This document shows positions 1 through 64,000 of a stretch of 64,000 nucleotides of DNA, in pieces. The position numbers and the translations under genes are program-made. Positions within the stretch are counted from its first letter, which is position 1. Each line of letters begins with the position of its first letter. A model generated the notes under the pieces. It saw nothing but the letters and a program-made list of their open reading frames with translations, searched no databases and was not told where the DNA came from. This DNA is from a virus. The DNA lies in the IMG/VR virus record IMGVR_UViG_3300021185_002348, positions 1 through 64,000 of that record; one strand, written 5' to 3'.

Positions 1-100
1 CTTGTATTAACTTTTCTCTATCAAAGATAGAAATTTATAATTGTTTTGCGCCTTACGTTTTTTTTAATGATACCAACACCCTCGCGCGCACACGCGTATT

Positions 101-140
101 AAGTATACTGTATACTTTTTTTAATAGAATATAGTATACT
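101..140. promoter_or_regulatory. Possible operator: AAGTATACTGTATACTT palindrome plus third half-site
   Basis: Positions 101-117 read AAGTATACTGTATACTT, a near-perfect palindrome around one central base. A third AGTATACT lies at 133-140, about 1.5 helical turns from the second half-site. Paired half-sites upstream of the first gene suit a dimeric repressor or activator. The protein that would bind is unknown; this is inference from symmetry only. Confidence 0.35.
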
Positions 141-420
141 TGCTCAAAGTTCGACGGAGTGTTAACAAGTATTTGAAAAGTTGTTGCAAATAGTTAAATG
201 GGGTAATTTCGCGTCTGAATTAAATTTATTTTAAAAAAAAAATTAAAAATAATTATAAAAATTAATATTATAATATACTTTTTCAAAATTTATAAATTAA
301 ATATTATTTTTTTTATATATTATTTATATATTTTATTATTTTTATTATAAATATTTTTAATATTAATATAAATTTTATATATTTATATATAATCTATACA
401 AAACCACCACGTATAGGTAT

Positions 421-455
421 AGCTGAACTATCTAGCAATGTCTAATGCTTCAGCT
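421..455 (+). promoter_or_regulatory. 7-bp inverted repeat upstream of first early gene
   Basis: AGCTGAA at 421-427 is complementary to TTCAGCT at 449-455, giving a perfect 7-bp stem with a 21-base loop in the leader of the first gene (start 507). It occupies the position held by the pseudoknot modules in the following intergenic regions, but I could not align it with them. Confidence 0.4.
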
Positions 456-484
456 GAGTATCCTGGCACTAAGTCAGAGCTCAC

Positions 485-510
485 TAACCATCTAAAAAAC
501 AGAACGATGG
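485..510 (+). promoter_or_regulatory. Early leader repeat, copy 1 (decides start at 507)
   Basis: TAACCATCTAAAAAACAGAA followed by CGATGG is identical over 26 bases to the segment at 1595-1620 in front of an unrelated gene. It is nearly repeated at 1071-1095. The repeat ends exactly at an ATG in all three cases, which is why I start the genes at that ATG and not at upstream in-frame ATGs. The A-rich AACAGA element with no Shine-Dalgarno fits translation starts in Bacteroidota. Confidence 0.75.
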
Positions 511-1022
511 AAAGATTAAATGGTAAATTAGAAAGTCTTAAGAAAGCTTTCAAGAAGGTAGACGCACGAAGAATTGCAGTAGTGCAACAACCATCTGTGT
601 CAGTAGGGCACATTGAAATCCACTATGCTAGTAGTGCTAATACATTATACTACGAGGTAAAGAGACACCCAATCTCTAGTGTTATGACATTGTATTTATA
701 CCCTGACAGAGAGAGTCTAATGTATCATATACCTAAGGCTAGAGTATATAAATGTGTAATTACTGACGTAAAATTGATACCCCTGATCATCAAGCGGATA
801 CACAAGGTTAATAGACCATTACATAATTGGGGAGCACCTAATAGCGCTATGTATTATGAATGGACAGCGAGAACTGGTAGACTACATCCAACTGACCAGA
901 TGCTATTAGACAAAATAGCAGAACTCCAAGATTGGGCATGTCAAATGGGCTATCCATTACATGAAGTACTTGCAGAAGAACATAGTTATTATACTTGGTG
1001 TTTTAGAGAACTCAAGAAATAA
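507..1022 (+). CDS. Hypothetical early protein, 171 aa
   Basis: I do not recognise this protein. An upstream in-frame ATG exists at 438, but the 26-base leader repeat shared with the gene at 1617 ends at 507, so 507 is preferred. The product is soluble-looking, with a basic, helical N-terminus (Lys-rich, residues about 1-30) and many Tyr, His and Trp residues afterwards. It has no signal peptide or membrane segment. It is the first gene of the early arm, followed by a pseudoknot module and the next early gene. Function unknown; an early host-takeover role is plausible from position only. Confidence 0.7.
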   Translation: MERLNGKLESLKKAFKKVDARRIAVVQQPSVSVGHIEIHYASSANTLYYEVKRHPISSVMTLYLYPDRESLMYHIPKARVYKCVITDVKLIPLIIKRIHKVNRPLHNWGAPNSAMYYEWTARTGRLHPTDQMLLDKIAELQDWACQMGYPLHEVLAEEHSYYTWCFRELKK

Positions 1023-1035
1023 GCAATCGCTATCA

Positions 1036-1068
1036 CAACACCTAAGCGGGATGTGTTTAAAAGACCGC
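1036..1068 (+). ncRNA. H-type pseudoknot leader module, copy A
   Basis: Stem 1 pairs AACAC (about 1036-1040) with GTGTT (about 1053-1057). Stem 2 pairs GCGG at 1046-1049, inside the stem-1 loop, with CCGC at 1065-1068 after an A-rich loop TTTAAAAGA. This is the arrangement of an H-type pseudoknot. Two more copies (from about 1553 and 2131) keep both stems with changed bases. It starts right after a CTATCAC site, just past the stop of the upstream gene, and 25 bases before the ATG of the next. A cis-acting RNA acting on translation or mRNA processing is inferred. Confidence 0.6.
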
Positions 1069-1070
1069 AT

Positions 1071-1095
1071 TAATCATCTAAAAAACAGAAAGATG
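1071..1095 (+). promoter_or_regulatory. Early leader repeat, copy 2
   Basis: TAATCATCTAAAAAACAGAA then AGATG matches the leader repeats at 485 and 1595 with few differences and ends at the ATG at 1093. It sits directly 3' of pseudoknot module A and selects this start over the upstream in-frame ATG at 961, which lies inside the preceding gene. Confidence 0.65.
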
Positions 1096-1545
1096 AAATT
1101 ATCTAAGAGCGATATAATCGCACAAGCAAAATTAAAAAGAGCAAACAATTCTTTAGCGAGTCGTAAGACTAACTATAAAAAGAATGCCATCAAAGCAGGT
1201 GTAACGTATGAAGCATATGTACATGACAAGCTAGGCATCACACTTGAAGTATTCGAATCAGTTGAGTACTCCTTACCTGGCAGAGCGAAATCAGGTACTG
1301 CACCTACAAAGGGAACACCTGAATGGGCACTCTACAAACGTATTGCATCACGTAAGACGTATACACGACACCTAATACAACTATCCTGTATTGTCGATGA
1401 AACGTGTGATACATTCGAAACGTTTGTAGATAAGTACACCGATGCAAAATCAGTTGACGAGTTCTTCAGTGATGCATACAATGCGGAACACAAAGGATGC
1501 TACAACTACGGTGCTTACAAGCATCTTGATGGTATCTTAGACTAG
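1093..1545 (+). CDS. ASRK-repeat early protein 1, 150 aa
   Basis: Function unknown, but it clearly belongs to a family with the genes at 2888 and 3882 and, more distantly, 7500. Shared features in order are a basic N-terminus, a first ASRKTNYKK motif (residues about 23-31), a segment with KAGV-x-Y-xx-Y, an aromatic SLP-RAKSG segment in the middle, KGTPE, a second ASRKTY motif (about residue 93), and an acidic C-terminal half. The doubled ASRK motif suggests an internal duplication. The basic motifs could bind DNA or RNA, but this is inference. The start at 1093 follows the leader repeat; the in-frame ATG at 961 would overlap the upstream gene. Confidence 0.75.
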   Translation: MKLSKSDIIAQAKLKRANNSLASRKTNYKKNAIKAGVTYEAYVHDKLGITLEVFESVEYSLPGRAKSGTAPTKGTPEWALYKRIASRKTYTRHLIQLSCIVDETCDTFETFVDKYTDAKSVDEFFSDAYNAEHKGCYNYGAYKHLDGILD

Positions 1546-1552
1546 TCACTAT

Positions 1553-1586
1553 CACACACCTAAGGGACATGTGTATAAAAGGTCCC
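1553..1586 (+). ncRNA. H-type pseudoknot leader module, copy B
   Basis: Stem 1 pairs ACAC (just before CTAAG) with GTGT at about 1571-1574. Stem 2 pairs GGGAC at 1564-1568 with GTCCC at 1582-1586 across the loop ATAAAAG. Compared with copy A the stem-2 bases differ (GCGG/CCGC there) but pairing is kept, which is compensatory change. The module overlaps the CTATCAC site at 1549 and precedes leader repeat 1595-1620. Confidence 0.6.
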
Positions 1587-1594
1587 ATTTTTAT

Positions 1595-1620
1595 TAACCA
1601 TCTAAAAAACAGAACGATGG
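1595..1620 (+). promoter_or_regulatory. Early leader repeat, copy 3 (identical to copy 1)
   Basis: Identical over 26 bases to 485-510, although the two downstream proteins are unrelated. It ends at the ATG at 1617, so that start is chosen over the in-frame ATG at 1569 inside pseudoknot module B. Confidence 0.75.
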
Positions 1621-2117
1621 AAAATTTATTAGGATTATCAATTGTAGCATTATTTGTGCTAAGTATTATCATGATTGCGTTAATTAAAGCCTTATCAAGA
1701 CAGGTATTTAGCAATGCAGAAGATGTCGAATCAATATACCGTGACATAAGACGTAATGAAGATTATGCCTCATCAAGCAGAAAACATATGAGTGCTACAT
1801 CTGAAGACGCATGGCAACAAGTGCTTCTCTTGGAAGATAAGGTCGCCGCACTTGAAATGCTTCTTACAGCATTCAAAGAAAGCAATGATGATGTTATAGA
1901 TAACTTAATCTTACAAGACTTAAAGTTACACGGCGAGATTGAGAATGTAAATAATCAACTCGAGTTTCATTGCGAACGTATTGGCGATGATATGCATGTT
2001 GAAGACATCGATGTGTATGATTGGATTGCAGAACGTGATGCAGAGTTTGCAAATAAATGCAAATGCTCATACAGATATACGCCTGACGGTAAACTCCAGG
2101 ATAGATTTGGAAAATAA
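1617..2117 (+). CDS. Membrane-anchored coiled-coil early protein, 166 aa
   Basis: The first 25 or so residues form one hydrophobic segment rich in Leu, Ile, Val and Phe, consistent with an N-terminal membrane anchor or uncleaved signal. The rest is acidic and predicted helical, with heptad-like spacing in the middle (residues about 60-130), and so may be a coiled coil facing the cytoplasm or periplasm. A short Cys-x-Cys lies near the C-terminus. The protein was not recognised. It lies in the early cassette between pseudoknot modules B and C. A role in changing the host membrane early in infection is possible but unsupported. Confidence 0.7.
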   Translation: MENLLGLSIVALFVLSIIMIALIKALSRQVFSNAEDVESIYRDIRRNEDYASSSRKHMSATSEDAWQQVLLLEDKVAALEMLLTAFKESNDDVIDNLILQDLKLHGEIENVNNQLEFHCERIGDDMHVEDIDVYDWIAERDAEFANKCKCSYRYTPDGKLQDRFGK

Positions 2118-2130
2118 TTGATTACTATCA

Positions 2131-2161
2131 CGCACCTAATGGGGATGTGCCTAAAAGCCCC
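2131..2161 (+). ncRNA. H-type pseudoknot leader module, copy C
   Basis: Stem 1 pairs GCAC (about 2132-2135) with GTGC at about 2147-2150. Stem 2 pairs GGGG at 2141-2144 with CCCC at 2158-2161 across the loop CTAAAAG. Both stems differ from copies A and B yet still pair. It directly follows the CTATCAC site at 2125 and lies 21 bases before the ATG at 2183. Confidence 0.6.
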
Positions 2162-2182
2162 TTCTTTTTAAAACAACAGATT

Positions 2183-2386
2183 ATGAACACAATTAAATTA
2201 AATCAAGAAGAAGTAAAAGCAGTATTAACCGAACTGTCTGATGACTTAGTAATTTTTCTGCATGGACGTGTAGAAGAGATAATAGAAAATAATCATGGTA
2301 AAGAGGCATCTATAGAACAGATGGATGATATACTCGATCAAGTATATTATAGCTTATACTGTGAAGTAAACGATAAAAATAACTAA
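2183..2386 (+). CDS. Small acidic early protein, 67 aa
   Basis: Not recognised. It is a short acidic protein, probably all helical, with no Cys pairs and no membrane segment. The start at 2183 follows the leader AAAACAACAGATT; the in-frame ATG at 2147 falls inside pseudoknot module C and is rejected. It is closely followed by another small gene with the near-identical leader AAAAACAGATT, which suggests co-transcription. Confidence 0.65.
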   Translation: MNTIKLNQEEVKAVLTELSDDLVIFLHGRVEEIIENNHGKEASIEQMDDILDQVYYSLYCEVNDKNN

Positions 2387-2401
2387 AATAAAAAACAGAT
2401 T

Positions 2402-2563
2402 ATGAAAACATTCAAAGAAGAAATTATCGCAAAGGAAATCGATGCAGCAGTTGCTAGATTTAAAGAAGCTCTTAGAGAGGCAGACAATGCTGAAGAGCAC
2501 GTGCACGTTATACGTACACTAGAATTTAAAATCGGAATGATACGATTAAAACATGAAGATTAA
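2402..2563 (+). CDS. Small helical early protein, 53 aa
   Basis: A 53-residue frame starts at the ATG after leader AAAAACAGATT, the same leader form used by the preceding gene. The product begins MKTFKEEIIAKEID and ends KHED. It is charged and probably a single long helix pair. Function unknown. The shared leader, the codon use and the lack of any other frame support it as a real gene. Confidence 0.6.
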   Translation: MKTFKEEIIAKEIDAAVARFKEALREADNAEEHVHVIRTLEFKIGMIRLKHED

Positions 2564-2571
2564 TTAATTAC

Positions 2572-2599
2572 AGAGGTATGCCTTCACGGGTGTACCTCT
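2572..2599 (+). terminator. Stem-loop after early cassette, possible terminator
   Basis: AGAGGTA at 2572-2578 pairs with TACCTCT at 2593-2599 (7 bp, 14-base loop). It follows the stop codon of the 53-aa gene by 9 bases. There is no clear T-tract after the stem, so termination is uncertain. Confidence 0.45.
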
Positions 2600-2600
2600 T

Positions 2601-2651
2601 GTGATAGTGATTAAGCCGAGCAGCCACCAATACGAGCCCAGTTACTATCGC
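2601..2651 (+). repeat. 10-bp inverted repeat carrying a CTATCGC site
   Basis: GTGATAGTGA at 2601-2610 pairs with TTACTATCGC at 2642-2651 over 10 bp, allowing two G-U pairs. The right arm is one of the dispersed CTATCRC sites and the left arm is its inverted copy. The same structure recurs at 3513-3545. Confidence 0.5.
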
Positions 2652-2887
2652 GGATCTTACATGTAGATATATATATATTTGGAATATACAATAATATATT
2701 ATAATTTTAATTAATTTATTTATTTTATAATATTTTATATATTTTTATTAATTTATTTTTTTTATTTAAATAATTTTTGTATATTTAATTTATAATTCAA
2801 AACAACATATAATTGTATGTTCTGCTGAGTTTTCGGGTAGCACACGTGAGCTGTTTAACTAATCATTAATCTTCAAAATATATTATT

Positions 2888-3349
2888 ATGAAGACTGTAA
2901 AATTATCCAAAAAACAAATCATTATTAACACGCTAAACGCAACAAAACTGAAAAACAGTTGCGCGAGTCGTAAGACTAACTACAAGAAAGCTGCAAGAAA
3001 AGCGGGTGTAGATTATGCCGACTATGTGAAAGCCAAATGCGATGTTACTATCGCGGTATTCGAAGACTATAACTGGTCGCTACCCGCAAGAGCTAAGTCT
3101 GGCTCAATGCCCGCTAAAGGCACTCCGGAGTACAACGAATACAAAAGTGTAGCAAGTCGTAAGACATACATGAAAGCCGTACTGCAAGCAGCCGAATGCA
3201 TCGACGATAAGTGTACAAATCTAGAATACTTTGTCAAGAAGTACACATCCGCTGCAACAACGCAGGAGTTCTTATCTACAGAATACTGCAAGGCTAACAA
3301 ATCAAGCTACAGTGTACGCGGTTATGAATTCTTAAGCGAATTCCACTAG
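2888..3349 (+). CDS. ASRK-repeat early protein 2, 153 aa
   Basis: A close paralogue of the gene at 1093. Both carry the first ASRKTNYKK motif (here about residue 27), a KAGVDYADYV segment, SLPARAKSG, KGTPEY, and a second ASRKTY motif (about residue 96). The pI looks basic. The DNA around the first motif is also strongly conserved between copies (GCGAGTCGTAAGACTAACTA), indicating recent duplication. It has five to six Cys residues that the first copy mostly lacks. It is followed two bases later by a membrane micropeptide gene. Function unknown. Confidence 0.8.
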   Translation: MKTVKLSKKQIIINTLNATKLKNSCASRKTNYKKAARKAGVDYADYVKAKCDVTIAVFEDYNWSLPARAKSGSMPAKGTPEYNEYKSVASRKTYMKAVLQAAECIDDKCTNLEYFVKKYTSAATTQEFLSTEYCKANKSSYSVRGYEFLSEFH

Positions 3350-3350
3350 A

Positions 3351-3437
3351 ATGTTATTCGGATATATAATTACAGCTCTACTTGCACTCTGTGCGGTAGG
3401 CTGTATTATCGGATGTGTTGTGTATGTCGTTAAATAA
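3351..3437 (+). CDS. Membrane micropeptide, 28 aa
   Basis: The ATG lies one base after the stop of the ASRK gene. It encodes 28 residues, nearly all hydrophobic, with several Cys and Gly and a C-terminal VVK. This is a single membrane-spanning segment. A terminator follows at 3454. Such tiny membrane proteins recur in this arm (11297, 19119). It could be a chance frame, but the tight placement and hydrophobicity favour a gene. Confidence 0.45.
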   Translation: MLFGYIITALLALCAVGCIIGCVVYVVK

Positions 3438-3453
3438 GCATACGTACTTAATC

Positions 3454-3484
3454 AAGGGGTGTCTTCGGGCATCCTTTTTTTTTG
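3454..3484 (+). terminator. Rho-independent terminator with UUCG tetraloop
   Basis: AAGGGGTGTC at 3454-3463 and GGCATCCTT at 3468-3476 form a stem of about 9-10 bp with G-U pairs, closed by a TTCG tetraloop and followed by a long run of T. This ends the unit containing the ASRK gene 2 and the micropeptide. Confidence 0.8.
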
Positions 3485-3512
3485 GCTTATTTTTTTTTTG
3501 ACTGTGAATTCG

Positions 3513-3545
3513 GTGATAGTGATGCGGCTGAGGCCTCGCTATCGC
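3513..3545 (+). repeat. 10-bp inverted repeat carrying a CTATCGC site, second copy
   Basis: GTGATAGTGA at 3513-3522 pairs with TCGCTATCGC at 3536-3545 over 10 bp with two G-U pairs. An inner GGC/GCC can extend the hairpin. The left arm is identical in sequence to the one at 2601-2610. Confidence 0.5.
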
Positions 3546-3881
3546 AATCTGAACACACATTCTTTATTATTGTTGCCGTATAACTCACATTCCGCTATCG
3601 CAGGCGCGTCTCACAGCTGAAATTATGCACTTTTTGATCATCACAGGTAGTTTACTAAGCTATAAAGATAGGTGGGATAATACCACTATAAAAACAAACA
3701 ATCGTAATTTAATCAGATATAAAGCTCACAATAATTTTAAAATACTGTGAAATAAGGATTTTATTATTATTTTAATTATTATATTTATTTATAATTATTA
3801 AAGTACAGTATATCACAGTCTGAGCTTGATAATTGGATAGTTCAATTAGTTATTAACCATTGATTAAAACAAACAGAAATC

Positions 3882-4394
3882 ATGGCTACAATTACAATCA
3901 AAAAATCTTCAATCGAAGAAATCAAGCAAGAGCTTGCAAACAAAAGAGCTGGTAAGAACTTTGCGTCTAGAAAGACCAATACGAAAAAGTTTGCCAAAAA
4001 ACACAATCTTTATTTGCCGTCAGGCGAAAAATCAATTTATGATGACAATATAGATTGGACAGCCGCTATCAAACAGAAGTATGACACTACCTTCGAGGTA
4101 TGGTCGGATATTCATTGGAAGAGTAAGAAAGTAAGTACTCGCAATCTGAAAGATATGACAGACGAAGAGTATAAGTCGTACAAAAATGCGGCCAGTAGAA
4201 AATGCAGATTTAATGCACAATTGAAAATCACGGGTGTAAGTTTAGACGACTTTCTTACTCACATATGTGTTAACGAAGCCAAATTTTTCTCAGACGAATA
4301 TCAAGACGAACATAAAGTTACAAAAGGTAACAAAGTGAGTGTTTACAATCTTGAATATTGGTTAGATACGATCATGGAAATCATGCCTGAATAA
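3882..4394 (+). CDS. ASRK-repeat early protein 3, 170 aa
   Basis: Third member of the ASRK family. It has a first ASRKTNTKKFAKKH motif (residues about 27-40) and a longer middle part than its paralogues. A second ASRK motif (NAASRKCRF, about residue 106) is followed by an acidic C-terminal half with FFSDEYQDEH, matching FFSDAYNAEH in copy 1. The leader AAACAGAAATC precedes the ATG. It lies after a gene-free promoter-like region and before a hairpin with CTATCAC at 4406. Function unknown; the conserved basic motifs suggest nucleic-acid binding. Confidence 0.8.
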   Translation: MATITIKKSSIEEIKQELANKRAGKNFASRKTNTKKFAKKHNLYLPSGEKSIYDDNIDWTAAIKQKYDTTFEVWSDIHWKSKKVSTRNLKDMTDEEYKSYKNAASRKCRFNAQLKITGVSLDDFLTHICVNEAKFFSDEYQDEHKVTKGNKVSVYNLEYWLDTIMEIMPE

Positions 4395-4405
4395 ACACAG
4401 TTTCA

Positions 4406-4450
4406 CTATCACGACTGGGAATAACTCTCAGTCGTGTTTATAAGTCCAAA
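4406..4450 (+). ncRNA. Hairpin leader, divergent relative of the pseudoknot modules
   Basis: CACGACTG pairs with CAGTCGTG over 8 bp with an 11-base loop that begins GGGA; GTGTTTATAAGTCC follows. The 3' part aligns with GTGTTTAAAAGACCGC of module A. The CTATCAC site supplies the first bases of the stem. A short second stem (GGA with TCC) could form, so it may be a fourth, lengthened version of the module. It stands in front of the gene at 4478. Confidence 0.45.
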
Positions 4451-4477
4451 TTAATCACAAACAGTAATATCAAAAAG

Positions 4478-4984
4478 ATGGAAAAAACAGTTAAAAATTG
4501 CACAATTTGCAATCAAGTCGGCCAAAGCCGATGTCCAGAACACGTAGTTGTAGATCATTTCGACCAAAAATTCCACGAGTGGATGTCTTCAGACAATGTA
4601 ATTAAGCTTGATTCGGACCAATATACTACACAGTGTACTCAATACACTTGGAAAATGACACAGAATGAACTCGCAAGTTATTTCTACAAAGAATATTATC
4701 GGTTAGACTTCCCAGACAAAGAAGTTCTATTGACTATTCGTCCAGAAAAAATTACGATTAAAAATATATCAACTGGAGAAACAGAAGAAGTAGAATCAGA
4801 CGGAGGACTCACATCTATAACTACAGAGGTAGACGAATTCAACAGAAGAGTGGATGAAGATGCCAGAGAGAGTTTATACAATCAATATATACAGGAATAT
4901 TCTTACGTAGGGGATTTACCTATATCGGATGATATGAAACAGAGAATCATAACAGATATGATCGATTGTACGTTACACAGTTAA
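4478..4984 (+). CDS. Early protein with N-terminal zinc-ribbon-like motif, 168 aa
   Basis: The N-terminus has Cys-x-x-Cys followed by Cys and His (CTICNQVGQSRCPEH, residues about 8-22), which could form a small zinc site. The rest is acidic with mixed helix and strand and no membrane segment. Family not recognised. The start follows an A-rich leader with AAACAG further upstream and is separated by only 33 bases from the next gene. A regulatory or adaptor role is a guess from the zinc-type motif. Confidence 0.7.
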   Translation: MEKTVKNCTICNQVGQSRCPEHVVVDHFDQKFHEWMSSDNVIKLDSDQYTTQCTQYTWKMTQNELASYFYKEYYRLDFPDKEVLLTIRPEKITIKNISTGETEEVESDGGLTSITTEVDEFNRRVDEDARESLYNQYIQEYSYVGDLPISDDMKQRIITDMIDCTLHS

Positions 4985-5017
4985 ATTTTAAACAAACATT
5001 TTAAACAAACAGAAATT

Positions 5018-5422
5018 ATGTCAGTAAGTATTACATGCGACAATTGTCACAACTTTCTTGGCTACGGCCGAGAACTACCAATAGATGTTCACTGCAGCGA
5101 ATGCGGTGAGAATACATACAACGATTACGGTTATACGGATGAAGACGAAGGAATCGATAAAGAGGAAGATACAGTTTCACTATCACAACCTGAACCTGCA
5201 CCGATACACTACATTCCGAATATGAAAAAACTGCAGATGATCAAGCAGATTTTAAACATGCGGAAAATTAATCTTGAAGCAGATATATACGTCAGTGGAG
5301 CATTTCCCGATCTTGTAGATGAATTAGAAGTCCGGAAAGAACTGTTAGATTATATAAATGTATTAATCGACATCGAACAAGACTATCCGATATTAGGCAT
5401 ACAGAAACTAAACAATAATTAA
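5018..5422 (+). CDS. Zinc-ribbon early protein, 134 aa
   Basis: The N-terminal 40 residues contain two Cys-x-x-Cys knuckles (CDNCHNF at about 7-13 and CSECGE at about 29-34), a classic zinc ribbon. An acidic linker follows (DEDEGIDKEED), then a helical C-terminal half. Leader AAACAAACAGAAATT precedes the ATG. Its neighbours at 4478 and 5916 also have Cys-rich N-termini. Zinc ribbons of this size in phages are often transcription or recombination accessories, but no specific family was identified. Confidence 0.7.
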   Translation: MSVSITCDNCHNFLGYGRELPIDVHCSECGENTYNDYGYTDEDEGIDKEEDTVSLSQPEPAPIHYIPNMKKLQMIKQILNMRKINLEADIYVSGAFPDLVDELEVRKELLDYINVLIDIEQDYPILGIQKLNNN

Positions 5423-5436
5423 AAAACGATCGAAAA

Positions 5437-5748
5437 ATGGATTTAAATACAATCGAAAAGCAATTGACGGACAAGTCAATCGGAGACATCAGAAAGTGTG
5501 CACAAGAAATAGTTAACGTATTGAAAGCTTTCTCCGAAGATAAAACAGGCAAAATCAGAAACGGAATACATTGGCCGGTAAACCGCGATTATAATAGTAG
5601 AACTGATAGTTACACATACCAATATAGTCATTTGGATTATCATAGATTAGAAAAAATCATTATTGAATCTATACAAAATGATCTGTTGGATGATATAGTC
5701 AAAAAGAAAACTACAGATTTATTATCAAAGTTAGAGCTATTAGATTAA
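5437..5748 (+). CDS. Hypothetical helical early protein, 103 aa
   Basis: Not recognised. A mostly helical, charged protein with no Cys pairs or membrane segment. It follows the zinc-ribbon gene by 14 bases and shares its transcript, which ends at the terminator at 5756-5781. Confidence 0.65.
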   Translation: MDLNTIEKQLTDKSIGDIRKCAQEIVNVLKAFSEDKTGKIRNGIHWPVNRDYNSRTDSYTYQYSHLDYHRLEKIIIESIQNDLLDDIVKKKTTDLLSKLELLD

Positions 5749-5755
5749 TATTAAA

Positions 5756-5781
5756 AGGCTGATTAAGTTCAGTCTTTTTTT
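5756..5781 (+). terminator. Rho-independent terminator
   Basis: AGGCTGA at 5756-5762 pairs with TCAGTCT at 5769-5775 (7 bp, one G-U pair), followed by a run of seven T. It ends the unit 3882-5748. Confidence 0.75.
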
Positions 5782-5804
5782 ATCACAGTCTCGCTATCAC
5801 AGTC
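5782..5804 (+). repeat. Tandem TATCACAGTC repeat
   Basis: TATCACAGTC occurs at 5781-5790 and 5795-5804, and once more at 3811-3820, each time between a terminator and the next promoter-like region. The second copy contains the CTATCAC heptamer. It may be an extended form of the dispersed site or an operator. Confidence 0.4.
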
Positions 5805-5842
5805 AAAATTTTAGCTGAGAATTGATCAATTATGACTTAGCT

Positions 5843-5864
5843 AAGTAACTGTATAAATCGGGGA
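5843..5864 (+). promoter_or_regulatory. Promoter/operator-like repeat, copy 1
   Basis: AAGTAACTGTATAAATCGGGGA differs at two positions from 7419-7440. Both copies are followed by an AT-rich stretch and then, 52 and 60 bases later, by an ATG. No gene lies between, so these are probably related promoters or operators. Confidence 0.5.
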
Positions 5865-5915
5865 AATTTTAAAATTTTTTTTATTATTTTTATTTATAAT
5901 TAATTAATCACAGAC

Positions 5916-6179
5916 ATGAAACAAACAGAAATTACCATCCCGAAGTGTTGCGCATCTTGCAAAAAGCTCATCCATCCTTTACGGTTAAAAGTATTACCGC
6001 ATGCAAATACATGCGTAAATTGTAGCACGGCTAAACCAGTCGGTTGTGTTCCAATCAACAGCCACAAGACTGGCAATACAATTCAAATATTACCGCATGA
6101 TATGGCGGCCAGCATGAACAAAAATTGCGCACGTTCAGGCTATGGTATCACCCGATCATTACGTGGTAAAAACGGTTAA
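5916..6179 (+). CDS. TraR/DksA-like zinc-finger protein, 87 aa
   Basis: The N-terminal half has two Cys-x-x-Cys pairs (CASCKK, CVNCSTAK) separated by about 20 residues with L-x-x-LPHANTCVNC. This resembles the four-Cys zinc finger of TraR/DksA-type proteins, in which the finger sits against RNA polymerase. The C-terminal part is basic. TraR-like phage proteins can bind the secondary channel of host RNA polymerase and change promoter choice; whether this short version keeps the acidic coiled-coil tip is doubtful, since I see none. Leader ends CACAGAC before the ATG. First gene of a new unit. Confidence 0.5.
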   Translation: MKQTEITIPKCCASCKKLIHPLRLKVLPHANTCVNCSTAKPVGCVPINSHKTGNTIQILPHDMAASMNKNCARSGYGITRSLRGKNG

Positions 6180-6198
6180 ACTTAAACAATTAGAAATT

Positions 6199-6501
6199 AT
6201 GCCAAAACAAAAAACTTACAACACACTCGGAATTTTCCTATTAGAAGATTATATGGGAAGCAAACGCAGTTTAATACTACGACTGAATGAAACAAGCGGT
6301 TTTATATCATACGTAATGTATCAAGGCCATGGAAGCTCAGGCGTAGGTCATTCACTCAGTGGTCTACAGTGTAAAAGTCTACCGTATGAAAAAATATCAG
6401 ACGACGAAACTATAGAAGAATTCAAAGCCCGGGTTGCTATCGCAATCCAAGAAGATTCAGTCTTCAAATTTATCAGAGAACGTAAAACAGTTAAATTTTA
6501 A
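6199..6501 (+). CDS. Hypothetical protein, 100 aa
   Basis: Not recognised. The start at 6199 follows the leader AACAATTAGAAATT, so the upstream in-frame ATG at 6142, which overlaps the previous gene, is rejected. The protein looks like a small alpha/beta fold with a Gly/Ser-rich stretch (YQGHGSSGVGHSLSG) and a C-terminal helix with VAIAIQ, where the CTATCGC site at 6437 lies. Confidence 0.6.
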   Translation: MPKQKTYNTLGIFLLEDYMGSKRSLILRLNETSGFISYVMYQGHGSSGVGHSLSGLQCKSLPYEKISDDETIEEFKARVAIAIQEDSVFKFIRERKTVKF

Positions 6502-6505
6502 TCAA

Positions 6506-7162
6506 ATGCAAAAGTCAGTTAAATTAAATCAAAGAGAAGCTACAAACCAAAAGTACTTCAATTCGCAAAAACGATTAGTAAGTCTACTACGTAAAAATAC
6601 ATATGTATATCGCGAGGAGCTTGAAACAGTTAAAAACATCGGTCAGATACCATGGATGTTTATGATTAACTGCTTGACAGCCAAGCAAGTAGACAACTCG
6701 CCTAGCCAAGGCAGAAATAAATTAAAGTATTGTTGGAACGGAACTACACCGTCTGTTAAAATTACAGAAGGAATGATACGGGCAATGAGAGCGAACAAAG
6801 AAAACCAAACAGTTAAACAACCAGAAATTAAAAAGCCAACGAGCATGAAAGAAGTCGCGATCGAAGAACAACAAGCAGCCAACTATGAGCAGCAATTTGA
6901 AGAATTAAAGTCGGAAATACATGCATTGCGAAATACAGCAAATGGAAACACACTTAATATTACCGACCTTTGGCAATTCGCATACGAACTTGAAGCAACT
7001 ATTGAAGACAATGATAAAACTAAACCGTCGTTGCTATCACGCATAAAGTTCCCAGTCCAACGCTTTTGGAACGAAAAACCTTCATTCAGATACTTTGTAT
7101 ATTATTCACTAGCGTGGATTACGATCAGTTCTGCAGTATTAATTTATTTTAACAGATTGTAA
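6506..7162 (+). CDS. C-tail-anchored membrane protein, 218 aa
   Basis: The start at 6506 immediately follows the previous stop; an upstream in-frame ATG at 6434 would overlap the previous gene. The N-terminal 60 residues are basic and helical. The middle (about 100-155) is Glu/Gln-rich and coiled-coil-like. The last 25 residues form one membrane span with an Asn-Arg-Leu end. This points to a protein anchored by its C-terminus with a cytoplasmic body. No family recognised. It is co-transcribed with the small coiled-coil gene at 7164. Confidence 0.65.
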   Translation: MQKSVKLNQREATNQKYFNSQKRLVSLLRKNTYVYREELETVKNIGQIPWMFMINCLTAKQVDNSPSQGRNKLKYCWNGTTPSVKITEGMIRAMRANKENQTVKQPEIKKPTSMKEVAIEEQQAANYEQQFEELKSEIHALRNTANGNTLNITDLWQFAYELEATIEDNDKTKPSLLSRIKFPVQRFWNEKPSFRYFVYYSLAWITISSAVLIYFNRL

Positions 7163-7163
7163 G

Positions 7164-7379
7164 ATGAATAAGGACACTCAACTACAACTTACGGAGCTAC
7201 ACATGGCTCAAATCAAAGCCCTGCAGAATAAATGTACGGAGCTACAGTCGAAAATTGATCAAGTAGCAATTTTAATAGACCGTTCTAAACTATATAAACC
7301 ACGTACAAGAGAGCAGTCTAGCGATATTCTTACCGATATATTTTATAGCTGGAAAGAAATATATGAGACTAACGATTGA
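7164..7379 (+). CDS. Small coiled-coil protein, 71 aa
   Basis: A helical protein with heptad-like Leu, Ile and Val spacing in residues about 5-45 (ELHMAQIKALQNKCTELQSK). It starts one base after the stop of the membrane protein. It may partner with the coiled coil of the preceding gene product. Function unknown. Confidence 0.6.
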   Translation: MNKDTQLQLTELHMAQIKALQNKCTELQSKIDQVAILIDRSKLYKPRTREQSSDILTDIFYSWKEIYETND

Positions 7380-7418
7380 AATAAACATGCGAAATATTGT
7401 TAATAAATTGACGCGGCA

Positions 7419-7440
7419 AAGTAACTGTACTAATCGGGGA
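7419..7440 (+). promoter_or_regulatory. Promoter/operator-like repeat, copy 2
   Basis: AAGTAACTGTACTAATCGGGGA matches 5843-5864 at 20 of 22 positions. An AT-rich stretch with TTTTGTATATTTATA follows, close to the TTG/TAnnTTTG promoter form of Bacteroidota, and then the ATG at 7500. Confidence 0.5.
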
Positions 7441-7499
7441 TTTTTATTAACATTATTTTGTATATTTATATATAATTAATAACCACAGAAAACAAACAA

Positions 7500-8339
7500 A
7501 TGGAAACACAATCCTATTTAAACGTTAGCAACGCTAATTCAATCGAGCAGTTATATACTGTGGGTGGTCGTGCAGACTACCAATCAAAGAAAGAATATCT
7601 TATAAAGAAACGTGCGTCAAAACGCTATCACGACCTGCTTAAAGCAGCCAAAAAAGCGAACATTACGGCCTCGCAATATGCAATTAACAACCACGATTGC
7701 ACAATTGACGAATACTGTGGCTCAGAATATATTCAGTCAAAAGTATTTCAAGGCTTTTCACCCAGCTTGACTAACGATCAAATTAAAATACTTAAGAAAG
7801 TCAACAGCCAAGTATCAAACAGTTTGCCGTTTTACATGAAAATGAAGCACATGCATGTAATTATACAAGCAGCTTTATACAATTGTACCGATACGCCTTA
7901 TTCAAGTATATATTATAAAACAGCGGATATGTCAAGCCGCAGAGACGTTTACGAATCTAACAAAGTTAAGTCCTTGGTTTGCAATAAAGTAGGCACGGAA
8001 AATTACTTCAACAATTTATATTACTGCATTAGCAACGATAAATATGTCAACATAGTAGACTACATATCTAAGCATATAGAATTTACCGCAGCTACTATCA
8101 CAGAAATGATCAACAATGAGAATGTGGTAATTGACTTTAACGAGCCAAACTACAAAAAGCTTACTGACCGTAAATTTACATACGCTGAAATATTTAACAA
8201 CGTATTTACTGTTGACGACAACACAAGCGAAAGCTTATTCCAAAATAACTACCTGTATAACACGGCAGTTGATAAAACATATGAATACTTTAATGGCTTG
8301 GAAGTGCCAGCAAACTTCTACAATTCAATTAATTATTAA
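7500..8339 (+). CDS. Divergent ASRK-family early protein, 279 aa
   Basis: The N-terminal part (residues about 38-75) aligns with the ASRK family. RASKRYHDLLKAAKKANIT corresponds to the first ASRKTNYKKAARKAGV block of the gene at 2888, followed by a matching Y-xx-N-x-D-C-TIDEY segment. The remaining 200 residues are Asn/Tyr-rich and not recognised. It is much longer than its relatives and lacks the second ASRK motif. Its own promoter-like repeat lies at 7419. It stands directly before the amidotransferase gene with only 21 bases between, so the two are probably co-transcribed. Confidence 0.65.
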   Translation: METQSYLNVSNANSIEQLYTVGGRADYQSKKEYLIKKRASKRYHDLLKAAKKANITASQYAINNHDCTIDEYCGSEYIQSKVFQGFSPSLTNDQIKILKKVNSQVSNSLPFYMKMKHMHVIIQAALYNCTDTPYSSIYYKTADMSSRRDVYESNKVKSLVCNKVGTENYFNNLYYCISNDKYVNIVDYISKHIEFTAATITEMINNENVVIDFNEPNYKKLTDRKFTYAEIFNNVFTVDDNTSESLFQNNYLYNTAVDKTYEYFNGLEVPANFYNSINY

Positions 8340-8360
8340 CCAACATAAAAAAACAGAACT

Positions 8361-9350
8361 ATGTGTGGATTAATCGGTTACTCGGGCGAACAATCGCCAA
8401 ACTTATTTTACTTAAATTTCATTTTAGCGGATAATGATTCGCGTGGCGGTCACTCGTCGGGTATAATGATCGGCAATCATACTGAGAAATGCATCGGTAA
8501 AAGTGCCAATCTTCTTCCTATAATGAATAAATTTCAAACAAATCAACAGTTTGTCGCTATCGCACATACGCGTTACGCAACCCACGGCAAGCAAACAGCT
8601 AATAACAGTCATCCTTTTAAATACGGAAAGATTATTGGCGCTCACAACGGTGTATTAAGCAATTATGAAGAAGTGTGTGAAACATACAATCTTAAAACGC
8701 CTGATGTGGATTCTAAAGCTATATTCTCTTTGCTTAATTCAAAGAAAGATTATACTATGCTTGATCGCTTTGACGGCACTATGGCTGTATTATTTACCGA
8801 CGGTGACGACAATCTTTATGTCTACCGTAAAAACAATCCTTTATTTATTGCAAAAGTAGATGGCGGTGTGTATTTCTCATCCCTTCGAGCATCATTAGAT
8901 ATTATATCGGATGATGTATCTGAAGTTGCTACTGGCGAATTACAATGCTGGCATAAAGGCAAGTGTATATCTACTGTTAAAATTACTCCCAATCCGATCG
9001 CTGCAAAAAAAGTTGTCAATACAGATTGGTCAGCTTACGGTAAAACGACTAAATCAACTAAAAGTTATAACCACTGGGGTTCGTATGGCTGGGATGATTA
9101 CAGTACAAAACAAACGCCAACTACTAATACATATGATATAAACCAATATACATCAGAGCCCGGCACTCGCGGTGAAATATTAGATATGGCTGATTGTATT
9201 GACGATGTTGTATGGGAAGACAGAAACATACTGTCTAACGAACAGACTAAGCTACTAGAAAAAGCAGCCGATATATTACGCTATGATGTTACAAGCTTCT
9301 ATAAAGAAATATTAGAAGATGAAGTAGACGACCAAACATTACCATTTTAA
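8361..9350 (+). CDS. Class II glutamine amidotransferase, 329 aa
   Basis: The protein starts Met-Cys-Gly-Leu-Ile-Gly; Cys2 becomes the N-terminal nucleophile of Ntn-type (PurF/GlmS-like) glutaminases after Met removal. AHTRYATHGK (about residue 69) and AHNGVLSNYEE (about 94) are the glutamine-binding blocks, with DSKAIF after them. These enzymes release ammonia from glutamine for a partner synthase. No synthase domain is fused; the C-terminal third is unlike known partners. The amidoligase follows at 9531, giving an obvious partner. The last residues (DEVDDQTLPF) resemble the acidic tip of SSB proteins. Leader AAAAAACAGAACT precedes the ATG. Confidence 0.85.
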   Translation: MCGLIGYSGEQSPNLFYLNFILADNDSRGGHSSGIMIGNHTEKCIGKSANLLPIMNKFQTNQQFVAIAHTRYATHGKQTANNSHPFKYGKIIGAHNGVLSNYEEVCETYNLKTPDVDSKAIFSLLNSKKDYTMLDRFDGTMAVLFTDGDDNLYVYRKNNPLFIAKVDGGVYFSSLRASLDIISDDVSEVATGELQCWHKGKCISTVKITPNPIAAKKVVNTDWSAYGKTTKSTKSYNHWGSYGWDDYSTKQTPTTNTYDINQYTSEPGTRGEILDMADCIDDVVWEDRNILSNEQTKLLEKAADILRYDVTSFYKEILEDEVDDQTLPF

Positions 9351-9360
9351 TAAACAGACC

Positions 9361-9534
9361 ATGAAAACAAACTATTCAAAACTGCTTAATAATATATTAT
9401 TGGAAGCAGACAGTCAATTTGTAATTGATTTAGAAAAATCATTTGATACTTTACGCGAACGTAAAGATGTTGACGGCAAACTTATATCAGAAATGATCAA
9501 CTGTATTAACCAACTTAAAAAATTCATACAATGA
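9361..9534 (+). CDS. Small protein between amidotransferase and amidoligase, 57 aa
   Basis: The ATG is preceded by the leader TAAACAGACC. Its stop overlaps the ATG of the amidoligase gene as ATGA, which implies translational coupling. The product is a charged helical protein with Leu heptads. Family unknown. Its position between two partner enzymes suggests a small subunit or regulator of that system. Confidence 0.6.
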   Translation: MKTNYSKLLNNILLEADSQFVIDLEKSFDTLRERKDVDGKLISEMINCINQLKKFIQ

Positions 9535-11297
9535 GCAATTTGACCCAACCTATAAGTTTGCAAGCATTTGCAGACAAAATGCGTGACGCAATAAATATCG
9601 CTAGCGAGGCTGATGAAAATATACGGCTAGATCATTACGTTGCTATCGCACAGGATATTACTTCTTTAATAAACAGTCGATTTGAAACACGTAATACAAG
9701 CTTCCATGTTGAAGATGAATCACGGATAATTAACCGCCGTACGTATAATTCGTTGTTATCCGCTATATATAGTATACGTAGATTATTAGACAGAGCATCA
9801 ACAAATGACGATAATCTTGCTAATATATACAAGCAGCTTACTATACCGATCGTTTCTGATAAAGAAGAAGACGAGTTTAAATTTGAACAAGTCAAAATAT
9901 GTGGCGGATTAACTTCTACATTTTATACAAATGGCTATATACTTTCAGAAGATGAATTTGAAAAAGTAGGTTCTGATTGCACACGCTTTTTTCACAGAGA
10001 TTCAGAATACGCCGATTACGCATATTGTGAAGACTTAGACGAATATCATCTTGCTGAAGATACAATGTATTTAGAATTATATGACCACTATGTACATTAT
10101 CAAAATTCTGATATAGTTGAAACGCACGACGGACAACAAATATACCAGAATGACGCAGTAATGGTACACGACCGCAACTTTGATGAAGTTTACATTCATG
10201 AAGACACCGATCATATATATACAAACGACTATAGATATTTAAACGAAGAAGCTGCCGAGGCAAACGGCTGTTGGTATGACGACAATTATGATGAATGGCG
10301 TGAAGATCACGAAAGAACCGACGATCTGTACTTTAGCAATCCTTTTGCTGCGTCAGAAATGCGCAGATATAAACAATCGCTATCACAAATAGAATATACA
10401 GCTCTTGAACATACTCTAGGTATTACCTCTATAACAAACAGGCAATTCAACGGTATGAAATACACGTTTGGCGTTGAAATCGAAACGCATAACATCAGTA
10501 ATAATTTTGATGCCGCAAGTCTAAAGTTAAACGTAGCATCTGTAAGCGATGGTTCAATAAGCGGTGCCGAATATGTTACCGGTCCTATGACTGGCGATAC
10601 CGGCCTGAACAACGTCAAATCGCTATGCAAAACATTAAACGCAAAAGGCGCCACCATAAATAACAAATGCGGTGTTCATGTACATATTGGCGGTGCGCAA
10701 TTTAATCGCCGATTTCAAATACTGTCTATAATGTTAGGTATGCAAATTCAAGATGAAATGTTTGCCATGCAGCCTGAATCACGCCAAAGTAATACTTACT
10801 GCAAAGGTATTCCAGAGAAATATTTAATGCTAAAGAATTGCTTTAAGCTTGACAACAACAATCGTAAACAATCTTTAAAGTATTTGCATGAATATGTAAC
10901 AAATAGCTCACGCGAGTTTAATCAAGACCGCAATAAAAAACGATCGCATCCTAACGGTCACTATTGCAGCTCTCGTTATAAATGGCTAAACTTAAACAAT
11001 TGTGCTTTTTCTAGCGGCCCTGAAACTATTGAATTTCGCTTACAAAGTGGTACAACAGAATTTGACAAAATTAAATACTTTGTGCAAATTTGTATGGCCT
11101 TTGTTAATTTTGTAGAAAATAAAAGTCGTAGAATACACATCGGCTTACAACACCATTATGACTACAAAAAGCGTAACACAATGGTTTTAGGCAATTCAGT
11201 ATCACTGCGAGAAGTAATTGAATATTCATATTCAACCGATCAAGCAACTGAAATTATTAATTATGTTAAATTGCGTACCGATAAATTCCTAAAATAA
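9531..11297 (+). CDS. Amidoligase (GCS/ATP-grasp-like fold), 588 aa
   Basis: The C-terminal half carries the marks of phage-type amidoligases (COOH-NH2 ligases of the glutamine-synthetase/GCS fold). These are FGVEIE (about 313-318) for Mg-ATP, a DGSI...EYVTGPM block, CGVHVHIGG (about 380-388), and a late TIEFRL with Gly-Thr (about 499). Such enzymes join a carboxylate to an amine using ATP. The N-terminal 290 residues are unusual: very rich in Asp, Glu, Tyr and His, with repeated short acidic-aromatic blocks (CWYDDNYDEW), perhaps a substrate or partner domain. It is coupled by ATGA to the preceding small gene, with the glutaminase just upstream. The substrate cannot be told from sequence. Confidence 0.8.
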   Translation: MSNLTQPISLQAFADKMRDAINIASEADENIRLDHYVAIAQDITSLINSRFETRNTSFHVEDESRIINRRTYNSLLSAIYSIRRLLDRASTNDDNLANIYKQLTIPIVSDKEEDEFKFEQVKICGGLTSTFYTNGYILSEDEFEKVGSDCTRFFHRDSEYADYAYCEDLDEYHLAEDTMYLELYDHYVHYQNSDIVETHDGQQIYQNDAVMVHDRNFDEVYIHEDTDHIYTNDYRYLNEEAAEANGCWYDDNYDEWREDHERTDDLYFSNPFAASEMRRYKQSLSQIEYTALEHTLGITSITNRQFNGMKYTFGVEIETHNISNNFDAASLKLNVASVSDGSISGAEYVTGPMTGDTGLNNVKSLCKTLNAKGATINNKCGVHVHIGGAQFNRRFQILSIMLGMQIQDEMFAMQPESRQSNTYCKGIPEKYLMLKNCFKLDNNNRKQSLKYLHEYVTNSSREFNQDRNKKRSHPNGHYCSSRYKWLNLNNCAFSSGPETIEFRLQSGTTEFDKIKYFVQICMAFVNFVENKSRRIHIGLQHHYDYKKRNTMVLGNSVSLREVIEYSYSTDQATEIINYVKLRTDKFLK

Positions 11298-11443
11298 TGA
11301 ACAGCTGTCTTGCTTGGCTCATTATACTTATTACATGCATTGGCTTCTTATACGTCTGCGCTATCGCAGGTCGTATAATGCCAGTCATTGCAGGTTATTT
11401 TATTATATTAGCAATCATTTCTAATCCTCACAAAGAACAATGA
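11297..11443 (+). CDS. Two-span membrane peptide, 48 aa
   Basis: The ATG overlaps the amidoligase stop (TAATGA), and its own stop overlaps the next ATG as ATGA. The product has two hydrophobic segments separated by Gly-Arg and a short polar tail. The double overlap strongly suggests a translated gene. Not recognised. A CTATCGC site lies inside it at 11361. Confidence 0.55.
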   Translation: MNSCLAWLIILITCIGFLYVCAIAGRIMPVIAGYFIILAIISNPHKEQ

Positions 11444-12258
11444 CAAACTACGAAAAAGAATATTCTGAACTATTACGTGATATATTGCGTAAGCCTGAAG
11501 TACCTTATAAAGACAACCGCACTGAATCACGGACTATGATGTCTTTTGGTAAAAGCATTACTGCCAACTTGGCTGAAGGCTTTCCCGTATTATCAGGCAG
11601 AAAAATGTTTCCAAAAACTTTCTTCACCGAGCTTAAATGGTTCACTAATGGCGAAACAAACATACAAAGGTTTAAAGACGCTGGTGTTAAGATATGGAAC
11701 AAATGGGCTGATAAAAACGGCGACTTAGGTCCTGTGTATGGTCATCAACTTCGTAATTTTAACGGAAATGATCAATTACTTAATGTTTTAACCTTATTAA
11801 GCACAGACCCAACTAGCAGGCGTATGGTTGTAAACTTATGGAACCCGTCTGATTTGCCTGACATGGCTTTACCGCCTTGCTATCACACATTCACTTTCTC
11901 AGTTGTAAATGATCGGCTGAATATTGATGTAACAATGCGATCATGCGATGTATTTGTAGGTTTGCCTTACGATATGGCTATGTTTTCAGCTATGAACCAC
12001 TTGATGTGCGAAGGCTTTAACTTATCTCCGGGTAAAGTTCGAATAAATATGACAGATGCTCATGTCTATTGGGATAACGTTTCGTCTGCTAATGCTTATA
12101 TAGAATCAATTGACTTAGCTATACATACAAAACTTAAGTTTGATATACCTAAGCTATATGTTAAAAACCGTAAAAACATTCTAAACTTTGAACCAGAAGA
12201 TTTAGAACTTAAAAATTACTCTCCAAACAGTCATATTAAAGTCGAAGTTGTACTTTAA
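11440..12258 (+). CDS. Thymidylate-synthase-fold enzyme, probable dCMP (hydroxy)methyltransferase, 272 aa
   Basis: The whole length matches thymidylate synthase: NRT near the N-terminus, WADKNGDLGPVYG, SRRMVVNLWNP, catalytic Cys147 in ALPPCYHTF, MRSCDVFVGLP and DAHVYWDN. Two key positions differ. Asp178 (GLPYD) stands where dUMP enzymes have Asn (GLPFN, Asn177 of E. coli); Asp there is the signature of dCMP hydroxymethylases such as T4 gp42. Tyr148 replaces the His that normally follows the catalytic Cys. I therefore infer a dCMP methylase or hydroxymethylase using methylene-tetrahydrofolate. Plain dTMP synthesis remains possible. It is coupled upstream and ends its unit before the hairpin at 12288. 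Confidence 0.8.
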   Translation: MTNYEKEYSELLRDILRKPEVPYKDNRTESRTMMSFGKSITANLAEGFPVLSGRKMFPKTFFTELKWFTNGETNIQRFKDAGVKIWNKWADKNGDLGPVYGHQLRNFNGNDQLLNVLTLLSTDPTSRRMVVNLWNPSDLPDMALPPCYHTFTFSVVNDRLNIDVTMRSCDVFVGLPYDMAMFSAMNHLMCEGFNLSPGKVRINMTDAHVYWDNVSSANAYIESIDLAIHTKLKFDIPKLYVKNRKNILNFEPEDLELKNYSPNSHIKVEVVL

Positions 12259-12271
12259 TTTGCTATATTTG
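12248..12271 (+). promoter_or_regulatory. Bacteroidota-type promoter candidate (TATATTTG)
   Basis: TATATTTG at 12264-12271 fits the -7 box TAnnTTTG of Bacteroidota. A TTG lies at 12248-12250, but the spacing of 13 is shorter than usual, so only the -7 box is well supported. It sits at the end of the TS-like gene, immediately upstream of a hairpin with a T-tract. Confidence 0.45.
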
Positions 12272-12287
12272 TAAATATATGTTTTGA

Positions 12288-12342
12288 AATAGCCGGTAAT
12301 AGGGTTTCTGTTTGTCCCGTGGTTAGTTACCGGTTATTTTTT
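12288..12342 (+). terminator. Strong terminator, or terminator of a short RNA
   Basis: AATAGCCGGTAA at 12288-12299 pairs with TTACCGGTTATT at 12327-12338 over 12 bp (one G-U), with an inner GGG/CCC, and ends in TTTTTT. It ends the unit with the TS-like gene. Because the TATATTTG box lies just upstream, it could also end a small RNA of about 65 bases. Confidence 0.8.
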
Positions 12343-12370
12343 ACTTTAATAAAATTTAATCAACATAACT

Positions 12371-12655
12371 ATGTCAAAAAAATCACTGCTTCAAATTGCG
12401 GATGAAATTACTTCAAACAAAAGTACAGAAAAGAACAAATACGGCTCTTTTCAACAAAACTTCGAAGACTCCGCCACTATCGCAAGCATACTTACCAACA
12501 AAAATATAACGCCAGATATTGCAAATGCAGTATTAATTGGCCTTAAAATTGCTCGATTAAGAAACGGCTACCACGAAGACAGCTTTCTTGATCTACATGC
12601 ATATATAGCAGCCTTCGAAATTAATAACCCAAAGTCAAATAAAAACAAAATCTAA
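12371..12655 (+). CDS. DUF6378-like protein, 94 aa
   Basis: YGSFQQNFEDSATIASILT followed by an Ala/Val helix, then LKIARLRNGYHEDSFLDLHAYIA resembles the small phage family DUF6378 (a MazG-like all-helical type), whose members typically end with a K-ARL-xx-xxHEDS-xD-xxY block. No activity is established for that family; a link to nucleotide metabolism is only suggested by context (TS-like enzyme upstream, dUTPase downstream). First gene after the 12288 terminator; its stop overlaps the next ATG. Confidence 0.6.
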   Translation: MSKKSLLQIADEITSNKSTEKNKYGSFQQNFEDSATIASILTNKNITPDIANAVLIGLKIARLRNGYHEDSFLDLHAYIAAFEINNPKSNKNKI

Positions 12656-12924
12656 TGGACGTAAAAATCAAAAAGTTTAAAGACCGAATACCCGGTCAGC
12701 AAAAATCAAAGCAAGACTATACAAACCGTGTAGTAATATTTGAAGACATAACAGGTAAAGAATGGATTTGTAATCTTGACAGTCGCACAGAGCAGACTAA
12801 TTACATTGAAAATAATTTAACCATAGGTGCTTGCTTCGCTGGTTTTAGAAAGCAAAGTGAAACTCACGTAAAGTTAAAGTCGCCTATATCACTTATTTAT
12901 AACCCTCAATTGAAGCTACTATGA
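12655..12924 (+). CDS. Hypothetical protein, 89 aa
   Basis: Not recognised. A basic protein with alternating strand-like segments; it could be a small beta fold. It starts within the stop of the previous gene (TAATG) and its stop overlaps the next ATG as ATGA, so it is translationally coupled on both sides. Confidence 0.6.
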   Translation: MDVKIKKFKDRIPGQQKSKQDYTNRVVIFEDITGKEWICNLDSRTEQTNYIENNLTIGACFAGFRKQSETHVKLKSPISLIYNPQLKLL

Positions 12925-13274
12925 TAAACGAATTCAAGTACAACGAAAAAGTTAAAACTCCTTACGGTACGTTTTCTAGTTTAGATGTAGATGAAATAGG
13001 CGTAGCTCAGGATTATGATGCAAGCTATTCTGATTTAGATGTATTTGCAATTATTGATGATACAGTTTATTTCTTTATTATGGCTATACCTACTGATTAT
13101 AACATGGCCCATGTAGACGAATGGGATTATGCACGGGAAAGCCATAGGACTTCAAAAATATTGTACGAAGACTTAACTACAGATCAATGGGTTAGAGAGT
13201 CAATTGACAACCTTGACGTAATTGATTTACTATTAACTCACAAAAAAATACACACTCAAAAATTAGAACAGTAA
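12921..13274 (+). CDS. Hypothetical acidic protein, 117 aa
   Basis: Not recognised. It is acidic, rich in Asp and Tyr, with a hydrophobic strand (VYFFIMAIP) in the middle and no Cys pairs. It is coupled by ATGA upstream and TAATG downstream in the same nucleotide-metabolism operon. Confidence 0.6.
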   Translation: MINEFKYNEKVKTPYGTFSSLDVDEIGVAQDYDASYSDLDVFAIIDDTVYFFIMAIPTDYNMAHVDEWDYARESHRTSKILYEDLTTDQWVRESIDNLDVIDLLLTHKKIHTQKLEQ

Positions 13275-13399
13275 TGTGGAACTATATACTTAACTACGGC
13301 GAATCAGACTGCTGTGGAGCCCCTGTGTGGGAAAATCAAGACATCTGCCAAAAGTGCAAAGAGCACTGCGGTGTAATATATGAAGAAGACGAAGAATGA
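13274..13399 (+). CDS. Small zinc-ribbon protein, 41 aa
   Basis: The 41-residue product has CCGAPV followed by CQKCKEHC, spaced as in a single zinc ribbon (residues about 13-32), and an acidic tail. It starts in the stop of the previous gene and overlaps the dUTPase start as ATGA. Small one-ribbon proteins like this are common in phage operons. Its partner is unknown. Confidence 0.6.
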   Translation: MWNYILNYGESDCCGAPVWENQDICQKCKEHCGVIYEEDEE

Positions 13400-13830
13400 A
13401 ATTTGCTAAAACAAAAAATGTATTGACGCCTACGAGAGCAAACGCTAATGACGCAGGCATAGACTTTTATATACCCTGGGACCGCACGGCTGAATTAGTC
13501 TACCCAAATGATCAATGTATAATTGATACAGGTATTAAAGTAGATGTGCCACCAGGATACGCCTTAGTAGCTTTTAACAAGTCAGGAATAGCAACGAAGA
13601 AACGTTTATTAGTCGGTGCATGCGTAGTTGACGCAGGTTATCAAGGCACGATCAATATCAACCTTCATAATGTTGGCACAGAAAAGCAGTTGCTATCACC
13701 GGGAGATAAGATTATACAATTTTTACTTTTGCCGCTTGGGCCATCGGAACTTACGGAGGTACCACAAGAAGATTTGTACACAAATGAATCTGACAGAGGC
13801 GAAGGCAAGTTTGGTAGCACAGGAAATTAA
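13396..13830 (+). CDS. dut: dUTPase (trimeric dUTP diphosphatase), 144 aa
   Basis: All five dUTPase motifs are visible: NDAGIDFY (18-25), NKSGIA, VVDAGYQG with the catalytic Asp, GDKIIQFLL, and the C-terminal RGEGKFGSTGN arm that closes over the active site. The length is typical of the homotrimer family. It hydrolyses dUTP to dUMP and pyrophosphate, keeping uracil out of DNA and supplying dUMP. It is coupled to the small zinc-ribbon gene. A CTATCAC site lies at 13693. Confidence 0.95.
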   Translation: MKFAKTKNVLTPTRANANDAGIDFYIPWDRTAELVYPNDQCIIDTGIKVDVPPGYALVAFNKSGIATKKRLLVGACVVDAGYQGTININLHNVGTEKQLLSPGDKIIQFLLLPLGPSELTEVPQEDLYTNESDRGEGKFGSTGN

Positions 13831-13880
13831 AATTACTGTGAAATCAATTTTTTATTAACAACTTATTTAGTAAATTTACA

Positions 13881-14279
13881 ATGATTAAAGAAGACGAAAC
13901 TTACAAGCACTACCAGATAAGGCAATTTGAAAATAAAGTTATTGCTTTACAAACTGAGTTAGACGTTGTCGATGTAATTAAAGAACAAGTAGCCAATTAT
14001 TTTAGATTAGCACCACATAATCTAAGTAAGAAAACCAGATTAAGAACATATTTATGGCCAAGACAAATAGCTATATACTTCACAAGAGAATATACAACAT
14101 TTACTTTAAAAGAAATAGCTAAAATGTTCGGGTTAGTAAACCATGCAACTATAATACATTCAGTTAAAGTTGTAGCAAACGACATGGCTCTTGACAAAAG
14201 AAAACAAAATCAATTAAATCAAATCAAACTTAACCTACTAAAAAATGGAATCGAAGACAACCCAGCCGAAAGAGACTAA
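13881..14279 (+). CDS. Solitary DnaA domain IV-like protein, 132 aa
   Basis: Residues about 50-105 match the DNA-binding C-terminal domain of DnaA: RTYLWPRQIAIYFTREY, then FTLKEIAKMFGL, then VNHATIIHSVK, corresponding to the G-x-DHTT-V-H signature that reads the DnaA box. Asp is replaced by Asn and Thr by Ala. The AAA+ domain of DnaA is absent; the first 40 residues are helical. It may bind a phage origin or block host DnaA boxes. It stands at the head of the replication block and overlaps the next gene by 35 bases. Confidence 0.7.
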   Translation: MIKEDETYKHYQIRQFENKVIALQTELDVVDVIKEQVANYFRLAPHNLSKKTRLRTYLWPRQIAIYFTREYTTFTLKEIAKMFGLVNHATIIHSVKVVANDMALDKRKQNQLNQIKLNLLKNGIEDNPAERD

Positions 14280-14682
14280 AAAAGACGCTTTACGAAGATT
14301 ATTTTTAGACAATAATTTATCTGAAGACGACGTATACAAAGACAAACGTGGCTTTGTAATCATTACCAGATCGGGTATTGAGAAAATTCAGTTTAACAAC
14401 AATATGAACATTGAATTTAAGTTAGAAATATCTAATGACGATTTAATAGTAGTTAAAGCTTGTGCCGAAATGCGCACGGGCGAAGGTCAAGCATTTAAAG
14501 TAGAAACTTATGGCGAATGCAGCCCTAAAAACTATCAAAACTATACTTCTAAATTTGGTAGTTATCCTTTTGCTATGGCCGAAAAGCGAGCACTATCACG
14601 GGCCGTACTTAAACTTGCTGGTTTTTACAGACTAGGTGGTGTGTTTGGTGAAGGCGAAATTGATAACAGAAGCGATAAATAA
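14245..14682 (+). CDS. Single-strand annealing/recombination-like protein, 145 aa
   Basis: The C-terminal block YTSKFGSYPFAMAEKRALSRAVLKLAG followed by a Gly-rich acidic end is the pattern seen in phage ERF/Rad52-like and related annealing proteins (MAEKRA-xx-R-xxLKLAG). The N-terminal 40 residues are helical and charged, and the middle has strands. The protein is short compared with full annealing proteins, so it may be a reduced version. It lies upstream of the SSB-like gene, which fits a role in recombination-dependent replication. Assignment is from motif only. Confidence 0.55.
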   Translation: MESKTTQPKETKKDALRRLFLDNNLSEDDVYKDKRGFVIITRSGIEKIQFNNNMNIEFKLEISNDDLIVVKACAEMRTGEGQAFKVETYGECSPKNYQNYTSKFGSYPFAMAEKRALSRAVLKLAGFYRLGGVFGEGEIDNRSDK

Positions 14683-14685
14683 GCT

Positions 14686-14934
14686 ATGGAATTTGATTGG
14701 ATAGACGAATTATTAGATAATTCAGAAGCTGAAGCAGAAATGTGGCAATTAGATACTATTGACAATTTAATTAGATCAACATCTATAGGTGAACAATTGA
14801 GTCTAGTAATTGAAAGAGAGTCTATAAACTATACAAAGAAAGAAGCTTTTAAAATTATTTCATATTTGAAACGAAATCAAACTTATCCGGATTGCAGAGA
14901 CAGATTTAAATTTTATAACAACAAAAACAATTAA
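14686..14934 (+). CDS. Hypothetical acidic protein, 82 aa
   Basis: Not recognised. An acidic N-terminus (FDWIDELLDNSEAEAE) is followed by helices with a basic C-terminus (YLKRNQTYPDCRDRF). It fits tightly between the annealing-like and SSB-like genes, so a role in replication or recombination is likely from context only. Confidence 0.6.
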   Translation: MEFDWIDELLDNSEAEAEMWQLDTIDNLIRSTSIGEQLSLVIERESINYTKKEAFKIISYLKRNQTYPDCRDRFKFYNNKNN

Positions 14935-14936
14935 AA

Positions 14937-15290
14937 ATGAGCGAAACGCTAAAAACAGACGGTAAATTACTAGGAGTAAATGCTGTTGAACAAATTACAG
15001 ACAAGTTTAAAAAACGTAAATTTTGGGTTGAAACAGACTCTGAGTCACAATGGCCACAAGTTATTGAATTTGAATTAGTTCAAGATAAAGTTGATCTAAT
15101 TGATAAATTTAAGAAAGGTGACGTAATATCTGTTGGCTTTAATTTACGAGGTAGAAGATACACAAGCAAAAAAACAGGGCAAGAAGGTGTTATAAACTCT
15201 TTAAACGCCTGGTTTGTAGACAAGCCTAAGCCTCAAGCTGCTGGTTCAGTTGCTTCTGATACGTCAGATCCTAATGACTTACCATTTTAA
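14937..15290 (+). CDS. SSB-like OB-fold protein (DUF3127-like), 117 aa
   Basis: KFKKRKFWVET, a WPQVIEFELVQDKVDLIDKF block, then GDVISVGFNLRGRRYTSKKT and LNAWFVD match DUF3127, a short OB-fold family common in Bacteroidota and their phages. The Ala/Ser/Gly linker and the acidic end DPNDLPF resemble the C-terminal tip of SSB, which recruits partner proteins. It probably coats single-stranded DNA during replication. Two bases separate it from its upstream neighbour. Confidence 0.8.
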   Translation: MSETLKTDGKLLGVNAVEQITDKFKKRKFWVETDSESQWPQVIEFELVQDKVDLIDKFKKGDVISVGFNLRGRRYTSKKTGQEGVINSLNAWFVDKPKPQAAGSVASDTSDPNDLPF

Positions 15291-15292
15291 TT

Positions 15293-15643
15293 ATGAGTAA
15301 GCCTAATGAAACAACACATATAGATTGGATTCAATCGTGTTACAGAGCCGATGCAGTTTATGAATACCCAAAGCTATCTATTGAAGAATGTGAAACAATG
15401 GAAGCATGGGTTATTGAAATGCTAGGCGTATATGAACCAGGCAATGAACAAGTTGATGTAGCAGAGCTGTTATGCAATATGATTAGCATATTTGCTAGTC
15501 GTAATCCTAAAGAACAGCAAGGCATTTTAATATCAGCTTTAAGAAAGTCTGCTGACATTCATGACGAACTTTGGGACTTTGAGAAAGGTAAATTGAAAAA
15601 AATTAATAAATTGCTTAACTCAAAGAACAAAAAGAAAGATTAA
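15293..15643 (+). CDS. Hypothetical helical protein, 116 aa
   Basis: Not recognised. A mostly helical acidic protein with a Lys-rich C-terminal tail (KINKLLNSKNKKKD). It ends the unit before the structured RNA at 15648. Linked by two bases to the SSB-like gene, so probably part of the replication set. Confidence 0.6.
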   Translation: MSKPNETTHIDWIQSCYRADAVYEYPKLSIEECETMEAWVIEMLGVYEPGNEQVDVAELLCNMISIFASRNPKEQQGILISALRKSADIHDELWDFEKGKLKKINKLLNSKNKKKD

Positions 15644-15647
15644 TTTT

Positions 15648-15711
15648 AAATTGTGTCTGGCGAGAGCCGAAAGGAGGTATAAAAAGTTTATGCCAGTTCC
15701 TCCCACAATTT
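15648..15711 (+). ncRNA. Structured intergenic RNA with alternative folds
   Basis: AAATTGTG at 15648-15655 pairs with CACAATTT at 15704-15711, closing the whole element. Inside are a GGC-GAGA-GCC hairpin with a GNRA loop (15659-15668) and GGAGG at 15673-15677 with CCTCC at 15699-15703, enclosing ATAAA/TTTAT. A competing pairing, CTGGC at 15657-15661 with GCCAG at 15692-15696, would unfold these or form a pseudoknot with GGAGG/CCTCC. It lies in the 85-base gap before the replication protein at 15729. No known riboswitch class was recognised. Confidence 0.55.
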
Positions 15712-15728
15712 ACTTATAACCATTTATT

Positions 15729-16394
15729 ATGAAAACAGAAACGAACCAACCATCGTACTATGCTATTATACCTGCAATTGTACGGTACGATCCAAATCTA
15801 TCTGCTTCTGAAAAATTACTATTTGGAGAAATAACTTCCTTATGCAATGCAACTGGAGAATGTTTTGCTTCTAATAAATATTTTGCAAAGCTATACAAAA
15901 AAGACAAAGTTACTATCTCACGCTGGTTTGCTAAGCTTAAAGACGCTGGCTATATACATATAAACTATAAGTATGTACCTGAATCTCAAGCTATTGAATC
16001 AAGAATAGTTCACATATCGCACCAAGTACCGGGCATTATTACCCCTGCTAGCAAAAATGCTAATAGGCCTACTAGCAAAAACGCTAAAGATAATATTATA
16101 AAAAATAATAATGCTCAAATGCTATTTGAAGCGTGGTGGAATCTATACAATAAAAAGCAAGGCAAGAAGAAATCTTTAACCGTTTGGATGAAGCTATCTG
16201 AAGATCAGATGAACAAATGTATGTCCGTGGTTGAAGACTTTGTTAGATATAGAAATGAAGTTAAGTATAGGCCTCATCCTCTGACATATTTAAATGGTGA
16301 GATGTGGGAAGACGAAATTCCTAATCAATCCATAAGTAAAGAGTGGAAGAAACAAGAAGCTACTGATAACTTTAATAACATGTTTGGAATATGA
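15729..16394 (+). CDS. Replication protein with N-terminal winged helix, 221 aa
   Basis: Residues about 8-95 form a helix-turn-helix of the HTH_36/replisome-organiser kind: YAIIPAIVRYDPNLSASEKLL, TGECFASNKYFAKL, TISRWFAKLKDAGYI. The C-terminal part (from about 130) is a basic helical block (FEAWWNLYNKKQGKKK, then RPHPLTYLNGEMWED) like helicase-loader or DnaD-type replication proteins. It probably binds the origin and recruits the helicase encoded next; its stop overlaps the helicase ATG. The upstream structured RNA could regulate it. Confidence 0.7.
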   Translation: MKTETNQPSYYAIIPAIVRYDPNLSASEKLLFGEITSLCNATGECFASNKYFAKLYKKDKVTISRWFAKLKDAGYIHINYKYVPESQAIESRIVHISHQVPGIITPASKNANRPTSKNAKDNIIKNNNAQMLFEAWWNLYNKKQGKKKSLTVWMKLSEDQMNKCMSVVEDFVRYRNEVKYRPHPLTYLNGEMWEDEIPNQSISKEWKKQEATDNFNNMFGI

Positions 16395-18214
16395 AAAAAG
16401 TATCAATATACAATAACATCAGAAATATTAATGATGGTCATAACATAACTATAGCTACAGCGCTTGATAGGATCAAATCAGGCTCCTCTAAGAAGACTAT
16501 AGAAGATATTAGAACTCATCTATTAGAAGGTGATCAAGCAGCTGCTAAAAAGCTTAAAACGTTTAGTCTACCTTATGTATGTTTTTCAGGAACATTTAGT
16601 AAAAGAGATGACAATTCTATAATAGAGCACTCAGGGTTTGCAATTTTAGATTTTGATCATTTACCAGACAATATTATGCAGTCTTGTAAAGAAGTGTTAA
16701 TGGGTTGCAATTTTATATATTCATTTTGGGTTTCACCATCGGGTGACGGACTTAAAGTACTTGCAAAAATACCCGCTAGTATAGAAGAGCATAAAGATTA
16801 TTATGTAGGCTTAGTTAAATATTTTGAAAGATTTGAAGGATATGTAGACGAAACAAGTATAAACTTAAGTCGTGCATGCTTTGAAAGCTACGATCCTGAT
16901 ATATACATTAATGAAGACGCAGAAGAGTTTGTAGATAAGTACGTTGAAGAAAAAGCAACAGTTGCTATCACAAACACAATCATACGTACTGACTATGCAA
17001 AAGTAAACATAGCGGCTAATATTATACGCCATTCAATACCAGGCGAGATGCATGCAAAGCTTTTAGATGCATCTAATCTTATGGGTGGCTATATTGCTAC
17101 AGGCATCGTTGGAGAGGAAGAAGCTAAAAGAATTTTGCTTGACGAGATTATAGCTAAAGGTAAGAAAGACGACGATCTAAAAGCAGCTGAAATTGCTATA
17201 CAGAAGGGTATTGACTACGGTAAGACAAGACCTTTGTCTGAATTAATAGCGGCTGTAAGCGAAGAAGAGATACTTGAAGGTATATTAACACTTGACAAAG
17301 TTAAAAGTCAAATGAAATCTAATTTTGAATTTGGTTCAAAGAAAGGTGAAGATACCGGTATACCGCATGTAGACAAAGTATTTAAGTGGATGAAAGGCTT
17401 TACATATGTATTTGCTGGTTATGCAAACCACGGTAAAAGTGAGTTTCTTAACTACATTATGCTTATGAAGAGTTTAAAGTCTGGTTATAAATGGGCTGTA
17501 TTTACGCCAGAGGGCCATACTGCAGACACTTTTTATGACAATTTAATACATATGTATACAGGTCAGACAACTGATCATAGAAGCGACAATCAAGTATCTA
17601 AAGAAAGATATTGGGAAGCAGCTGAGTTTATTAAAAAGCATTTCTTTTACATATATCCTAAGAAAGAGCACTCTGCTGAAAACATAAATGCAATATTCAA
17701 ATATTTAGTAGACCACGAAGGTGTAGATGGCTGTGTCATAGATCCATACAATCAATTGTCGTTTGATTCAACAGGTACTGAATACTTGCAGATAAGAAAC
17801 TTCTTGCAAGCACAAAGAAGATTTTATATAGAAAATAATGTAGTAGGTGTAATTGTAGCTCACCCTAAAAATCCTAATCCAAACGATAATGGAAGCATAG
17901 ATCCACCGCAAGTCTACCAAATATCCGGTGGTGCTGAGTGGAATAACAAGTCAGATGTTATTATGACATACCATAGACCTAACTTCTATGTAGACATCGG
18001 CGACACTTCTTGCATATTCGGCACTAAGAAAATGAAGCGTCAAAAAGATATGGCCTTGCCCGGAGATATAGATATGAAGTTTGATCGGCGAACTAATAGA
18101 TTCTTATTTTTCGATCCTTCAGTATCACAATCTTTTATAGATTACATAGAAGTACATCATCAGTCAAACAATAAAGTAAAACCAAACAATAACCTAGAAA
18201 ATTTATTCGGATGA
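16391..18214 (+). CDS. Primase-helicase (VirE_N/BT4734-like + DnaB-type ATPase), 607 aa
   Basis: The N-terminal 190 residues match the VirE_N/BT4734-like domain, related to archaeo-eukaryotic primases: LDFDHL (about 86-91) gives the acidic metal pair and SPSGDGLKVL (about 115-124) the nucleotide block. The C-terminal half is a RecA/DnaB-type helicase with Walker A GYANHGKSE (about 343-351), an acidic strand near CVIDPYNQL, and IVAHPKNP. Such fusions unwind the fork and make primers, like T7 gp4 in role. It overlaps the gene before and is followed at once by the cyclotransferase gene. Confidence 0.85.
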   Translation: MKKVSIYNNIRNINDGHNITIATALDRIKSGSSKKTIEDIRTHLLEGDQAAAKKLKTFSLPYVCFSGTFSKRDDNSIIEHSGFAILDFDHLPDNIMQSCKEVLMGCNFIYSFWVSPSGDGLKVLAKIPASIEEHKDYYVGLVKYFERFEGYVDETSINLSRACFESYDPDIYINEDAEEFVDKYVEEKATVAITNTIIRTDYAKVNIAANIIRHSIPGEMHAKLLDASNLMGGYIATGIVGEEEAKRILLDEIIAKGKKDDDLKAAEIAIQKGIDYGKTRPLSELIAAVSEEEILEGILTLDKVKSQMKSNFEFGSKKGEDTGIPHVDKVFKWMKGFTYVFAGYANHGKSEFLNYIMLMKSLKSGYKWAVFTPEGHTADTFYDNLIHMYTGQTTDHRSDNQVSKERYWEAAEFIKKHFFYIYPKKEHSAENINAIFKYLVDHEGVDGCVIDPYNQLSFDSTGTEYLQIRNFLQAQRRFYIENNVVGVIVAHPKNPNPNDNGSIDPPQVYQISGGAEWNNKSDVIMTYHRPNFYVDIGDTSCIFGTKKMKRQKDMALPGDIDMKFDRRTNRFLFFDPSVSQSFIDYIEVHHQSNNKVKPNNNLENLFG

Positions 18215-18618
18215 AAAAGAAAACAGAAAAAGAATTAGTATTTGTATACGGAACATTAATGGCTGGATACCACAACCATTACTATTTAGAAACATCTAAG
18301 TGGGTAGACTATGCAAAAACAGTTAAAGACTACTCATTATTTGAGTCAGGTATACCTTTTGTATATGAAGATTTAAACATTACCGCTATCACCGGCGAAG
18401 TATATGAAGTCAGTAAAAGTGTTATGTATTATTTAGATATGCTTGAAGGTCACCCGGATGCATACGAAAGAAAGCAAGTAGATGTAAAATTAGGTTTTAC
18501 AAACGAAGTAGTAAAAGCATGGATATATTTCTATCCTAGAATAGTAGGTAATTTAATTGAATCAGGAAACTATGAAGAAGCTTATCCGAGACGCAAAAAT
18601 AAAATATCAAATTTGTAA
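18211..18618 (+). CDS. Gamma-glutamylcyclotransferase-like protein, 135 aa
   Basis: VFVYGTLMAGYHNHYYL at the N-terminus is the substrate-binding loop of the GGCT/AIG2 fold, and the Glu of DMLEGHPDAY (about residue 80) sits where the catalytic Glu lies. Family enzymes cyclise gamma-glutamyl amides to 5-oxoproline and release the amine. In phage amidoligase neighbourhoods described by comparative genomics, such cyclotransferases accompany the ligase and a class II amidotransferase. Both are present here 7-10 kb upstream. It may edit or reverse the ligase product. It overlaps the primase-helicase gene by four bases. Confidence 0.85.
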   Translation: MKKKTEKELVFVYGTLMAGYHNHYYLETSKWVDYAKTVKDYSLFESGIPFVYEDLNITAITGEVYEVSKSVMYYLDMLEGHPDAYERKQVDVKLGFTNEVVKAWIYFYPRIVGNLIESGNYEEAYPRRKNKISNL

Positions 18619-18844
18619 TTTAGTTAGACATAAAGCCAGCGGTATAATGAAGCCTTCTTCTGTCAAAAAAAGTGGTACTATTGAAAAAATAACTACAGCC
18701 GCTAATATAGAAGAAGCTAATAAGAATGGACATATAATAGCTGGCATTGCTAAAAAACACAATAAAAAGAGAGATGAAGTAGAAATTAAAATACTTTCTA
18801 TTACATTTGGTAATTATGAACACTGGAGCCACGACGTGCATTAA
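18572..18844 (+). CDS. Small basic protein, 90 aa
   Basis: Not recognised. The frame overlaps the end of the cyclotransferase gene. I place the start at 18572 (MKKLIRDAK); an ATG at 18557 is also in frame, and 18647 would avoid overlap but lose conserved-looking sequence. The protein is Lys-rich with a helix containing AKKHNKKRDEVEIK and ends in WSHDVH. It could bind nucleic acid. Confidence 0.5.
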   Translation: MKKLIRDAKIKYQICNLVRHKASGIMKPSSVKKSGTIEKITTAANIEEANKNGHIIAGIAKKHNKKRDEVEIKILSITFGNYEHWSHDVH

Positions 18845-18850
18845 ACAGAT

Positions 18851-19117
18851 ATGAACAAACTAGAAGAAGATCAAATAAATTTATTATTATTTTTAGCTAC
18901 ATTTAAAAGCTTTAGCGAACAAATGTTCAATTTAAAAGGCGTTCACAAAGGTATAGCCAAGAAAAAGTTTAACTTGCTTATAAACACAGTTAACAGCTAT
19001 GAGCGAACTTTAGACAAAGGTTGGCTTAAGGATAATAAAAAAGTTATAGATGAACTAAACGACTCTATAACTGACATGGTTTACATGATAAGAGAACAAG
19101 TACATAAAACTAATTAA
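18851..19117 (+). CDS. Hypothetical helical protein, 88 aa
   Basis: Not recognised. All-helical, with hydrophobic positions spaced as in a small helical bundle and basic residues in the middle (KGIAKKKFN). It follows by seven bases in the same unit, which ends at the terminator at 19213. Confidence 0.6.
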   Translation: MNKLEEDQINLLLFLATFKSFSEQMFNLKGVHKGIAKKKFNLLINTVNSYERTLDKGWLKDNKKVIDELNDSITDMVYMIREQVHKTN

Positions 19118-19118
19118 C

Positions 19119-19199
19119 ATGGTAGAGAACATACTTATAATTATAGTAGTTATTATTTCAATCGTAATAATAGTACAAGCGTTTGACGTAAAACAATAG
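19119..19199 (+). CDS. Membrane micropeptide, 26 aa
   Basis: The ATG follows the previous stop by one base. Residues 5-21 are almost entirely Ile, Val and Leu, a single membrane span, with a short polar end (FDVKQ). The stop lies just before the terminator. It may be a real micropeptide or a chance frame; placement favours a gene. Confidence 0.4.
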   Translation: MVENILIIIVVIISIVIIVQAFDVKQ

Positions 19200-19212
19200 C
19201 TTTACTGAGATT

Positions 19213-19252
19213 AAGGGAGCATCATCTTAGAGGGTCTTAGCTCCCTTTTTCT
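19213..19252 (+). terminator. Rho-independent terminator
   Basis: AAGGGAGC at 19213-19220 pairs with GCTCCCTT at 19240-19247 (8 bp), followed by TTTTTCTCTTTT. It closes the replication unit. Confidence 0.85.
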
Positions 19253-19293
19253 CTTTTATTTTTTTTATACGATAAAATATTATATATTCGATC

Positions 19294-19743
19294 ATGCGTC
19301 GGAGAAAAAAAGGGCATTCTAAAGCCAAAAAACATACGTTTGATGGTATAAAGTTTGCATCAGGATTAGAATTATATTGTTATCAAGCTTTGAAAAAAGC
19401 AAAAATACCTAATCAATACGAAGGCAATACATTTGAGCTTGTTCCAGCATTTAAATATCCAGGTACTTTAATGGATAGAGGGACAGTCAAAGGAGCGAAA
19501 ATGTTCAAATACAAAACAGATCACGTAAGAAGTATATCTTATACACCTGACTTTATTAATTTACAATGGGGATTTATTATTGAAACAAAAGGTTTCCGTA
19601 ATGAATCATTTCCTATGAGATTTAAATTATTTAAAAGATATTTATTCCAAAATGGCTTAGATTACGATTTGTATATACCTTCTACAAAATCTGAAGTTGA
19701 TATTACAATTAATAAAATATTAGAAAAGCATGGCCAACTTTAA
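19294..19743 (+). CDS. DUF1064-like PD-(D/E)XK nuclease, 149 aa
   Basis: KKHTFDGIKFASGLELYCYQ, YTPDFI and IIETKGF with a following basic FPMRFKLFK give the order E...D...E-x-K of a PD-(D/E)XK nuclease as in the phage family DUF1064. Such proteins are probably small endonucleases acting in recombination or Holliday-junction processing. The N-terminus is basic (RRRKKGHSKAKK). It begins a new unit after the terminator and overlaps the next small gene by 14 bases. Confidence 0.75.
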   Translation: MRRRKKGHSKAKKHTFDGIKFASGLELYCYQALKKAKIPNQYEGNTFELVPAFKYPGTLMDRGTVKGAKMFKYKTDHVRSISYTPDFINLQWGFIIETKGFRNESFPMRFKLFKRYLFQNGLDYDLYIPSTKSEVDITINKILEKHGQL

Positions 19744-19912
19744 TCAAAAAGTAGACTTTCTAACCGAAAGCATAATAAAATATGTTAAAGAGAACGAGTT
19801 AGACATAGATAATGACGATCACATAGATATATTAACAGATTATATATATAACAGGTTCAAAATAAAAATAGGAGCCGCCCCAATTAAAAAAAGATTAAAA
19901 AAATTGTTATGA
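19730..19912 (+). CDS. Small protein between nuclease and phosphoesterase, 60 aa
   Basis: Not recognised. A short acidic helical stretch (ENELDIDNDDHIDILTD) followed by a basic C-terminus (KKRLKKLL). It overlaps the genes on both sides (ATGA at the end), implying translational coupling and probably a joint function. Confidence 0.55.
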   Translation: MANFNQKVDFLTESIIKYVKENELDIDNDDHIDILTDYIYNRFKIKIGAAPIKKRLKKLL

Positions 19913-20751
19913 AAATAGACAGAATAAATCCCCATGTGCTTGATATAACCATGAATCATGAGAAAGATTGGGAACAATGGTTTTTACTATCGTCTGATAG
20001 ACACTGGGATAACCCGCACTCAGATTGGGAATTACAAAAAAAGCATTTGGACTTAGCTCGAAAAAGAAATGCTAAAATTTTAGACTTTGGTGACTTGTTC
20101 TGCGTAATGCAAGGTAAGTTTGATAGAAGAGCTTCAAAGTCTAACGTAAGACCTGAGCACCAAGTAGATAACTATTTAGACGCTGTTGTAAACACCGCTG
20201 CAGATTGGTTTGAACCGTATGCAGATATGTTTGCATTAATAAGCGAAGGTAACCACGAGTCTGCTATTAGACGTCACCATGAAACAGATTTAATTGAAAG
20301 ATTTGTTACAACATTAAATTACAAAGCAAAAACTTGCATAACTCGCGGTCTTTATACTGGATGGGTAAGATTTAGATTTTTACAAAAAGGCCACTCAAAA
20401 GTTTTTAATTTAAACTATACCCACGGTTACGGGGGAGGTGGACCAGTTACTAAAGGTGTTATACAGGCAAACAGAAAAGCTGTATATTTGCCAGACGCAC
20501 ATTTTTGTGTATCAGGACATATTCACGAGCATTGGTTAATGACTCAATCAAGAGAGAGACTTAAAAAGAATGGTGAAACAACAATAGACGAGCAAGTACA
20601 CGTATGTCTACCGACCTATAAAGAAGAATATCTTATGGGTGCAGACTTCCACAGAGAAAGAGGCCGTCCACCAAAACCTTTAGGCGCTTATTGGTTAAGA
20701 TTTTTTAACGATGCCGGGCATATAAATTATGAATTCATTAGAGCAAAGTAA
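19909..20751 (+). CDS. Calcineurin-like metallophosphoesterase, 280 aa
   Basis: The metal-binding motifs appear in order: SSDRHWDN (D-x-H, about 27-34), DFGDLF (about 60-65), GNHES (about 114-118), a THG His, and GHIHEHW (about 203-209). This is the calcineurin-like phosphoesterase fold seen in phage phosphatases and in Mre11/SbcD nucleases. With a PD-(D/E)XK nuclease just upstream, a nuclease role in recombination is reasonable, but phosphatase activity is equally possible. No SbcC-like ATPase is nearby. Confidence 0.85.
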   Translation: MKIDRINPHVLDITMNHEKDWEQWFLLSSDRHWDNPHSDWELQKKHLDLARKRNAKILDFGDLFCVMQGKFDRRASKSNVRPEHQVDNYLDAVVNTAADWFEPYADMFALISEGNHESAIRRHHETDLIERFVTTLNYKAKTCITRGLYTGWVRFRFLQKGHSKVFNLNYTHGYGGGGPVTKGVIQANRKAVYLPDAHFCVSGHIHEHWLMTQSRERLKKNGETTIDEQVHVCLPTYKEEYLMGADFHRERGRPPKPLGAYWLRFFNDAGHINYEFIRAK

Positions 20752-20930
20752 TGTACAAATTTAATGTAGGAGACAAAGCTATAAAAGTAAAGGGGTATAA
20801 GTTCCCCTGCACTATAGTGTCTGTATTTGAGACGATAGAAGGCAACGTAAGAGTTGTAGGAGAAATGGACGAATATGGTTTACTCCACATATTCAATGAA
20901 AAACAATTAGAACATGATCCCGAAGAGTAA
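20751..20930 (+). CDS. Small SH3-like protein, 59 aa
   Basis: Starts in the stop of the phosphoesterase gene (TAATG). The sequence begins YKFNVGDKAIKVKGY and has alternating strands ending in LLHIFNEKQLE, the look of a short SH3/KOW-like barrel often found in phage operons. Function unknown. Confidence 0.55.
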   Translation: MYKFNVGDKAIKVKGYKFPCTIVSVFETIEGNVRVVGEMDEYGLLHIFNEKQLEHDPEE

Positions 20931-21036
20931 AAACGAAGAAGAAACATTTGAGTCTTGGATAGTAGACTTGACTGACCAAGATCAACCTGAGACTTGTGGC
21001 ATTGACGACGATGACTGCGAGGCTTGTGGTTCTTGA
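20914..21036 (+). CDS. Acidic Cys-containing small protein, 40 aa
   Basis: Overlaps the previous gene by 17 bases in another frame. The product is strongly acidic and ends CGIDDDDCEACGS with three Cys. It is the last + strand gene before the convergent terminator. A chance frame is possible. Confidence 0.4.
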   Translation: MIPKSKNEEETFESWIVDLTDQDQPETCGIDDDDCEACGS

Positions 21037-21074
21037 ATCCCCCGACAAGGATGACGCTGTGAGGTGTCAAAAAA

Positions 21075-21104
21075 AAGTCCCCTGTTTTAATTAGCAGGGG
21101 ACTT
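21075..21104. terminator. Bidirectional terminator between convergent arms
   Basis: AAGTCCCCTG at 21075-21084 pairs with CAGGGGACTT at 21095-21104 (10 bp). A-runs precede it and T follows it, so it can stop transcription from both sides. It marks the meeting point of the + strand left arm and the - strand right arm. Confidence 0.85.
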
Positions 21105-21106
21105 TG

Positions 21107-21202
21107 TTATTTACAGCCGCAATCACATTTGCTCTTGCCGCATTCTTTTTGTTTGCGTTTGGACTTAACCTTTTTTTTAGGTTTCATTTTTAAATAAGCC
21201 AT
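21107..21202 (-). CDS. Small Lys/Cys-rich protein, 31 aa
   Basis: On the - strand, the last gene of the right arm. It encodes a very basic 31-residue protein (PKKKVKSKRKQK) ending with five Cys in CGKSKCDCGCK. It may bind DNA or a metal. It lies five bases after the next upstream gene and stops just before the bidirectional terminator. Possibly a minor virion protein, like other small basic genes in this arm. Confidence 0.5.
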   Translation of the reverse strand: MAYLKMKPKKKVKSKRKQKECGKSKCDCGCK

Positions 21203-21207
21203 ATCAT

Positions 21208-21441
21208 TTAATAGGGTTTTCTTTTATTTCCAATTGATTTAGATTTAGCTCTATTTTCATTCATTTTATTGAACTTTCTATTAGTAGCATTTTCTCGTGT
21301 TAAAGAACCAGGGCTCTTTGTAGTTTTAGGGGTTATGCCTAGCCCTTTTGCCGTCAAGCGAGCAAGATAAATCTTCATAGCTTTTTGGAATTGTTTCATT
21401 CCTTCCGGCCCATCTGGGAAATTCTTTCTTATTGGTTTCAT
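21208..21441 (-). CDS. Basic protein, 77 aa
   Basis: Lys/Arg-rich, with an N-terminal helix (GPEGMKQFQKAMKIYLARL) and an unstructured-looking basic tail. Not recognised. One of a set of small basic proteins at the end of the right arm that could pack with DNA in the virion or bind nucleic acid after entry; this is inference from composition. Confidence 0.6.
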   Translation of the reverse strand: MKPIRKNFPDGPEGMKQFQKAMKIYLARLTAKGLGITPKTTKSPGSLTRENATNRKFNKMNENRAKSKSIGNKRKPY

Positions 21442-21442
21442 A

Positions 21443-21835
21443 TTATGATCTATCAGTGTTTAATTCAAATGTAAATAACTCAAAGTATTTACCTATCGTT
21501 CCGTACGCACTTAAAGTCTGCGTACCAGATATAGTGGTAGAGAACAATTCACCAGGCGCTAAGTTCGCTAAAACTCTAGTTGCGTCATATGCTCCGTTGT
21601 GTATCTGCAAATCCACGGTATCGTCTAAGTTCTTTATTACAACTAAAGTAGCTCCTGTGGTGGCCGCAACACACCCAGGAATTGTTTGAGCCGTATCTGT
21701 AGCTACAACTTTTACTTTGCTGCTGGAATTTTGTAAATCAACCGTATATGTGTGATTCATTTCAGCATTAAGAGCAGAAGTGAAAGCCCCGCCAGCCGAA
21801 GAAGTAAGTGTTATTTTTGCTGTTAAAGTAGCCAT
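21443..21835 (-). CDS. Beta-rich protein, probably structural, 130 aa
   Basis: Thr-, Ser- and Ala-rich, with alternating strands (TLVVIKNLDDTVDLQIHNG, LAPGELFSTTISGTQTL) as in small virion decoration or tail Ig/jelly-roll proteins. There is no signal peptide. Not recognised by family. Its placement among late genes supports a structural role. Confidence 0.6.
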   Translation of the reverse strand: MATLTAKITLTSSAGGAFTSALNAEMNHTYTVDLQNSSSKVKVVATDTAQTIPGCVAATTGATLVVIKNLDDTVDLQIHNGAYDATRVLANLAPGELFSTTISGTQTLSAYGTIGKYFELFTFELNTDRS

Positions 21836-21838
21836 TGT

Positions 21839-22579
21839 TTATCCTTTTTTCGTTCTAACTGTTTGTCCAGTAGTCACTCGACCTGTACGGGGGTTTATAT
21901 ATTTATACGTTTTTTCCTTATTCTTTAGTGCAATCATTTTAGCTTTAGCATTAGCTTTTGTAGCATCTTGATATTTTTTATCCTTAGATGTTAAAGTCCT
22001 AGAGCTAGAGAATGCTGATTTAGTTTGACTAGATGGTCTTTTACTAGTAGGAGTACCATAGCCTTTCATACCCGTTTCCATTCGTTGCTGAGGAACCTCT
22101 TTTTTTGGGTAATACTTACCACCTGGCATGTTTACGTACTTTTTGTAAGGCAGCTGTCTACCTGCTGTTTCAGAATTTTTTCTCTGTTGAGCGTTATTGT
22201 TCTTGCGAGCGGCAGCATTAGCTTCTTTGGTAAGGTTGGATTGTTTTAACCGTGCTTTACGGGCTGTAGCTTTAGCCCTCATAGTTGACTTATAAGCCTC
22301 CTGTTTAGCAAGGCCTCTAGCTTGTCTTCTTGTGGCTCCTCCTTCTCTAAATGTTTTTTTAAGAGATTTTCGGGTCGATTTAACTTCGTCTTGAAGCTTA
22401 CTATCGCGTGCTTTTTGTACTTTTTTATTAGATCTTCTATTCTTGCGATCTTCTATTGCTTGTTTAAATTTGCTTTTAGCACCTTCACGGTTACCGCTTC
22501 CAGCTCCAAATAAGCCTGTACTTTCGTTTAGAGCTCCCCCTGGTTTAAACTTTTTTCTTTTATAAGGATTTTCTGCCAT
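21839..22579 (-). CDS. Highly basic protein with YKRxxF N-terminus, 246 aa
   Basis: The N-terminus MAENPYKRKKFKPGG resembles that of the gene at 32282 (MASDPYKRQQFNAG). The rest is very rich in Lys, Arg, Ala and Ser, with long helical basic stretches (RARKARLKQSN, AAARKNNNAQQRKN). It probably binds DNA and may be an internal virion protein. A TATATTTG promoter box lies 20 bases upstream of its start. Confidence 0.65.
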   Translation of the reverse strand: MAENPYKRKKFKPGGALNESTGLFGAGSGNREGAKSKFKQAIEDRKNRRSNKKVQKARDSKLQDEVKSTRKSLKKTFREGGATRRQARGLAKQEAYKSTMRAKATARKARLKQSNLTKEANAAARKNNNAQQRKNSETAGRQLPYKKYVNMPGGKYYPKKEVPQQRMETGMKGYGTPTSKRPSSQTKSAFSSSRTLTSKDKKYQDATKANAKAKMIALKNKEKTYKYINPRTGRVTTGQTVRTKKG

Positions 22580-22598
22580 GATATTATTTTATTATTTA

Positions 22599-22606
22599 CA
22601 AATATA
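22599..22606 (-). promoter_or_regulatory. TATATTTG promoter box
   Basis: On the - strand, TATATTTG followed by GTAAATAAT lies 20 bases before the ATG at 22579. It matches the Bacteroidota -7 element TAnnTTTG. The -33 element is not clear. Confidence 0.45.
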
Positions 22607-22618
22607 CTAATTAATTTA

Positions 22619-22924
22619 TTAACCGATTCCATTAACATGGTGTACTTCAGGAAGCCTCATTTTGTTCCCTATATTACCTTTGTTAACTTTACGAGTTATT
22701 TTCTTTCTGTCTCGTCTTCTTTTAGCTCTAGCTTTTTTTGCTTTACCGGAAGCATGATATTTTTTATACTCATACTTATAGTCTCGTTTACCGCCTTTGT
22801 ATTTGCCATTGGCAGTAGACTTTTTACGTTTACTACCTTTTTTACGGCTTTTTTCCGATTTGCTTCTATTAGCTTTATGAGATATTAAAGATAAAGATTT
22901 ATTTTTTCTTTTTGTTCTAGCCAT
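22619..22924 (-). CDS. Very basic HNH-like remnant protein, 101 aa
   Basis: Almost one-third Lys/Arg. The segment YKKYHASGKAKKARAKRRR followed by LPEVHHVNGIG resembles a widespread phage protein whose basic helix precedes an HH-x-NG block like the first strand of an HNH fold; the catalytic remainder is missing, so nuclease activity is unlikely. It lies two bases after the giant gene. A DNA-binding virion role is possible. Confidence 0.55.
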   Translation of the reverse strand: MARTKRKNKSLSLISHKANRSKSEKSRKKGSKRKKSTANGKYKGGKRDYKYEYKKYHASGKAKKARAKRRRDRKKITRKVNKGNIGNKMRLPEVHHVNGIG

Positions 22925-22926
22925 TT

Positions 22927-25900
22927 TTAATTGTCGTAAGGTACTATTTTTTCTCCCTGTGAACCGCCGAAAGGCACTATTTTATCTGATGGGTCGTAAT
23001 AACTTTCTTCGCTATGTAATAAATTATACAGTCCTTCCGCAAAATTAAACGTTCCTCTATATGGAACGCCCGAAAGAGTCATCGCAGGATCGGCTACTTT
23101 ATTTATAGCTTCTAATGCTTCAACATAATCTGACCAATTTATTTCAATACCTTCATCATTCATGTTTTGTAAAAGACTCGCTTCATCATAAAGTTTTTTA
23201 CCTCCTCTACCAAATGCTTCAACAGCACTAGCCATAGGCACAGCATCAAATCCATAGTTACTGTCTTCAATAAAGGTGTTTAACAGGTAAGTGAATACAT
23301 CACCTGCAATTGCAATACCGTTTGCTGACCCTAAGTAAGTCGCTCTTTTTTGTGCTTTCCATGCCGCTCCGTATTTATCCGATATTTCATCTGGAGTAAA
23401 AGGCATGGCCATACGCATCATTTCATAAAAGTCATATGAAAATTTCGTTTGATCATCTAATTCGCCGTCATCCACATTCATAATGTATTTGTCTTTATTG
23501 TACTTAAACGTTGTGGTTACCGCTTGGAATAGATTAGGCAAGATATAGTTGTATATAAGAAGCTTTTTAGCCGCTTCTTTAGAAGATCCTTTAGATGCAG
23601 AAAGGGCTCTCATAGCAGCTCTAGATTGTCTGTAGTAAGACATAGGTGATGTCTTGTACATAGCAAACATTTTCATATAAGGATTTCTTTGCATTATAGA
23701 TAAATCAGGACTATCCGATGCTTGCTGGGCTAGATTAGTTGCGGACTCAAATCTTTTTTCTGCAAATTTAACGGCTTCTTCAGGGGACTTACCTTCTGCT
23801 AAAGCTTTTTTTCTATTGTGCTCATAAACAGCCCATCCTCCAGCTACAATTGCAAATCTATCACCTATAATAACGGGCTTCATCATTGCGTTTATCAGTT
23901 GTTTCCTAACGGCTTTATTATGACTTGGGATATTTTCAAACTCGGACCCCATTACTTGTCTTACGGCATCGTCAAATTCAAGTCTTGAATAACGTTTTTG
24001 CATGGCAGGTAACTCCATTAATGTATTATATGCGTTTCTCCAATTAGAAATAGCTCCTTCAGGACCCGGGTCTAATAAGCTTGCTGTAGTCTTTACCCAT
24101 TCTGCTGTAGGCATATCACCTGCATAAGCGAGTATTGAAGTGGCTTGTTTAAACATAAGGGAAGGCTTAGCTCCTAAACTACCTACTACATAGTTAGTTC
24201 TAGCTTTAGTCAGAGTTGTTTGCAATCTGTTATATAACTTATTTTTACCTGCTATATCAAGTATGTTTCTGTTTATAACACTGTGCAAGCCCGGAGCAAA
24301 GTCGGTTCTTATTTTTTCTTTTACTTTTTTATTGTTAAATACTTTGTGTAGACTACTAATAGGTTTTTGATAAGCTTTAAAGAACTCCATGTCTTGAACA
24401 AACTTTGTAACCATTACATTAATATCTTGCTTTCTAAGAGGTTGCTTATTAGCAGATTTTTCTTTTAAATGGCTTGATTGCATTTCATTAAATACAATTT
24501 CTGGAGTACTTACATTAATTTCACCTTCATTCACTCCCATCTCAACGTCTTTAGGCGCCGGAGAATAAAATTTACGGTGATTAAGAGGAGCTCCTGTAAT
24601 GTCTATATGGAAATCGTTTAAGTTTAAGTGGCCAGGGAATAACTCACCTGTTGCATAAGTAGGGAAGAATTCATTTACTAAATAGTCCGACCATTGTCTT
24701 AGTTGAGGGTCCACTAAGTTTAAAATAGCTTCACCTTTATTAGTAAGTCCATAATCTGGATTGTCATCAGACTCGTAAGCTTTTTTAACTTCACTATAAA
24801 TAAATTCTTTTCTTTCTATTTCTCTCTCTTTAGATTCCTCAAGCTCCTTCAGCCGACGATCATCAATTATTTGTATTTGTTTTTGAGCTTCTTGCTTGTA
24901 AGTTTCTTTCAAAGCTAATTGCTCTGCTGGTGAGTATTTATATGGCTTTTCAAGAGCGTAATGCAAAGACTCCCATCTCTTTCTAATACTATGCCACCGA
25001 GGCTTAGCCTTAAGTGCATTTTTCTTTTTCTTTTCTTCATTCCGCTTCATAATATAGTCAACTTCCTTTTGAGTATACCGTCCTCTTTTAATTAAATTCT
25101 CCCAAGTATCTAAAGCGTTTTTTACTTTCTCCACCTTTTTTCTTTCTTGAGCCAGAATTTCAGCAACTGCTTTGGTTCGTTTATCTATACCCTCTTCTCT
25201 TTCTTTTTTTGTTGGTTTTTTAATAACTTCTAAAGCTTCTTCAACTGTTCTATATGATTCACCGGCAAACATACCGCCTGTCAATTTTATTTGGAAGTTT
25301 AAAAAGTCTTGGGATTCAGTGAACTCCTTAAATGTTTTATATCTTTCTTTAAGGTTATAAGTCCTTTTCATTATCCCCATTTTTTCTAATGTACGATAAT
25401 TGGTGGCGTCTAAAGTTTTTATATATAAGTTAGCGGCTTCGTTAGGCGTCCATGTTTCATTAGACCCCGCGGTCCCTGTTTCTTCATCTACCCAATCTAC
25501 CTCTTGCTCTTTAGTGTTTTTAAGCTCTATTTGTCTAAGTCTATTCAGTACTCTTCCTTCTTGTCTAGACAAAGGACCTTCAGCTGATAAAGGATTGATA
25601 CTAGTTCTGCTTACGTCACCATCTATAGAATTAATTTCTTTAAGTTTATTAGCTAAAATATTTAATACTGAACGCTTACTTATAAATTCTGTGTTTTGCG
25701 CAGACCTCATATTATCTTGTACGAAATTAACAAGAGGGCTATCAAAAGTACCAGATTCGGCATGGTTTATAGATAAATCTTCTGCTAGCGAATATATATT
25801 TGCGGTACCCCATTGATTAAGCGTACGTAAATTTAGACCGCTATACCACTTATTTTTACCATACTCTGCATCAATCCCAAATAGTCTTGCTAAAAACGGC

Positions 25901-28900
25901 TTACGACCTAAAGCTTTACCTGTACCTTCCATAACATCCAAAGCCATTTGTATGTTTGATAAAGTTTCTTGTTCTTTAGCGTTTTGTATTTCTTTAAATG
26001 TATCTCTACCACGCTTTTCAAGATTAAATAAAGCTTTTTTATGTGTTTCCCAATTTGTAGTAAAATACTCTTGCCCTATTTCAACAGGACCTAATGCGGT
26101 AATCCAATCTCTTACATGTTGTTCGTAAGCGCCTACAGGAGCATCTGGGTTTTCCTGATTAAACTCTTCTTCTTTTCTTGACGGTTCTCTATTAACATCG
26201 TTAAGCCTCCAAATCTCTGCTCTATACTCTAGTAGCTCGGTATACTTTTGCTCTAAATAATTTGCATCATTTTCTTTATGAGCGCGCATTACTCTACCAG
26301 TTTCTTCTAGCTTAATTCTAGTTTTTACATCCCAAACTTTACCTTTTATCATTGAGCCTTTTACTGCTTCAAAAGTGTTTTTGTTCATAAACCTTTCTAG
26401 CATAGTAGTATAGTCGTCTATAGTCTTCACTTTAGAACGGTTTAAAAATAAATCGTTGGCTTTAGTGTTTATGGCTTTATAGTCCTCAGGCTTATTAATA
26501 TCTAATTCAGATATTACTTCACTATCGTATAAACCAGGTGGCTTAAAAAGATCTTTTTGTTTTTCACCTTCAGGCTTAAAATTTAATCTATTTAAAGCTC
26601 TTGATAAAAATCCTTCTTTAGGCGTAACAAACGCATTGTCCATTTGCCTTTGCGCTATTATACCTGCATCCTTCTTCGCATCCTCTCCTATAGCTCTTCC
26701 TTGATTTAAAGATTGAACGGCTCTTGCTTCAACCTCACCATCGAGTCTTTCATATCTTTCAAAACTTTTAACTAAAGGTATAATTACTTCTAGTCTAGCT
26801 TTAGCCTCTTCTAAGTTTAAATCTTTGTTTCTTGTTTCTAACTGTTCACTTATACCATTAAAAAAGTTCTCTTTTCTTTCTTGTGCTTCATTGTAACCTT
26901 CTCTACCTCTTAGTGGCCCTTTATTCTCAGGCACTGGCGTATTATCTTTAACAAATTTATCGTACTCTAAAAAGTCATTAGTGATTTTTATTAATTCAGA
27001 GTCAGATAATCTGTCACGCAAGTACGTAGGGTCCACTTCTCTTACTTTATCTAAAAGTTGTAAAGTTTCATTAACAGCTAAATTTAAAAATTCAGGCATA
27101 AAAGCCTCGTTACCATATGAAATTAATTTATTTGAAACTGATTCAACCATATCTTGGTATTCAACATATAGTTTAAATTGTTCCGCTCCAGACATATCTT
27201 CAAACGTATTCCATTCTTGTCCGCCTTTTTTGTATAAGCTATATTTAAATAGCTTTGTCCTAAGCTCATTCAATCTGCTTGATTGTTCAGCTCCTAAAAT
27301 TTTTGTAATTACTTCTTCAGGTGATAAGTTTGATAGCTCATTAAAAGAATCAAAATTTTCTTTTATGTTTTTGCCAAAAGAATCATTTATATATAAGCCT
27401 TGCATAACGCGCATTGAAGATAGACGGTTTCCTCCTTCTACCGTTGTGCTTTCTTTATGCTGCATATAGTGCTGAACCTCATGAGCAATAATATTCGTAA
27501 TGCTAAGAGCGTCAATAGTATTACTTTTAAATGTATTGGATTTATCTCCACTTAAATCTAAGTGCTGCAATACTCTATTGTAAGTATTATCTGCAGCTAA
27601 AGGCATGCTCCCCTCTTTTCGTCCTTGATTTAAAGCTTCCCAAAGTGTTTCTACATTTGAGCCATCTTTAAAAGCTTTTTTTAGTAAATCTTTACTAAGG
27701 CTTATCTCTACAATTACATTATCTTTACCAGATATTCGATTAAAACCCTCTTCATAAACTTGCGCTTCCTCTAAAAAAACAGGGCTATTCGCATCCTTTG
27801 GATCAGTAAAATTTATTTTAACTTTTACTTCGGATTTAAGCTTGGGATAATATAAAAAAGCGGGGCCATCAAATATTTGAGATAAATCAAACTCCATTGA
27901 AAGTTTTGCCTCAGAGTCTTGTTTATAAGAATCGTATAAAACTTTTGTAGCATTAAAAAGTCCTTTTTTACCTTTTTCTGTTACGTGTAAAGGACCTTCA
28001 TAGCTAACTATTTGTCCAGACCTGCTCATAAAAAAGCCTGTTTTCTGGTGAATAGAAAGACCGCTTTCGCCTTGCTGTCTCATTTGCCGAGCAAGAACCA
28101 AATTATTTAGTTTATTGAATTCCGGCTTGCTTAAGTTTTCTTTATTATTTAATTCAGAAAATATTCTAGATTCATCTATTAAATTAAAATGATCTATATT
28201 GTCTGACATCTCTTCAGGCATTTTTATTGAAGGATCAAATTTTAAAGACCTACCGTTTCTTACGGCTCTATTTATTTTATTAGTAAGACTTGATAAGTCA
28301 GATATATCATTTAAAGTTAATATATGAGGGCTTACATTGTTTTCGCTAAGCATAGATGTAACTAGCTCTCCCATAGGGTTACCAAACACTTTTGAATATG
28401 CATTATATAAAGGCTTTGATATTACCTTTAAAGGACTGTATGAAAGACTACTAGCATTCATTGTTTCCCCAAACCACTGAGCCATAGTTTCGTTCAGAAC
28501 GGTTTTTTTACGGTCTTGTAAGGCCTCAAAATCAGCTTGCGTAAGACTAAGTCTCATTTTTTGCATTTGAGCGTCACTGAAGCCATATTGTTTTAACGCC
28601 CATAAATATTTCTTTTTATACTTTTTGTCAGACATCATCTGCTTCTCAAGACTAGCATAAGATTCTGGAGATACTTTTTGTATTAAGCTTAAAAGAGGAT
28701 GCGCTGATTCATGAGCTAACACTGTACCTAAATCTTTCTTTAAAATATTAGAGCTGTGTGTAACATCTATATGTATAGTATTTTTTGAACCCGAAATAAA
28801 AGGGTTTTTAGAAGCTTGAAAAGACCAGTCTCTAATTCTACGAGTTTCCTGTGAAAATTCCTCTTTTGTTAATACACCTTGGTTAAATAAAGAAATTGCC

Positions 28901-31900
28901 TCTGACCGCATTTCAAGAGCTCTTGTCTTAATAACTCTATTTAAGGTTCCTGGAGTGCTGTGAAGAACGTATCTTGATTGTGCATTTGCGGGCAAAATGT
29001 TATAAAGCTTATTTATTAAATTTAAAGCTCTTACAGTTTTACCATTTTTAGCGCCATCTTTGCTTGATTGTTTTGCTTTTTTAAGCCTGTCACTAATATT
29101 ATTAGTAGATACCTCTATAACATCTCGAGAGCCCCCTGTTGAAGTACCATCGCCATACATTGTTTTTTCGCTAAGGTCTCTATTCTTTTCGTATTCAAAT
29201 AAGTTGTTAGCTTCCTTAACATCGGCTTTCCGCAATTGATTTACTTCAGCATCAGTTAAAGTTCTATCGACTCCATCAGCCCCACGTCTTTTCCAGTATT
29301 GCTTATATTGATTTAATCTATTATTGTATCTAATTCTATGTCTTAAACCATTTGCAAATATTGTTTCTCTAACTACACCATGTCTCTTTAATGCGGTTGC
29401 TTTTCTAAGTTCAGCGTCGTCCTGAGCTGTATATAGGCTATTTACAAAGTTAAGTACATTACCAGTCTCTAGCTCCTTTAGCAGCTCTTCAGCATTTGCA
29501 GGTTCTGCATCATATAGCTGTTTATTAACAGCATTGTATTCATTCAGCAGTCTATTAAAAGCTTGCTTCCAATTTTTGTTTTTACTAACGACTACATTAA
29601 TCATACCAGACATTAAGTCAGAAGCTGCGTTTTCTACTACTCCTAAAGTAGTTTCGCCGTTAGGATTATCAAAAGCTGATTTGTCTACAATTACTTTTTT
29701 AAATATATAATTGTCTACGGTTAAAGAAAATTTATGTACGTCTTGGAGGTTCTCTTTCAGCTCCTTTATTACATCTGCATATATCTCGCCCCCTTTAGGT
29801 GTAGAGTTTTCAAAGTAGTTTATAGCTTCGATTAGCTTGTCTTTTCTAATAGTAAAGTCTTTTTTATACTGATCTACAATTTGATCAATACCGCTTATAC
29901 CATACTCTCCGGTGGTTGGATTATACGTTTTTTTACGTCTTACTATGTTTCCTAGACTGTAAGGATTGTAAGCCGCTGAAGTTGACAATATACCATTCAT
30001 TGCCAAGTTAAATAATAATCTACGGCCCAAACTGTCTTTCCATTCGTTCCCTTCTCCTTCCCCTACAAAACTAGGTATGAGTTCGTCAAACTTTTCTTTA
30101 AAAGTATCATCATATGCTAAAAGCTCCCAAGCCGATTCAGTTATGCCCGCCATCTCCATAGACGCTGTGGCACCTACAGCTTGGTTAAGTTTAGGGTTAG
30201 TGAATTTTTTAAATACTGCAGCAAATTCTTTTTTAGGTCTCCATTTCCCTAATAAGTTAATAGGCAGTCTATGCCCTATACCAAAACCAAAACCTTGACC
30301 AGTCTGACCGCCAATAGTTTTAAATGTAAGTTCTTCTAGTCCACCCTCAATAGTTAAAATACCTATCTTATCAATTAGCTTTGTACCTTCCACAAATTTT
30401 CTACCTGCTCCTACTTTTGAGCTATAATAAGCACCTAATAGACCGTTTTTAGCCATATAAGCCAATCCTCTTTGTATTTTGGGTACTTTTTTTAAAGCCT
30501 TGATACTAGCTAAGGCCGTAGCAAGACGACCACCGCCTAAAAATATAGGGTTAATTAAACCTCTTGAAGCAAAAAGCTTAACGCCTAATGCGGTTACGTC
30601 ACCTAAAAATTCTCCTACTTCTTCACCACCACTAAGTTGGGTGTTGCTAACTTCTTCATTACTCAATGGTATAGAGTATTGATATAATAAGTCTAAAGCA
30701 GCTTTTTCTTTATACTCATTGTCTTGGAATATAACGGACGTAGTAAAGTTATCAAGCCCCATACCTCTTACAAAACCTTTTCCAAAGTGTTGAAAAGCAT
30801 GAGTTTCTGAAGCTTCCTTACTTTCTAAGTATCTATGATTTAGTAAATAGTAATGGTCAAGTGCTTCTTGTTTCGCCTTTACTCTTAATAATTTTAAACC
30901 TAGTTTGTTACGCAAAGGAGCATATTGATCGGGAGCCTGCATAGATGGTACTCCTCCCATTGTAATAGGCTGATTTGCAGCTGACTGTGAATCTTGCTTT
31001 GGTATTTTATCAATTTCAGCTTGTATAGTATTTACAAGGGTTTGATTTTTAAGCCATGCATTTTTTAAAGTATGAACAGTTTCAGGATTCTCTAGGTCGT
31101 AGAGGTATTCAAGCTCATTTTGAAAATTAGATGCTAAATCTAAATAGCTTTGTATTTGGCCTTCCGGAACTGTATATTCACCATCCTCATCTTTTAAATA
31201 CCCTCCAAATTGCAATTCACCTCTTAGTCTTTCGACGTTTTCTACAGCTTCTGCATACGCTTTGCTAGTCTTACCGTTATTATTCTTTTCTAGCTCCTCT
31301 AACGCTATCGTAGCTTTTTCTTGTGCTTCGTATAAGTTATATAATTCAGGACTGTTAGATTGGTAGTTTTCTAATTTTTTATTTAAAGTATTGGCATACA
31401 AATTACCGTAAGCTACATTTTTAGCGTAATGTTGTCTGGCCGCTTCCGCTTCTTCTTCTTCCATCCCGTAGCCAGGAGCGGTAACGTTGTAATTACCAAA
31501 CCTCATATTTTCAGTAGGTATTTCAACATTGTTTTGCTCAAGTTCTAAAGCAGCACTAAAAGCATTCCCCGCTTCATACTCAGAACGTTTATACGCCAAG
31601 TCGCTTTTATATTGTTGTCTGTATGCGTTTCTTAAAGCTAATTTATCGTCGTCGGTGTAAACTATAGAGTTATATTCACCCTTTCGCATACTAGCAACAA
31701 TTTCCGAATTAATCTGCTCGTTAACTTTTTTATCGATAAGATTATCTAAATGCTCGTCGCCCATTTTGTATCCACCGTCGAGCCATTCCTCTACGTTGTC
31801 GTCGTTTATAGCAACTTCATCGTCTGGGTTTAAAAAGTCTATACCTAAAAAGGTTTGATTATCATAAGTATAATTATAGTTTATTTGCCCGTTTTCATTA

Positions 31901-32268
31901 ATACCTACTTGGTCATCTCCGCCTAGCTCTTCGTCTAAAAAATTATATATAGCAGATGCACTCTCTTTATCTTCTAGCCTTTCAGTAACTTTTGTTTTTT
32001 CACTAGTTTCTTCAGCGGCTTTTGAGTTCTGCTTAACTACGTCTCCTTCTTCTCTTTTTAGTCTTTCTATATAACCTCTAACGTGCTTAGGGTCGGAGCT
32101 CATAGTTTGTTTGTACTTTTCAACTTTATCTTTATACTTTGGATCAATAATTAAATCGGCGTCCTCTGTGTCGGATAATTCAAAATTATCTACGGCGTTA
32201 CTATCAACAGCCATTGAATCTGGTATAAAGCTGTTGTTATTTTGCATTTCTTCTTCGGGAGTGCTCAT
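22927..32268 (-). CDS. Giant multidomain (polyvalent-like) virion protein, 3113 aa
   Basis: One uninterrupted frame of 9.3 kb. Two zinc-peptidase-type HExxH motifs are visible: LAHESAHPLLSL (about residue 1185) and IIAHEVQHYMQHKE (about 1595), the latter followed by GGN as in large polyvalent protein-associated domains. Charged coiled-coil-like stretches occupy about 1700-2500. The C-terminal region (about 2690-2900, KPSLMFKQATS, DRFAIVAGGWAVYEHNRKKALAEG, FAMYKTSPMSYYRQSR) resembles conserved C-terminal regions of giant phage proteins. No polymerase motif was recognised. It probably rides in the virion and is injected, like T7 gp16 or N4 vRNAP in role. Late position supports this. Confidence 0.75.
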   Translation of the reverse strand: MSTPEEEMQNNNSFIPDSMAVDSNAVDNFELSDTEDADLIIDPKYKDKVEKYKQTMSSDPKHVRGYIERLKREEGDVVKQNSKAAEETSEKTKVTERLEDKESASAIYNFLDEELGGDDQVGINENGQINYNYTYDNQTFLGIDFLNPDDEVAINDDNVEEWLDGGYKMGDEHLDNLIDKKVNEQINSEIVASMRKGEYNSIVYTDDDKLALRNAYRQQYKSDLAYKRSEYEAGNAFSAALELEQNNVEIPTENMRFGNYNVTAPGYGMEEEEAEAARQHYAKNVAYGNLYANTLNKKLENYQSNSPELYNLYEAQEKATIALEELEKNNNGKTSKAYAEAVENVERLRGELQFGGYLKDEDGEYTVPEGQIQSYLDLASNFQNELEYLYDLENPETVHTLKNAWLKNQTLVNTIQAEIDKIPKQDSQSAANQPITMGGVPSMQAPDQYAPLRNKLGLKLLRVKAKQEALDHYYLLNHRYLESKEASETHAFQHFGKGFVRGMGLDNFTTSVIFQDNEYKEKAALDLLYQYSIPLSNEEVSNTQLSGGEEVGEFLGDVTALGVKLFASRGLINPIFLGGGRLATALASIKALKKVPKIQRGLAYMAKNGLLGAYYSSKVGAGRKFVEGTKLIDKIGILTIEGGLEELTFKTIGGQTGQGFGFGIGHRLPINLLGKWRPKKEFAAVFKKFTNPKLNQAVGATASMEMAGITESAWELLAYDDTFKEKFDELIPSFVGEGEGNEWKDSLGRRLLFNLAMNGILSTSAAYNPYSLGNIVRRKKTYNPTTGEYGISGIDQIVDQYKKDFTIRKDKLIEAINYFENSTPKGGEIYADVIKELKENLQDVHKFSLTVDNYIFKKVIVDKSAFDNPNGETTLGVVENAASDLMSGMINVVVSKNKNWKQAFNRLLNEYNAVNKQLYDAEPANAEELLKELETGNVLNFVNSLYTAQDDAELRKATALKRHGVVRETIFANGLRHRIRYNNRLNQYKQYWKRRGADGVDRTLTDAEVNQLRKADVKEANNLFEYEKNRDLSEKTMYGDGTSTGGSRDVIEVSTNNISDRLKKAKQSSKDGAKNGKTVRALNLINKLYNILPANAQSRYVLHSTPGTLNRVIKTRALEMRSEAISLFNQGVLTKEEFSQETRRIRDWSFQASKNPFISGSKNTIHIDVTHSSNILKKDLGTVLAHESAHPLLSLIQKVSPESYASLEKQMMSDKKYKKKYLWALKQYGFSDAQMQKMRLSLTQADFEALQDRKKTVLNETMAQWFGETMNASSLSYSPLKVISKPLYNAYSKVFGNPMGELVTSMLSENNVSPHILTLNDISDLSSLTNKINRAVRNGRSLKFDPSIKMPEEMSDNIDHFNLIDESRIFSELNNKENLSKPEFNKLNNLVLARQMRQQGESGLSIHQKTGFFMSRSGQIVSYEGPLHVTEKGKKGLFNATKVLYDSYKQDSEAKLSMEFDLSQIFDGPAFLYYPKLKSEVKVKINFTDPKDANSPVFLEEAQVYEEGFNRISGKDNVIVEISLSKDLLKKAFKDGSNVETLWEALNQGRKEGSMPLAADNTYNRVLQHLDLSGDKSNTFKSNTIDALSITNIIAHEVQHYMQHKESTTVEGGNRLSSMRVMQGLYINDSFGKNIKENFDSFNELSNLSPEEVITKILGAEQSSRLNELRTKLFKYSLYKKGGQEWNTFEDMSGAEQFKLYVEYQDMVESVSNKLISYGNEAFMPEFLNLAVNETLQLLDKVREVDPTYLRDRLSDSELIKITNDFLEYDKFVKDNTPVPENKGPLRGREGYNEAQERKENFFNGISEQLETRNKDLNLEEAKARLEVIIPLVKSFERYERLDGEVEARAVQSLNQGRAIGEDAKKDAGIIAQRQMDNAFVTPKEGFLSRALNRLNFKPEGEKQKDLFKPPGLYDSEVISELDINKPEDYKAINTKANDLFLNRSKVKTIDDYTTMLERFMNKNTFEAVKGSMIKGKVWDVKTRIKLEETGRVMRAHKENDANYLEQKYTELLEYRAEIWRLNDVNREPSRKEEEFNQENPDAPVGAYEQHVRDWITALGPVEIGQEYFTTNWETHKKALFNLEKRGRDTFKEIQNAKEQETLSNIQMALDVMEGTGKALGRKPFLARLFGIDAEYGKNKWYSGLNLRTLNQWGTANIYSLAEDLSINHAESGTFDSPLVNFVQDNMRSAQNTEFISKRSVLNILANKLKEINSIDGDVSRTSINPLSAEGPLSRQEGRVLNRLRQIELKNTKEQEVDWVDEETGTAGSNETWTPNEAANLYIKTLDATNYRTLEKMGIMKRTYNLKERYKTFKEFTESQDFLNFQIKLTGGMFAGESYRTVEEALEVIKKPTKKEREEGIDKRTKAVAEILAQERKKVEKVKNALDTWENLIKRGRYTQKEVDYIMKRNEEKKKKNALKAKPRWHSIRKRWESLHYALEKPYKYSPAEQLALKETYKQEAQKQIQIIDDRRLKELEESKEREIERKEFIYSEVKKAYESDDNPDYGLTNKGEAILNLVDPQLRQWSDYLVNEFFPTYATGELFPGHLNLNDFHIDITGAPLNHRKFYSPAPKDVEMGVNEGEINVSTPEIVFNEMQSSHLKEKSANKQPLRKQDINVMVTKFVQDMEFFKAYQKPISSLHKVFNNKKVKEKIRTDFAPGLHSVINRNILDIAGKNKLYNRLQTTLTKARTNYVVGSLGAKPSLMFKQATSILAYAGDMPTAEWVKTTASLLDPGPEGAISNWRNAYNTLMELPAMQKRYSRLEFDDAVRQVMGSEFENIPSHNKAVRKQLINAMMKPVIIGDRFAIVAGGWAVYEHNRKKALAEGKSPEEAVKFAEKRFESATNLAQQASDSPDLSIMQRNPYMKMFAMYKTSPMSYYRQSRAAMRALSASKGSSKEAAKKLLIYNYILPNLFQAVTTTFKYNKDKYIMNVDDGELDDQTKFSYDFYEMMRMAMPFTPDEISDKYGAAWKAQKRATYLGSANGIAIAGDVFTYLLNTFIEDSNYGFDAVPMASAVEAFGRGGKKLYDEASLLQNMNDEGIEINWSDYVEALEAINKVADPAMTLSGVPYRGTFNFAEGLYNLLHSEESYYDPSDKIVPFGGSQGEKIVPYDN

Positions 32269-32281
32269 AAATATTTAAAAA

Positions 32282-34339
32282 TTATTTTGGTTGTTTTCTT
32301 GCTGCAACAGCATCCGCTGCAGCTATTAAAGCAGGTGAAGAGTTTGGATCATAACCTATTTCAAGAAGTTGATCGTGAGTAAACTGCTCTAAATATGTTT
32401 CCATGTTTGTCATAGCAGAAAAATTATGGTTAGTTTTCCCTTCTAAATCTTTTACAATTTTAGGGGTAATAGGTATCATAGCCGTGTATTCGTTACCGCC
32501 ATCAGCACTATCTGTAAACTTAACACTACCTACCATTGCAGGACCATATTTTACATATTGTCGCCAGTCTTTAGGGTATATGGCTTTAAGTTCGTCCAGT
32601 AGTTCATTAGATAGTATAGCCCCTCTTTTTAGCTTTACATTAAAAGCTTCTTCTTTTTTAGATCCGACCCAATTTGATCTACTAGAACCTATTTTAGACA
32701 AATTTGCAAAGTCTACAGGTGAAGCAAGCATAGGAACATTATTTAAAAGCTTGTCCGGAGCAAATTGACCTTGTCCAGTTAATCCGTGATGTCCTAAAGC
32801 GTTTGGTTTATCAGTATCCTTAACTTTCCCTATATTACCTAATACAAAAGCCCCTGCGTCTCGAACAAAGTTATATGTAAAATCAGGGAAATCAGATTGG
32901 TTTGTACCCTGTAAGGTATAAGCCATATATCCAAGACCTGTATCGTCTTTAAATGTTGATTGACGAGCTTGTCGGTTTTTAGGGTCAAATTTTTCTCCTT
33001 CGTCCTCTCCCGTATTATACCGCATATCTGCTGTATATGTTGTTTGAATCTGAGTAAGGTCGCTAATCTCGCGTTCTTCTATGTATGCGTTTGTGTCTGC
33101 TGTAACAACCCCCACTCCTTTTACTTCCGGATCTACCCATCCGCCATCTGCAGTTATATTTTTATTTACATCTGTATAAGGGGCTACTTCAAGCGTAGAA
33201 TACTTTACCCATTCATTTAATAAGTCTTCCTCAGTATAATCTGTTGAACCAAACCTTTCTTGCATAAACGAATCAAAAGCAACTTGATTTGTAGGATTAT
33301 TTCTGTAATCGGCTGCTATTCTTACTCTTAAATGTTCTCTTAAAGCAGCATCGTCTTTAAGCTCACCGTCAGGACCTCTAGAAAGGTCTCCCGTATATCT
33401 AGTATCTACTTTTAATAAATTCCCTATCGGAGCGGGTTTAACTTTATTAAAACTTGTACCTTCTTTATAAGGTCTTGGGTCTTTTTCTTGATTTTGTCTT
33501 TCATTAACAACCCATTGCTTATATTCATCTCTATACCTTTGATCTTTCATCATTAAAGCTATACCTTCGTCCGTAGCGCCAGGACTTGTAGCTTCTATCC
33601 AATCTGCCATAGCTCCCATATTATCAGGAGAATCCCATCCGCCATTTTTTATAATAGCATCATCAAAGCTTTGGTTAAAATCATCAGCAGATGCACCCAT
33701 TAAGTCTTCAAAGTTTTTTAAGTAATCAGGTTCTTTTTGAGCACCTAAAGCATCATCAAATAAAAGAGCATCCCATGAGCTAAGATTAATTTGCTCGTCT
33801 TCCCCAGTTTCTTTATTGTTTATTGCGACTGTAACATTACCTCTTTCATCAAAACCTAAACGATCAGGGTTTTCTACAAATTGATTAATTTGATTCCATT
33901 TGTCTTGAATTTTTTCATATTCTTCAGGACTGAAGTCAAGCTCACCTTTTTGATAGTTTTCCATTATGGTACTATAATCTGAAAAGGCTTCATTCATTTT
34001 AACAATAGCTGTTAAAGTACTGTTTTTTAAATTATTATAAGTTGCTGCATTATTAGCATTATAATCGTCAGATTTTTGGTCCAAAGTTGAACCATACTGT
34101 ACGCCAGTGTCTAATACATACTGGTTAAGTTTAGCTTTTTGAGGCGTAAACTTAGAAGCAACTTTTTCTGTTATAGGAGTTGGAATAAAAGTACCTTTGT
34201 TTGCTTGTTTTTTAGCAGCAACTTTTTGCTTGACCGCTTGCCTAGCCTGTATAGCTCTGTCAAAACGAGCAAAATTTTGATTTGTTCTTTGAGTGATGCC
34301 AGCGTTAAACTGTTGCCTTTTATACGGATCTGAAGCCAT
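32282..34339 (-). CDS. Probable internal virion protein, 685 aa
   Basis: Starts MASDPYKRQQFNAG, sharing the YKRxxF start with the gene at 21839. The N-terminal 130 residues are basic and helical (ARQAVKQKVAAKKQANK); the rest is mixed and Asp/Asn-rich. No enzyme motif was recognised. It lies between the giant protein and a small gene next to the tail-tube protein, the usual place of internal core proteins in short-tailed phages. It follows the upstream gene by nine bases. Confidence 0.65.
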   Translation of the reverse strand: MASDPYKRQQFNAGITQRTNQNFARFDRAIQARQAVKQKVAAKKQANKGTFIPTPITEKVASKFTPQKAKLNQYVLDTGVQYGSTLDQKSDDYNANNAATYNNLKNSTLTAIVKMNEAFSDYSTIMENYQKGELDFSPEEYEKIQDKWNQINQFVENPDRLGFDERGNVTVAINNKETGEDEQINLSSWDALLFDDALGAQKEPDYLKNFEDLMGASADDFNQSFDDAIIKNGGWDSPDNMGAMADWIEATSPGATDEGIALMMKDQRYRDEYKQWVVNERQNQEKDPRPYKEGTSFNKVKPAPIGNLLKVDTRYTGDLSRGPDGELKDDAALREHLRVRIAADYRNNPTNQVAFDSFMQERFGSTDYTEEDLLNEWVKYSTLEVAPYTDVNKNITADGGWVDPEVKGVGVVTADTNAYIEEREISDLTQIQTTYTADMRYNTGEDEGEKFDPKNRQARQSTFKDDTGLGYMAYTLQGTNQSDFPDFTYNFVRDAGAFVLGNIGKVKDTDKPNALGHHGLTGQGQFAPDKLLNNVPMLASPVDFANLSKIGSSRSNWVGSKKEEAFNVKLKRGAILSNELLDELKAIYPKDWRQYVKYGPAMVGSVKFTDSADGGNEYTAMIPITPKIVKDLEGKTNHNFSAMTNMETYLEQFTHDQLLEIGYDPNSSPALIAAADAVAARKQPK

Positions 34340-34348
34340 TTTATTATT

Positions 34349-34978
34349 TTATTTTATTATTTGTCCTGTTACATCGTCTATACCATCGCCATCAGCGTCT
34401 ACCGAAGTATTAGTGGAACCAAGTTGAGCAGTTATATTTGCTCCAGGAGTTACAGTAGGGTTTGCAACTGCAGCGGTGTTATTGGCTATTCCCATAGTAG
34501 CTACAGATGTAATTGCTGAATCAATGCTACCTAAACCAGAACTTGATCTTTGTTTACCTTGTTGTATTAAATCTTTTGCTTCACCTCTTCTACCTAAGAA
34601 GTCTGCCCACTTTTTATCCATCACTCCTACTTCTTCTTTACGAAAGTTTTCTCGAGCTCCTGATCTTTTTTGATCCATGAATTTAAGTAAGGCTAAATCA
34701 GACTGTAATCCTTCTGCGCTATTCTTACTAGATACTCTTGCTGCAGCTAACGGATTTCTACCCGCCGCACTCATTTGATTAGCTTGACGCTGCGCTTGGC
34801 TGTTTTGCATCATGTTAATCATATTTTTATCGTAAGGATTTAATAAGTCTTCTTGAGCTATAGAGGATATTTTAGGCGTAAGAGCGTCTCTTTGGCTTTC
34901 AACAGCCTTAAGGTCTCTAGCACCTTGTCTTTTATCTTTTATACCACCTACAATTTCATTTATACCTTGTAGTATCAT
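34349..34978 (-). CDS. Probable small internal virion/ejection protein, 209 aa
   Basis: The first 140 residues are helical, Gln-, Arg- and Ala-rich (SQAQRQANQMSAAGRNPLAAARVS), like internal core proteins of short-tailed phages (T7 gp14 in role). The C-terminal part is Thr/Ala-rich and ends with DADGDGIDD, a calcium-binding loop of the dockerin/EF-hand type. A TATATTTG box is 16 bases upstream. Not identified by family. Confidence 0.6.
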   Translation of the reverse strand: MILQGINEIVGGIKDKRQGARDLKAVESQRDALTPKISSIAQEDLLNPYDKNMINMMQNSQAQRQANQMSAAGRNPLAAARVSSKNSAEGLQSDLALLKFMDQKRSGARENFRKEEVGVMDKKWADFLGRRGEAKDLIQQGKQRSSSGLGSIDSAITSVATMGIANNTAAVANPTVTPGANITAQLGSTNTSVDADGDGIDDVTGQIIK

Positions 34979-34993
34979 ATTTTTTTATTTACA

Positions 34994-35001
34994 CAAATAT
35001 A
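34994..35001 (-). promoter_or_regulatory. TATATTTG promoter box
   Basis: TATATTTG on the - strand, followed by TGTAAATAAAA, lies 16 bases before the ATG at 34978 and overlaps no gene. It matches the Bacteroidota -7 element and the boxes at 12264, 22599 and 42642. Confidence 0.45.
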
Positions 35002-38000
35002 TCAATTATTTTTATAAGAAAGAGGACTATAGTCCATATCTACATTAATAGCAAACAACTCAATCGTATCTTGATCGTTATTTTGATTAAACGTAAATGA
35101 ACTAGGTACTATTGAAAAACTACAATTTGAAAAAGCCCCTTTCGCTTTTGAACCTTCTAGCCCTGGGCATAAACTAAGCTTGCGAACTAAAAAGTATGTA
35201 TTACCTGCGACAAATGTACCCGATCCCGGTAATCCAGTAACAGTCAATACAGCGCCGTTTATAGCTGTTATAGTGCAATCAATAGGCACTGAGGGATTAG
35301 CTCCATCAAAGACAGCGTAATTAGCTCCTGTGGCAATGTTACTTGATACGTCAGATGAACAAGTCAATGTAGTAGCGTTTGTATAGACTACGTTTGTTAA
35401 ACCTTCAAACTTTAAGCTTACTTTTTCATTGTAATCTTTAAACTCCGTCTTATCACCTAAAGGTATAGGCATGTGATATACGCCTTCTTTTCTTACCCAA
35501 TAGTGAGCCCCGCCCGGTGCGTTTAACTCGCCTGAATTTGTTTTAAACTCACCTATAAAGTTTTCTGTTTTAAAGCTTGATGGCGTCCACGGATAGGTTC
35601 CTTCTATTGAAACGTTATTAAATGTTTTAACCATTGAAGGCGCTCCATTAAACACCACATCTATACTTGAAGCGTCTGATACCGAAGCTCCATAAAACTT
35701 ATTTGAATTACCCTTTGCAGTATCTTGGTTATGTAAATATATATATCCACCTTTAAAGGTATAAAAGTTTGAACCTAAATGTGTTAATTCTTCGGGTCTA
35801 TAAGAATAAAAACTTACGTATTTATTTAAGTCTTCATAAAATCCTAAAACTTTATTTGAAGTTGAATCAAATGATGTATTTTCGTCAATGTATTCTCCAA
35901 AGTAAATGTATTCATTACTTTCTGGATTAAACCCTGCACTATGAGAGTACCTATAACCTTTACCTCCTCCTGTTTCCGCTCCTGCTCCAAGGAAGCTTTT
36001 GCGGTTCCTAAAGTAGTCTAAAAAGTATCTATGCATTCCGTTTTGAGAAATAACTGTTATGCCATCTCCACTTAACCTGCACATAACTCCTCTTAAAGGG
36101 TCAACAAAATATATCTTATTAGCGTGCTTTATAACACTCTCGCCTGCATATGCGGGACCGTATTCACCTGCGTACGGTGATGCCACAGATAATACTTGAT
36201 CACTTAAAGCTACGTTACTATCGCCTGTAGCCCCCATTAGTAAAGCTTTTTTAACCATTACCCTACTTACTTTATTTTTTTGAAAAAGTATAAGGTTAGA
36301 ATCTTGCTCAACCATTTTTTCTATAGGGCCGTAGCCAATAGAATATTCTTTTAATGGTATATCTATTATGTTAAACTCACTTAAGCCATTCACATTAGAG
36401 GTAGACAAGTATGGCCCTGAGTAATACACTGTAGATGTGCGGGCTTCTTCCTTTACATATTGATTATATGTATGTTTTCTACCTTTATTATATGTATCAG
36501 ATTTAATAAAATCGTTTACAAAATAGCCTTCCACAGGCAACCCCTTGTGAACTACTACAACATCATCTAGCCTAGCGGCTACCATACGTCTACCTTTAAC
36601 ATAAACATCTCCATTATATAAATAGCCAGATGCTGCTACAGGTGTAGCGCCTACAGATTGATCTACACCGTTTTCACCAGCTGTATGATATTTATCTCCA
36701 GTGACATTGTGTTTTTCAATTGCTAATTTATCTGATAGTCCATAATAATAACTAGGACCATCTTGCAGGTTCTTTTTAGGGTTGTATATTTCAAATAATA
36801 TTTCTTCGTAAGCGCCTTCTGATAATATAGTTACATCATCATATGTAAACCCAGCTTCTTCAGGAGCATTGAATGAAATCCAATATCCTTCCATAAACTT
36901 TTTACGGTTATTAACCGCTCCTGATGTATTACCTGAAAACTTTTGCTCATAAAACTCTCTTAAAGGATTTGTAAGCGCAGGGTCTATATCTGACTCCTGA
37001 GTGTGATAAGGGTATACTTTAGCGTCTTGTATAGGTACGTCTATGTAAGTATTTATATCTCCCGCCTTATTGCTTATAAATCTTATTCTATCACCCTCCC
37101 CAAACACATAATCTATCAAAGGATTGTCGTTTGATTTATAGCTGTAAGGTTTTCCTTTAAACGAATTTAAATTTAGGTATACTTTTTTATCACCTGAGTC
37201 CTCTAAGTTTTTAGCAACTCTTTCTGATGTGAATTGTAAAAAGTCTTTTACAGTAGTATTACCCGCGTATACCCATTGATACCATTCTGCCCACGCAGGT
37301 GGAGCATGGTTTATAGCCCATTTAATTACAGGCAGCCCTAGCGTATTAGTTTGTGCTGAATCTAACGCCCCAGAATTTGCAGCATCAGAAGCTAATCTTT
37401 CAGAAGAAAATTTAACGTAGGATGTAGTGTCTTTACTTTTATTTACATATGAAGTTTGGTTTCTATTGTTACCATAGATAATACCAAAATCATGATGAGC
37501 GCCTGATTTAAAAGTATTTACTGTGTCTTTTAAATCTGTAAAACCTGATGAATGGCTAAAATTAAACTTATAAAATTTAGGCTTAACCAAAGCTCCCCAG
37601 TCATGTGATTCAGGCCCTGTAGCCGTAAAATATATATAAATCATTTGGCCTGCCTTGTCTCCAACAGCCGTAGGAGCATAGAAAGTACCGTTGTCAAATA
37701 CTTTACAATTTCTCCAATTAGTTACATTTAAGTAATCACCAGACGAATTATTAACGTTTTTATTAGGTATACTTTTAAAAGCAGTTGCTATTTCATTACA
37801 AAAAGCAGTTACTGTTTTACCTGGTTCACTACAACTAACTGATATATGCTCCCAGTCGTTACCTATACCATATCTATTATCTTTATTATTAAAAGAGCCA
37901 TATTTGTATGCCCAGTGAAAGCTTCCGCTTGAAGAAAACTGTGTACCTATAGGCACAAAACTTTGGTTAGACCCGGATGTTTCTACAGGGCAGTCGCTTA

Positions 38001-40548
38001 CATCTAATTGTATAATGCATCGAGAACGCTGAAATTCAGCCTCAAAGTTATTGCTACCCCAACCATTACTAAGGTTTACTCCAGGCCAACTTACTAAAGC
38101 GTGCCCGTTAGCAAGTCCAGGGCATGGAGTACTTAAATCATATTGTTGAGCTGCATCAAAAGTACCCGGTAAGTTTGCACCTATTTCAAGTTGTGAGTCA
38201 TTTGATACAGCACTTGGCGTTCCAAAAAAGTCGTCTCCAGAATCCCAGTTACCTCCTCCATTGTCTGCAGTTAATTCAGCAATAACGTAAACCTGAAATT
38301 GTGGTCCTGTGCTTACGGCTGCATTTACAGGAACAATGCTATAATTAGCATCGTCATTGCTTCTGTATTCAGTTTCCATGCTTACGTCTAGCTGACACGC
38401 TAAATCAAACCCATCGGTTACGTTACCGTATATAATGCTACTATTGTCTATAATAGACTGAGCTTCTGCCGTATGAGGCACCCAGTCGTATAGCTTATCA
38501 GCATTTCTGCTGTCTAAAACCGTGTATATACCATCGTTATAAAAGGTAACTTTTAAATTTTGGAAAGGTAAAAACAATTCGGGCTTAGGGTTAAATACCA
38601 ACGGGCTAGGCACTGTGAAAGCAGCACCAGGCACATCTACTAAATTATCGCCTACCCATACCTGCTCGGTTTCTCGTATGCTAACTTCAGCTTCTTTATA
38701 CGGTTCAACACATTTATTAGTATACCAGTTTACAGTGTCAATAAGCATAAAAGGCGATTCGTTTCCTTCTCTCGCGTAAATTTCAACGCCCATTATATTT
38801 GATGGCAACGCGTATAGTCTTTCAACCAATCCGGTGTTTGGAGTGTGTAACCGACCTACAGTTCCGTCAACATATTCTGTATCTGTGTTTAAAGTTTGTA
38901 AAGACTCTATACCATCGTTTAAAAACGGAATAATTATATCTACTCCATTGTGGTAGGACTGTGTATAAGAAACTCCAGTTGTAGAGTTTAACGCCATAGT
39001 CGCCGGTATCTTTATATCTGATATAGGACTTAAAGCAGAAACGTCATTATCATCGTAGACATATCTATAGGCAAATTGCCACACGTGCCCAAATAAGTTA
39101 TTTTTCTTTTTAGCTGTATCACTGAAATAACTGTAAGTTGCTTTATCTCTAGGTCCCCGCTTATGCGCGTTAACATATTGTTCTTTTATGTGTTTATATA
39201 TATTATTATAAGCCTCAGGATAATAAGCTGTTTGAGGATTTATTACATAAGAAAATGTTTCAGATGCAGAGTCGTATGATATAATTTCCCATATTTTACC
39301 CGGGGCAGCAGGACTTGAGCCGATAAATTCGTGATCGACTACAAGCCTCTTACCGTCCGATGATACATGGGTTACTTTAAAATAGTTATTGTATTCGTTG
39401 TATAAAAAACCTTTTTGTTGCTCTACATATATAATACTTCCTGCAGCAATTCCAAAGTCTTCTTCACTCACAAAAGTTAATTTATCTTGCAAACCGTTTG
39501 AGTTACCTTCAAAGTTTACATCTACAAACTCTGGAGAAGACCACGTAGCAGAATGATTATCATAAAATGGTTTTGCGTTGTTTTTGTAAATAGTATACCC
39601 TGCTAAACACTTAGCAATGTTTATTCTTTTTGGGGTTGAGTTGCCATCTGTCCACGCTAAAAACTTACTGTCTATTACATCTGCATTATGAATTTTGGTG
39701 TAAGAATTAAACTTTAAAACTGCAGAAGGCAAGTCTTTATATTCTGAATACACAATACTAATTGAGTTAGATAGTTCACTAAAACGTAGTATCCAGTCTC
39801 TTCTATCAAGTCCCTTAGTCTGTGTAACAAAATAATAAATTATTCTTTTTACTTCATCGGTAGCACTACCCACACACACCGCATCAAACTCTATAGCATT
39901 TTCAATGCTTTCTGCTACTTGTCTTCTTCCCGCGCTTATAAATACATCGTTTGTGTGGTCATAAGCAGCAACGGGTGTTGTGTAATTGTCTCTATAAAAT
40001 AAACCTGAAAAATTGTAATTAGCTTCAGTAGCTGTTATTGTTATAACAGAATTAACTATTTCAACTGATATTTTGTTTTGTAAAGTCTCGGTGTTTGAAA
40101 TATCTTCTAACACGCTATTATAAACGTGATTTGAAAAAATTAAGTTATCTATTTCAGCGGCACTTAACGAACTTGGTATTGGATATTCATTTAGCAAAGC
40201 TATATACCCGCTGTACAACAAGTTATGTGTTGCTGTATGCGCTATAACGGTTGTTCCATCGGTTAAGTTATAGTTTAATATGTATTTTAAACTGTTACTA
40301 CCACCCCAATTAAAAACAATTCTATCAATATTTATTGTAAGCTTACCTCCTTGAGCTTCAGAATTTGTAAAAGAAAATCCTGTAGCCTTTTTAATATTGC
40401 CGGGTATAGGTGTAATAACACCCATAGTACCGTCAGCTCCGTGTAAGTTTTGTACGTTTATAGCATCTCTATATTGATCATTTGGTATTAGCCTTTGATC
40501 AACATCTTTATTCATACCACCTTTAAATGTTCTTTTATCTATAGCCAT
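35002..40548 (-). CDS. Tail tube/nozzle-type stabilisation protein, 1848 aa
   Basis: The N-terminus (FKGGMNKDVDQRLIPNDQYRDAINV) is the hallmark of large tail-nozzle or stabilisation proteins of marine and crAss-like short-tailed phages, with a DxR-IP-xx-Y-DA-N block. The rest is beta-rich with many Tyr, Asn and Gly, consistent with a beta-propeller and inserted domains. It probably forms the tail nozzle below the connector rings encoded just upstream. At 1848 residues it is larger than T7 gp12, suggesting added receptor-facing domains. Confidence 0.75.
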   Translation of the reverse strand: MAIDKRTFKGGMNKDVDQRLIPNDQYRDAINVQNLHGADGTMGVITPIPGNIKKATGFSFTNSEAQGGKLTINIDRIVFNWGGSNSLKYILNYNLTDGTTVIAHTATHNLLYSGYIALLNEYPIPSSLSAAEIDNLIFSNHVYNSVLEDISNTETLQNKISVEIVNSVITITATEANYNFSGLFYRDNYTTPVAAYDHTNDVFISAGRRQVAESIENAIEFDAVCVGSATDEVKRIIYYFVTQTKGLDRRDWILRFSELSNSISIVYSEYKDLPSAVLKFNSYTKIHNADVIDSKFLAWTDGNSTPKRINIAKCLAGYTIYKNNAKPFYDNHSATWSSPEFVDVNFEGNSNGLQDKLTFVSEEDFGIAAGSIIYVEQQKGFLYNEYNNYFKVTHVSSDGKRLVVDHEFIGSSPAAPGKIWEIISYDSASETFSYVINPQTAYYPEAYNNIYKHIKEQYVNAHKRGPRDKATYSYFSDTAKKKNNLFGHVWQFAYRYVYDDNDVSALSPISDIKIPATMALNSTTGVSYTQSYHNGVDIIIPFLNDGIESLQTLNTDTEYVDGTVGRLHTPNTGLVERLYALPSNIMGVEIYAREGNESPFMLIDTVNWYTNKCVEPYKEAEVSIRETEQVWVGDNLVDVPGAAFTVPSPLVFNPKPELFLPFQNLKVTFYNDGIYTVLDSRNADKLYDWVPHTAEAQSIIDNSSIIYGNVTDGFDLACQLDVSMETEYRSNDDANYSIVPVNAAVSTGPQFQVYVIAELTADNGGGNWDSGDDFFGTPSAVSNDSQLEIGANLPGTFDAAQQYDLSTPCPGLANGHALVSWPGVNLSNGWGSNNFEAEFQRSRCIIQLDVSDCPVETSGSNQSFVPIGTQFSSSGSFHWAYKYGSFNNKDNRYGIGNDWEHISVSCSEPGKTVTAFCNEIATAFKSIPNKNVNNSSGDYLNVTNWRNCKVFDNGTFYAPTAVGDKAGQMIYIYFTATGPESHDWGALVKPKFYKFNFSHSSGFTDLKDTVNTFKSGAHHDFGIIYGNNRNQTSYVNKSKDTTSYVKFSSERLASDAANSGALDSAQTNTLGLPVIKWAINHAPPAWAEWYQWVYAGNTTVKDFLQFTSERVAKNLEDSGDKKVYLNLNSFKGKPYSYKSNDNPLIDYVFGEGDRIRFISNKAGDINTYIDVPIQDAKVYPYHTQESDIDPALTNPLREFYEQKFSGNTSGAVNNRKKFMEGYWISFNAPEEAGFTYDDVTILSEGAYEEILFEIYNPKKNLQDGPSYYYGLSDKLAIEKHNVTGDKYHTAGENGVDQSVGATPVAASGYLYNGDVYVKGRRMVAARLDDVVVVHKGLPVEGYFVNDFIKSDTYNKGRKHTYNQYVKEEARTSTVYYSGPYLSTSNVNGLSEFNIIDIPLKEYSIGYGPIEKMVEQDSNLILFQKNKVSRVMVKKALLMGATGDSNVALSDQVLSVASPYAGEYGPAYAGESVIKHANKIYFVDPLRGVMCRLSGDGITVISQNGMHRYFLDYFRNRKSFLGAGAETGGGKGYRYSHSAGFNPESNEYIYFGEYIDENTSFDSTSNKVLGFYEDLNKYVSFYSYRPEELTHLGSNFYTFKGGYIYLHNQDTAKGNSNKFYGASVSDASSIDVVFNGAPSMVKTFNNVSIEGTYPWTPSSFKTENFIGEFKTNSGELNAPGGAHYWVRKEGVYHMPIPLGDKTEFKDYNEKVSLKFEGLTNVVYTNATTLTCSSDVSSNIATGANYAVFDGANPSVPIDCTITAINGAVLTVTGLPGSGTFVAGNTYFLVRKLSLCPGLEGSKAKGAFSNCSFSIVPSSFTFNQNNDQDTIELFAINVDMDYSPLSYKNN

Positions 40549-40550
40549 TA

Positions 40551-41282
40551 CTAATATTTAGGTGCTTGTCTGAAATGTTTTCTTGATTGTACTAAAGCTT
40601 CGTCTTTTGTCATGCCTTGTACTCTAGCTCTAGACAATCTCTTTAAATTGTAAAAGTCTTTTTTAGCCATGTCTTTATCCGTAGCCGTATAGTCTCTTTT
40701 GTATTTTATGTGTGCGTAATATATATAAGCTTTTAAAGCTTCCGCTAAAAATGAATGAACTTGCACATTTGATGAAGAATCAACGTTGTCAATACCGTCT
40801 GTAATATATTCTACTACTACTTCGCTTACGGTTATACCGCTGTTAAACTCTAATGTTCTAGCTATTTTATTTTCTCTATAATAACCAAACCTGTTTTGCC
40901 CGCCACCTTTACCAAATTGTTTACCTAAGCTTAGACCATCTTTAAATACTGGAGGGTCATTATCCACGTCGGTAACATCTTCTTGCACAATAGGTGTTGC
41001 AGAACCCGTATATAGGTTATCTAATCTAGCCATGTAATCAATTGTACCGTCTTGATTGTATATACCTATCCTTGTGTAGGAAACATAATCTGCAGGTAAA
41101 GGTGCTGAGTAAGTGCTTTTATTTATAGTCAGCAATGCCGTTTTTACGTGCTTAGCAGTGTCAAAATTAAGTTCTCTTAACCCAGTACGTGCTAATTCAA
41201 AAAACCTCATATACTGATGCTCGCCGTTTACTTCCAACTGCACAAGCAAAGATTTTATTATTTCATCTAAAGTAGTATACAT
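40551..41282 (-). CDS. Connector/tail-tube ring protein, 243 aa
   Basis: Begins with a helical block (TLDEIIKSLLVQLEVNGEHQYMRFFELARTGL) followed by PLPADYVSYTRIGIY, a pattern seen in head-tail adaptor rings of crAss-like and marine podoviruses (T7 gp11 in role). The C-terminus is basic. It is overlapped by the next connector gene and followed at once by the nozzle gene. Confidence 0.65.
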   Translation of the reverse strand: MYTTLDEIIKSLLVQLEVNGEHQYMRFFELARTGLRELNFDTAKHVKTALLTINKSTYSAPLPADYVSYTRIGIYNQDGTIDYMARLDNLYTGSATPIVQEDVTDVDNDPPVFKDGLSLGKQFGKGGGQNRFGYYRENKIARTLEFNSGITVSEVVVEYITDGIDNVDSSSNVQVHSFLAEALKAYIYYAHIKYKRDYTATDKDMAKKDFYNLKRLSRARVQGMTKDEALVQSRKHFRQAPKY

Positions 41283-41923
41283 TATTCGTCTATATTATCA
41301 TTTATAAAATCTTTTTTAGCTGCAGACATTAAATCATAAAGCTCAACTACCGACTTTATTATAACTGACTCATCACCGGGGCTTAAAGGATAAACGTCTA
41401 AATCGCCTAACGATGAAGAAGCTGCTATTAAGCCCATTAAAACCTTGCTCGGCGGATTGTTATCGCTAAAGTATATTCTATTACCTATCATTGTGTAATA
41501 AGTCTTTAAAGAGGCTGTAAAGCTAGGGAGTGAAGAATACATTGATTCAACACCCGATGCTAGTCTCCCGTAAGAAACAGATAAATCATTTGCGTCTTTT
41601 ATAAATAATACGCCCGCTCCATCTGGTAAATCAACAGGAAAATGAGTTAATGTTATATATTCTTGCTCTCTGGTAGAATCTCTACTTGTAGAATAAGTAG
41701 CTTCAGATACATAGTTACCCAGCACTGTATGCGCCGTTTGGCCTTGTATTGCTACTTTTGCTATATTCTTATATGATTGTATTAGTTTATCTTGTATAAG
41801 GCTATCTCTTTCACTATCAACATGCAACATTATTTCTCTAATGTCAATGTCAGAATCTATTGAAACAGCTCCTCCTTGCAGAACTCGTAATATACGTTCT
41901 GCTATTTGTTTACGTGTAGCCAT
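41282..41923 (-). CDS. Head-tail connector protein, 213 aa
   Basis: Mixed helix/strand with an N-terminal helix (RKQIAERILRVLQGG) and an early IDIREIMLHVDSERD block; the C-terminal helix (ESVIIKSVVELYDLMSAAKKD) resembles adaptor ring proteins. No firm family call. Its place between two other connector-like genes supports the function. Confidence 0.6.
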   Translation of the reverse strand: MATRKQIAERILRVLQGGAVSIDSDIDIREIMLHVDSERDSLIQDKLIQSYKNIAKVAIQGQTAHTVLGNYVSEATYSTSRDSTREQEYITLTHFPVDLPDGAGVLFIKDANDLSVSYGRLASGVESMYSSLPSFTASLKTYYTMIGNRIYFSDNNPPSKVLMGLIAASSSLGDLDVYPLSPGDESVIIKSVVELYDLMSAAKKDFINDNIDE

Positions 41924-41924
41924 A

Positions 41925-42617
41925 TTATTCTTTTGTTAATTCATTTGTAGCATAATTTAGCACGTCACCGTCTCTTAAGTGAATACCTAAATATTGTAAT
42001 AGCTTATTTACTAATTTTGTATGCTCAGACTTAGGTAAGTCTAATGCAGTGCAATCAGATAAATTAACTAAACCGGTCGCAGCATTAACTACATAATGTC
42101 CATTAGCAGGTACGCTTGGCTTACTTAAATATATAATTTTGTATGAGATAGAGTTCGGGCCCTCTGCAGAAGTGTAAAAATTAATTTTTGTAGCAGGATC
42201 AGAAGCTGAAGTTGCTGTAGGCGCTATAGTGTAAATAGGGCTTGAAGCGCTAGGAGCTACTATTGTGCTGCCTAATATTGAGCCAAGTTCTGAGTGCCTA
42301 ATAAATTTTAGTTGAGTACTTCCAGTAAACACACCAATCGTGTGCATGTAAGACGCATCAAGCACATAACCGGTTGAGGTTCCGCTTGCCTGCCTTATAT
42401 ACGGTATTAAAGAATCGGTTTTTTGAAAGTCTGATTCTAAACCTCGTTGTAGCTGATTAGGCTTTAAACTTCTAAAGTAGTTTTCTTCAAATATCTCTAA
42501 CTCAGCTTGTTGTAATAAAGTATTAAATTCAGATGGTTTAACGTATCCTTTTTGTTCTTTATTTGTTATTGCATTTACAGTCTTAAATATATGATTAACA
42601 TCTGCCGTTGTTGACAT
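41925..42617 (-). CDS. Head-tail connector/adaptor protein, 230 aa
   Basis: VNHIFKTVNAITNKEQKGYVKPSEFNTLLQQAELEIFEENYF is the N-terminal helix pair common to adaptor proteins of crAss-like and flavobacterial short-tailed phages. The centre is beta-rich and the end helical (SEHTKLVNKLLQYLG). It starts a unit: a terminator and a TATATTTG box lie just upstream. Confidence 0.65.
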   Translation of the reverse strand: MSTTADVNHIFKTVNAITNKEQKGYVKPSEFNTLLQQAELEIFEENYFRSLKPNQLQRGLESDFQKTDSLIPYIRQASGTSTGYVLDASYMHTIGVFTGSTQLKFIRHSELGSILGSTIVAPSASSPIYTIAPTATSASDPATKINFYTSAEGPNSISYKIIYLSKPSVPANGHYVVNAATGLVNLSDCTALDLPKSEHTKLVNKLLQYLGIHLRDGDVLNYATNELTKE

Positions 42618-42641
42618 AATTTTATATTATTTTATGATATA

Positions 42642-42649
42642 CAAATATA
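42642..42649 (-). promoter_or_regulatory. TATATTTG promoter box
   Basis: TATATTTG on the - strand, followed by TATATCAT, lies 25 bases before the ATG at 42617 and directly after the terminator at 42651-42685. It probably restarts transcription for the tail genes. Confidence 0.5.
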
Positions 42650-42650
42650 C

Positions 42651-42685
42651 AAAAAAAAGCGGGATCGAATTAACAACCCCGCTTT
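42651..42685 (-). terminator. Rho-independent terminator on - strand
   Basis: AAAGCGGG at 42656-42663 and CCCGCTTT at 42678-42685 form an 8-bp stem; read on the - strand it is followed by a run of eight T. It lies between the 294-aa gene and the connector gene. Confidence 0.85.
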
Positions 42686-42709
42686 CAATAATTTATTAAC
42701 GTATATATA

Positions 42710-43594
42710 TTATGAATTTATTATATCATTTAATTTTTTTTCTAATGTAGAATTGAATGATTCGAACTCACCCTTTTCTTTTATATAGTCTATTAAAGCT
42801 TGATATGGTTCCGCCCCTAATGGAACTCCACATATTAAACTTCCGTTATCCCACTGTATTTTTTCAGGTGTTACAGAAATAATTTTATACTCTTCAGCCG
42901 TTTTTATTGTACCTTTAAGTATAGCTTCTTTATTATCAAATAACTCAATAAATGCCTTAGCGTTTTTATTAGCCATGCTTTTTAAGTCTTGTCTTATTTC
43001 AACAACAGCTCGTGTTGTATCAATATTTAAATACTTAGCTATAGGCATTACTTTTTCAAGAGGAGCTCTTAAAGCTAAAGAAACTGCGTCTAAAACTGTT
43101 ATTTCTTCTTGAATATTTAGTTTTGCAGCTACAGTAGGTTTTATTTCGTAAAACGCAGCAGGCTTGTCGGCTAATCTATTAGGGTTGCCTTTGCAAAGAT
43201 TACTTATTCTTAAAAATTTTATTAAAGCAGGATTGTTAGGCATAGCTACAACTACTCCGTTTTGAAATCTAATAATCTCTGATTTGGAATAACTAGCTTG
43301 GTCCTCCATATATATAGAAGGTTCATTTTTACAATATCTAATCTCTCTACGCTGCCCAGTTTCGGGATCAAATATTATATCTCTTGCTTCAAAAAAGGCA
43401 GATACAGGAAATACTTTTTCTCCTTTGCGACCTCTCGTGTGCTTTGTTAATTCAAATATTACCGGTTTAGGTAGTTTAGCTTTTTCCTCAAATGAGTTTT
43501 TCCAAGCTTTTGAATATAATTCTGTTGTTTTTACTTGTGTTGGTTTAGCTACCGCGCTTGGCGTAGCTGGCTTTGCAATTACTTTTTTTGCCAT
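42710..43594 (-). CDS. Hypothetical late protein, 294 aa
   Basis: Not recognised. The N-terminus is Lys/Pro/Ala-rich (AKKVIAKPATPSAVAKPTQVK), then a mixed alpha/beta body with the block ALIKFLRISNLCKGNPNR. It sits between the capsid genes and the connector genes with its own flanking terminators, as expected of a head protein or a head-assembly factor. It has no signal peptide. Confidence 0.6.
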   Translation of the reverse strand: MAKKVIAKPATPSAVAKPTQVKTTELYSKAWKNSFEEKAKLPKPVIFELTKHTRGRKGEKVFPVSAFFEARDIIFDPETGQRREIRYCKNEPSIYMEDQASYSKSEIIRFQNGVVVAMPNNPALIKFLRISNLCKGNPNRLADKPAAFYEIKPTVAAKLNIQEEITVLDAVSLALRAPLEKVMPIAKYLNIDTTRAVVEIRQDLKSMANKNAKAFIELFDNKEAILKGTIKTAEEYKIISVTPEKIQWDNGSLICGVPLGAEPYQALIDYIKEKGEFESFNSTLEKKLNDIINS

Positions 43595-43621
43595 TTTATT
43601 TAATTTAGATTTAATTTAAGT

Positions 43622-43653
43622 AAAAAAAGGGGCAGCTTCAAAACCACCCCTTT
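43622..43653 (-). terminator. Rho-independent terminator after capsid genes
   Basis: AAGGGG at 43627-43632 pairs with CCCCTT at 43647-43652; on the - strand the stem is followed by seven T. It closes the unit of the capsid gene and the 101-aa gene, so capsid mRNA is probably made in excess of downstream genes. Confidence 0.8.
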
Positions 43654-43662
43654 AATTAATTA

Positions 43663-43968
43663 TTAAGATCCCTCAGTTAAATCAATTACAGCAGAAGTAA
43701 CTGCTAATACAGATTTTAGGGCTAATACATCAACTACGGCTGATTGTCCGTAATTAATTTCATCATACAATTCTTCTAACACTTTACCAGCTTCTCCAGC
43801 CGCACATGTTACAATTGCATTTGCTCTAACGTTACCGTTAGCAATAGCAGGTTCACTATTAGGAATATTACACCATATAGTAAATCCTTCGCTTACAAGT
43901 TCATAGCCAATTACAGCGTCGCATGGGAATGCAGCAACTGTAGCGCCAAAATACATAACTTTTTTCAT
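43663..43968 (-). CDS. Possible capsid accessory protein, 101 aa
   Basis: Small Ala/Val-rich protein with a few Cys and an acidic C-terminus. It lies 28 bases after the capsid gene and before a terminator, the usual place of a decoration or stabilising protein. No family recognised; it has no long hydrophobic segment. Confidence 0.5.
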   Translation of the reverse strand: MKKVMYFGATVAAFPCDAVIGYELVSEGFTIWCNIPNSEPAIANGNVRANAIVTCAAGEAGKVLEELYDEINYGQSAVVDVLALKSVLAVTSAVIDLTEGS

Positions 43969-43996
43969 GTGTTTATAAATTTTTATAGTTATACAA

Positions 43997-45409
43997 TTAC
44001 GCTACAGAAACGCTCAAGTAACGGTTAGCACCAAATACTTGAAGACCTCTTTCAGTTCTATAGTGACAGTTTAATGCATCACTTGTAGAAGTAGGATTAG
44101 CAAGAACAGCAGAACCTGTAAACCAGTGCTCCATTTTTCTTGAGTAACCATTAGCTTCTCTGTATCGAATTTGAAGTGCAGGAATGTTTAATCCTGAACG
44201 TGGATCTTTTTGAACTCCAGAAGGAACAAATAAAGCTTTCTTTCTGTATCCTAATGAACCACCCATACCTCTGTCGTTAAACATATCGTATAGTTTTTTG
44301 TGGAACGTGTAACCACCACGAGTAAATGATTCAAAACCGAAGTTCATCGCCATATCCTTGCTGTTGTTAAATGCTCCCCAGTTTTGCTCGCCAATACCAG
44401 TAGTTTGGTTTTTAGAAGCCATCCAGTCATCAAGAGCTAAAGACACATCTAAACCACACCATGCAGTATATTCAGCTGGTCCTCTTTGACGGTCAATTGC
44501 ATCAACCCATGCGTCAACACGAGCATCAGTTAACATTGTTCCAGATAGATCAGTCATACCCTTAGCTTCAGCTTGAGTAAGTAAACCGTCTTGTCCAGTA
44601 ATACCTAAACCATCTGCGCCTAAAGAAGCGAGGTCATTAGTTTTCTTCTTACCAAACATTAAAGAAGCTTCACAGTAGTCTTCAAATCGACGACGAGTGT
44701 CACCTTCACCTTTAATGTACCAAACGTATCCTGATTTACCAGCACCATTGTCTACTTTTACGTGAACAATTTGTGTAGCGTCAGAACCATTTACTAAGAA
44801 AGACTCTTTATAAATCGCAGTACGACCCACTACATCGTCAACTAATGGCTCGATGCTAGTTGGTTGATCAGTTCCTTTTCCAAATTCAAGACCAATTACG
44901 ATTAACTTGTAACCGTTCATAGCTGCAGCAGTAGTACCAGCGTTAGTATCGAACTCAGACCACGTAGTAACAGGTGTCGCTTTAAACTGTGTATCTTGAC
45001 CGGTAACATCATGATCAGTAACAATAGCTAAATCACCGTTTTGAAACTGAATAACAGCATTTTTACGAATGTATTTACGAGTTGCTGCAGAAGATAATAC
45101 AAATGTAGCTTCATTTTTAGCAGCAGCTAATGTGCCTACTATTGAGCTACTTGAAGCTAATACTAATTCTTCGTGAAGCATTCGCTCCTCAAAGTGTTTG
45201 AACTCATCAGACCCAACAGCAGTAACTGCTCCTAAAGCTTCTAAGTATCCTGATAACCCTTGGTTACCATATTTTTTTACGATGTCGTAATTAACATCTT
45301 GTTTTTGCAAGTTTAATTGCGCAATATCCGTTGTGTGAACGTAATTTGATGTAAGCGTCACACGTGATGCACTCGGTTGAAACGGAGCGCCAGAGCTATC
45401 TACAGCCAT
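43997..45409 (-). CDS. Major capsid protein, 470 aa
   Basis: Length, position after the scaffold gene, and content (Ala, Gly, Thr, Asn rich, with GLSGYLEALGAVTAVGSDEFKHFEE near the N-terminus and a C-terminal strand block VFGANRYLSVSVA) fit an HK97-fold major capsid protein of a short-tailed phage. No signal peptide. A terminator after the following small gene suggests high expression. Assignment is mainly from order and size. Confidence 0.75.
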   Translation of the reverse strand: MAVDSSGAPFQPSASRVTLTSNYVHTTDIAQLNLQKQDVNYDIVKKYGNQGLSGYLEALGAVTAVGSDEFKHFEERMLHEELVLASSSSIVGTLAAAKNEATFVLSSAATRKYIRKNAVIQFQNGDLAIVTDHDVTGQDTQFKATPVTTWSEFDTNAGTTAAAMNGYKLIVIGLEFGKGTDQPTSIEPLVDDVVGRTAIYKESFLVNGSDATQIVHVKVDNGAGKSGYVWYIKGEGDTRRRFEDYCEASLMFGKKKTNDLASLGADGLGITGQDGLLTQAEAKGMTDLSGTMLTDARVDAWVDAIDRQRGPAEYTAWCGLDVSLALDDWMASKNQTTGIGEQNWGAFNNSKDMAMNFGFESFTRGGYTFHKKLYDMFNDRGMGGSLGYRKKALFVPSGVQKDPRSGLNIPALQIRYREANGYSRKMEHWFTGSAVLANPTSTSDALNCHYRTERGLQVFGANRYLSVSVA

Positions 45410-45431
45410 ATCTTTGTGTTTAATTTATTAA

Positions 45432-46502
45432 TTATAAGTCTCCTTGTTGTCTCATTGCGTTAAATATTTGTTGAGCCATTGTAGGCGCCCCATTATCTGC
45501 ACTCTGAGATTCTTTACCTCCATAAGAAGGATTTTTAAGTTCCTGAACAACTTCTTCAGTTCCTTGTGATTTATAGTGGTTAGCTACGGACTTAATAATT
45601 GAATCGATATTATTTAATATAAACATATCTGTATTCAATTGATCGTAATTCCAGTTACCCTCTCCATCAACGTATTGATCAAAAAAGTTTTCTAACTGGC
45701 CTACATACTCTTCAGGATCAGGTCTGTTCTCATCATTTATAGCAAAAGTAAATTCGGTTCCTTTATCATCTATATCAAAAGTTAAACCTTCTATCTCCTG
45801 CATGTCTTGAACAACATCTCCAAAGAAACTTGTACGTGCTTCTAAATCCTCAGCACTTGATTGAGACTCGATAGCTTTATCTGCAACTGGAGTTTGATAA
45901 TGAGACTTAAACTCATTAATATCATTCTTAGCCCGGATAGCTTCTTTTTGCAAAGAAATAGCACCAAATCTTTTTTCAGTTGTACCGTCTTCAGCGTTTA
46001 GCTTGTACGTTTCTTCCATGTAAAATTTTACATCGTCTTTTGAAAGCGTAGGGTTTTCTCTCTGTAACATAAACATTACAGCTTCTTGGTCTGACATTTC
46101 GTCAGGATTAAGACTTTGAGTAACCATAAAATCTTCTACACTTCTACCGGTAGATTTAACGTAATCATTTATTTGCTTAAGCGTTTCGCTAGCAAAAGGA
46201 TTAGCTTGCTCTTGGTTAGAAGTAAATTTTGTAGAACTATAGTCTTCAAAGTCGGAAAGATTAGAGAATTCTTGTCCGTACTGTTCTGATAACATATGCG
46301 CCAGTAACTCCTCATCGCTAATATCATTTTCAGAGTCTTCAGCAATTTCTGCGTTTGAATCTTCTTCTATGCTATTATCGACTTCGGGTTGTGATTCATT
46401 AGTTGGGTTATCAAAACCTTCATTATTTGAAAGAACTTCATCTTGTGTATCCGAAATAGCCCAACTGCTTTCTTGTTGTTCTAAGTTTTCTTCGTTTTCC
46501 AT
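45432..46502 (-). CDS. Scaffolding protein, 356 aa
   Basis: Very acidic and helical, rich in Glu, Asp, Asn and Gln, with long low-complexity acidic stretches in the first 80 residues and a C-terminal Met/Gln helix (APTMAQQIFNAMRQQGDL), as in phage scaffolds whose basic or hydrophobic end binds the capsid protein. Directly upstream of the capsid gene. Confidence 0.75.
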   Translation of the reverse strand: MENEENLEQQESSWAISDTQDEVLSNNEGFDNPTNESQPEVDNSIEEDSNAEIAEDSENDISDEELLAHMLSEQYGQEFSNLSDFEDYSSTKFTSNQEQANPFASETLKQINDYVKSTGRSVEDFMVTQSLNPDEMSDQEAVMFMLQRENPTLSKDDVKFYMEETYKLNAEDGTTEKRFGAISLQKEAIRAKNDINEFKSHYQTPVADKAIESQSSAEDLEARTSFFGDVVQDMQEIEGLTFDIDDKGTEFTFAINDENRPDPEEYVGQLENFFDQYVDGEGNWNYDQLNTDMFILNNIDSIIKSVANHYKSQGTEEVVQELKNPSYGGKESQSADNGAPTMAQQIFNAMRQQGDL

Positions 46503-46544
46503 TTAATTTAAATTTAATTGTTATTGCGAATATATTAATTTTTA

Positions 46545-47297
46545 TTAACTTGATACTGTTGTTAACGTTATTTTTTTTGTGTCCACATTTAAATCTACAA
46601 GCGAATCTCCCTCTGCAGCCTCTAAAGCTTTTACTATCGTCGCTTCTAATTCATCTAAGTCTTCAGCTGGGTTTGAAAAATAGTTTGCAGTTACCGTGAT
46701 CTCTTGAAGAGAACTTGTATTGTCTCCATCAGACGCTTCTATTGCTATTCGATTTATAGCAGTTGTTTTAATTGTGCCTGGAGTAAATGTAATCACTCTT
46801 GAAGAACTATGAGTATCAAAAAAAGTTAATTTTATATTTGCGTCCCCATCTCTTTTAACGCTAAAAATTTTATCTATAGGGATTAAATATGAATCTCCTT
46901 GATCATATGTTGTACTTGTAGGCTCAAAAGTTGCAGCATCGGCATCAACGTCTGCGTCATCAGATAGTTCATCTGTTACATAGCCTGCTCCTACGCTTAA
47001 AATAGGCAACACAGGGTTTGCTAAATCTAAAGATTGTATTTTAAAAAACGTATTTGTGGCTTCAGTATCTAAACGTCCTACTAAGTATCCTTCTTTAATC
47101 ATATTAGTATATAAACTTTCTCTAATATAATTAGCCGTTAGCTTCCCTGCTACTAAATTAGCTGTTATTGAAACATCGTCTTGGCCTTGCCGTGGAGTAG
47201 AAAAAATTATATTAGTACCATTTTCTATTTGATCGGTAACTTTATAAGTTGATACTCCAGCCGTAGCGTTTATATATTTAATACGAAGCATTCCCAT
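46545..47297 (-). CDS. Hypothetical structural protein, 250 aa
   Basis: Beta-rich, Thr/Asp-rich protein with an acidic linker near the middle (ELSDDADVDADAATFE) separating two beta segments; the C-terminal part has an acidic helix (LDELEATIVKALEAAEGD). Starts in the stop region of the portal gene. Position between portal and scaffold suggests a head protein; not identified. Confidence 0.55.
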   Translation of the reverse strand: MGMLRIKYINATAGVSTYKVTDQIENGTNIIFSTPRQGQDDVSITANLVAGKLTANYIRESLYTNMIKEGYLVGRLDTEATNTFFKIQSLDLANPVLPILSVGAGYVTDELSDDADVDADAATFEPTSTTYDQGDSYLIPIDKIFSVKRDGDANIKLTFFDTHSSSRVITFTPGTIKTTAINRIAIEASDGDNTSSLQEITVTANYFSNPAEDLDELEATIVKALEAAEGDSLVDLNVDTKKITLTTVSS

Positions 47298-49783
47298 TAT
47301 ATCAAATCTTCTAAAGGTGGTCCATCTACACTAGGTTGAGGTGGTTGAGGCATAGGAGGCATTGGAGGACCAGTTGGTGGTTCTTCGTTAATCTGCCCTA
47401 AAAGACCTTCGGTATTAGGAGGCATGTTACCTGACATTTTAGGCATAGCATCTGGCATAGCAGGAGCAGACTGTAACTCAGCTTTTCCTTCGTTAGCGGT
47501 CATTTGCACTCTATTACTACCTTCTCCTTTTATCTTTTCTTTATCTTTTAATCCTGTATTTTCAACTTCTTTAAGCTTTATTTTTAAATCAAACTCTTTT
47601 TGAAGGCGTTCCATTTCATGTGCATGCTTTAATTTTTCAAGCTCTGAAGAAGAGTTAGCCTCAAATTGTTTTAATGCTTGAGCCTGTTGAGCTTGTGCCT
47701 GCTGTTGTGCCTGCGCTTGCTGAGCTTTAGCTTGCTGCTGCTGTTGAGCCATTTTTTGAGCTTCTTCCTGATACTTCTTTCTTCTAAGTATAAGCATTTG
47801 ATTAGCCATTTTAATATTATTAATGGATCTAATCATTATTGCATCTTCAATACGAAGCTCTTTTTGCTGTATTGACATTTGCACGTTTTGCTCAAACTTT
47901 TGTCTTTCTTCTTCGTCAGGTGCTATTTCAATAGATAAACCAAATTCGTTTAAATGAAATTCTTTGCTCATAGAAATGCTTTCAATAACAGCTTCACCTA
48001 GCATTTGCATGTATTTCTTTTTAAGGGGAGAATATTTAATTATATCCTGCAACCTTAATATTGAATGTTCTGCAACCCTTGTAGTTATACTAAGCTCACC
48101 TCTATTTATGTGCTTTGTAGCATTATTAGAAGCCATTAAAGCTAGTTTTTGTGTACCTATTAAAGCTTTAGCAGAAGGCTGTGTAGCATCTCTTGCTTCG
48201 TTTATACCCGTAACATCTCGTATAATTTGAAGGTTGTGATTATAAATAGCTATTAAGCTTTGCATGTCTTTACCAATACCATTTTCTAATTCCTGTATAG
48301 GTAGAGCTTGACTTTGAATCCCTTCATCATCTTGGCGTCTATAATATATATTACCAGTTTGATCGTATATATCTTGTAACTCTAATGGCGTAAATGTAGC
48401 ACCATCTCCTTTACCTACATTCTCTAACGAGCCTAATTCAAAAGCAGCACCTTTAGGTCTGGCTTTCGCTATTACCAATTGCATTTTTAAATGGGCTAGT
48501 TGAATTTGATCAGCAAATGGTATCATTCTTTCAACTAAAGACTTGCTAGTTGAATTATAAATATTAGGTATGTAAACAATATATGGACATGGTGTATCGT
48601 CTAAAGTTGATTTTTTACGAACCATATTCTGCAAAGGGCCGTAACCAATTAAATGTTCAGTACCTACAATATATAATCCTTTGTAGTATATTGACGCAGG
48701 CTGGTTTACCACCTCTCTTTTATATTTAGATTTTTTAGGTGCTTTATAGCCCTCTTCTTTTCTATATATATTATTATGACCGTGCTTATTTTCTTTTTTC
48801 TCGTAAACAATTTTGTAATCAGATTTAAATACACCGTCTAAGCACTCTATTGTAAACGAATCATACTCATACTCTTCGTAACCTAGCTCAGCGTTAAAAC
48901 TATTGCTAGAGTTAAAATCATTAGGGTTGTTCTCTCTACCTGCATATTTGCGGGCTATTTCTTTAAACTGATCTTCAGTTATCTCCCCAGGCTTGCACAA
49001 TCTTTTTAGTTCGCCTATGGTCATACGCTTTATTTCCCCTGCGTGATACAAGTCTTTACAATCAGCCATTTTACTATGCGAGTGTATAAAACTTTTTGGA
49101 TCAACGTATTTAATCTTTATTCCTCTTACAGGATCCGTTTCGGTTTTGGCTACAGCCATACCACATACAGTTAAATCGCGTAATAAAGCACTTCGTATTT
49201 CTTGGTAGTCATTTAGCTCTTTAATGCCTGAAAGAGCCTGCTCCATAGCTATTTCGTTTTTTTGCTTGTAGTTTAAAGACATATATAAATCTAGCTCTTC
49301 TGTAGTCTCAGGGCCACCTTTTGGAGCAGCATTTGGCATACCTGATATTTGTTCAAAAGCTTCATTAAAATCTTTATTAATAATATTAACAAACATTTTG
49401 TCTTTATCAGCTATTCTTTTGTTTAATGAAACATTGTCAATTGCTTTGACTTTCATTTCGTACTCTTGCTCAGATAGCCCATTTGTAATTACATCTACAA
49501 ACTTTGGAATAATACTTAAATTACTCCAATCTAAATTCATATAGCTTTGGTCTCCTGATGAATTTAATAAAGACCTGTATTTGTCACTTGATTGCGTGCC
49601 ATTAGCATAGCTTCTAGCGGTATTAAATCTTCTTTTACGGCCAACAGTAGAATTGTCTCCCTGTCCTGACCATTCTTTGTACATTTTACGAAAATACTTT
49701 AAGCCGTATTCTTTTTTATCTTTAACTGACTTAGGAGCAAAAGGCGATGGATAGCCACCAATATCTTCTATTTTTTTCTTCAT
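47297..49783 (-). CDS. Portal protein, 828 aa
   Basis: Large portal of the short-tailed phage type. The N-terminal part has KYFRKMYKEWSGQ, and the middle has YVDPKSFIHSHSKMADC and a GINEARDATQPSAKALIGTQ block typical of portals of this group. The C-terminus carries a Gln/Ala-rich coiled coil (about 675-720) with many QAQ repeats and a Pro/Met-rich tail. It forms the dodecameric channel through which DNA enters. It overlaps the terminase gene by four bases. Confidence 0.8.
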   Translation of the reverse strand: MKKKIEDIGGYPSPFAPKSVKDKKEYGLKYFRKMYKEWSGQGDNSTVGRKRRFNTARSYANGTQSSDKYRSLLNSSGDQSYMNLDWSNLSIIPKFVDVITNGLSEQEYEMKVKAIDNVSLNKRIADKDKMFVNIINKDFNEAFEQISGMPNAAPKGGPETTEELDLYMSLNYKQKNEIAMEQALSGIKELNDYQEIRSALLRDLTVCGMAVAKTETDPVRGIKIKYVDPKSFIHSHSKMADCKDLYHAGEIKRMTIGELKRLCKPGEITEDQFKEIARKYAGRENNPNDFNSSNSFNAELGYEEYEYDSFTIECLDGVFKSDYKIVYEKKENKHGHNNIYRKEEGYKAPKKSKYKREVVNQPASIYYKGLYIVGTEHLIGYGPLQNMVRKKSTLDDTPCPYIVYIPNIYNSTSKSLVERMIPFADQIQLAHLKMQLVIAKARPKGAAFELGSLENVGKGDGATFTPLELQDIYDQTGNIYYRRQDDEGIQSQALPIQELENGIGKDMQSLIAIYNHNLQIIRDVTGINEARDATQPSAKALIGTQKLALMASNNATKHINRGELSITTRVAEHSILRLQDIIKYSPLKKKYMQMLGEAVIESISMSKEFHLNEFGLSIEIAPDEEERQKFEQNVQMSIQQKELRIEDAIMIRSINNIKMANQMLILRRKKYQEEAQKMAQQQQQAKAQQAQAQQQAQAQQAQALKQFEANSSSELEKLKHAHEMERLQKEFDLKIKLKEVENTGLKDKEKIKGEGSNRVQMTANEGKAELQSAPAMPDAMPKMSGNMPPNTEGLLGQINEEPPTGPPMPPMPQPPQPSVDGPPLEDLI
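47675..47760. repeat. Low-complexity Gln/Ala-coding triplet repeat in portal gene
   Basis: Runs of CTG, TTG and TGC triplets encode (on the - strand) a Gln/Ala-rich helix near the portal C-terminus. This is a coding microsatellite-like stretch liable to slip in length, not a separate element. Confidence 0.6.
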
Positions 49784-51861
49784 CGCTTAATTATTTTATT
49801 ACTTTTGTTATAAGCTCTTACGAAAGGCTCAAACTTAATAACTTCTTTTTTCTTTTTAATTCTTTTTGTTGTTGCTATTAATGCTAAAGCTGAAGCAATT
49901 GCTGCATCATACTTTGTTCTATTGTCAATTTCAAACACACTCCAATCTTTTAATAGGGCATTTAAATAGCATTTACCCATTGTTCCGTCTTGTTGGTAGC
50001 CAACGTGATCGTGAATATAAGCTTCAATTAAATCTCCCATTAAATTAATAACTTCCGCACTAGCTGTTGGTATGCCTGGAGTAACCTTTTTATTGGCTGA
50101 AGGCAACTTACTATAAGTGTATTCCGGGCGAGCCATTAAATAGCCACCAAATCCGTTATCACGAAAGTAGTTAATAATTCCGACTTTATTGTTTTCAATT
50201 AATATTTCTGCGCCATAGAACACACAAGCTTTTAAAACGTCTTCATAAAAAATAGCTGCTTTAGGAGGCCTATTAATGTACTCCAAACAAAAAACCTCAT
50301 TAATTTCAGCAAATGGATTAAATTTTTTATATATATATAAAGCGCCGTCTGATCTACGCCCATCAACTGTGTAATCATGGTCAAAAGGATCGCATCCCCC
50401 CACGTAATCAATTCCGTTACCAGGGTATTTAACACCGCCTTTAACTGTAAAACTATTTCTTTCATCTTCAGTAGGCAGATAGCTGCATTTAAATTTACCA
50501 TTTTTATTAGGTACCCATCTAACTTTGTCTTTATTTTCCGGGTTTTCCCATACAAAGTTACCTGTAACTACTAGCTCAGGTCTGTCCTCATTGTAATCCA
50601 TTTGTTGAAAGATCTTTTCAACGTCAAAGGTAGACCTGGAAGCATCTGCTCTAAAAGCTTCTTCTTCTGTAAACGGAAATTGTCTTTTAAATTCATTTAA
50701 ATCAATGTTGTTTCCTTCTAAAGCTTTTCTTCTATTTGATAAATACTTTTTAGACCCTACTTCTATTTCAAATTCATCAATACCCATTATAGGCTTCTTT
50801 GGGGTTTCTATTACTGAATACCCATATTTATCTATAAAGCCTTCTAAATTATCAAAAGCAGGTATAAATAAAGAATACAGCCCTGATACAGTTTGGCCGT
50901 TCTGATCTCTTTTAGTTATATCGGAGTTCATATAAATGTCTTTGTACTCTTCACCCCCTGAGTCTTGAGCATTAGCCGTAGTACCCATCATGCATTTACC
51001 TACAATTTTTCTACCGAGTAATAAACAAGTTCTAGTTACTCGCCAGTTCTTTTTTATACTATTAGGCTTAGTCCATTTAGCACTTTCATCGTGTACAAGA
51101 AGCTTAAGTTTTTGGCCATCGTATGAATTTGATGCTGTGTTTCTCCAATTTATTACCGAGTTTAAGGATTCATCAATAGACGCATACTTATATCTTTTAG
51201 TAATTTTTTGTGCAGGAGTTCTAAATGCTAACTCCATTCTCGGGTTTGAGCTACCATCTTGAATAGGCTTAAAAAACCATGGGTAATTTCTAAACATATA
51301 CACGGCTTTATCTGTAAATAAATCTTGTGCATCTTTACCTGTTTTTGAAAGTATACCAAGTACAGCATTTTCAGAGCTAGAAGCTATATTTACTATTTCA
51401 CTTGCAGAGCAATAGCTAAACCCGCTACGTCTGTTTTTTAAATAGCAAACTCCATAACATCTGTAATCTACTTTACAAGCTTCCCAAAAAAGAAATAAAC
51501 GACGATTAGCGTCTCTGTACTCTGGATAGCCTACATCTATGCGAGACCATTGCACGTACATATACTGAGAGCCAGTTATATAAGTAGGCTTACCGTTGTT
51601 TAAAAACCATATGCCTTCTCTTCTTTTTCTAAACTCTTCTACAATATAGTCTTCAAAGTCTGCAGCGTTATCTCTAGTGCACATTTTATGCAACTCCGCG
51701 CGCCTCCAATATTGCTCTTTTTTCCCTAAGTTGTGGTAAAGCATTTTAGACTTAGGCGGTTGCTTAGGTAATCCTATTTTTAGGCCTTGAATTTCTTCAA
51801 CTTTGCCTCTTGTTCCATTGGGGCAAATCCAAACAACATCTGTTTTTTTGTCGTATGCCAT
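49780..51861 (-). CDS. terL: Terminase large subunit, 693 aa
   Basis: The ATPase has CYLKNRRSGFSYC (about residue 141) in place of a standard Walker A loop, then LLVHDESAKW (Walker B-like Asp-Glu) and MMGTTANAQDSGG (coupling motif). The nuclease domain follows with VGGCDPFDHD (about residue 488), and the C-terminal NRTKYDAAIASALALIA block supplies a late acidic residue. It packages DNA into the head and cuts it. It overlaps the portal gene. The unusual Arg-Arg loop is typical of crAss-like and related groups. Confidence 0.85.
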   Translation of the reverse strand: MAYDKKTDVVWICPNGTRGKVEEIQGLKIGLPKQPPKSKMLYHNLGKKEQYWRRAELHKMCTRDNAADFEDYIVEEFRKRREGIWFLNNGKPTYITGSQYMYVQWSRIDVGYPEYRDANRRLFLFWEACKVDYRCYGVCYLKNRRSGFSYCSASEIVNIASSSENAVLGILSKTGKDAQDLFTDKAVYMFRNYPWFFKPIQDGSSNPRMELAFRTPAQKITKRYKYASIDESLNSVINWRNTASNSYDGQKLKLLVHDESAKWTKPNSIKKNWRVTRTCLLLGRKIVGKCMMGTTANAQDSGGEEYKDIYMNSDITKRDQNGQTVSGLYSLFIPAFDNLEGFIDKYGYSVIETPKKPIMGIDEFEIEVGSKKYLSNRRKALEGNNIDLNEFKRQFPFTEEEAFRADASRSTFDVEKIFQQMDYNEDRPELVVTGNFVWENPENKDKVRWVPNKNGKFKCSYLPTEDERNSFTVKGGVKYPGNGIDYVGGCDPFDHDYTVDGRRSDGALYIYKKFNPFAEINEVFCLEYINRPPKAAIFYEDVLKACVFYGAEILIENNKVGIINYFRDNGFGGYLMARPEYTYSKLPSANKKVTPGIPTASAEVINLMGDLIEAYIHDHVGYQQDGTMGKCYLNALLKDWSVFEIDNRTKYDAAIASALALIATTKRIKKKKEVIKFEPFVRAYNKSNKIIKR

Positions 51862-52169
51862 TATTTTTTAGAACTAGTTTTTGCCATTTTTTCTACAAAC
51901 CCTTGCTGAAAATCTTTTTTACTGTTATTCATCTGATCTAAATAACTTTCATCGCTTGACAGCTGCTCTTCTATCTTTACAATGCCTTCTAAGATGTCTT
52001 GGGCGTCCATAAAAGCTTTCTTTTTACTGTCTAAGGCGTTTTTACGCTTTTCGTCTAAAACCTCATCAGATATAGGTTTTTCTACGTCACTGATTAAAGT
52101 GTCTATAGCCATTTTACCCGCATCTATAAGCTTTTGTAAAGTTTCTGCTATATATAACTTATTATCCAT
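51861..52169 (-). CDS. Small helical protein before terminase, 102 aa
   Basis: Helical with coiled-coil-like heptads and a Lys-rich end (AKTSSKK). It overlaps the terminase start. This is the position of a small terminase subunit, and the coiled coil would allow oligomers, but there is no visible helix-turn-helix, so the call is tentative. Confidence 0.45.
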   Translation of the reverse strand: MDNKLYIAETLQKLIDAGKMAIDTLISDVEKPISDEVLDEKRKNALDSKKKAFMDAQDILEGIVKIEEQLSSDESYLDQMNNSKKDFQQGFVEKMAKTSSKK

Positions 52170-52764
52170 TTACTATCGCGTATATAGATGACGTCCTAAC
52201 TCTGTAATACATTTTGCCGTCTGGCATTTGCATATCGTAATCTACTCCCTTATCAAAAACTACAGTATCACCTAAGCTTCCGCCGTGATTAATAAAAGAC
52301 TCGTCTGCGGCTACTACAACTCCTTCGTTATTATCTTTTTCTTCTAGCTCTCCTGTAAATATACCGCTTTCAGTATGAATTTCTTTTTCTTCTTCTTTTT
52401 CTAATATACAGAAAGGGCCTACAGCCTTGCAAGAGTTGTTTTTATCAATAGCCATATACATCATAGAAGCCTCTGTAGCTACATATACCTCTTTGTCGTT
52501 GCCTATTTTTATTACTTTATTTTTAGCTGTGGCAAAATGGTGTAACAACACTGAGTCACCTACGTTTATATTAGGGTCCTGCAGACTTTTTTTCATAGGC
52601 AAAGCTACTACCTCCCCAACGGATTGCGCATTTTGTAGTTCATTATATGAATTATCCATATAAATCTCTTTGCCGTTTAAATATTTTTTTTTGAATAAGC
52701 CATCTACTTTTATTAGATACTTATTAATCAGCTTGTTTGTGCCCTCAGGCAATTTTGTGCTCAT
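52162..52764 (-). CDS. Possible GroES-like co-chaperonin, 200 aa
   Basis: GDSVLLHHFATAKNKVIKIGN, a mid segment with ILEKEEEKE, and GDTVVFDKGVDYDMQMPDGKMYYRVRTSSIYAIV look like two short beta-barrel halves as in phage GroES-like proteins that help fold the capsid protein. The similarity is weak by eye and a different beta protein is possible. It lies beside terminase and overlaps its neighbours. Confidence 0.4.
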   Translation of the reverse strand: MSTKLPEGTNKLINKYLIKVDGLFKKKYLNGKEIYMDNSYNELQNAQSVGEVVALPMKKSLQDPNINVGDSVLLHHFATAKNKVIKIGNDKEVYVATEASMMYMAIDKNNSCKAVGPFCILEKEEEKEIHTESGIFTGELEEKDNNEGVVVAADESFINHGGSLGDTVVFDKGVDYDMQMPDGKMYYRVRTSSIYAIVNG

Positions 52765-53026
52765 AATTACTGGTTTTATTTAGATTATATTCAAATGCAA
52801 TTGGCATATCTTGAAAGCTCTTCCACAGTATTTCAGAATCTTCTTTTGCCATAACTATATACAAATCTACTTTTAAGGTACCGTATTTTATCCAATGCCT
52901 TTCGTCGTATATAATGTTTGATAAAGTAAAATTACCACTTGGAGTTTTATATTTAGTGCCTATTACATAATGCATACCGCCCTTCATATCTGATCCAATA
53001 GTGATTTTTCTTATATTGTTATACAT
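52745..53026 (-). CDS. Hypothetical protein, 93 aa
   Basis: Not recognised. A small mixed protein with a strand pair around GGMHYVIGTKYKTPSGNFTLSNI. It overlaps the next gene by 20 bases. Confidence 0.55.
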   Translation of the reverse strand: MYNNIRKITIGSDMKGGMHYVIGTKYKTPSGNFTLSNIIYDERHWIKYGTLKVDLYIVMAKEDSEILWKSFQDMPIAFEYNLNKTSNYEHKIA

Positions 53027-53048
53027 AATTTTTTTTTAAATATACAAA

Positions 53049-53438
53049 TTACTTTTTTGACGATCCGCCAAAGAAAAAGTCAATTATAGTATTAACCTTA
53101 CTAGACATAGCCCCAAAGACTGTACTAATAAAACCTATTTCGTAATCAGATAATTCTAAAGTATTCATTACAAAGTACTTAAACATTGTATACGATAAAA
53201 AGAAATAAGCTGCTGTAAAAATAATAGCAAGAATTTTTTGTATAATACTATCGTCGCTAAACATTGTGCGAGCACTTTTGCGGTCTTCTACCTCCAGCTT
53301 AAACACTTCTTGTTCATGTTGTTGGCCTAACTGTTCTAACTTGTTTTTTAAAACTAGTCTTTCTTCATCAGTTGTAACGACCTCATCTATTATAGTAGAA
53401 GCCTGTCCTACTAAACTTTTTAGTATATTTTTAAACAT
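53049..53438 (-). CDS. Holin, 3TM superfamily-like, 129 aa
   Basis: An N-terminal amphipathic helical part (residues about 1-55) rich in Glu and Lys includes the ESxAR-type block (VEDRKSARTMF). It is followed by two hydrophobic spans (about 67-85 and 95-115) and a short basic tail. This is the form of the Holin_3TM family. It overlaps the M15 peptidase gene by eight bases, so the two make a lysis pair. Confidence 0.65.
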   Translation of the reverse strand: MFKNILKSLVGQASTIIDEVVTTDEERLVLKNKLEQLGQQHEQEVFKLEVEDRKSARTMFSDDSIIQKILAIIFTAAYFFLSYTMFKYFVMNTLELSDYEIGFISTVFGAMSSKVNTIIDFFFGGSSKK

Positions 53439-53886
53439 CTGCGTATCTGTATTTAGTATCTCCGTCCTCGTTTTTATAGGCTTCGAGTACTTGTTTTCTA
53501 TTATCTTTATCTTTTAAAGATATGTGTATCCAAGCAAAGTCAAACTCATTAATCATCTGGTCAAACTCTAGACCTGAATCTAAAACCCATTCATAGATAA
53601 GTTCGTTCATCATTTTCCCCTTCTGCCAAAACTGCAGGTCCAATGCCTGACCTTTGCAATGCTGCGAAGAACTACTGCCCCCAATAGCACGATTGAGCGA
53701 CGGGTTACGATAACCACTACTGATCCTGATAGGACCAATAGAGTCACGAAGAGGCTGTATAAGATTGTCAATAAGATGCTGCATATTCTGTAGGTGCGTT
53801 TCAGTCGGCTCATTATCTATCCCGAGTCTTTTAGCTGTGTTGCTGTGTGTTATTTCAGACAACGCGAAGTTTTTACTTAATTTCAT
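53431..53886 (-). CDS. Endolysin, M15 D-Ala-D-Ala peptidase family, 151 aa
   Basis: The zinc motifs S-x-H-xx-G-x-A-x-D (SQHCKGQALD, His76 and Asp83) and W-x-H (His121 in FAWIHIS) are those of M15 peptidases such as VanY-like and T5 endolysins. LSEITHSNTAKRLGI begins the family's N-terminal block. It cleaves peptide bonds in cell-wall peptides at lysis. There is no signal peptide, so it depends on the neighbouring holin. Confidence 0.9.
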   Translation of the reverse strand: MKLSKNFALSEITHSNTAKRLGIDNEPTETHLQNMQHLIDNLIQPLRDSIGPIRISSGYRNPSLNRAIGGSSSSQHCKGQALDLQFWQKGKMMNELIYEWVLDSGLEFDQMINEFDFAWIHISLKDKDNRKQVLEAYKNEDGDTKYRYADV

Positions 53887-54212
53887 TATTCAGTTTTTGC
53901 TTGTTTAATTTCTAAATCTTTAACTACCTTTCGTAAATAATCCACCTCTTTTTGTAAGTAGCTTATTTTTAAATCCTGTTTAGCGTCATCAGGCAGAGCA
54001 CCCATTTCACCTCTAGGCCATTTAACTCTAAACTCGTGGTTAAGCTCTACGTTGTCCTGCATACGTACTACATCTAACTGTAACTGAGAAATTTCCGCTC
54101 GCAATGTAAACCATATACCTGCAAGAGACACTATACCAGCTACAATACCTATTAGACTTTTTACATCTAACTGTACTTTAGAGTTTTCGTTTATATCAAT
54201 ACTCTCTTCCAT
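53886..54212 (-). CDS. Membrane/coiled-coil protein A, spanin-like, 108 aa
   Basis: One membrane span (about 18-38, ending AGIWFTLRAEIS) is followed by a coiled coil to the C-terminus (KISYLQKEVDYLRKVVKDLE). The arrangement is that of an inner-membrane spanin (Rz-like). It is a paralogue of the 55165 gene; both have G-x-WFTL-x-A-x-I after the span. It touches the M15 gene. Confidence 0.6.
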   Translation of the reverse strand: MEESIDINENSKVQLDVKSLIGIVAGIVSLAGIWFTLRAEISQLQLDVVRMQDNVELNHEFRVKWPRGEMGALPDDAKQDLKISYLQKEVDYLRKVVKDLEIKQAKTE

Positions 54213-54804
54213 CGAAGTATATCTTTTTACGAGTTATACCATCACTGGCTATATACACACCTTTAGTTGGCGTTACTACCCTACCTAATATATCATAGTA
54301 TGTAGTAGGCATAAAAGGTTTATTATCAAGTTCTTGTACAGACAACCCAAATGCTTCAAGGTTTTGCTCAAAGTATGTAGAGTCTGTGCACCCACAGTCG
54401 TGTACTACAACACTAGCTGTAGGATGTTTATACTCTAAAGTAAGAGCACTATCTAAATCAGGATAATCTATTATATACATAACAGCTCCACCCCAAGCGT
54501 CACCATTAAAGTCACGCATTAATACTCTGTATTGTTTAGGTAAATAAACAATTTGGTCTACTGTAGTAGTACCGTTAAATATTACTGTATCTAAGGCACA
54601 ATTACCTACAGACCAAAACATACCATCCATCATATCTGACTCTGTAACTACAATCTTTTTATAGTTATCAAAGTTTTGAGCTGTAGAATTAAAAGATAAA
54701 AATATAAAACCTACTATGTACATAGTTACCATGAGAAACCAAAACATTATATACGCAACGCTTGATCTGTGAAATCTTTTTAGGTTTAATTTTAATTTGT
54801 TCAT
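54196..54804 (-). CDS. Secreted protein with T9SS-like C-terminus, 202 aa
   Basis: Residues about 15-45 form a hydrophobic signal or anchor ending LSFNSTAQ. The middle has several Cys and beta strands (DFNGDAWGGAVMYIIDYPD). The last 35 residues, TYYDILGRVVTPTKGVYIAS then RKKIYF, match the C-terminal sorting/beta domain form of Bacteroidota type IX secretion (DxxGR...P-xKG-Y-I...G..KK). This would be the first phage sign that a protein may use host T9SS; it could also be just a similar fold. Confidence 0.55.
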   Translation of the reverse strand: MNKLKLNLKRFHRSSVAYIMFWFLMVTMYIVGFIFLSFNSTAQNFDNYKKIVVTESDMMDGMFWSVGNCALDTVIFNGTTTVDQIVYLPKQYRVLMRDFNGDAWGGAVMYIIDYPDLDSALTLEYKHPTASVVVHDCGCTDSTYFEQNLEAFGLSVQELDNKPFMPTTYYDILGRVVTPTKGVYIASDGITRKKIYFDGREY

Positions 54805-55172
54805 TACTGAAATTTACTTAAGGTTATGTTGTCTATTGATTTCTGTACTTTCTTTTTAGTTGCAACAAGCTGCATCATTATATTAGGATTAAACCTTTCT
54901 TGTTCTACACCATTGTCAAATATTATAACTGTAGGTATAGCTGTTACTTTATACTTTTTTTGAACATCAGCTCCTTTAACTATACATAACCTGTATGACT
55001 CGCAATCTTTTAACGATGGTAAAAAATCAACTTGATTACCTGCGTTCCACTCAGCCCAGAACTCAATTACTACTGTTCCTTTTGCAGTCTTAGACTCAAA
55101 TGAGCTAGAATTAACAAACTCTTGAGCTACAATAGTTATTGGCAGCAAAGATAAAATTAATAATTTATTCAT
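54804..55172 (-). CDS. Secreted thioredoxin-fold protein lacking redox Cys, 122 aa
   Basis: A signal peptide ends at IVAQ (about residue 17). The fold follows thioredoxin: VVIEFWAEWNAGNQ (the WCGPC place reads W42-N-A-G-N46, both Cys changed to Asn) and cis-Pro AIPTVIIFDNG. Disulphide exchange cannot occur at this site. It may act as a chaperone or binding decoy in the periplasm. Stop and start overlap the neighbouring secreted gene, so the two are coupled. Confidence 0.65.
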   Translation of the reverse strand: MNKLLILSLLPITIVAQEFVNSSSFESKTAKGTVVIEFWAEWNAGNQVDFLPSLKDCESYRLCIVKGADVQKKYKVTAIPTVIIFDNGVEQERFNPNIMMQLVATKKKVQKSIDNITLSKFQ

Positions 55173-55443
55173 ATAACTTTTCTTTAATAGCCTTTAAGTC
55201 GTCCTTAATCTCTTTTACATCTTCCTGTGTAGACATAATAGTTTGACGAATTAACTGATCTTTCATGTCAAACTCCATACGAGTTATCTCTGGGTCTTGT
55301 GGTTCAGGCAACAGTTTAGCTTCTGCTATATCTGCTTGAAGCGTAAACCACATGCCAACTAAGGCAAATATAAGAACTCCTATTCCCCCTAAAGTTTTTA
55401 AACTAATCTGTACTGCTGTGTCTTCACTAAGTTCTTTTGCCAT
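55165..55443 (-). CDS. Membrane/coiled-coil protein B, paralogue of A, 92 aa
   Basis: One membrane span (about 20-38) then GMWFTLQADIAEAK, matching GIWFTLRAEISQ in protein A (53886). The C-terminal half is a coiled coil (QEDVKEIKDDLKAIKEKL). The two paralogues flank the secreted pair, as if a duplication were opened by cargo genes. Spanin-like role is possible. Confidence 0.6.
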   Translation of the reverse strand: MAKELSEDTAVQISLKTLGGIGVLIFALVGMWFTLQADIAEAKLLPEPQDPEITRMEFDMKDQLIRQTIMSTQEDVKEIKDDLKAIKEKLYE

Positions 55444-55446
55444 AGC

Positions 55447-56517
55447 TTAGAATATTAAATAATTTATACCGGTCTTTAATTCGTACGAAGGTACGCCCCA
55501 AAACTTTAAATGCTTACCTTCTACAAATATACTAAAATGTCTGTTAAAATTAACGCCAAATATTAAACCTGTATCCCATTCTGATTGTGCGTTAACTCTT
55601 TCATAAGAAAACTCTGTTAAACCTCTGTGAGCGGGGTATAAAGAACCCCAAGCATGCAGCCAATAAGTATCTCTATACAAATAGTAATCTAATCCTAAAA
55701 CTGCAGATACTTCTTGCTGAAGTCCTATATCTTTTAACACGCTTTCATTGTATTCAGTAACTAGCTCTCCAAAATGATACTTGTAAAACTCGTTATCACT
55801 AGAAGCTAACCACTCTATTTCTCCAGCGTCTTCATCAAATCTTAACCAAACACCATCGTTAAACCTAAAATAGTTTTGGCTTATAGCAAAATCTTCCCAC
55901 TCCATGTCTACATCTTCAATAGGATTAAATCCATAAACAGGATGAGAACGATGGGCTACGCCAAAAGTAAAGTCTAATCCACCAAAACTTTTGCGTAACC
56001 TAACCTCGCCCAAAGAATACTTTAAATCTATTAATTCGTTATTAACATAGTTAGCTTTAGCTGTATACATGTTAGATATGTATCTTACATTGTATTCTTG
56101 TTGAGCTATTTCTAATCCATTGTTTCTTACAAAAGAATATTGGAATAGATACTCAAGTCCAGGTGCGTTAGATATTGTAGCATAGTCAGTTGCCTGATGT
56201 TCGTTACCTGTATAAAAATTGTTTTGTTTAATTTGATAGTCGAATCTTGCTATCTTACGGATACCTAATGTAAAAATAACGTTAGGCGCGTATTGCGGTG
56301 TAAGTTCTATTAACTCCCCATCTACAAAGTTGGGTACAAAGTCGTAAGGATTGTCAGGCTCTGTACCTTGAACCATAAAACTAGGGGCTCCTATTTGTGG
56401 AGTGTTAGTAGTATAACTAGCATAGAACGTAGCAAATCTTAAAAGGTTTAATTGAGCTACGCAACTAATCGGTATTAAACTAAAAAATAAAATTAGCCTC
56501 CACATCTGCATCTCCAT
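55447..56517 (-). CDS. Outer-membrane beta-barrel protein, 356 aa
   Basis: A signal peptide (hydrophobic core ILFFSLIPISCVAQ) is followed by alternating strands rich in Tyr, Phe and Trp in an outer-membrane barrel pattern, ending in an aromatic residue (INYLIF), the usual C-terminal signal for outer-membrane insertion. A phage-encoded barrel could alter the host surface, such as blocking other phages. It overlaps the preceding basic gene by 25 bases. Alternative starts at Met3 or Met5 are possible. Confidence 0.7.
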   Translation of the reverse strand: MEMQMWRLILFFSLIPISCVAQLNLLRFATFYASYTTNTPQIGAPSFMVQGTEPDNPYDFVPNFVDGELIELTPQYAPNVIFTLGIRKIARFDYQIKQNNFYTGNEHQATDYATISNAPGLEYLFQYSFVRNNGLEIAQQEYNVRYISNMYTAKANYVNNELIDLKYSLGEVRLRKSFGGLDFTFGVAHRSHPVYGFNPIEDVDMEWEDFAISQNYFRFNDGVWLRFDEDAGEIEWLASSDNEFYKYHFGELVTEYNESVLKDIGLQQEVSAVLGLDYYLYRDTYWLHAWGSLYPAHRGLTEFSYERVNAQSEWDTGLIFGVNFNRHFSIFVEGKHLKFWGVPSYELKTGINYLIF

Positions 56518-56777
56518 CTCTTAAGTGATTGATTAATTCTTGAATTAGGATTACGTTTAGCTTTACCTCCGGTGTTTTTTCTTTTCATCCCGCACATACG
56601 CGAACAAAAAGATTTTCTACGTTTAGCAGACTTACTACCTTTTTTTACACTACCTGTTACAGCCGTTTTAAGTTTACTTCCAGGGTTAGCTTTGCGATAA
56701 GCTTTTACACCTTTTGCAGTCATTCCAGCTCCTTTTTTTGTAGCTCTAAAATTACCTGATTTAATACTTGTTTTCAT
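56493..56777 (-). CDS. Small basic Cys-containing phage protein, 94 aa
   Basis: KKGAGMTAKGVKAYRKANPGSKLKTAVTG and RRKSFCSRMCGMK with PNSRINQSLKRWRCRC match a widespread basic phage protein (DUF6321-like), present in many marine phages but of unknown function. Four to five Cys near the end could hold metal. Small basic neighbours follow. Confidence 0.65.
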   Translation of the reverse strand: MKTSIKSGNFRATKKGAGMTAKGVKAYRKANPGSKLKTAVTGSVKKGSKSAKRRKSFCSRMCGMKRKNTGGKAKRNPNSRINQSLKRWRCRCGG

Positions 56778-56779
56778 GA

Positions 56780-57043
56780 TTATTTCTTTTTACGCTTTGA
56801 TCTTACTTTCTTTTTTCTTCTATATCTTGATACTCTACCTTTAGTATTTTTTTCTTTTTGGGCCTTTCTTTTTTCTGCCGGTGTGAGTTCGCTCCAAGTT
56901 AAAGGTGTATTTTTACTAATCCTTTTAGTGGGCCGAAAAGTATTCTCTCCTTTCTCATATCCTTTTTTACCCCTGGGAGTGCGCCATTTTTCTTTAAACC
57001 ACCTTTTTAAATTTAATCCGGCTTTAGTTTTCCTTACAGCCAT
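56780..57043 (-). CDS. Small basic phage protein, 87 aa
   Basis: NLKRWFKEKWRTPRGKKGYEKG followed by a TWSELTPAEKRKAQKEK block and a Lys/Arg tail is the form of a widespread small phage protein (DUF5872-like) of unknown role. It lies three bases before the next basic gene, and both may bind DNA inside the capsid or after entry. Confidence 0.6.
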   Translation of the reverse strand: MAVRKTKAGLNLKRWFKEKWRTPRGKKGYEKGENTFRPTKRISKNTPLTWSELTPAEKRKAQKEKNTKGRVSRYRRKKKVRSKRKKK

Positions 57044-57046
57044 AAC

Positions 57047-57190
57047 TTATTTTTTATTCTTTCTACATTTAGCAATAGCTCCTGACGCATAAGCGCTTGG
57101 GAATACTTTATACCTAGCTTTTACCGAATGATAACAAGCATCATGTAAAGGCTTAGTTTTTTTTGATTTTTTACGTTTTGTTTTAGCCAT
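57047..57190 (-). CDS. Small basic phage protein, 47 aa
   Basis: The 47-residue product has a basic start (MAKTKRKKSKKTK) and the block DACYHSVKARYKVFPSAYAS followed by GAIAKCRKNKK, a recurring phage pattern (CY-xx-VKARY-VFPSAYASGA). It lies between the Ig-domain gene and the DUF5872-like gene with no room for another start. Confidence 0.6.
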   Translation of the reverse strand: MAKTKRKKSKKTKPLHDACYHSVKARYKVFPSAYASGAIAKCRKNKK

Positions 57191-57191
57191 T

Positions 57192-57545
57192 TTAATTTTC
57201 GTTTACTTTAAACTTCCCGTACATCCAAGTTTTTACGCTAGTTCCTTTTTCTAATATTATTCTATACTTATAGCTTCCTGGCAACATAGAAGTTTCCGCA
57301 CTTGTTAAAAATATAGAGACTAAACCATTAGCTGGCGTTGAAAAAGAAATAGTAGAGCCCGAGCCTGTACTTGTATGATCAAATAAAGTTTCATTACCGT
57401 TATAAACATTTAACTTTACAGTATACCCAGTTAGATCAAATGCATTAGAATTGCTGTCTTTTATACTTAAATTTATACTTGCACTGTTATTTTCTCTAAT
57501 AACAAGGTCTATCTTTTGTGCTATGTCTGTATTTATTGTTGCCAT
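57192..57545 (-). CDS. Ig-like baseplate/fibre accessory protein 1, 117 aa
   Basis: Beta-rich single-domain protein (Ig-like, BppU-like) with ASINLSIKDSNSNAFDLTGYTVKLNVYNG. It is a paralogue of the gene at 60132: both begin with AxxxxDIAxxIDxxIRxNxS. The two flank the 860-aa fibre gene, suggesting they cap or attach the fibre. Confidence 0.6.
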   Translation of the reverse strand: MATINTDIAQKIDLVIRENNSASINLSIKDSNSNAFDLTGYTVKLNVYNGNETLFDHTSTGSGSTISFSTPANGLVSIFLTSAETSMLPGSYKYRIILEKGTSVKTWMYGKFKVNEN

Positions 57546-57549
57546 GTTG

Positions 57550-60132
57550 TTATAATTGATTATTCCAATCTAAAACTAATACTGCTGTTGCTGTAGTGTC
57601 GTATGATGAACTTGTAGGGTCAAAGGCTATCATAATTACATCACCTGCACTAAAGCTATTAGATGTACCGCCTTGAGCAACAAACCCTGTAAATTTATAT
57701 GAAGTATCATCTGCAGCCATATTAACTAAAGGTGAGACAAAAGAACTTGGAGATAGCGTTGGCACTTCTGTTCCATTGCTAGCAACAAGAATTGTGACTC
57801 TAGAATTTCCACAAGCCTGCTCTGACCTTATTATTACAGACTCTACATAACCATCACAAGGCATTATAACTGCACCATATTCAGAGTAACCAGAAGTAGA
57901 GGTGCTTTCAAAAGTACCACCATAATTAAATGGAAGATACATTCTTGATGCGTTACCAGAAAAACCACATCTCATTAAGTGTCTTTGTTTTGAAGTTATC
58001 AGTTCTGTTACACCTAAAGTACCAGTTATATTTTTATTACCAGTTGTCAGGGCTGTAGCAGTTGCTGCGTTACCACTTGTATCTTGGTCTCCTGTTTCAT
58101 TAACTCCAGGTAAATCAATACTAGCTGTACCATCAAAACTTACACCTCCAATATTAATTGAACTCTCTAAAGCAGTTGCAGTAGCTGCATTTCCTGAAGT
58201 ATCTTCACTACCTGTTATGTTTACGCCAGGTAAATTTATACTTGCAGTTCCATTAAAGCTAACACCACCTATATTTCTTGCTGTCTCTAGTGCTGTAGCT
58301 GTGGCTGCATTTCCTGTACAAGAACCTGAAGAGCCTGTAACATTTGTTTGGTCAGCAGTTGCACCATTTTCAATTCCGTCTAATTTAGTTCCGTCTGCTG
58401 CTACATCTCTACCATCTACTGTGCCATCTAAAGTTAAGTTACCATTTTCATTTACAAGAAATACAACTCCTGTAGCACTATTTCTAACTTCAAAATACTG
58501 ATTACTTTCGTCATTATCATTATCCAATACAACACTAATACTACCGTCTGTAGAGATAAGAACATCTCCATCAGTAGGGCCTGCTATACCTGTAGCAGTA
58601 ATTCCTAACGCATTAATTTCAGCTTGTGTTTGGTCAGCTGTAGCATTTGCTTCAATGTTATTTAGCTTAGTATGGTCTGCATTTGTAAAGTTGTTTTGAG
58701 ATAGTTCACCGTCTTGTACGCTGTATGTAGTGTTAGTGTCTGTAAACACAGCGTTAGCAGGTACATTAGTAAGAACTTGACTGTCGTCAACCTTACCATC
58801 AAGAGCAGCTTGTAAGCCTGTAATAACTGATATAGCATGGTTTGCAGGGTGTGTGTAAACAGTGTCAGTGAAAACTGCATTTGCTGGCACGTTTGTAAGT
58901 ACCTGGCTGTCATCTACTTTTGCGTCTAACGCATCTTGCAAACCGTCTGTCTGCTGTATTGTTAAGTCTTCGCTCCCTATAGAGTCTTGCTTTGCATTTA
59001 AAGCTGTTTGCAAGCCTGTTATCAAAGATATGGGGTGACTAGTAGGATGAGTGTATACAGTGTCTGTATAGTTGTTAGAATGTACTGTACCTGCACCATC
59101 AACTGTTAAGTCTGGCTTAGCAGTGTTCGCGGTAATTGCGTTAGCTTGACTAGTTGTAATTCCTGTCTTTGCTGTATTGGCTGCAATAGCTGATGCTTGT
59201 GATGTAGTTATACCAGTCTTATTTGTATTAGCAGTTATAGCAGAAGCCTGCTCGGTTGTAATACCTGTTTTAATAGTATTAGCTATAATAGCATTCGCCT
59301 GGTCTGGAGTAATTCCGACTTTAGCAGTATTCAAAGGTACTGCAACAGCTAAATCAATACCATCTACAGTCCCTGATAATGTTAAATTACCTTGCTGGTC
59401 GACTGAAGCTACGATAGTGTCTGACGTATTTAAAAAGTTTACGACAGTATTAGTCTTTATATGAAGAGCATCTGCATCTGGTCCTTTTATAACTGCGGGG
59501 CTACTACCACTTAAGTCTAAATGATTTAAAGTAACAGTACCGTTTAAAGTTACACTGTTTTGTATTTCGTTTCCTGTAACTGCATCCGTAGCTATTTTAG
59601 CTGTTGTAACAGCATTGTCTACGATTTTAATAGTTTCTATAATTCCATTAGCAAGCTTACCCGCTGTTACAGACTCGTTTTTAATTACATTTGTACCAAC
59701 AGACTGTATTGCAAAGTTTTCTTCTAATAAACTGCCCGGTTTTAATTTGCCCGGCTTTATAGCGCCGTCTTCAAATATATCTATTAAAGCTTCGGTTAAA
59801 GAACCTAATGCAATTTTACCTGCTGTTACCGCATGATCTGCTATTTTTGTAGTGGTTACCGCATTTTCACGTAGCTTACTTGATGAAACTGATGCAGAAG
59901 CTAATTTAGAGCTCGATACAGAACTCGAAGCAAGTTTTGCATTAGTTATACTACCATCGGTAATTGAAGCTGAGCCTGTAGCTCCCGTGGCTCCCTTCTC
60001 TCCTGTGGCAATAAAAGACACGATAGGAGTAGTATCTCCTACTGTTGCTTGAACGTCACCTGAGGCAGTTGTTGAAAGATTAACCGTAGGGGTTTCTTTT
60101 GATACTAATGATATATTGATTTCTTGGCTCAT
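57550..60132 (-). CDS. Tail fibre protein with internal repeats, 860 aa
   Basis: The N-terminal region has a short collagen-like GEKGATGATGSA; many repeats follow: SSSKLASAS, a GITTSQA-AI-ANTAKT block (several copies), TVYTHPTSHPIS and VYTHPANHAIS, with QVLTNVPANAVFTDT, and NAATATALETARNIGG repeated near the end. The C-terminal 120 residues look like a distinct receptor-binding head (CNSRVTILVASNG, SFSAGDVIMIAFDP). It is a trimer-forming tail fibre that probably reads the host surface. Confidence 0.8.
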   Translation of the reverse strand: MSQEINISLVSKETPTVNLSTTASGDVQATVGDTTPIVSFIATGEKGATGATGSASITDGSITNAKLASSSVSSSKLASASVSSSKLRENAVTTTKIADHAVTAGKIALGSLTEALIDIFEDGAIKPGKLKPGSLLEENFAIQSVGTNVIKNESVTAGKLANGIIETIKIVDNAVTTAKIATDAVTGNEIQNSVTLNGTVTLNHLDLSGSSPAVIKGPDADALHIKTNTVVNFLNTSDTIVASVDQQGNLTLSGTVDGIDLAVAVPLNTAKVGITPDQANAIIANTIKTGITTEQASAITANTNKTGITTSQASAIAANTAKTGITTSQANAITANTAKPDLTVDGAGTVHSNNYTDTVYTHPTSHPISLITGLQTALNAKQDSIGSEDLTIQQTDGLQDALDAKVDDSQVLTNVPANAVFTDTVYTHPANHAISVITGLQAALDGKVDDSQVLTNVPANAVFTDTNTTYSVQDGELSQNNFTNADHTKLNNIEANATADQTQAEINALGITATGIAGPTDGDVLISTDGSISVVLDNDNDESNQYFEVRNSATGVVFLVNENGNLTLDGTVDGRDVAADGTKLDGIENGATADQTNVTGSSGSCTGNAATATALETARNIGGVSFNGTASINLPGVNITGSEDTSGNAATATALESSINIGGVSFDGTASIDLPGVNETGDQDTSGNAATATALTTGNKNITGTLGVTELITSKQRHLMRCGFSGNASRMYLPFNYGGTFESTSTSGYSEYGAVIMPCDGYVESVIIRSEQACGNSRVTILVASNGTEVPTLSPSSFVSPLVNMAADDTSYKFTGFVAQGGTSNSFSAGDVIMIAFDPTSSSYDTTATAVLVLDWNNQL

Positions 60133-60521
60133 TAAATATCAATAACTTTAATTTTACCAATCATTAATGTATTTACTTCTGTATTGCCTGTAACTACTAA
60201 TTTGTATTTATAAGAACCTTTTTTTATAGTAATGTAACTTGCTGCAGCATCTATAACAATTGTAGCCGTAGAAGGCGTTACCGTTATAGAAGAGTCGACA
60301 AAATAAGTAGCGTCTTCAGTGTCATTTGAAAATCCTAGTATTGGATTGTTATCTGAACTGTAAACTATTAGCTGGCAATCAAAAGGAGTTGAATTATCAT
60401 CTTTTAATAAATCATAAACAGTTCCATCGTCATTTGTAACAACTACTTTTAAATAAAAAGAATCGTTTCTTCGTATAGTAATATCTATTGGTTTAGCTAT
60501 ATCCGCGCTTACTGATGCCAT
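60132..60521 (-). CDS. Ig-like baseplate/fibre accessory protein 2, 129 aa
   Basis: Paralogue of the 57192 gene: ASVSADIAKPIDITIRRNDS against ATINTDIAQKIDLVIRENNS. It is beta-rich and slightly longer. Its stop abuts the fibre start. A second copy on the other side of the fibre gene suggests tandem duplication with the fibre between. Confidence 0.65.
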   Translation of the reverse strand: MASVSADIAKPIDITIRRNDSFYLKVVVTNDDGTVYDLLKDDNSTPFDCQLIVYSSDNNPILGFSNDTEDATYFVDSSITVTPSTATIVIDAAASYITIKKGSYKYKLVVTGNTEVNTLMIGKIKVIDI

Positions 60522-60622
60522 TATTTTATTTTTATATTTATTTTGCTGCTAGCATTAACATTAGTAATTTTATTTGTAACAGCTAACTTTATTTTTTTTG
60601 AAATTATTTTTATTAAACTCAT
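60521..60622 (-). CDS. Small basic peptide, 33 aa
   Basis: A frame beginning MSLIKIISKKIKLAV lies between the adhesin gene and the Ig-like gene; its stop overlaps the start of the next gene and its start follows the previous stop by two bases. Lys-rich and Ile-rich. The tight fit supports it, but the composition could also be chance in AT-rich DNA. Confidence 0.4.
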   Translation of the reverse strand: MSLIKIISKKIKLAVTNKITNVNASSKINIKIK

Positions 60623-60624
60623 TA

Positions 60625-62031
60625 TTAATCTTTTTTGTATTCTACTCCATTTTGTAAAGATAAACTATTTAAAATAAAAATACCATTAACTTCCGAGGTT
60701 ATAGCGACAGGATCTGTTTTAAGGGGAAAATGTTGTTGAGCAAATTCATCATATAAAAAGAAGCTACATGTTGTCGCACTTGTAAAACCTACTGGTATTG
60801 ATACATCAAGGTAGTCTTGAAATTGAGCCAAAGGTCCTGTTTGTCTTTGTATTACATCGGAGTACCCTATAACATTATTACTCGAATCTCTTACCTCTAA
60901 TAAAAAAGGCCTTTCTATAATAAGAGCATCTTTCTTAAAATCTACAAATTCTGTTCCGTATAAAATATTTTTATACGCCGTGTACATAAGATTAATTGCA
61001 TCTCTTGCATACCATGGGTATTGAGAAAATAAAGGTTCATTAGCAATTAAAATTGGTAAATATTCAAATATCCCTCCAGTGCCTTGTTTTTTATAAATTA
61101 TATAAAGTTCAGGCTCGTTTAGTATAACTTCTAAATACTCATTTAATATATTTTGTTGTATTTCTTGTATTTGAATATCTATGCCAAAACTGTTAAAAAA
61201 TGTTCTTAAAACATCAGGGTTAATATAAATATTAAATGTAGACTCTATTTCTTCAGGTGTATTTATAGGTGGAGCAGAAATTTGTATAGGTCTTGCAGGG
61301 GGTGAAATTCTAGTCTCAGCATTAATACCTCCTTGAGTGGGTCTATCAAAAACAAGAGTGCAAGCCCCATTAGTTTTCACTTGATAACCTCTACCCGGTA
61401 TCATATCCCCAATACCGTTGAAGTAATATTCTGGCAAATAAGCAGAACCGTTGTAGTCTTTAACGATTATAATTTTATTTTCATTTACCAGCGTGCTAAA
61501 TACAACACTTAAATCAACAGCGATAGACAAAGGCATTGCAATTGTATTCCAACCACTAGCCAAATCTACTGATACAGATTGTGCTACTCCTAAATCATCA
61601 TATTCTAGTCTGTCTCCTGATACTGAAAATTCTATTATACCGGAAAAAGAACTATTGCATACTAATTTCACCTGGTAGCCTTGGCCATCCGTGAAACTGC
61701 CTATTCCATCAAATGAGTATTGAGGTAAAGTTGCAGAACCTGAATTAGATTTAGCAATAACTATATAGGGAGCGTCTGGATTATTATCAGTATAATCAAT
61801 ACCTCCGTTGGGGTTTAACATAGTATTTATTGCGCTTATAAATGAAAGCATATTTGGATATGTCTCCACAAAAGAAGATGCTTTTAAAAAAAAAGATAAA
61901 TACTGCCACCCTTTTTCTAAATAAAAAGTTTGAGTATCTCCTACAGGCCCTTGATATGTTATATCAGGAAAGCCTATAACAGAGACATTTGTTGCAAAGT
62001 TAGAATCTACATCTGATATTTTAAAACTCAT
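60625..62031 (-). CDS. Tail adhesin with duplicated GW-x-GIG domain, 468 aa
   Basis: Two repeats run in tandem: one from GWQYLSFFLKASSF to FDGIGSFTDGQGYQVKLV, and one from GWNTIAMPL to YFNGIGDMIPGRGYQVKTNG. Similar domains occur in secreted Bacteroidota proteins. The C-terminal 200 residues are mixed and not recognised. As part of the tail-fibre cluster it probably contributes to host attachment. Confidence 0.65.
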   Translation of the reverse strand: MSFKISDVDSNFATNVSVIGFPDITYQGPVGDTQTFYLEKGWQYLSFFLKASSFVETYPNMLSFISAINTMLNPNGGIDYTDNNPDAPYIVIAKSNSGSATLPQYSFDGIGSFTDGQGYQVKLVCNSSFSGIIEFSVSGDRLEYDDLGVAQSVSVDLASGWNTIAMPLSIAVDLSVVFSTLVNENKIIIVKDYNGSAYLPEYYFNGIGDMIPGRGYQVKTNGACTLVFDRPTQGGINAETRISPPARPIQISAPPINTPEEIESTFNIYINPDVLRTFFNSFGIDIQIQEIQQNILNEYLEVILNEPELYIIYKKQGTGGIFEYLPILIANEPLFSQYPWYARDAINLMYTAYKNILYGTEFVDFKKDALIIERPFLLEVRDSSNNVIGYSDVIQRQTGPLAQFQDYLDVSIPVGFTSATTCSFFLYDEFAQQHFPLKTDPVAITSEVNGIFILNSLSLQNGVEYKKD

Positions 62032-62555
62032 TATCCTAAATTATCAATTTCTAATGTTCCAAGGCCGTCAAGTAATTCTACTTCAACTCCAAAGAATAAA
62101 TTATCTACTTCTTCAACCTCAGGGCCTTTCGATCCCGCTAAATTAATTATAAATAAAGCTCCATTCGTTGTTCTAATTTTAAGCTTACCGGAATAAGTAC
62201 CGTTTGTTATTGGTACAAATATAACTTTAAATTCAATATATGCACTAGCTGGTAATACAGCAGTGAAATTAGAACTATATGGGAAAGTTAAATAATTTTC
62301 TGGTGGCTTTAAAAAAGTTTGAGTGTAAGGCACAGTATAATTTTTCCCAGTAAAAACAACCCCAGAAGATAAAAAAGGAGGAGTTGTGCTAAAAAAAAAT
62401 ACAAACTGGTTACGCTCATCTGGCCTTTGTAAATAATTTTCTATATAAAGCCTATCTATTTCTACTGAACTACTATTGGAGTTGCTCACCCGCAGAGAAA
62501 CTTCTCTTCCAGGATACGCAACTCCATTATTAGCTATGTAAGATATGTCACGCAA
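62031..62555 (-). CDS. Ig-like/ASH-type beta protein, 174 aa
   Basis: Beta-rich protein: LRVSNSNSSSVEIDRLYIENY, VLPASAYIEFKVIFVPITNGTYSGKLKIRTTNG, with the VPITNGTYSGKLKI block of Ig-like/ASH anchor domains. No signal peptide. In the tail-fibre cluster, so a structural role in the tail is likely. Confidence 0.6.
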   Translation of the reverse strand: MRDISYIANNGVAYPGREVSLRVSNSNSSSVEIDRLYIENYLQRPDERNQFVFFFSTTPPFLSSGVVFTGKNYTVPYTQTFLKPPENYLTFPYSSNFTAVLPASAYIEFKVIFVPITNGTYSGKLKIRTTNGALFIINLAGSKGPEVEEVDNLFFGVEVELLDGLGTLEIDNLG

Positions 62556-62559
62556 TTAA

Positions 62560-64000
62560 TTATCCTACTGTTATATTACCAAAGTTTATAGTTGAATTAG
62601 CTTCTAAATTATCAGAGGTATCAGAATCTGTTACAACTAAATCAGAATTTGGAGAAACTGTAAATTTAATAATAAATCTATGCACACTAAGTTTAAAATC
62701 AGCGTGGTCAATATCAGCGCTTTTAAAAACACTATCTTCATCATCCCACTGCATATTGTTATCAAAGCTATTGTCAATTGATTCCACTGTAACCATTGCA
62801 TAATAATTTCCCGCTGCACTAGAGTTATTATCTAATTTGAATCTTATTTTTGTAAAGCCTCCGTAAGTAGCCTGGATTTCTGCTGCTGCTGCAGGGTTAG
62901 GTCTTTTAAAATGTGCAGCCGCATAACCGGAAGTTGCTGTTTCACCTACGCCCTTACGCTTAGGAGGTATTATAGCAAATGTTGCATTTAGGGTATCTTG
63001 GAGAAAGGTCGAAGTCCCAATTGTATTTTTATACAAATCAGTTATTCGATTACCATCAGTTATAGTTGAATATAGCCCTGTTGAACTTGCTGCGTAAGAG
63101 TTAGGGCCAAGTGATTTAAGTGTCACAACTTTATAAAGTGGTGTGTTTGCCCCAGAAGGCTTTACGGGGGCACTTTCCGCGTCTACTAAATTAGAAGCTT
63201 CAACTGTAGTCTTCCAAAGTAATGTTTCCTCTTGACCTGAATTATCAAATTTTAAATCAACATCTGCGTACCAATGTTGGTCTGCAGCATGATATTTAGC
63301 TGCTTTGACCATAATAGTATTATCCGGGTCAAACCTACTAGTCTTAGCATTTGTTTGAGAGTCATAAGTTGCTAAAGATGGATTTGTATAATAACTATTA
63401 GTTGCAGTTTTAAATTGATTTTTAATTACAGCCCCATTAGATCCGCTAAAAAATACCTCATCTAAATTGTTACCCGCATTATAATCTATGCCAGATTGAA
63501 TCGCATCTGTAGTAGCATCTATTGCATGAAACGCTGCTGCCGTATTAGGTACTGCAGTAGCTGAACCTACTTGATACCAATTTGTAACAGCCTCTGCAGT
63601 AGCTTGGCCTGTTTCAAATAGGGGGTTATCAGCAATGTCTGCAGCGGCTATAGATAGTCTAGTTCTTGGGTCATAAAAATTACTATAATTTTCTTTTTGT
63701 AAATTGTATTGCCAGTCTCTCCACCCATAAACACTGCCCAAATTTATTTGTAAATTATCTTCTGCGTCGCTCGGCCTAGCGTGGCATTTTATTCTGGCTT
63801 GAATTGGATAAAACTCTACAAAGTAACTTTGACTGTAAGGCCCTAGTTTATCAGTAAAGTACCCTTCCACATTACCGTCTATTGCAACTTCCGCGGAATA
63901 ACTACCATCGTTTTGTCTACCTCCAGGGCTATCTGTTGCAGGATTAGTTCTCCACAGACCAGCTGCTATTGACCTACCGGCTAAGAAGACTGCCCCTTGG
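62560..64000 (-). CDS. Partial Ig-like/structural protein, cut by window edge
   Basis: The frame stays open from its stop at 62560 to the end of the window with no stop codon; a GTG at 63868-63870 would give 436 residues, but the reading frame clearly runs on (preceding residues include VFLAGRSIAAGLWRTN). The true start therefore lies beyond 64,000. The visible part is beta-rich and ends with SPNSDLVVTDSDTSDNLEAN, as in tail fibre-associated proteins. Confidence 0.7.
   Translation of the reverse strand, partial: QGAVFLAGRSIAAGLWRTNPATDSPGGRQNDGSYSAEVAIDGNVEGYFTDKLGPYSQSYFVEFYPIQARIKCHARPSDAEDNLQINLGSVYGWRDWQYNLQKENYSNFYDPRTRLSIAAADIADNPLFETGQATAEAVTNWYQVGSATAVPNTAAAFHAIDATTDAIQSGIDYNAGNNLDEVFFSGSNGAVIKNQFKTATNSYYTNPSLATYDSQTNAKTSRFDPDNTIMVKAAKYHAADQHWYADVDLKFDNSGQEETLLWKTTVEASNLVDAESAPVKPSGANTPLYKVVTLKSLGPNSYAASSTGLYSTITDGNRITDLYKNTIGTSTFLQDTLNATFAIIPPKRKGVGETATSGYAAAHFKRPNPAAAAEIQATYGGFTKIRFKLDNNSSAAGNYYAMVTVESIDNSFDNNMQWDDEDSVFKSADIDHADFKLSVHRFIIKFTVSPNSDLVVTDSDTSDNLEANSTINFGNITVG

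Follow-up and report, generated by a model that had tools for sequence, protein, structure and literature searches.

The three repeated elements near the start of the window (the whole stretch of DNA analysed, covering 64,000 of the 67,917 bases in the record of an uncultivated virus) are, as judged by sequence comparison, a divergent subgroup of a widespread, phage-specific family of very small H-type RNA pseudoknots. The family may act in cis as a general RNA boundary, a role that is put forward tentatively. The window terminase is approximately 40-46% identical to those of Flavobacterium phages (elemo group) and of an environmental Caudoviricetes record, and from this likeness the virus is taken to be a tailed phage; its host is probably a marine or freshwater member of the Bacteroidota. 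The late region contains a single reading frame of 3,113 aa (22927-32268) that resembles a very large virion protein.

Structure of the three window copies

Each copy consists of two stems (S1 and S2) and three loops (L1-L3), arranged as follows.

1037-1068, + strand: pseudoknot copy 1; S1 AACAC (1037-1041) with GTGTT (1053-1057); S2 GCGG (1046-1049) with CCGC (1065-1068); L1 CTAA (1042-1045), L2 GAT, L3 TAAAAGA
1556-1586, + strand: pseudoknot copy 2; S1 ACAC (1556-1559) with GTGT (1571-1574); S2 GGGAC (1564-1568) with GTCCC (1582-1586); L1 CTAA (1560-1563), L2 AT, L3 ATAAAAG
2132-2161, + strand: pseudoknot copy 3; S1 GCAC (2132-2135) with GTGC (2147-2150); S2 GGGG (2141-2144) with CCCC (2158-2161); L1 CTAAT (2136-2140), L2 AT, L3 CTAAAAG

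All three copies, which are spaced 520-580 nt apart, have the H-type topology S1-L1-S2-L2-S1'-L3-S2' with both stems paired. The sequences, read directly at all three places, confirm an earlier sequence-only reading of this DNA, in which three copies were described whose crossed stems pair and change together. A gapless alignment of the core shows C-ACC-TAA, ATGTG and TAAAAG to be invariant; the columns that vary are both sides of S2 and the outer pair of S1. The frame CACCTAA..GTG..TAAAAG occurs three times in the window compared with 0.00 times in shuffled sequence. S2 is 4-5 bp long in every window copy, whereas only one of 99 unrelated sites with the same loop frame (the other matches in IMG/VR and GTDB genomes, counting Watson-Crick pairs) forms an S2 of 4 bp at the same position. 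Nested secondary-structure folding cannot detect a pseudoknot and accordingly gave no signal at any of the copies (z -0.4 to 0.8); the evidence for the window copies is therefore comparative.

Identification of the family

The early proteins of the window have no homologues in the collections searched, and phages with related terminases are represented by late-region fragments only; relatives were therefore sought by DNA pattern. A search of IMG/VR with the window frame gave one locus that also pairs, on a 35.6-kb phage contig (L042), where the copy reads CAC-CT-AAGGC-AT-GTG-GGTAAAAG-GCCTT and is preceded by a stop codon and followed by the ATG of the downstream gene. A looser pattern found a second copy in the same record, with an S1 of TGAC/GTCG, 12 nt past a stop codon, with a terminator-like hairpin 3' of it. 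The pattern derived from these two copies, with S1 left unspecified, matched six contigs, and S1 forms in all six. Window-frame matches in bacterial genomes were set aside, none of the 83 being convincing, as were weak blastn matches in Salmonella, Escherichia and Klebsiella phages, which lie within or antisense to coding genes and are attributed to chance.

A wider pattern matched at least 120 stretches, and 84 matches were examined. Among these listed matches S1 reaches at least 3 bp in 63 and at least 4 bp in 49. In the remaining 21 S1 has 1-2 bp; most of these fall within coding sequence and seem to be chance matches, although two are sites in tRNA arrays (L178 and L204), the former of which can pair through a bulged S1. 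Altogether the pattern searches that started from the window gave at least about 70 distinct phage loci with the element. It is 27-32 nt long, with two stems of 3-6 bp and the consensus NNAC-CU-NGGC-AW-GUNN-nnAAAAG-GCCN'. Across 2.26 Mb of retrieved DNA, a descriptor that left both stems free gave 58 unique matches; the reversed sequence yielded none.

Covariation of the stems

Covariation was assessed in 48 distinct 27-mers chosen regardless of pairing, in which three pairs are not fully fixed by the search pattern. Pair 2-15 forms in 45 of the 48 sequences, pair 1-16 in 34 and the outer S2 pair (7-27) in 43, against permutation means of 27.4, 20.1 and 33.1, respectively; values as high were reached in none of 20,000 permutations. 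S1 covaries as C-G, G-C, A-U, U-A and G-U, and the outer S2 pair likewise.

In an alignment of 49 sequences 94.1% of cells are paired, compared with 82.9% after shuffling and 16.6-46.9% when the partners are slid; kinship among the aligned sequences inflates such figures, yet the slid controls retain this kinship and fall sharply. The same alignment has 43 cells changed on both sides (13.1 when shuffled) and a covariation score of 0.322 (0.115 when shuffled), a score equalled in none of 500 shuffles. S2 is mostly NGGC/GCCN' because the search pattern imposed GGC/GCC. Other forms are found in Lactobacillus phage LL-H (GGT/GCC), CV244 (AGC/GCT) and Latilactobacillus phage TMW 1.1393 P1 (GGAT/GTCT) and, by visual reading of the sequence, in Page-type phages (TGAG/CTCA), crAss-like phages (TAGGCA/TGCCTA) and Lentibacter phage ICBM2 (TGAGCA/TGCTCA).

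A covariance model built from non-window members only, in which S1 was entered as pairs and all other positions as plain sequence, gives the window copies the top three ranks in the 64 kb: copy 2 at 1556-1585 (E 0.00022), copy 1 at 1038-1067 (E 0.034) and copy 3 at 2132-2161 (E 0.10). The copies have the conserved loops of the family (L1 starting CU, L2 A[U/A], L3 ending AAAAG) and an S1 closed by AC/GU. They depart from the main group, with its 2-nt L1 and S2 of NGGC/GCCN', in having an L1 of CTAA(T) and an S2 of GCGG, GGGAC or GGGG. The sequence-only reading had staked its proposal on covariation beyond the window copies, and real covariation is present in homologues in both stems. Its H-type pseudoknot with an A-rich loop is likewise supported, and the element is probably a new cis-acting RNA element, as it proposed.

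Surroundings of the window copies

Each window copy is situated 10-14 nt 3' of a stop codon and 21-30 nt 5' of an ATG. The neighbouring features are listed below.

1020-1022, + strand: TAA that ends the preceding gene (507-1022); copy 1 follows 14 nt later
1093-1545, + strand: gene 3' of copy 1, 150 aa; ATG 24 nt past S2', TAG stop 10 nt before copy 2
1617-2117, + strand: gene 3' of copy 2, 166 aa; ATG 30 nt past S2', TAA stop 14 nt before copy 3
2183-2386, + strand: gene 3' of copy 3, 67 aa; ATG 21 nt past S2'
1030-1036, 1549-1555 and 2125-2131, + strand: CTATCAC directly 5' of the pseudoknots, part of a separate repeated motif
1027, 1546, 3536, 3592, 4403, 5177 and 5791 (+ strand), 2610 and 3522 (- strand): sites of the 10-mer YCRCTATCRC
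4410-4436, + strand: hairpin CACGACTGGGA..TCTCAGTCGTG, nested fold z = -3.35; past a stop codon and ahead of an ATG

The stop codon before and the ATG after each copy had been described previously together with a common leader; the codons stand, but the leader CATCTAAAAAACAG, common to copies 1 and 2 and to the gene at 507, is shared incompletely by copy 3. Three unrelated genes are preceded by one and the same leader, CATCTAAAAAACAGAA(C/A)GATG, at 483-507, 1072-1093 and 1596-1616. Readthrough of the stop codons was rejected, as the frame ends 16 codons past copy 1 and 5 codons past copy 2.

No Pfam or PHROG match was obtained for the product of gene 1093-1545 or for the other window genes flanking the pseudoknots, nor did these genes match a toxin family. 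Gene 1093-1545 is one of three encoding paralogous small early proteins (with 2888-3349 and 3882-4394; 49% and about 28% identical), which carry a repeated 'ASRKTNYKK' segment and have no Pfam, PHROG or phage-record relatives. Extremely A+T-rich tracts at 190-400, 2670-2810 and 3720-3800, ahead of early transcription units, are possible promoters or an origin.

CTATCAC was considered as part of the element and rejected: it is absent from the family outside the window, and a pattern including it gave five chance matches in coding regions. The 10-mer YCRCTATCRC, which occurs nine times in the first 6 kb (0.04 times in shuffles), mostly between genes and on both strands, is probably a DNA operator or regulator site and not a part of the RNA element. 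The hairpin at 4410-4436 has CTATCAC just 5' of it, as do the pseudoknots. A relative with a longer stem had been suggested at 4406, but this hairpin is of the ordinary nested type, falls outside the pseudoknot family and is not among the covariance-model matches in the window.

Distribution among phages

The element is carried by Lactobacillus phages mv4, phiJB and LL-H, by CV244 and by Latilactobacillus phage TMW 1.1393 P1, and variants of it are probably carried by Bacillus Page-type and Lentibacter phages. In the named Lactobacillus and Latilactobacillus phages, CV244 and the Page-type phages, whose copies are a more divergent form, it follows a structural gene (portal, minor-head or other) and precedes a gene that, where annotated, is scaffold/capsid; in the Lactobacillus phages the pair is minor-head and scaffold/capsid. 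In an environmental podovirus the element likewise falls between two genes, in IMG/VR loci it precedes dUTPase genes, and in Lentibacter phage ICBM2 it separates ribonucleotide reductase from glutaredoxin. The annotated glutaredoxin start of ICBM2 (L313, 483-530) is upstream of the pseudoknot and for this reason is probably too early.

Other copies are placed differently. In T4-like phages the element is found 55-57 nt past the stop codon of an Hsp20 gene and the downstream gene varies (L142, L157, L170, L183, L186, L190, L223, L230 and L239). In Burzaovirus crAss-like phages it occupies the spacer of a permuted tmRNA (Rfam RF04321; L143 474-830, L144 473-829), 3 nt before the 5' acceptor strand. 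Element-like sequences stand just 5' of tRNA-Arg(acg) at L178 (7505-7527, 5 nt before the tRNA) and L204 (10782-10804), in arrays of 31 and 28 tRNA genes; S1 would be bulged in the former, GTG[T]AC/GTCAC, and is weak in the latter. Some copies (L042 near 4244, and L141) have a hairpin immediately 3' of them in place of a start codon. Nearby start codons are often 20-31 nt past the pseudoknot and nearby stop codons often 3-14 nt before it. The description of the element as belonging to phage early leaders was thus too narrow, given the copies in head-gene operons, before dUTPase, past Hsp20, before tRNA and in the permuted-tmRNA spacer.

Clustering of the flanking proteins gave 39 groups downstream and 35 upstream. 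With a loose pattern most phage genomes have one copy, the L042 record two and the window's record three. The same pattern gave two matches in 1,153 bacterial genomes (399 Bacillota, 369 gammaproteobacterial and 385 alphaproteobacterial) and four for the reversed control, which is not above background. The fold, its spread through unrelated phages, its sense-strand position between genes and its independence of the flanking genes are established by these comparisons.

Proposed role and alternatives

The element is independent of the flanking gene, precedes mRNAs and untranslated RNAs alike, and has constant loops in phages of distant hosts; its target is therefore suggested to be a universal RNA machine, which should be a ribonuclease, RNA polymerase or the ribosome. 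Because the target seems universal and the marks of a riboswitch are missing, a boundary element that protects or processes the downstream RNA is the favoured reading, although we regard it as a serious possibility rather than a probable one. The pseudoknot would act in cis whatever gene flanks it, its compact fold, with the A-rich loop in the minor groove of S1, marking the 5' edge of a downstream mRNA, tRNA or tmRNA piece. It would either stop a 5'-end-dependent or 5'-to-3' ribonuclease (RNase J-like) or serve as a processing site, so that the downstream RNA could accumulate independently of upstream sequence while the ribosome-binding site, approximately 20-30 nt 3' of the pseudoknot, would remain free. 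The hosts of the carriers would be expected to possess RNase J. Among the functions raised by the sequence-only reading, mRNA processing is thus the one preferred. Two points weigh against a boundary at the 5' side: the copies followed by hairpins and the Hsp20 group fit a role in the 3'-UTR equally well, and known exonuclease-blocking RNAs are larger and ring-shaped (PMC12412911).

The strongest alternative, which is nonetheless unlikely, is a site on the mRNA where a protein or the ribosome binds and thereby adjusts translation of the following gene, as at the leader pseudoknot of T4 gene 32, or an insulator between a terminating ribosome and the next start. The spacing of many copies, 3-14 nt past stops and often 20-31 nt before starts, corresponds to the edge of a ribosome footprint, and in the window the H-type pseudoknot is followed by an A-rich leader. 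However, copies also stand before tRNA and in the tmRNA spacer, where there is no translation, and before hairpins with no start nearby, and with unrelated genes on either side no single autoregulated protein fits.

An action on RNA polymerase by processive antitermination or pausing, as with HK022 put or EAR, is quite unlikely. It would agree with the gene independence, with about one copy per genome at the boundaries of gene blocks and with the three copies heading the early operon of the window, but the element is much smaller than put or EAR, is found inside head operons and tRNA arrays, away from promoters, and is followed directly by a hairpin in two copies.

Very unlikely is a self-cleaving ribozyme with its cleavage sites between genes or 5' of tRNAs. 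The phage theta ribozymes demonstrate that phages use ribozymes at such places (PMC10879173), and the present element is similarly phage-specific, gene-independent and adjacent to tRNA and tmRNA; no bases are conserved outside its stems, however, and the nested double pseudoknot of HDV-like ribozymes is absent.

Ligand control had also been considered in the earlier reading, and a small-molecule riboswitch aptamer is less likely again. The element shares the H-type topology and size class of preQ1-I and has invariant loop bases (C-U, A-W and AAAAG), but it has no expression platform, stands clear of the ribosome-binding site, gave no Rfam match and is flanked not by a recurrent metabolic gene but by dozens of unrelated genes (the 39 downstream and 35 upstream clusters), with copies before tRNA and tmRNA.

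That the element is a decoy of a host defence RNase, mimicking type III antitoxin pseudoknots such as ToxI, is scarcely probable. The size and H-type fold are similar, and escape mutants of phiTE have been reported to mimic ToxI (PMC3475682); against this, antitoxins are tandem repeats, whereas the phage pseudoknots are single, sense and intergenic, and the same loops are kept in phages of very different hosts. Finally, chance or a DNA-level repeat with no RNA structure, to which only three window copies and a leader shared by copies 1 and 2 might have pointed, retains practically no weight, being refuted by the covariation, with compensatory changes seen in the crossing stems of about 50 sequences, and by the absence of matches in the reversed controls.

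Novelty and significance

The H-type pseudoknot is a known kind of fold; a family with this consensus and phage-wide distribution appears to be undescribed. Scans of Rfam 15 with gathering and E-value thresholds gave no match for the window and its relatives, the crAss-like loci matching tmRNA models only. No description of the family was found among the open-access papers searched, an incomplete set, so that an earlier publication is possible.

Small structured RNAs common to phages of unrelated hosts are rare. An element that is not tied to a gene, and is not above background in the sampled host genomes, suggests a problem common to phages that is solved by RNA, for which mRNA decay, processing and polymerase control are candidates. 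At 27 nt it would be placed among the smallest conserved natural RNA pseudoknots. Its presence in well-studied laboratory phages (LL-H, mv4 and Page-type) allows an immediate test of its function. Should it prove to block or direct nucleases, it would offer a ready means of engineering the stability of bacterial mRNA.

Comparison with known systems

The leader pseudoknot of gene 32 in phages T4 and T2 has a short L1 and a long S2. Like the window copies, it is an H-type pseudoknot that precedes a phage gene and has an A/U-rich leader 3' of it; however, it is confined to gene 32, whereas the present family is gene-independent and has the loops CU, AW and AAAAG. No single-stranded DNA-binding protein gene was recognized downstream of the new elements, the window genes having no Pfam or PHROG match and those elsewhere being diverse.

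The preQ1-I riboswitch is likewise an H-type pseudoknot of approximately 30 nt with an A-rich third loop. The phage pseudoknots differ in their conserved bases and have neither a preQ1 gene context nor sequestration of the ribosome-binding site; the flanking proteins are diverse, with no sign of control of queuosine or preQ1 genes, and the Rfam model of preQ1-I was matched by neither the window nor its relatives.

The STAXI motif (RF01728) is also a repeated pseudoknot near genes of phages or mobile elements. The units of STAXI are arranged in tandem, often carry UUCG tetraloops and lie near DNA-manipulating genes (PMC2864571); the window copies are 520-580 nt apart and gave no Rfam match. Similarly, the type III antitoxins (ToxI, CptI and AntiQ) are small H-type pseudoknots, with an A-rich loop in CptI, and are arranged as tandem repeats beside a toxin gene (PMC5086642), an arrangement not seen for the phage elements, which are single intergenic copies, with no toxin family match at the window genes.

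The element is not part of a complete tmRNA gene: ARAGORN finds no tmRNA in the window, and the pseudoknot of the crAss-like phages sits in the spacer of the permuted tmRNA and is not a tmRNA pseudoknot. The theta (minimal HDV-like) ribozymes of gut phages are phage-specific structured RNAs beside tRNA genes, as are some of the present elements. They have a nested double pseudoknot with a catalytic C and are located at tRNA 3' ends (PMC10879173), whereas the phage pseudoknot is a single H-type fold on the 5' side.

In proposed function the element resembles the exoribonuclease-resistant RNAs (xrRNAs) of RNA viruses, compact pseudoknots that block 5'-to-3' decay and set a new 5' end. A plant-virus xrRNA is 59 nt long and comprises P1 and P2 together with an L2B hairpin and a pseudoknot of 9 bp (PMC12412911), compared with 27-32 nt and two stems of 3-6 bp in the phage element. 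A wider proposal, which is doubtful at present, is that these minimal (27-nt) pseudoknots form an undescribed class used phage-wide as portable nuclease barriers or 5'-end definers. They would be the counterpart of the viral xrRNAs in DNA phages whose hosts are Bacillota, Bacteroidota, alphaproteobacteria and probably also cyanobacteria.
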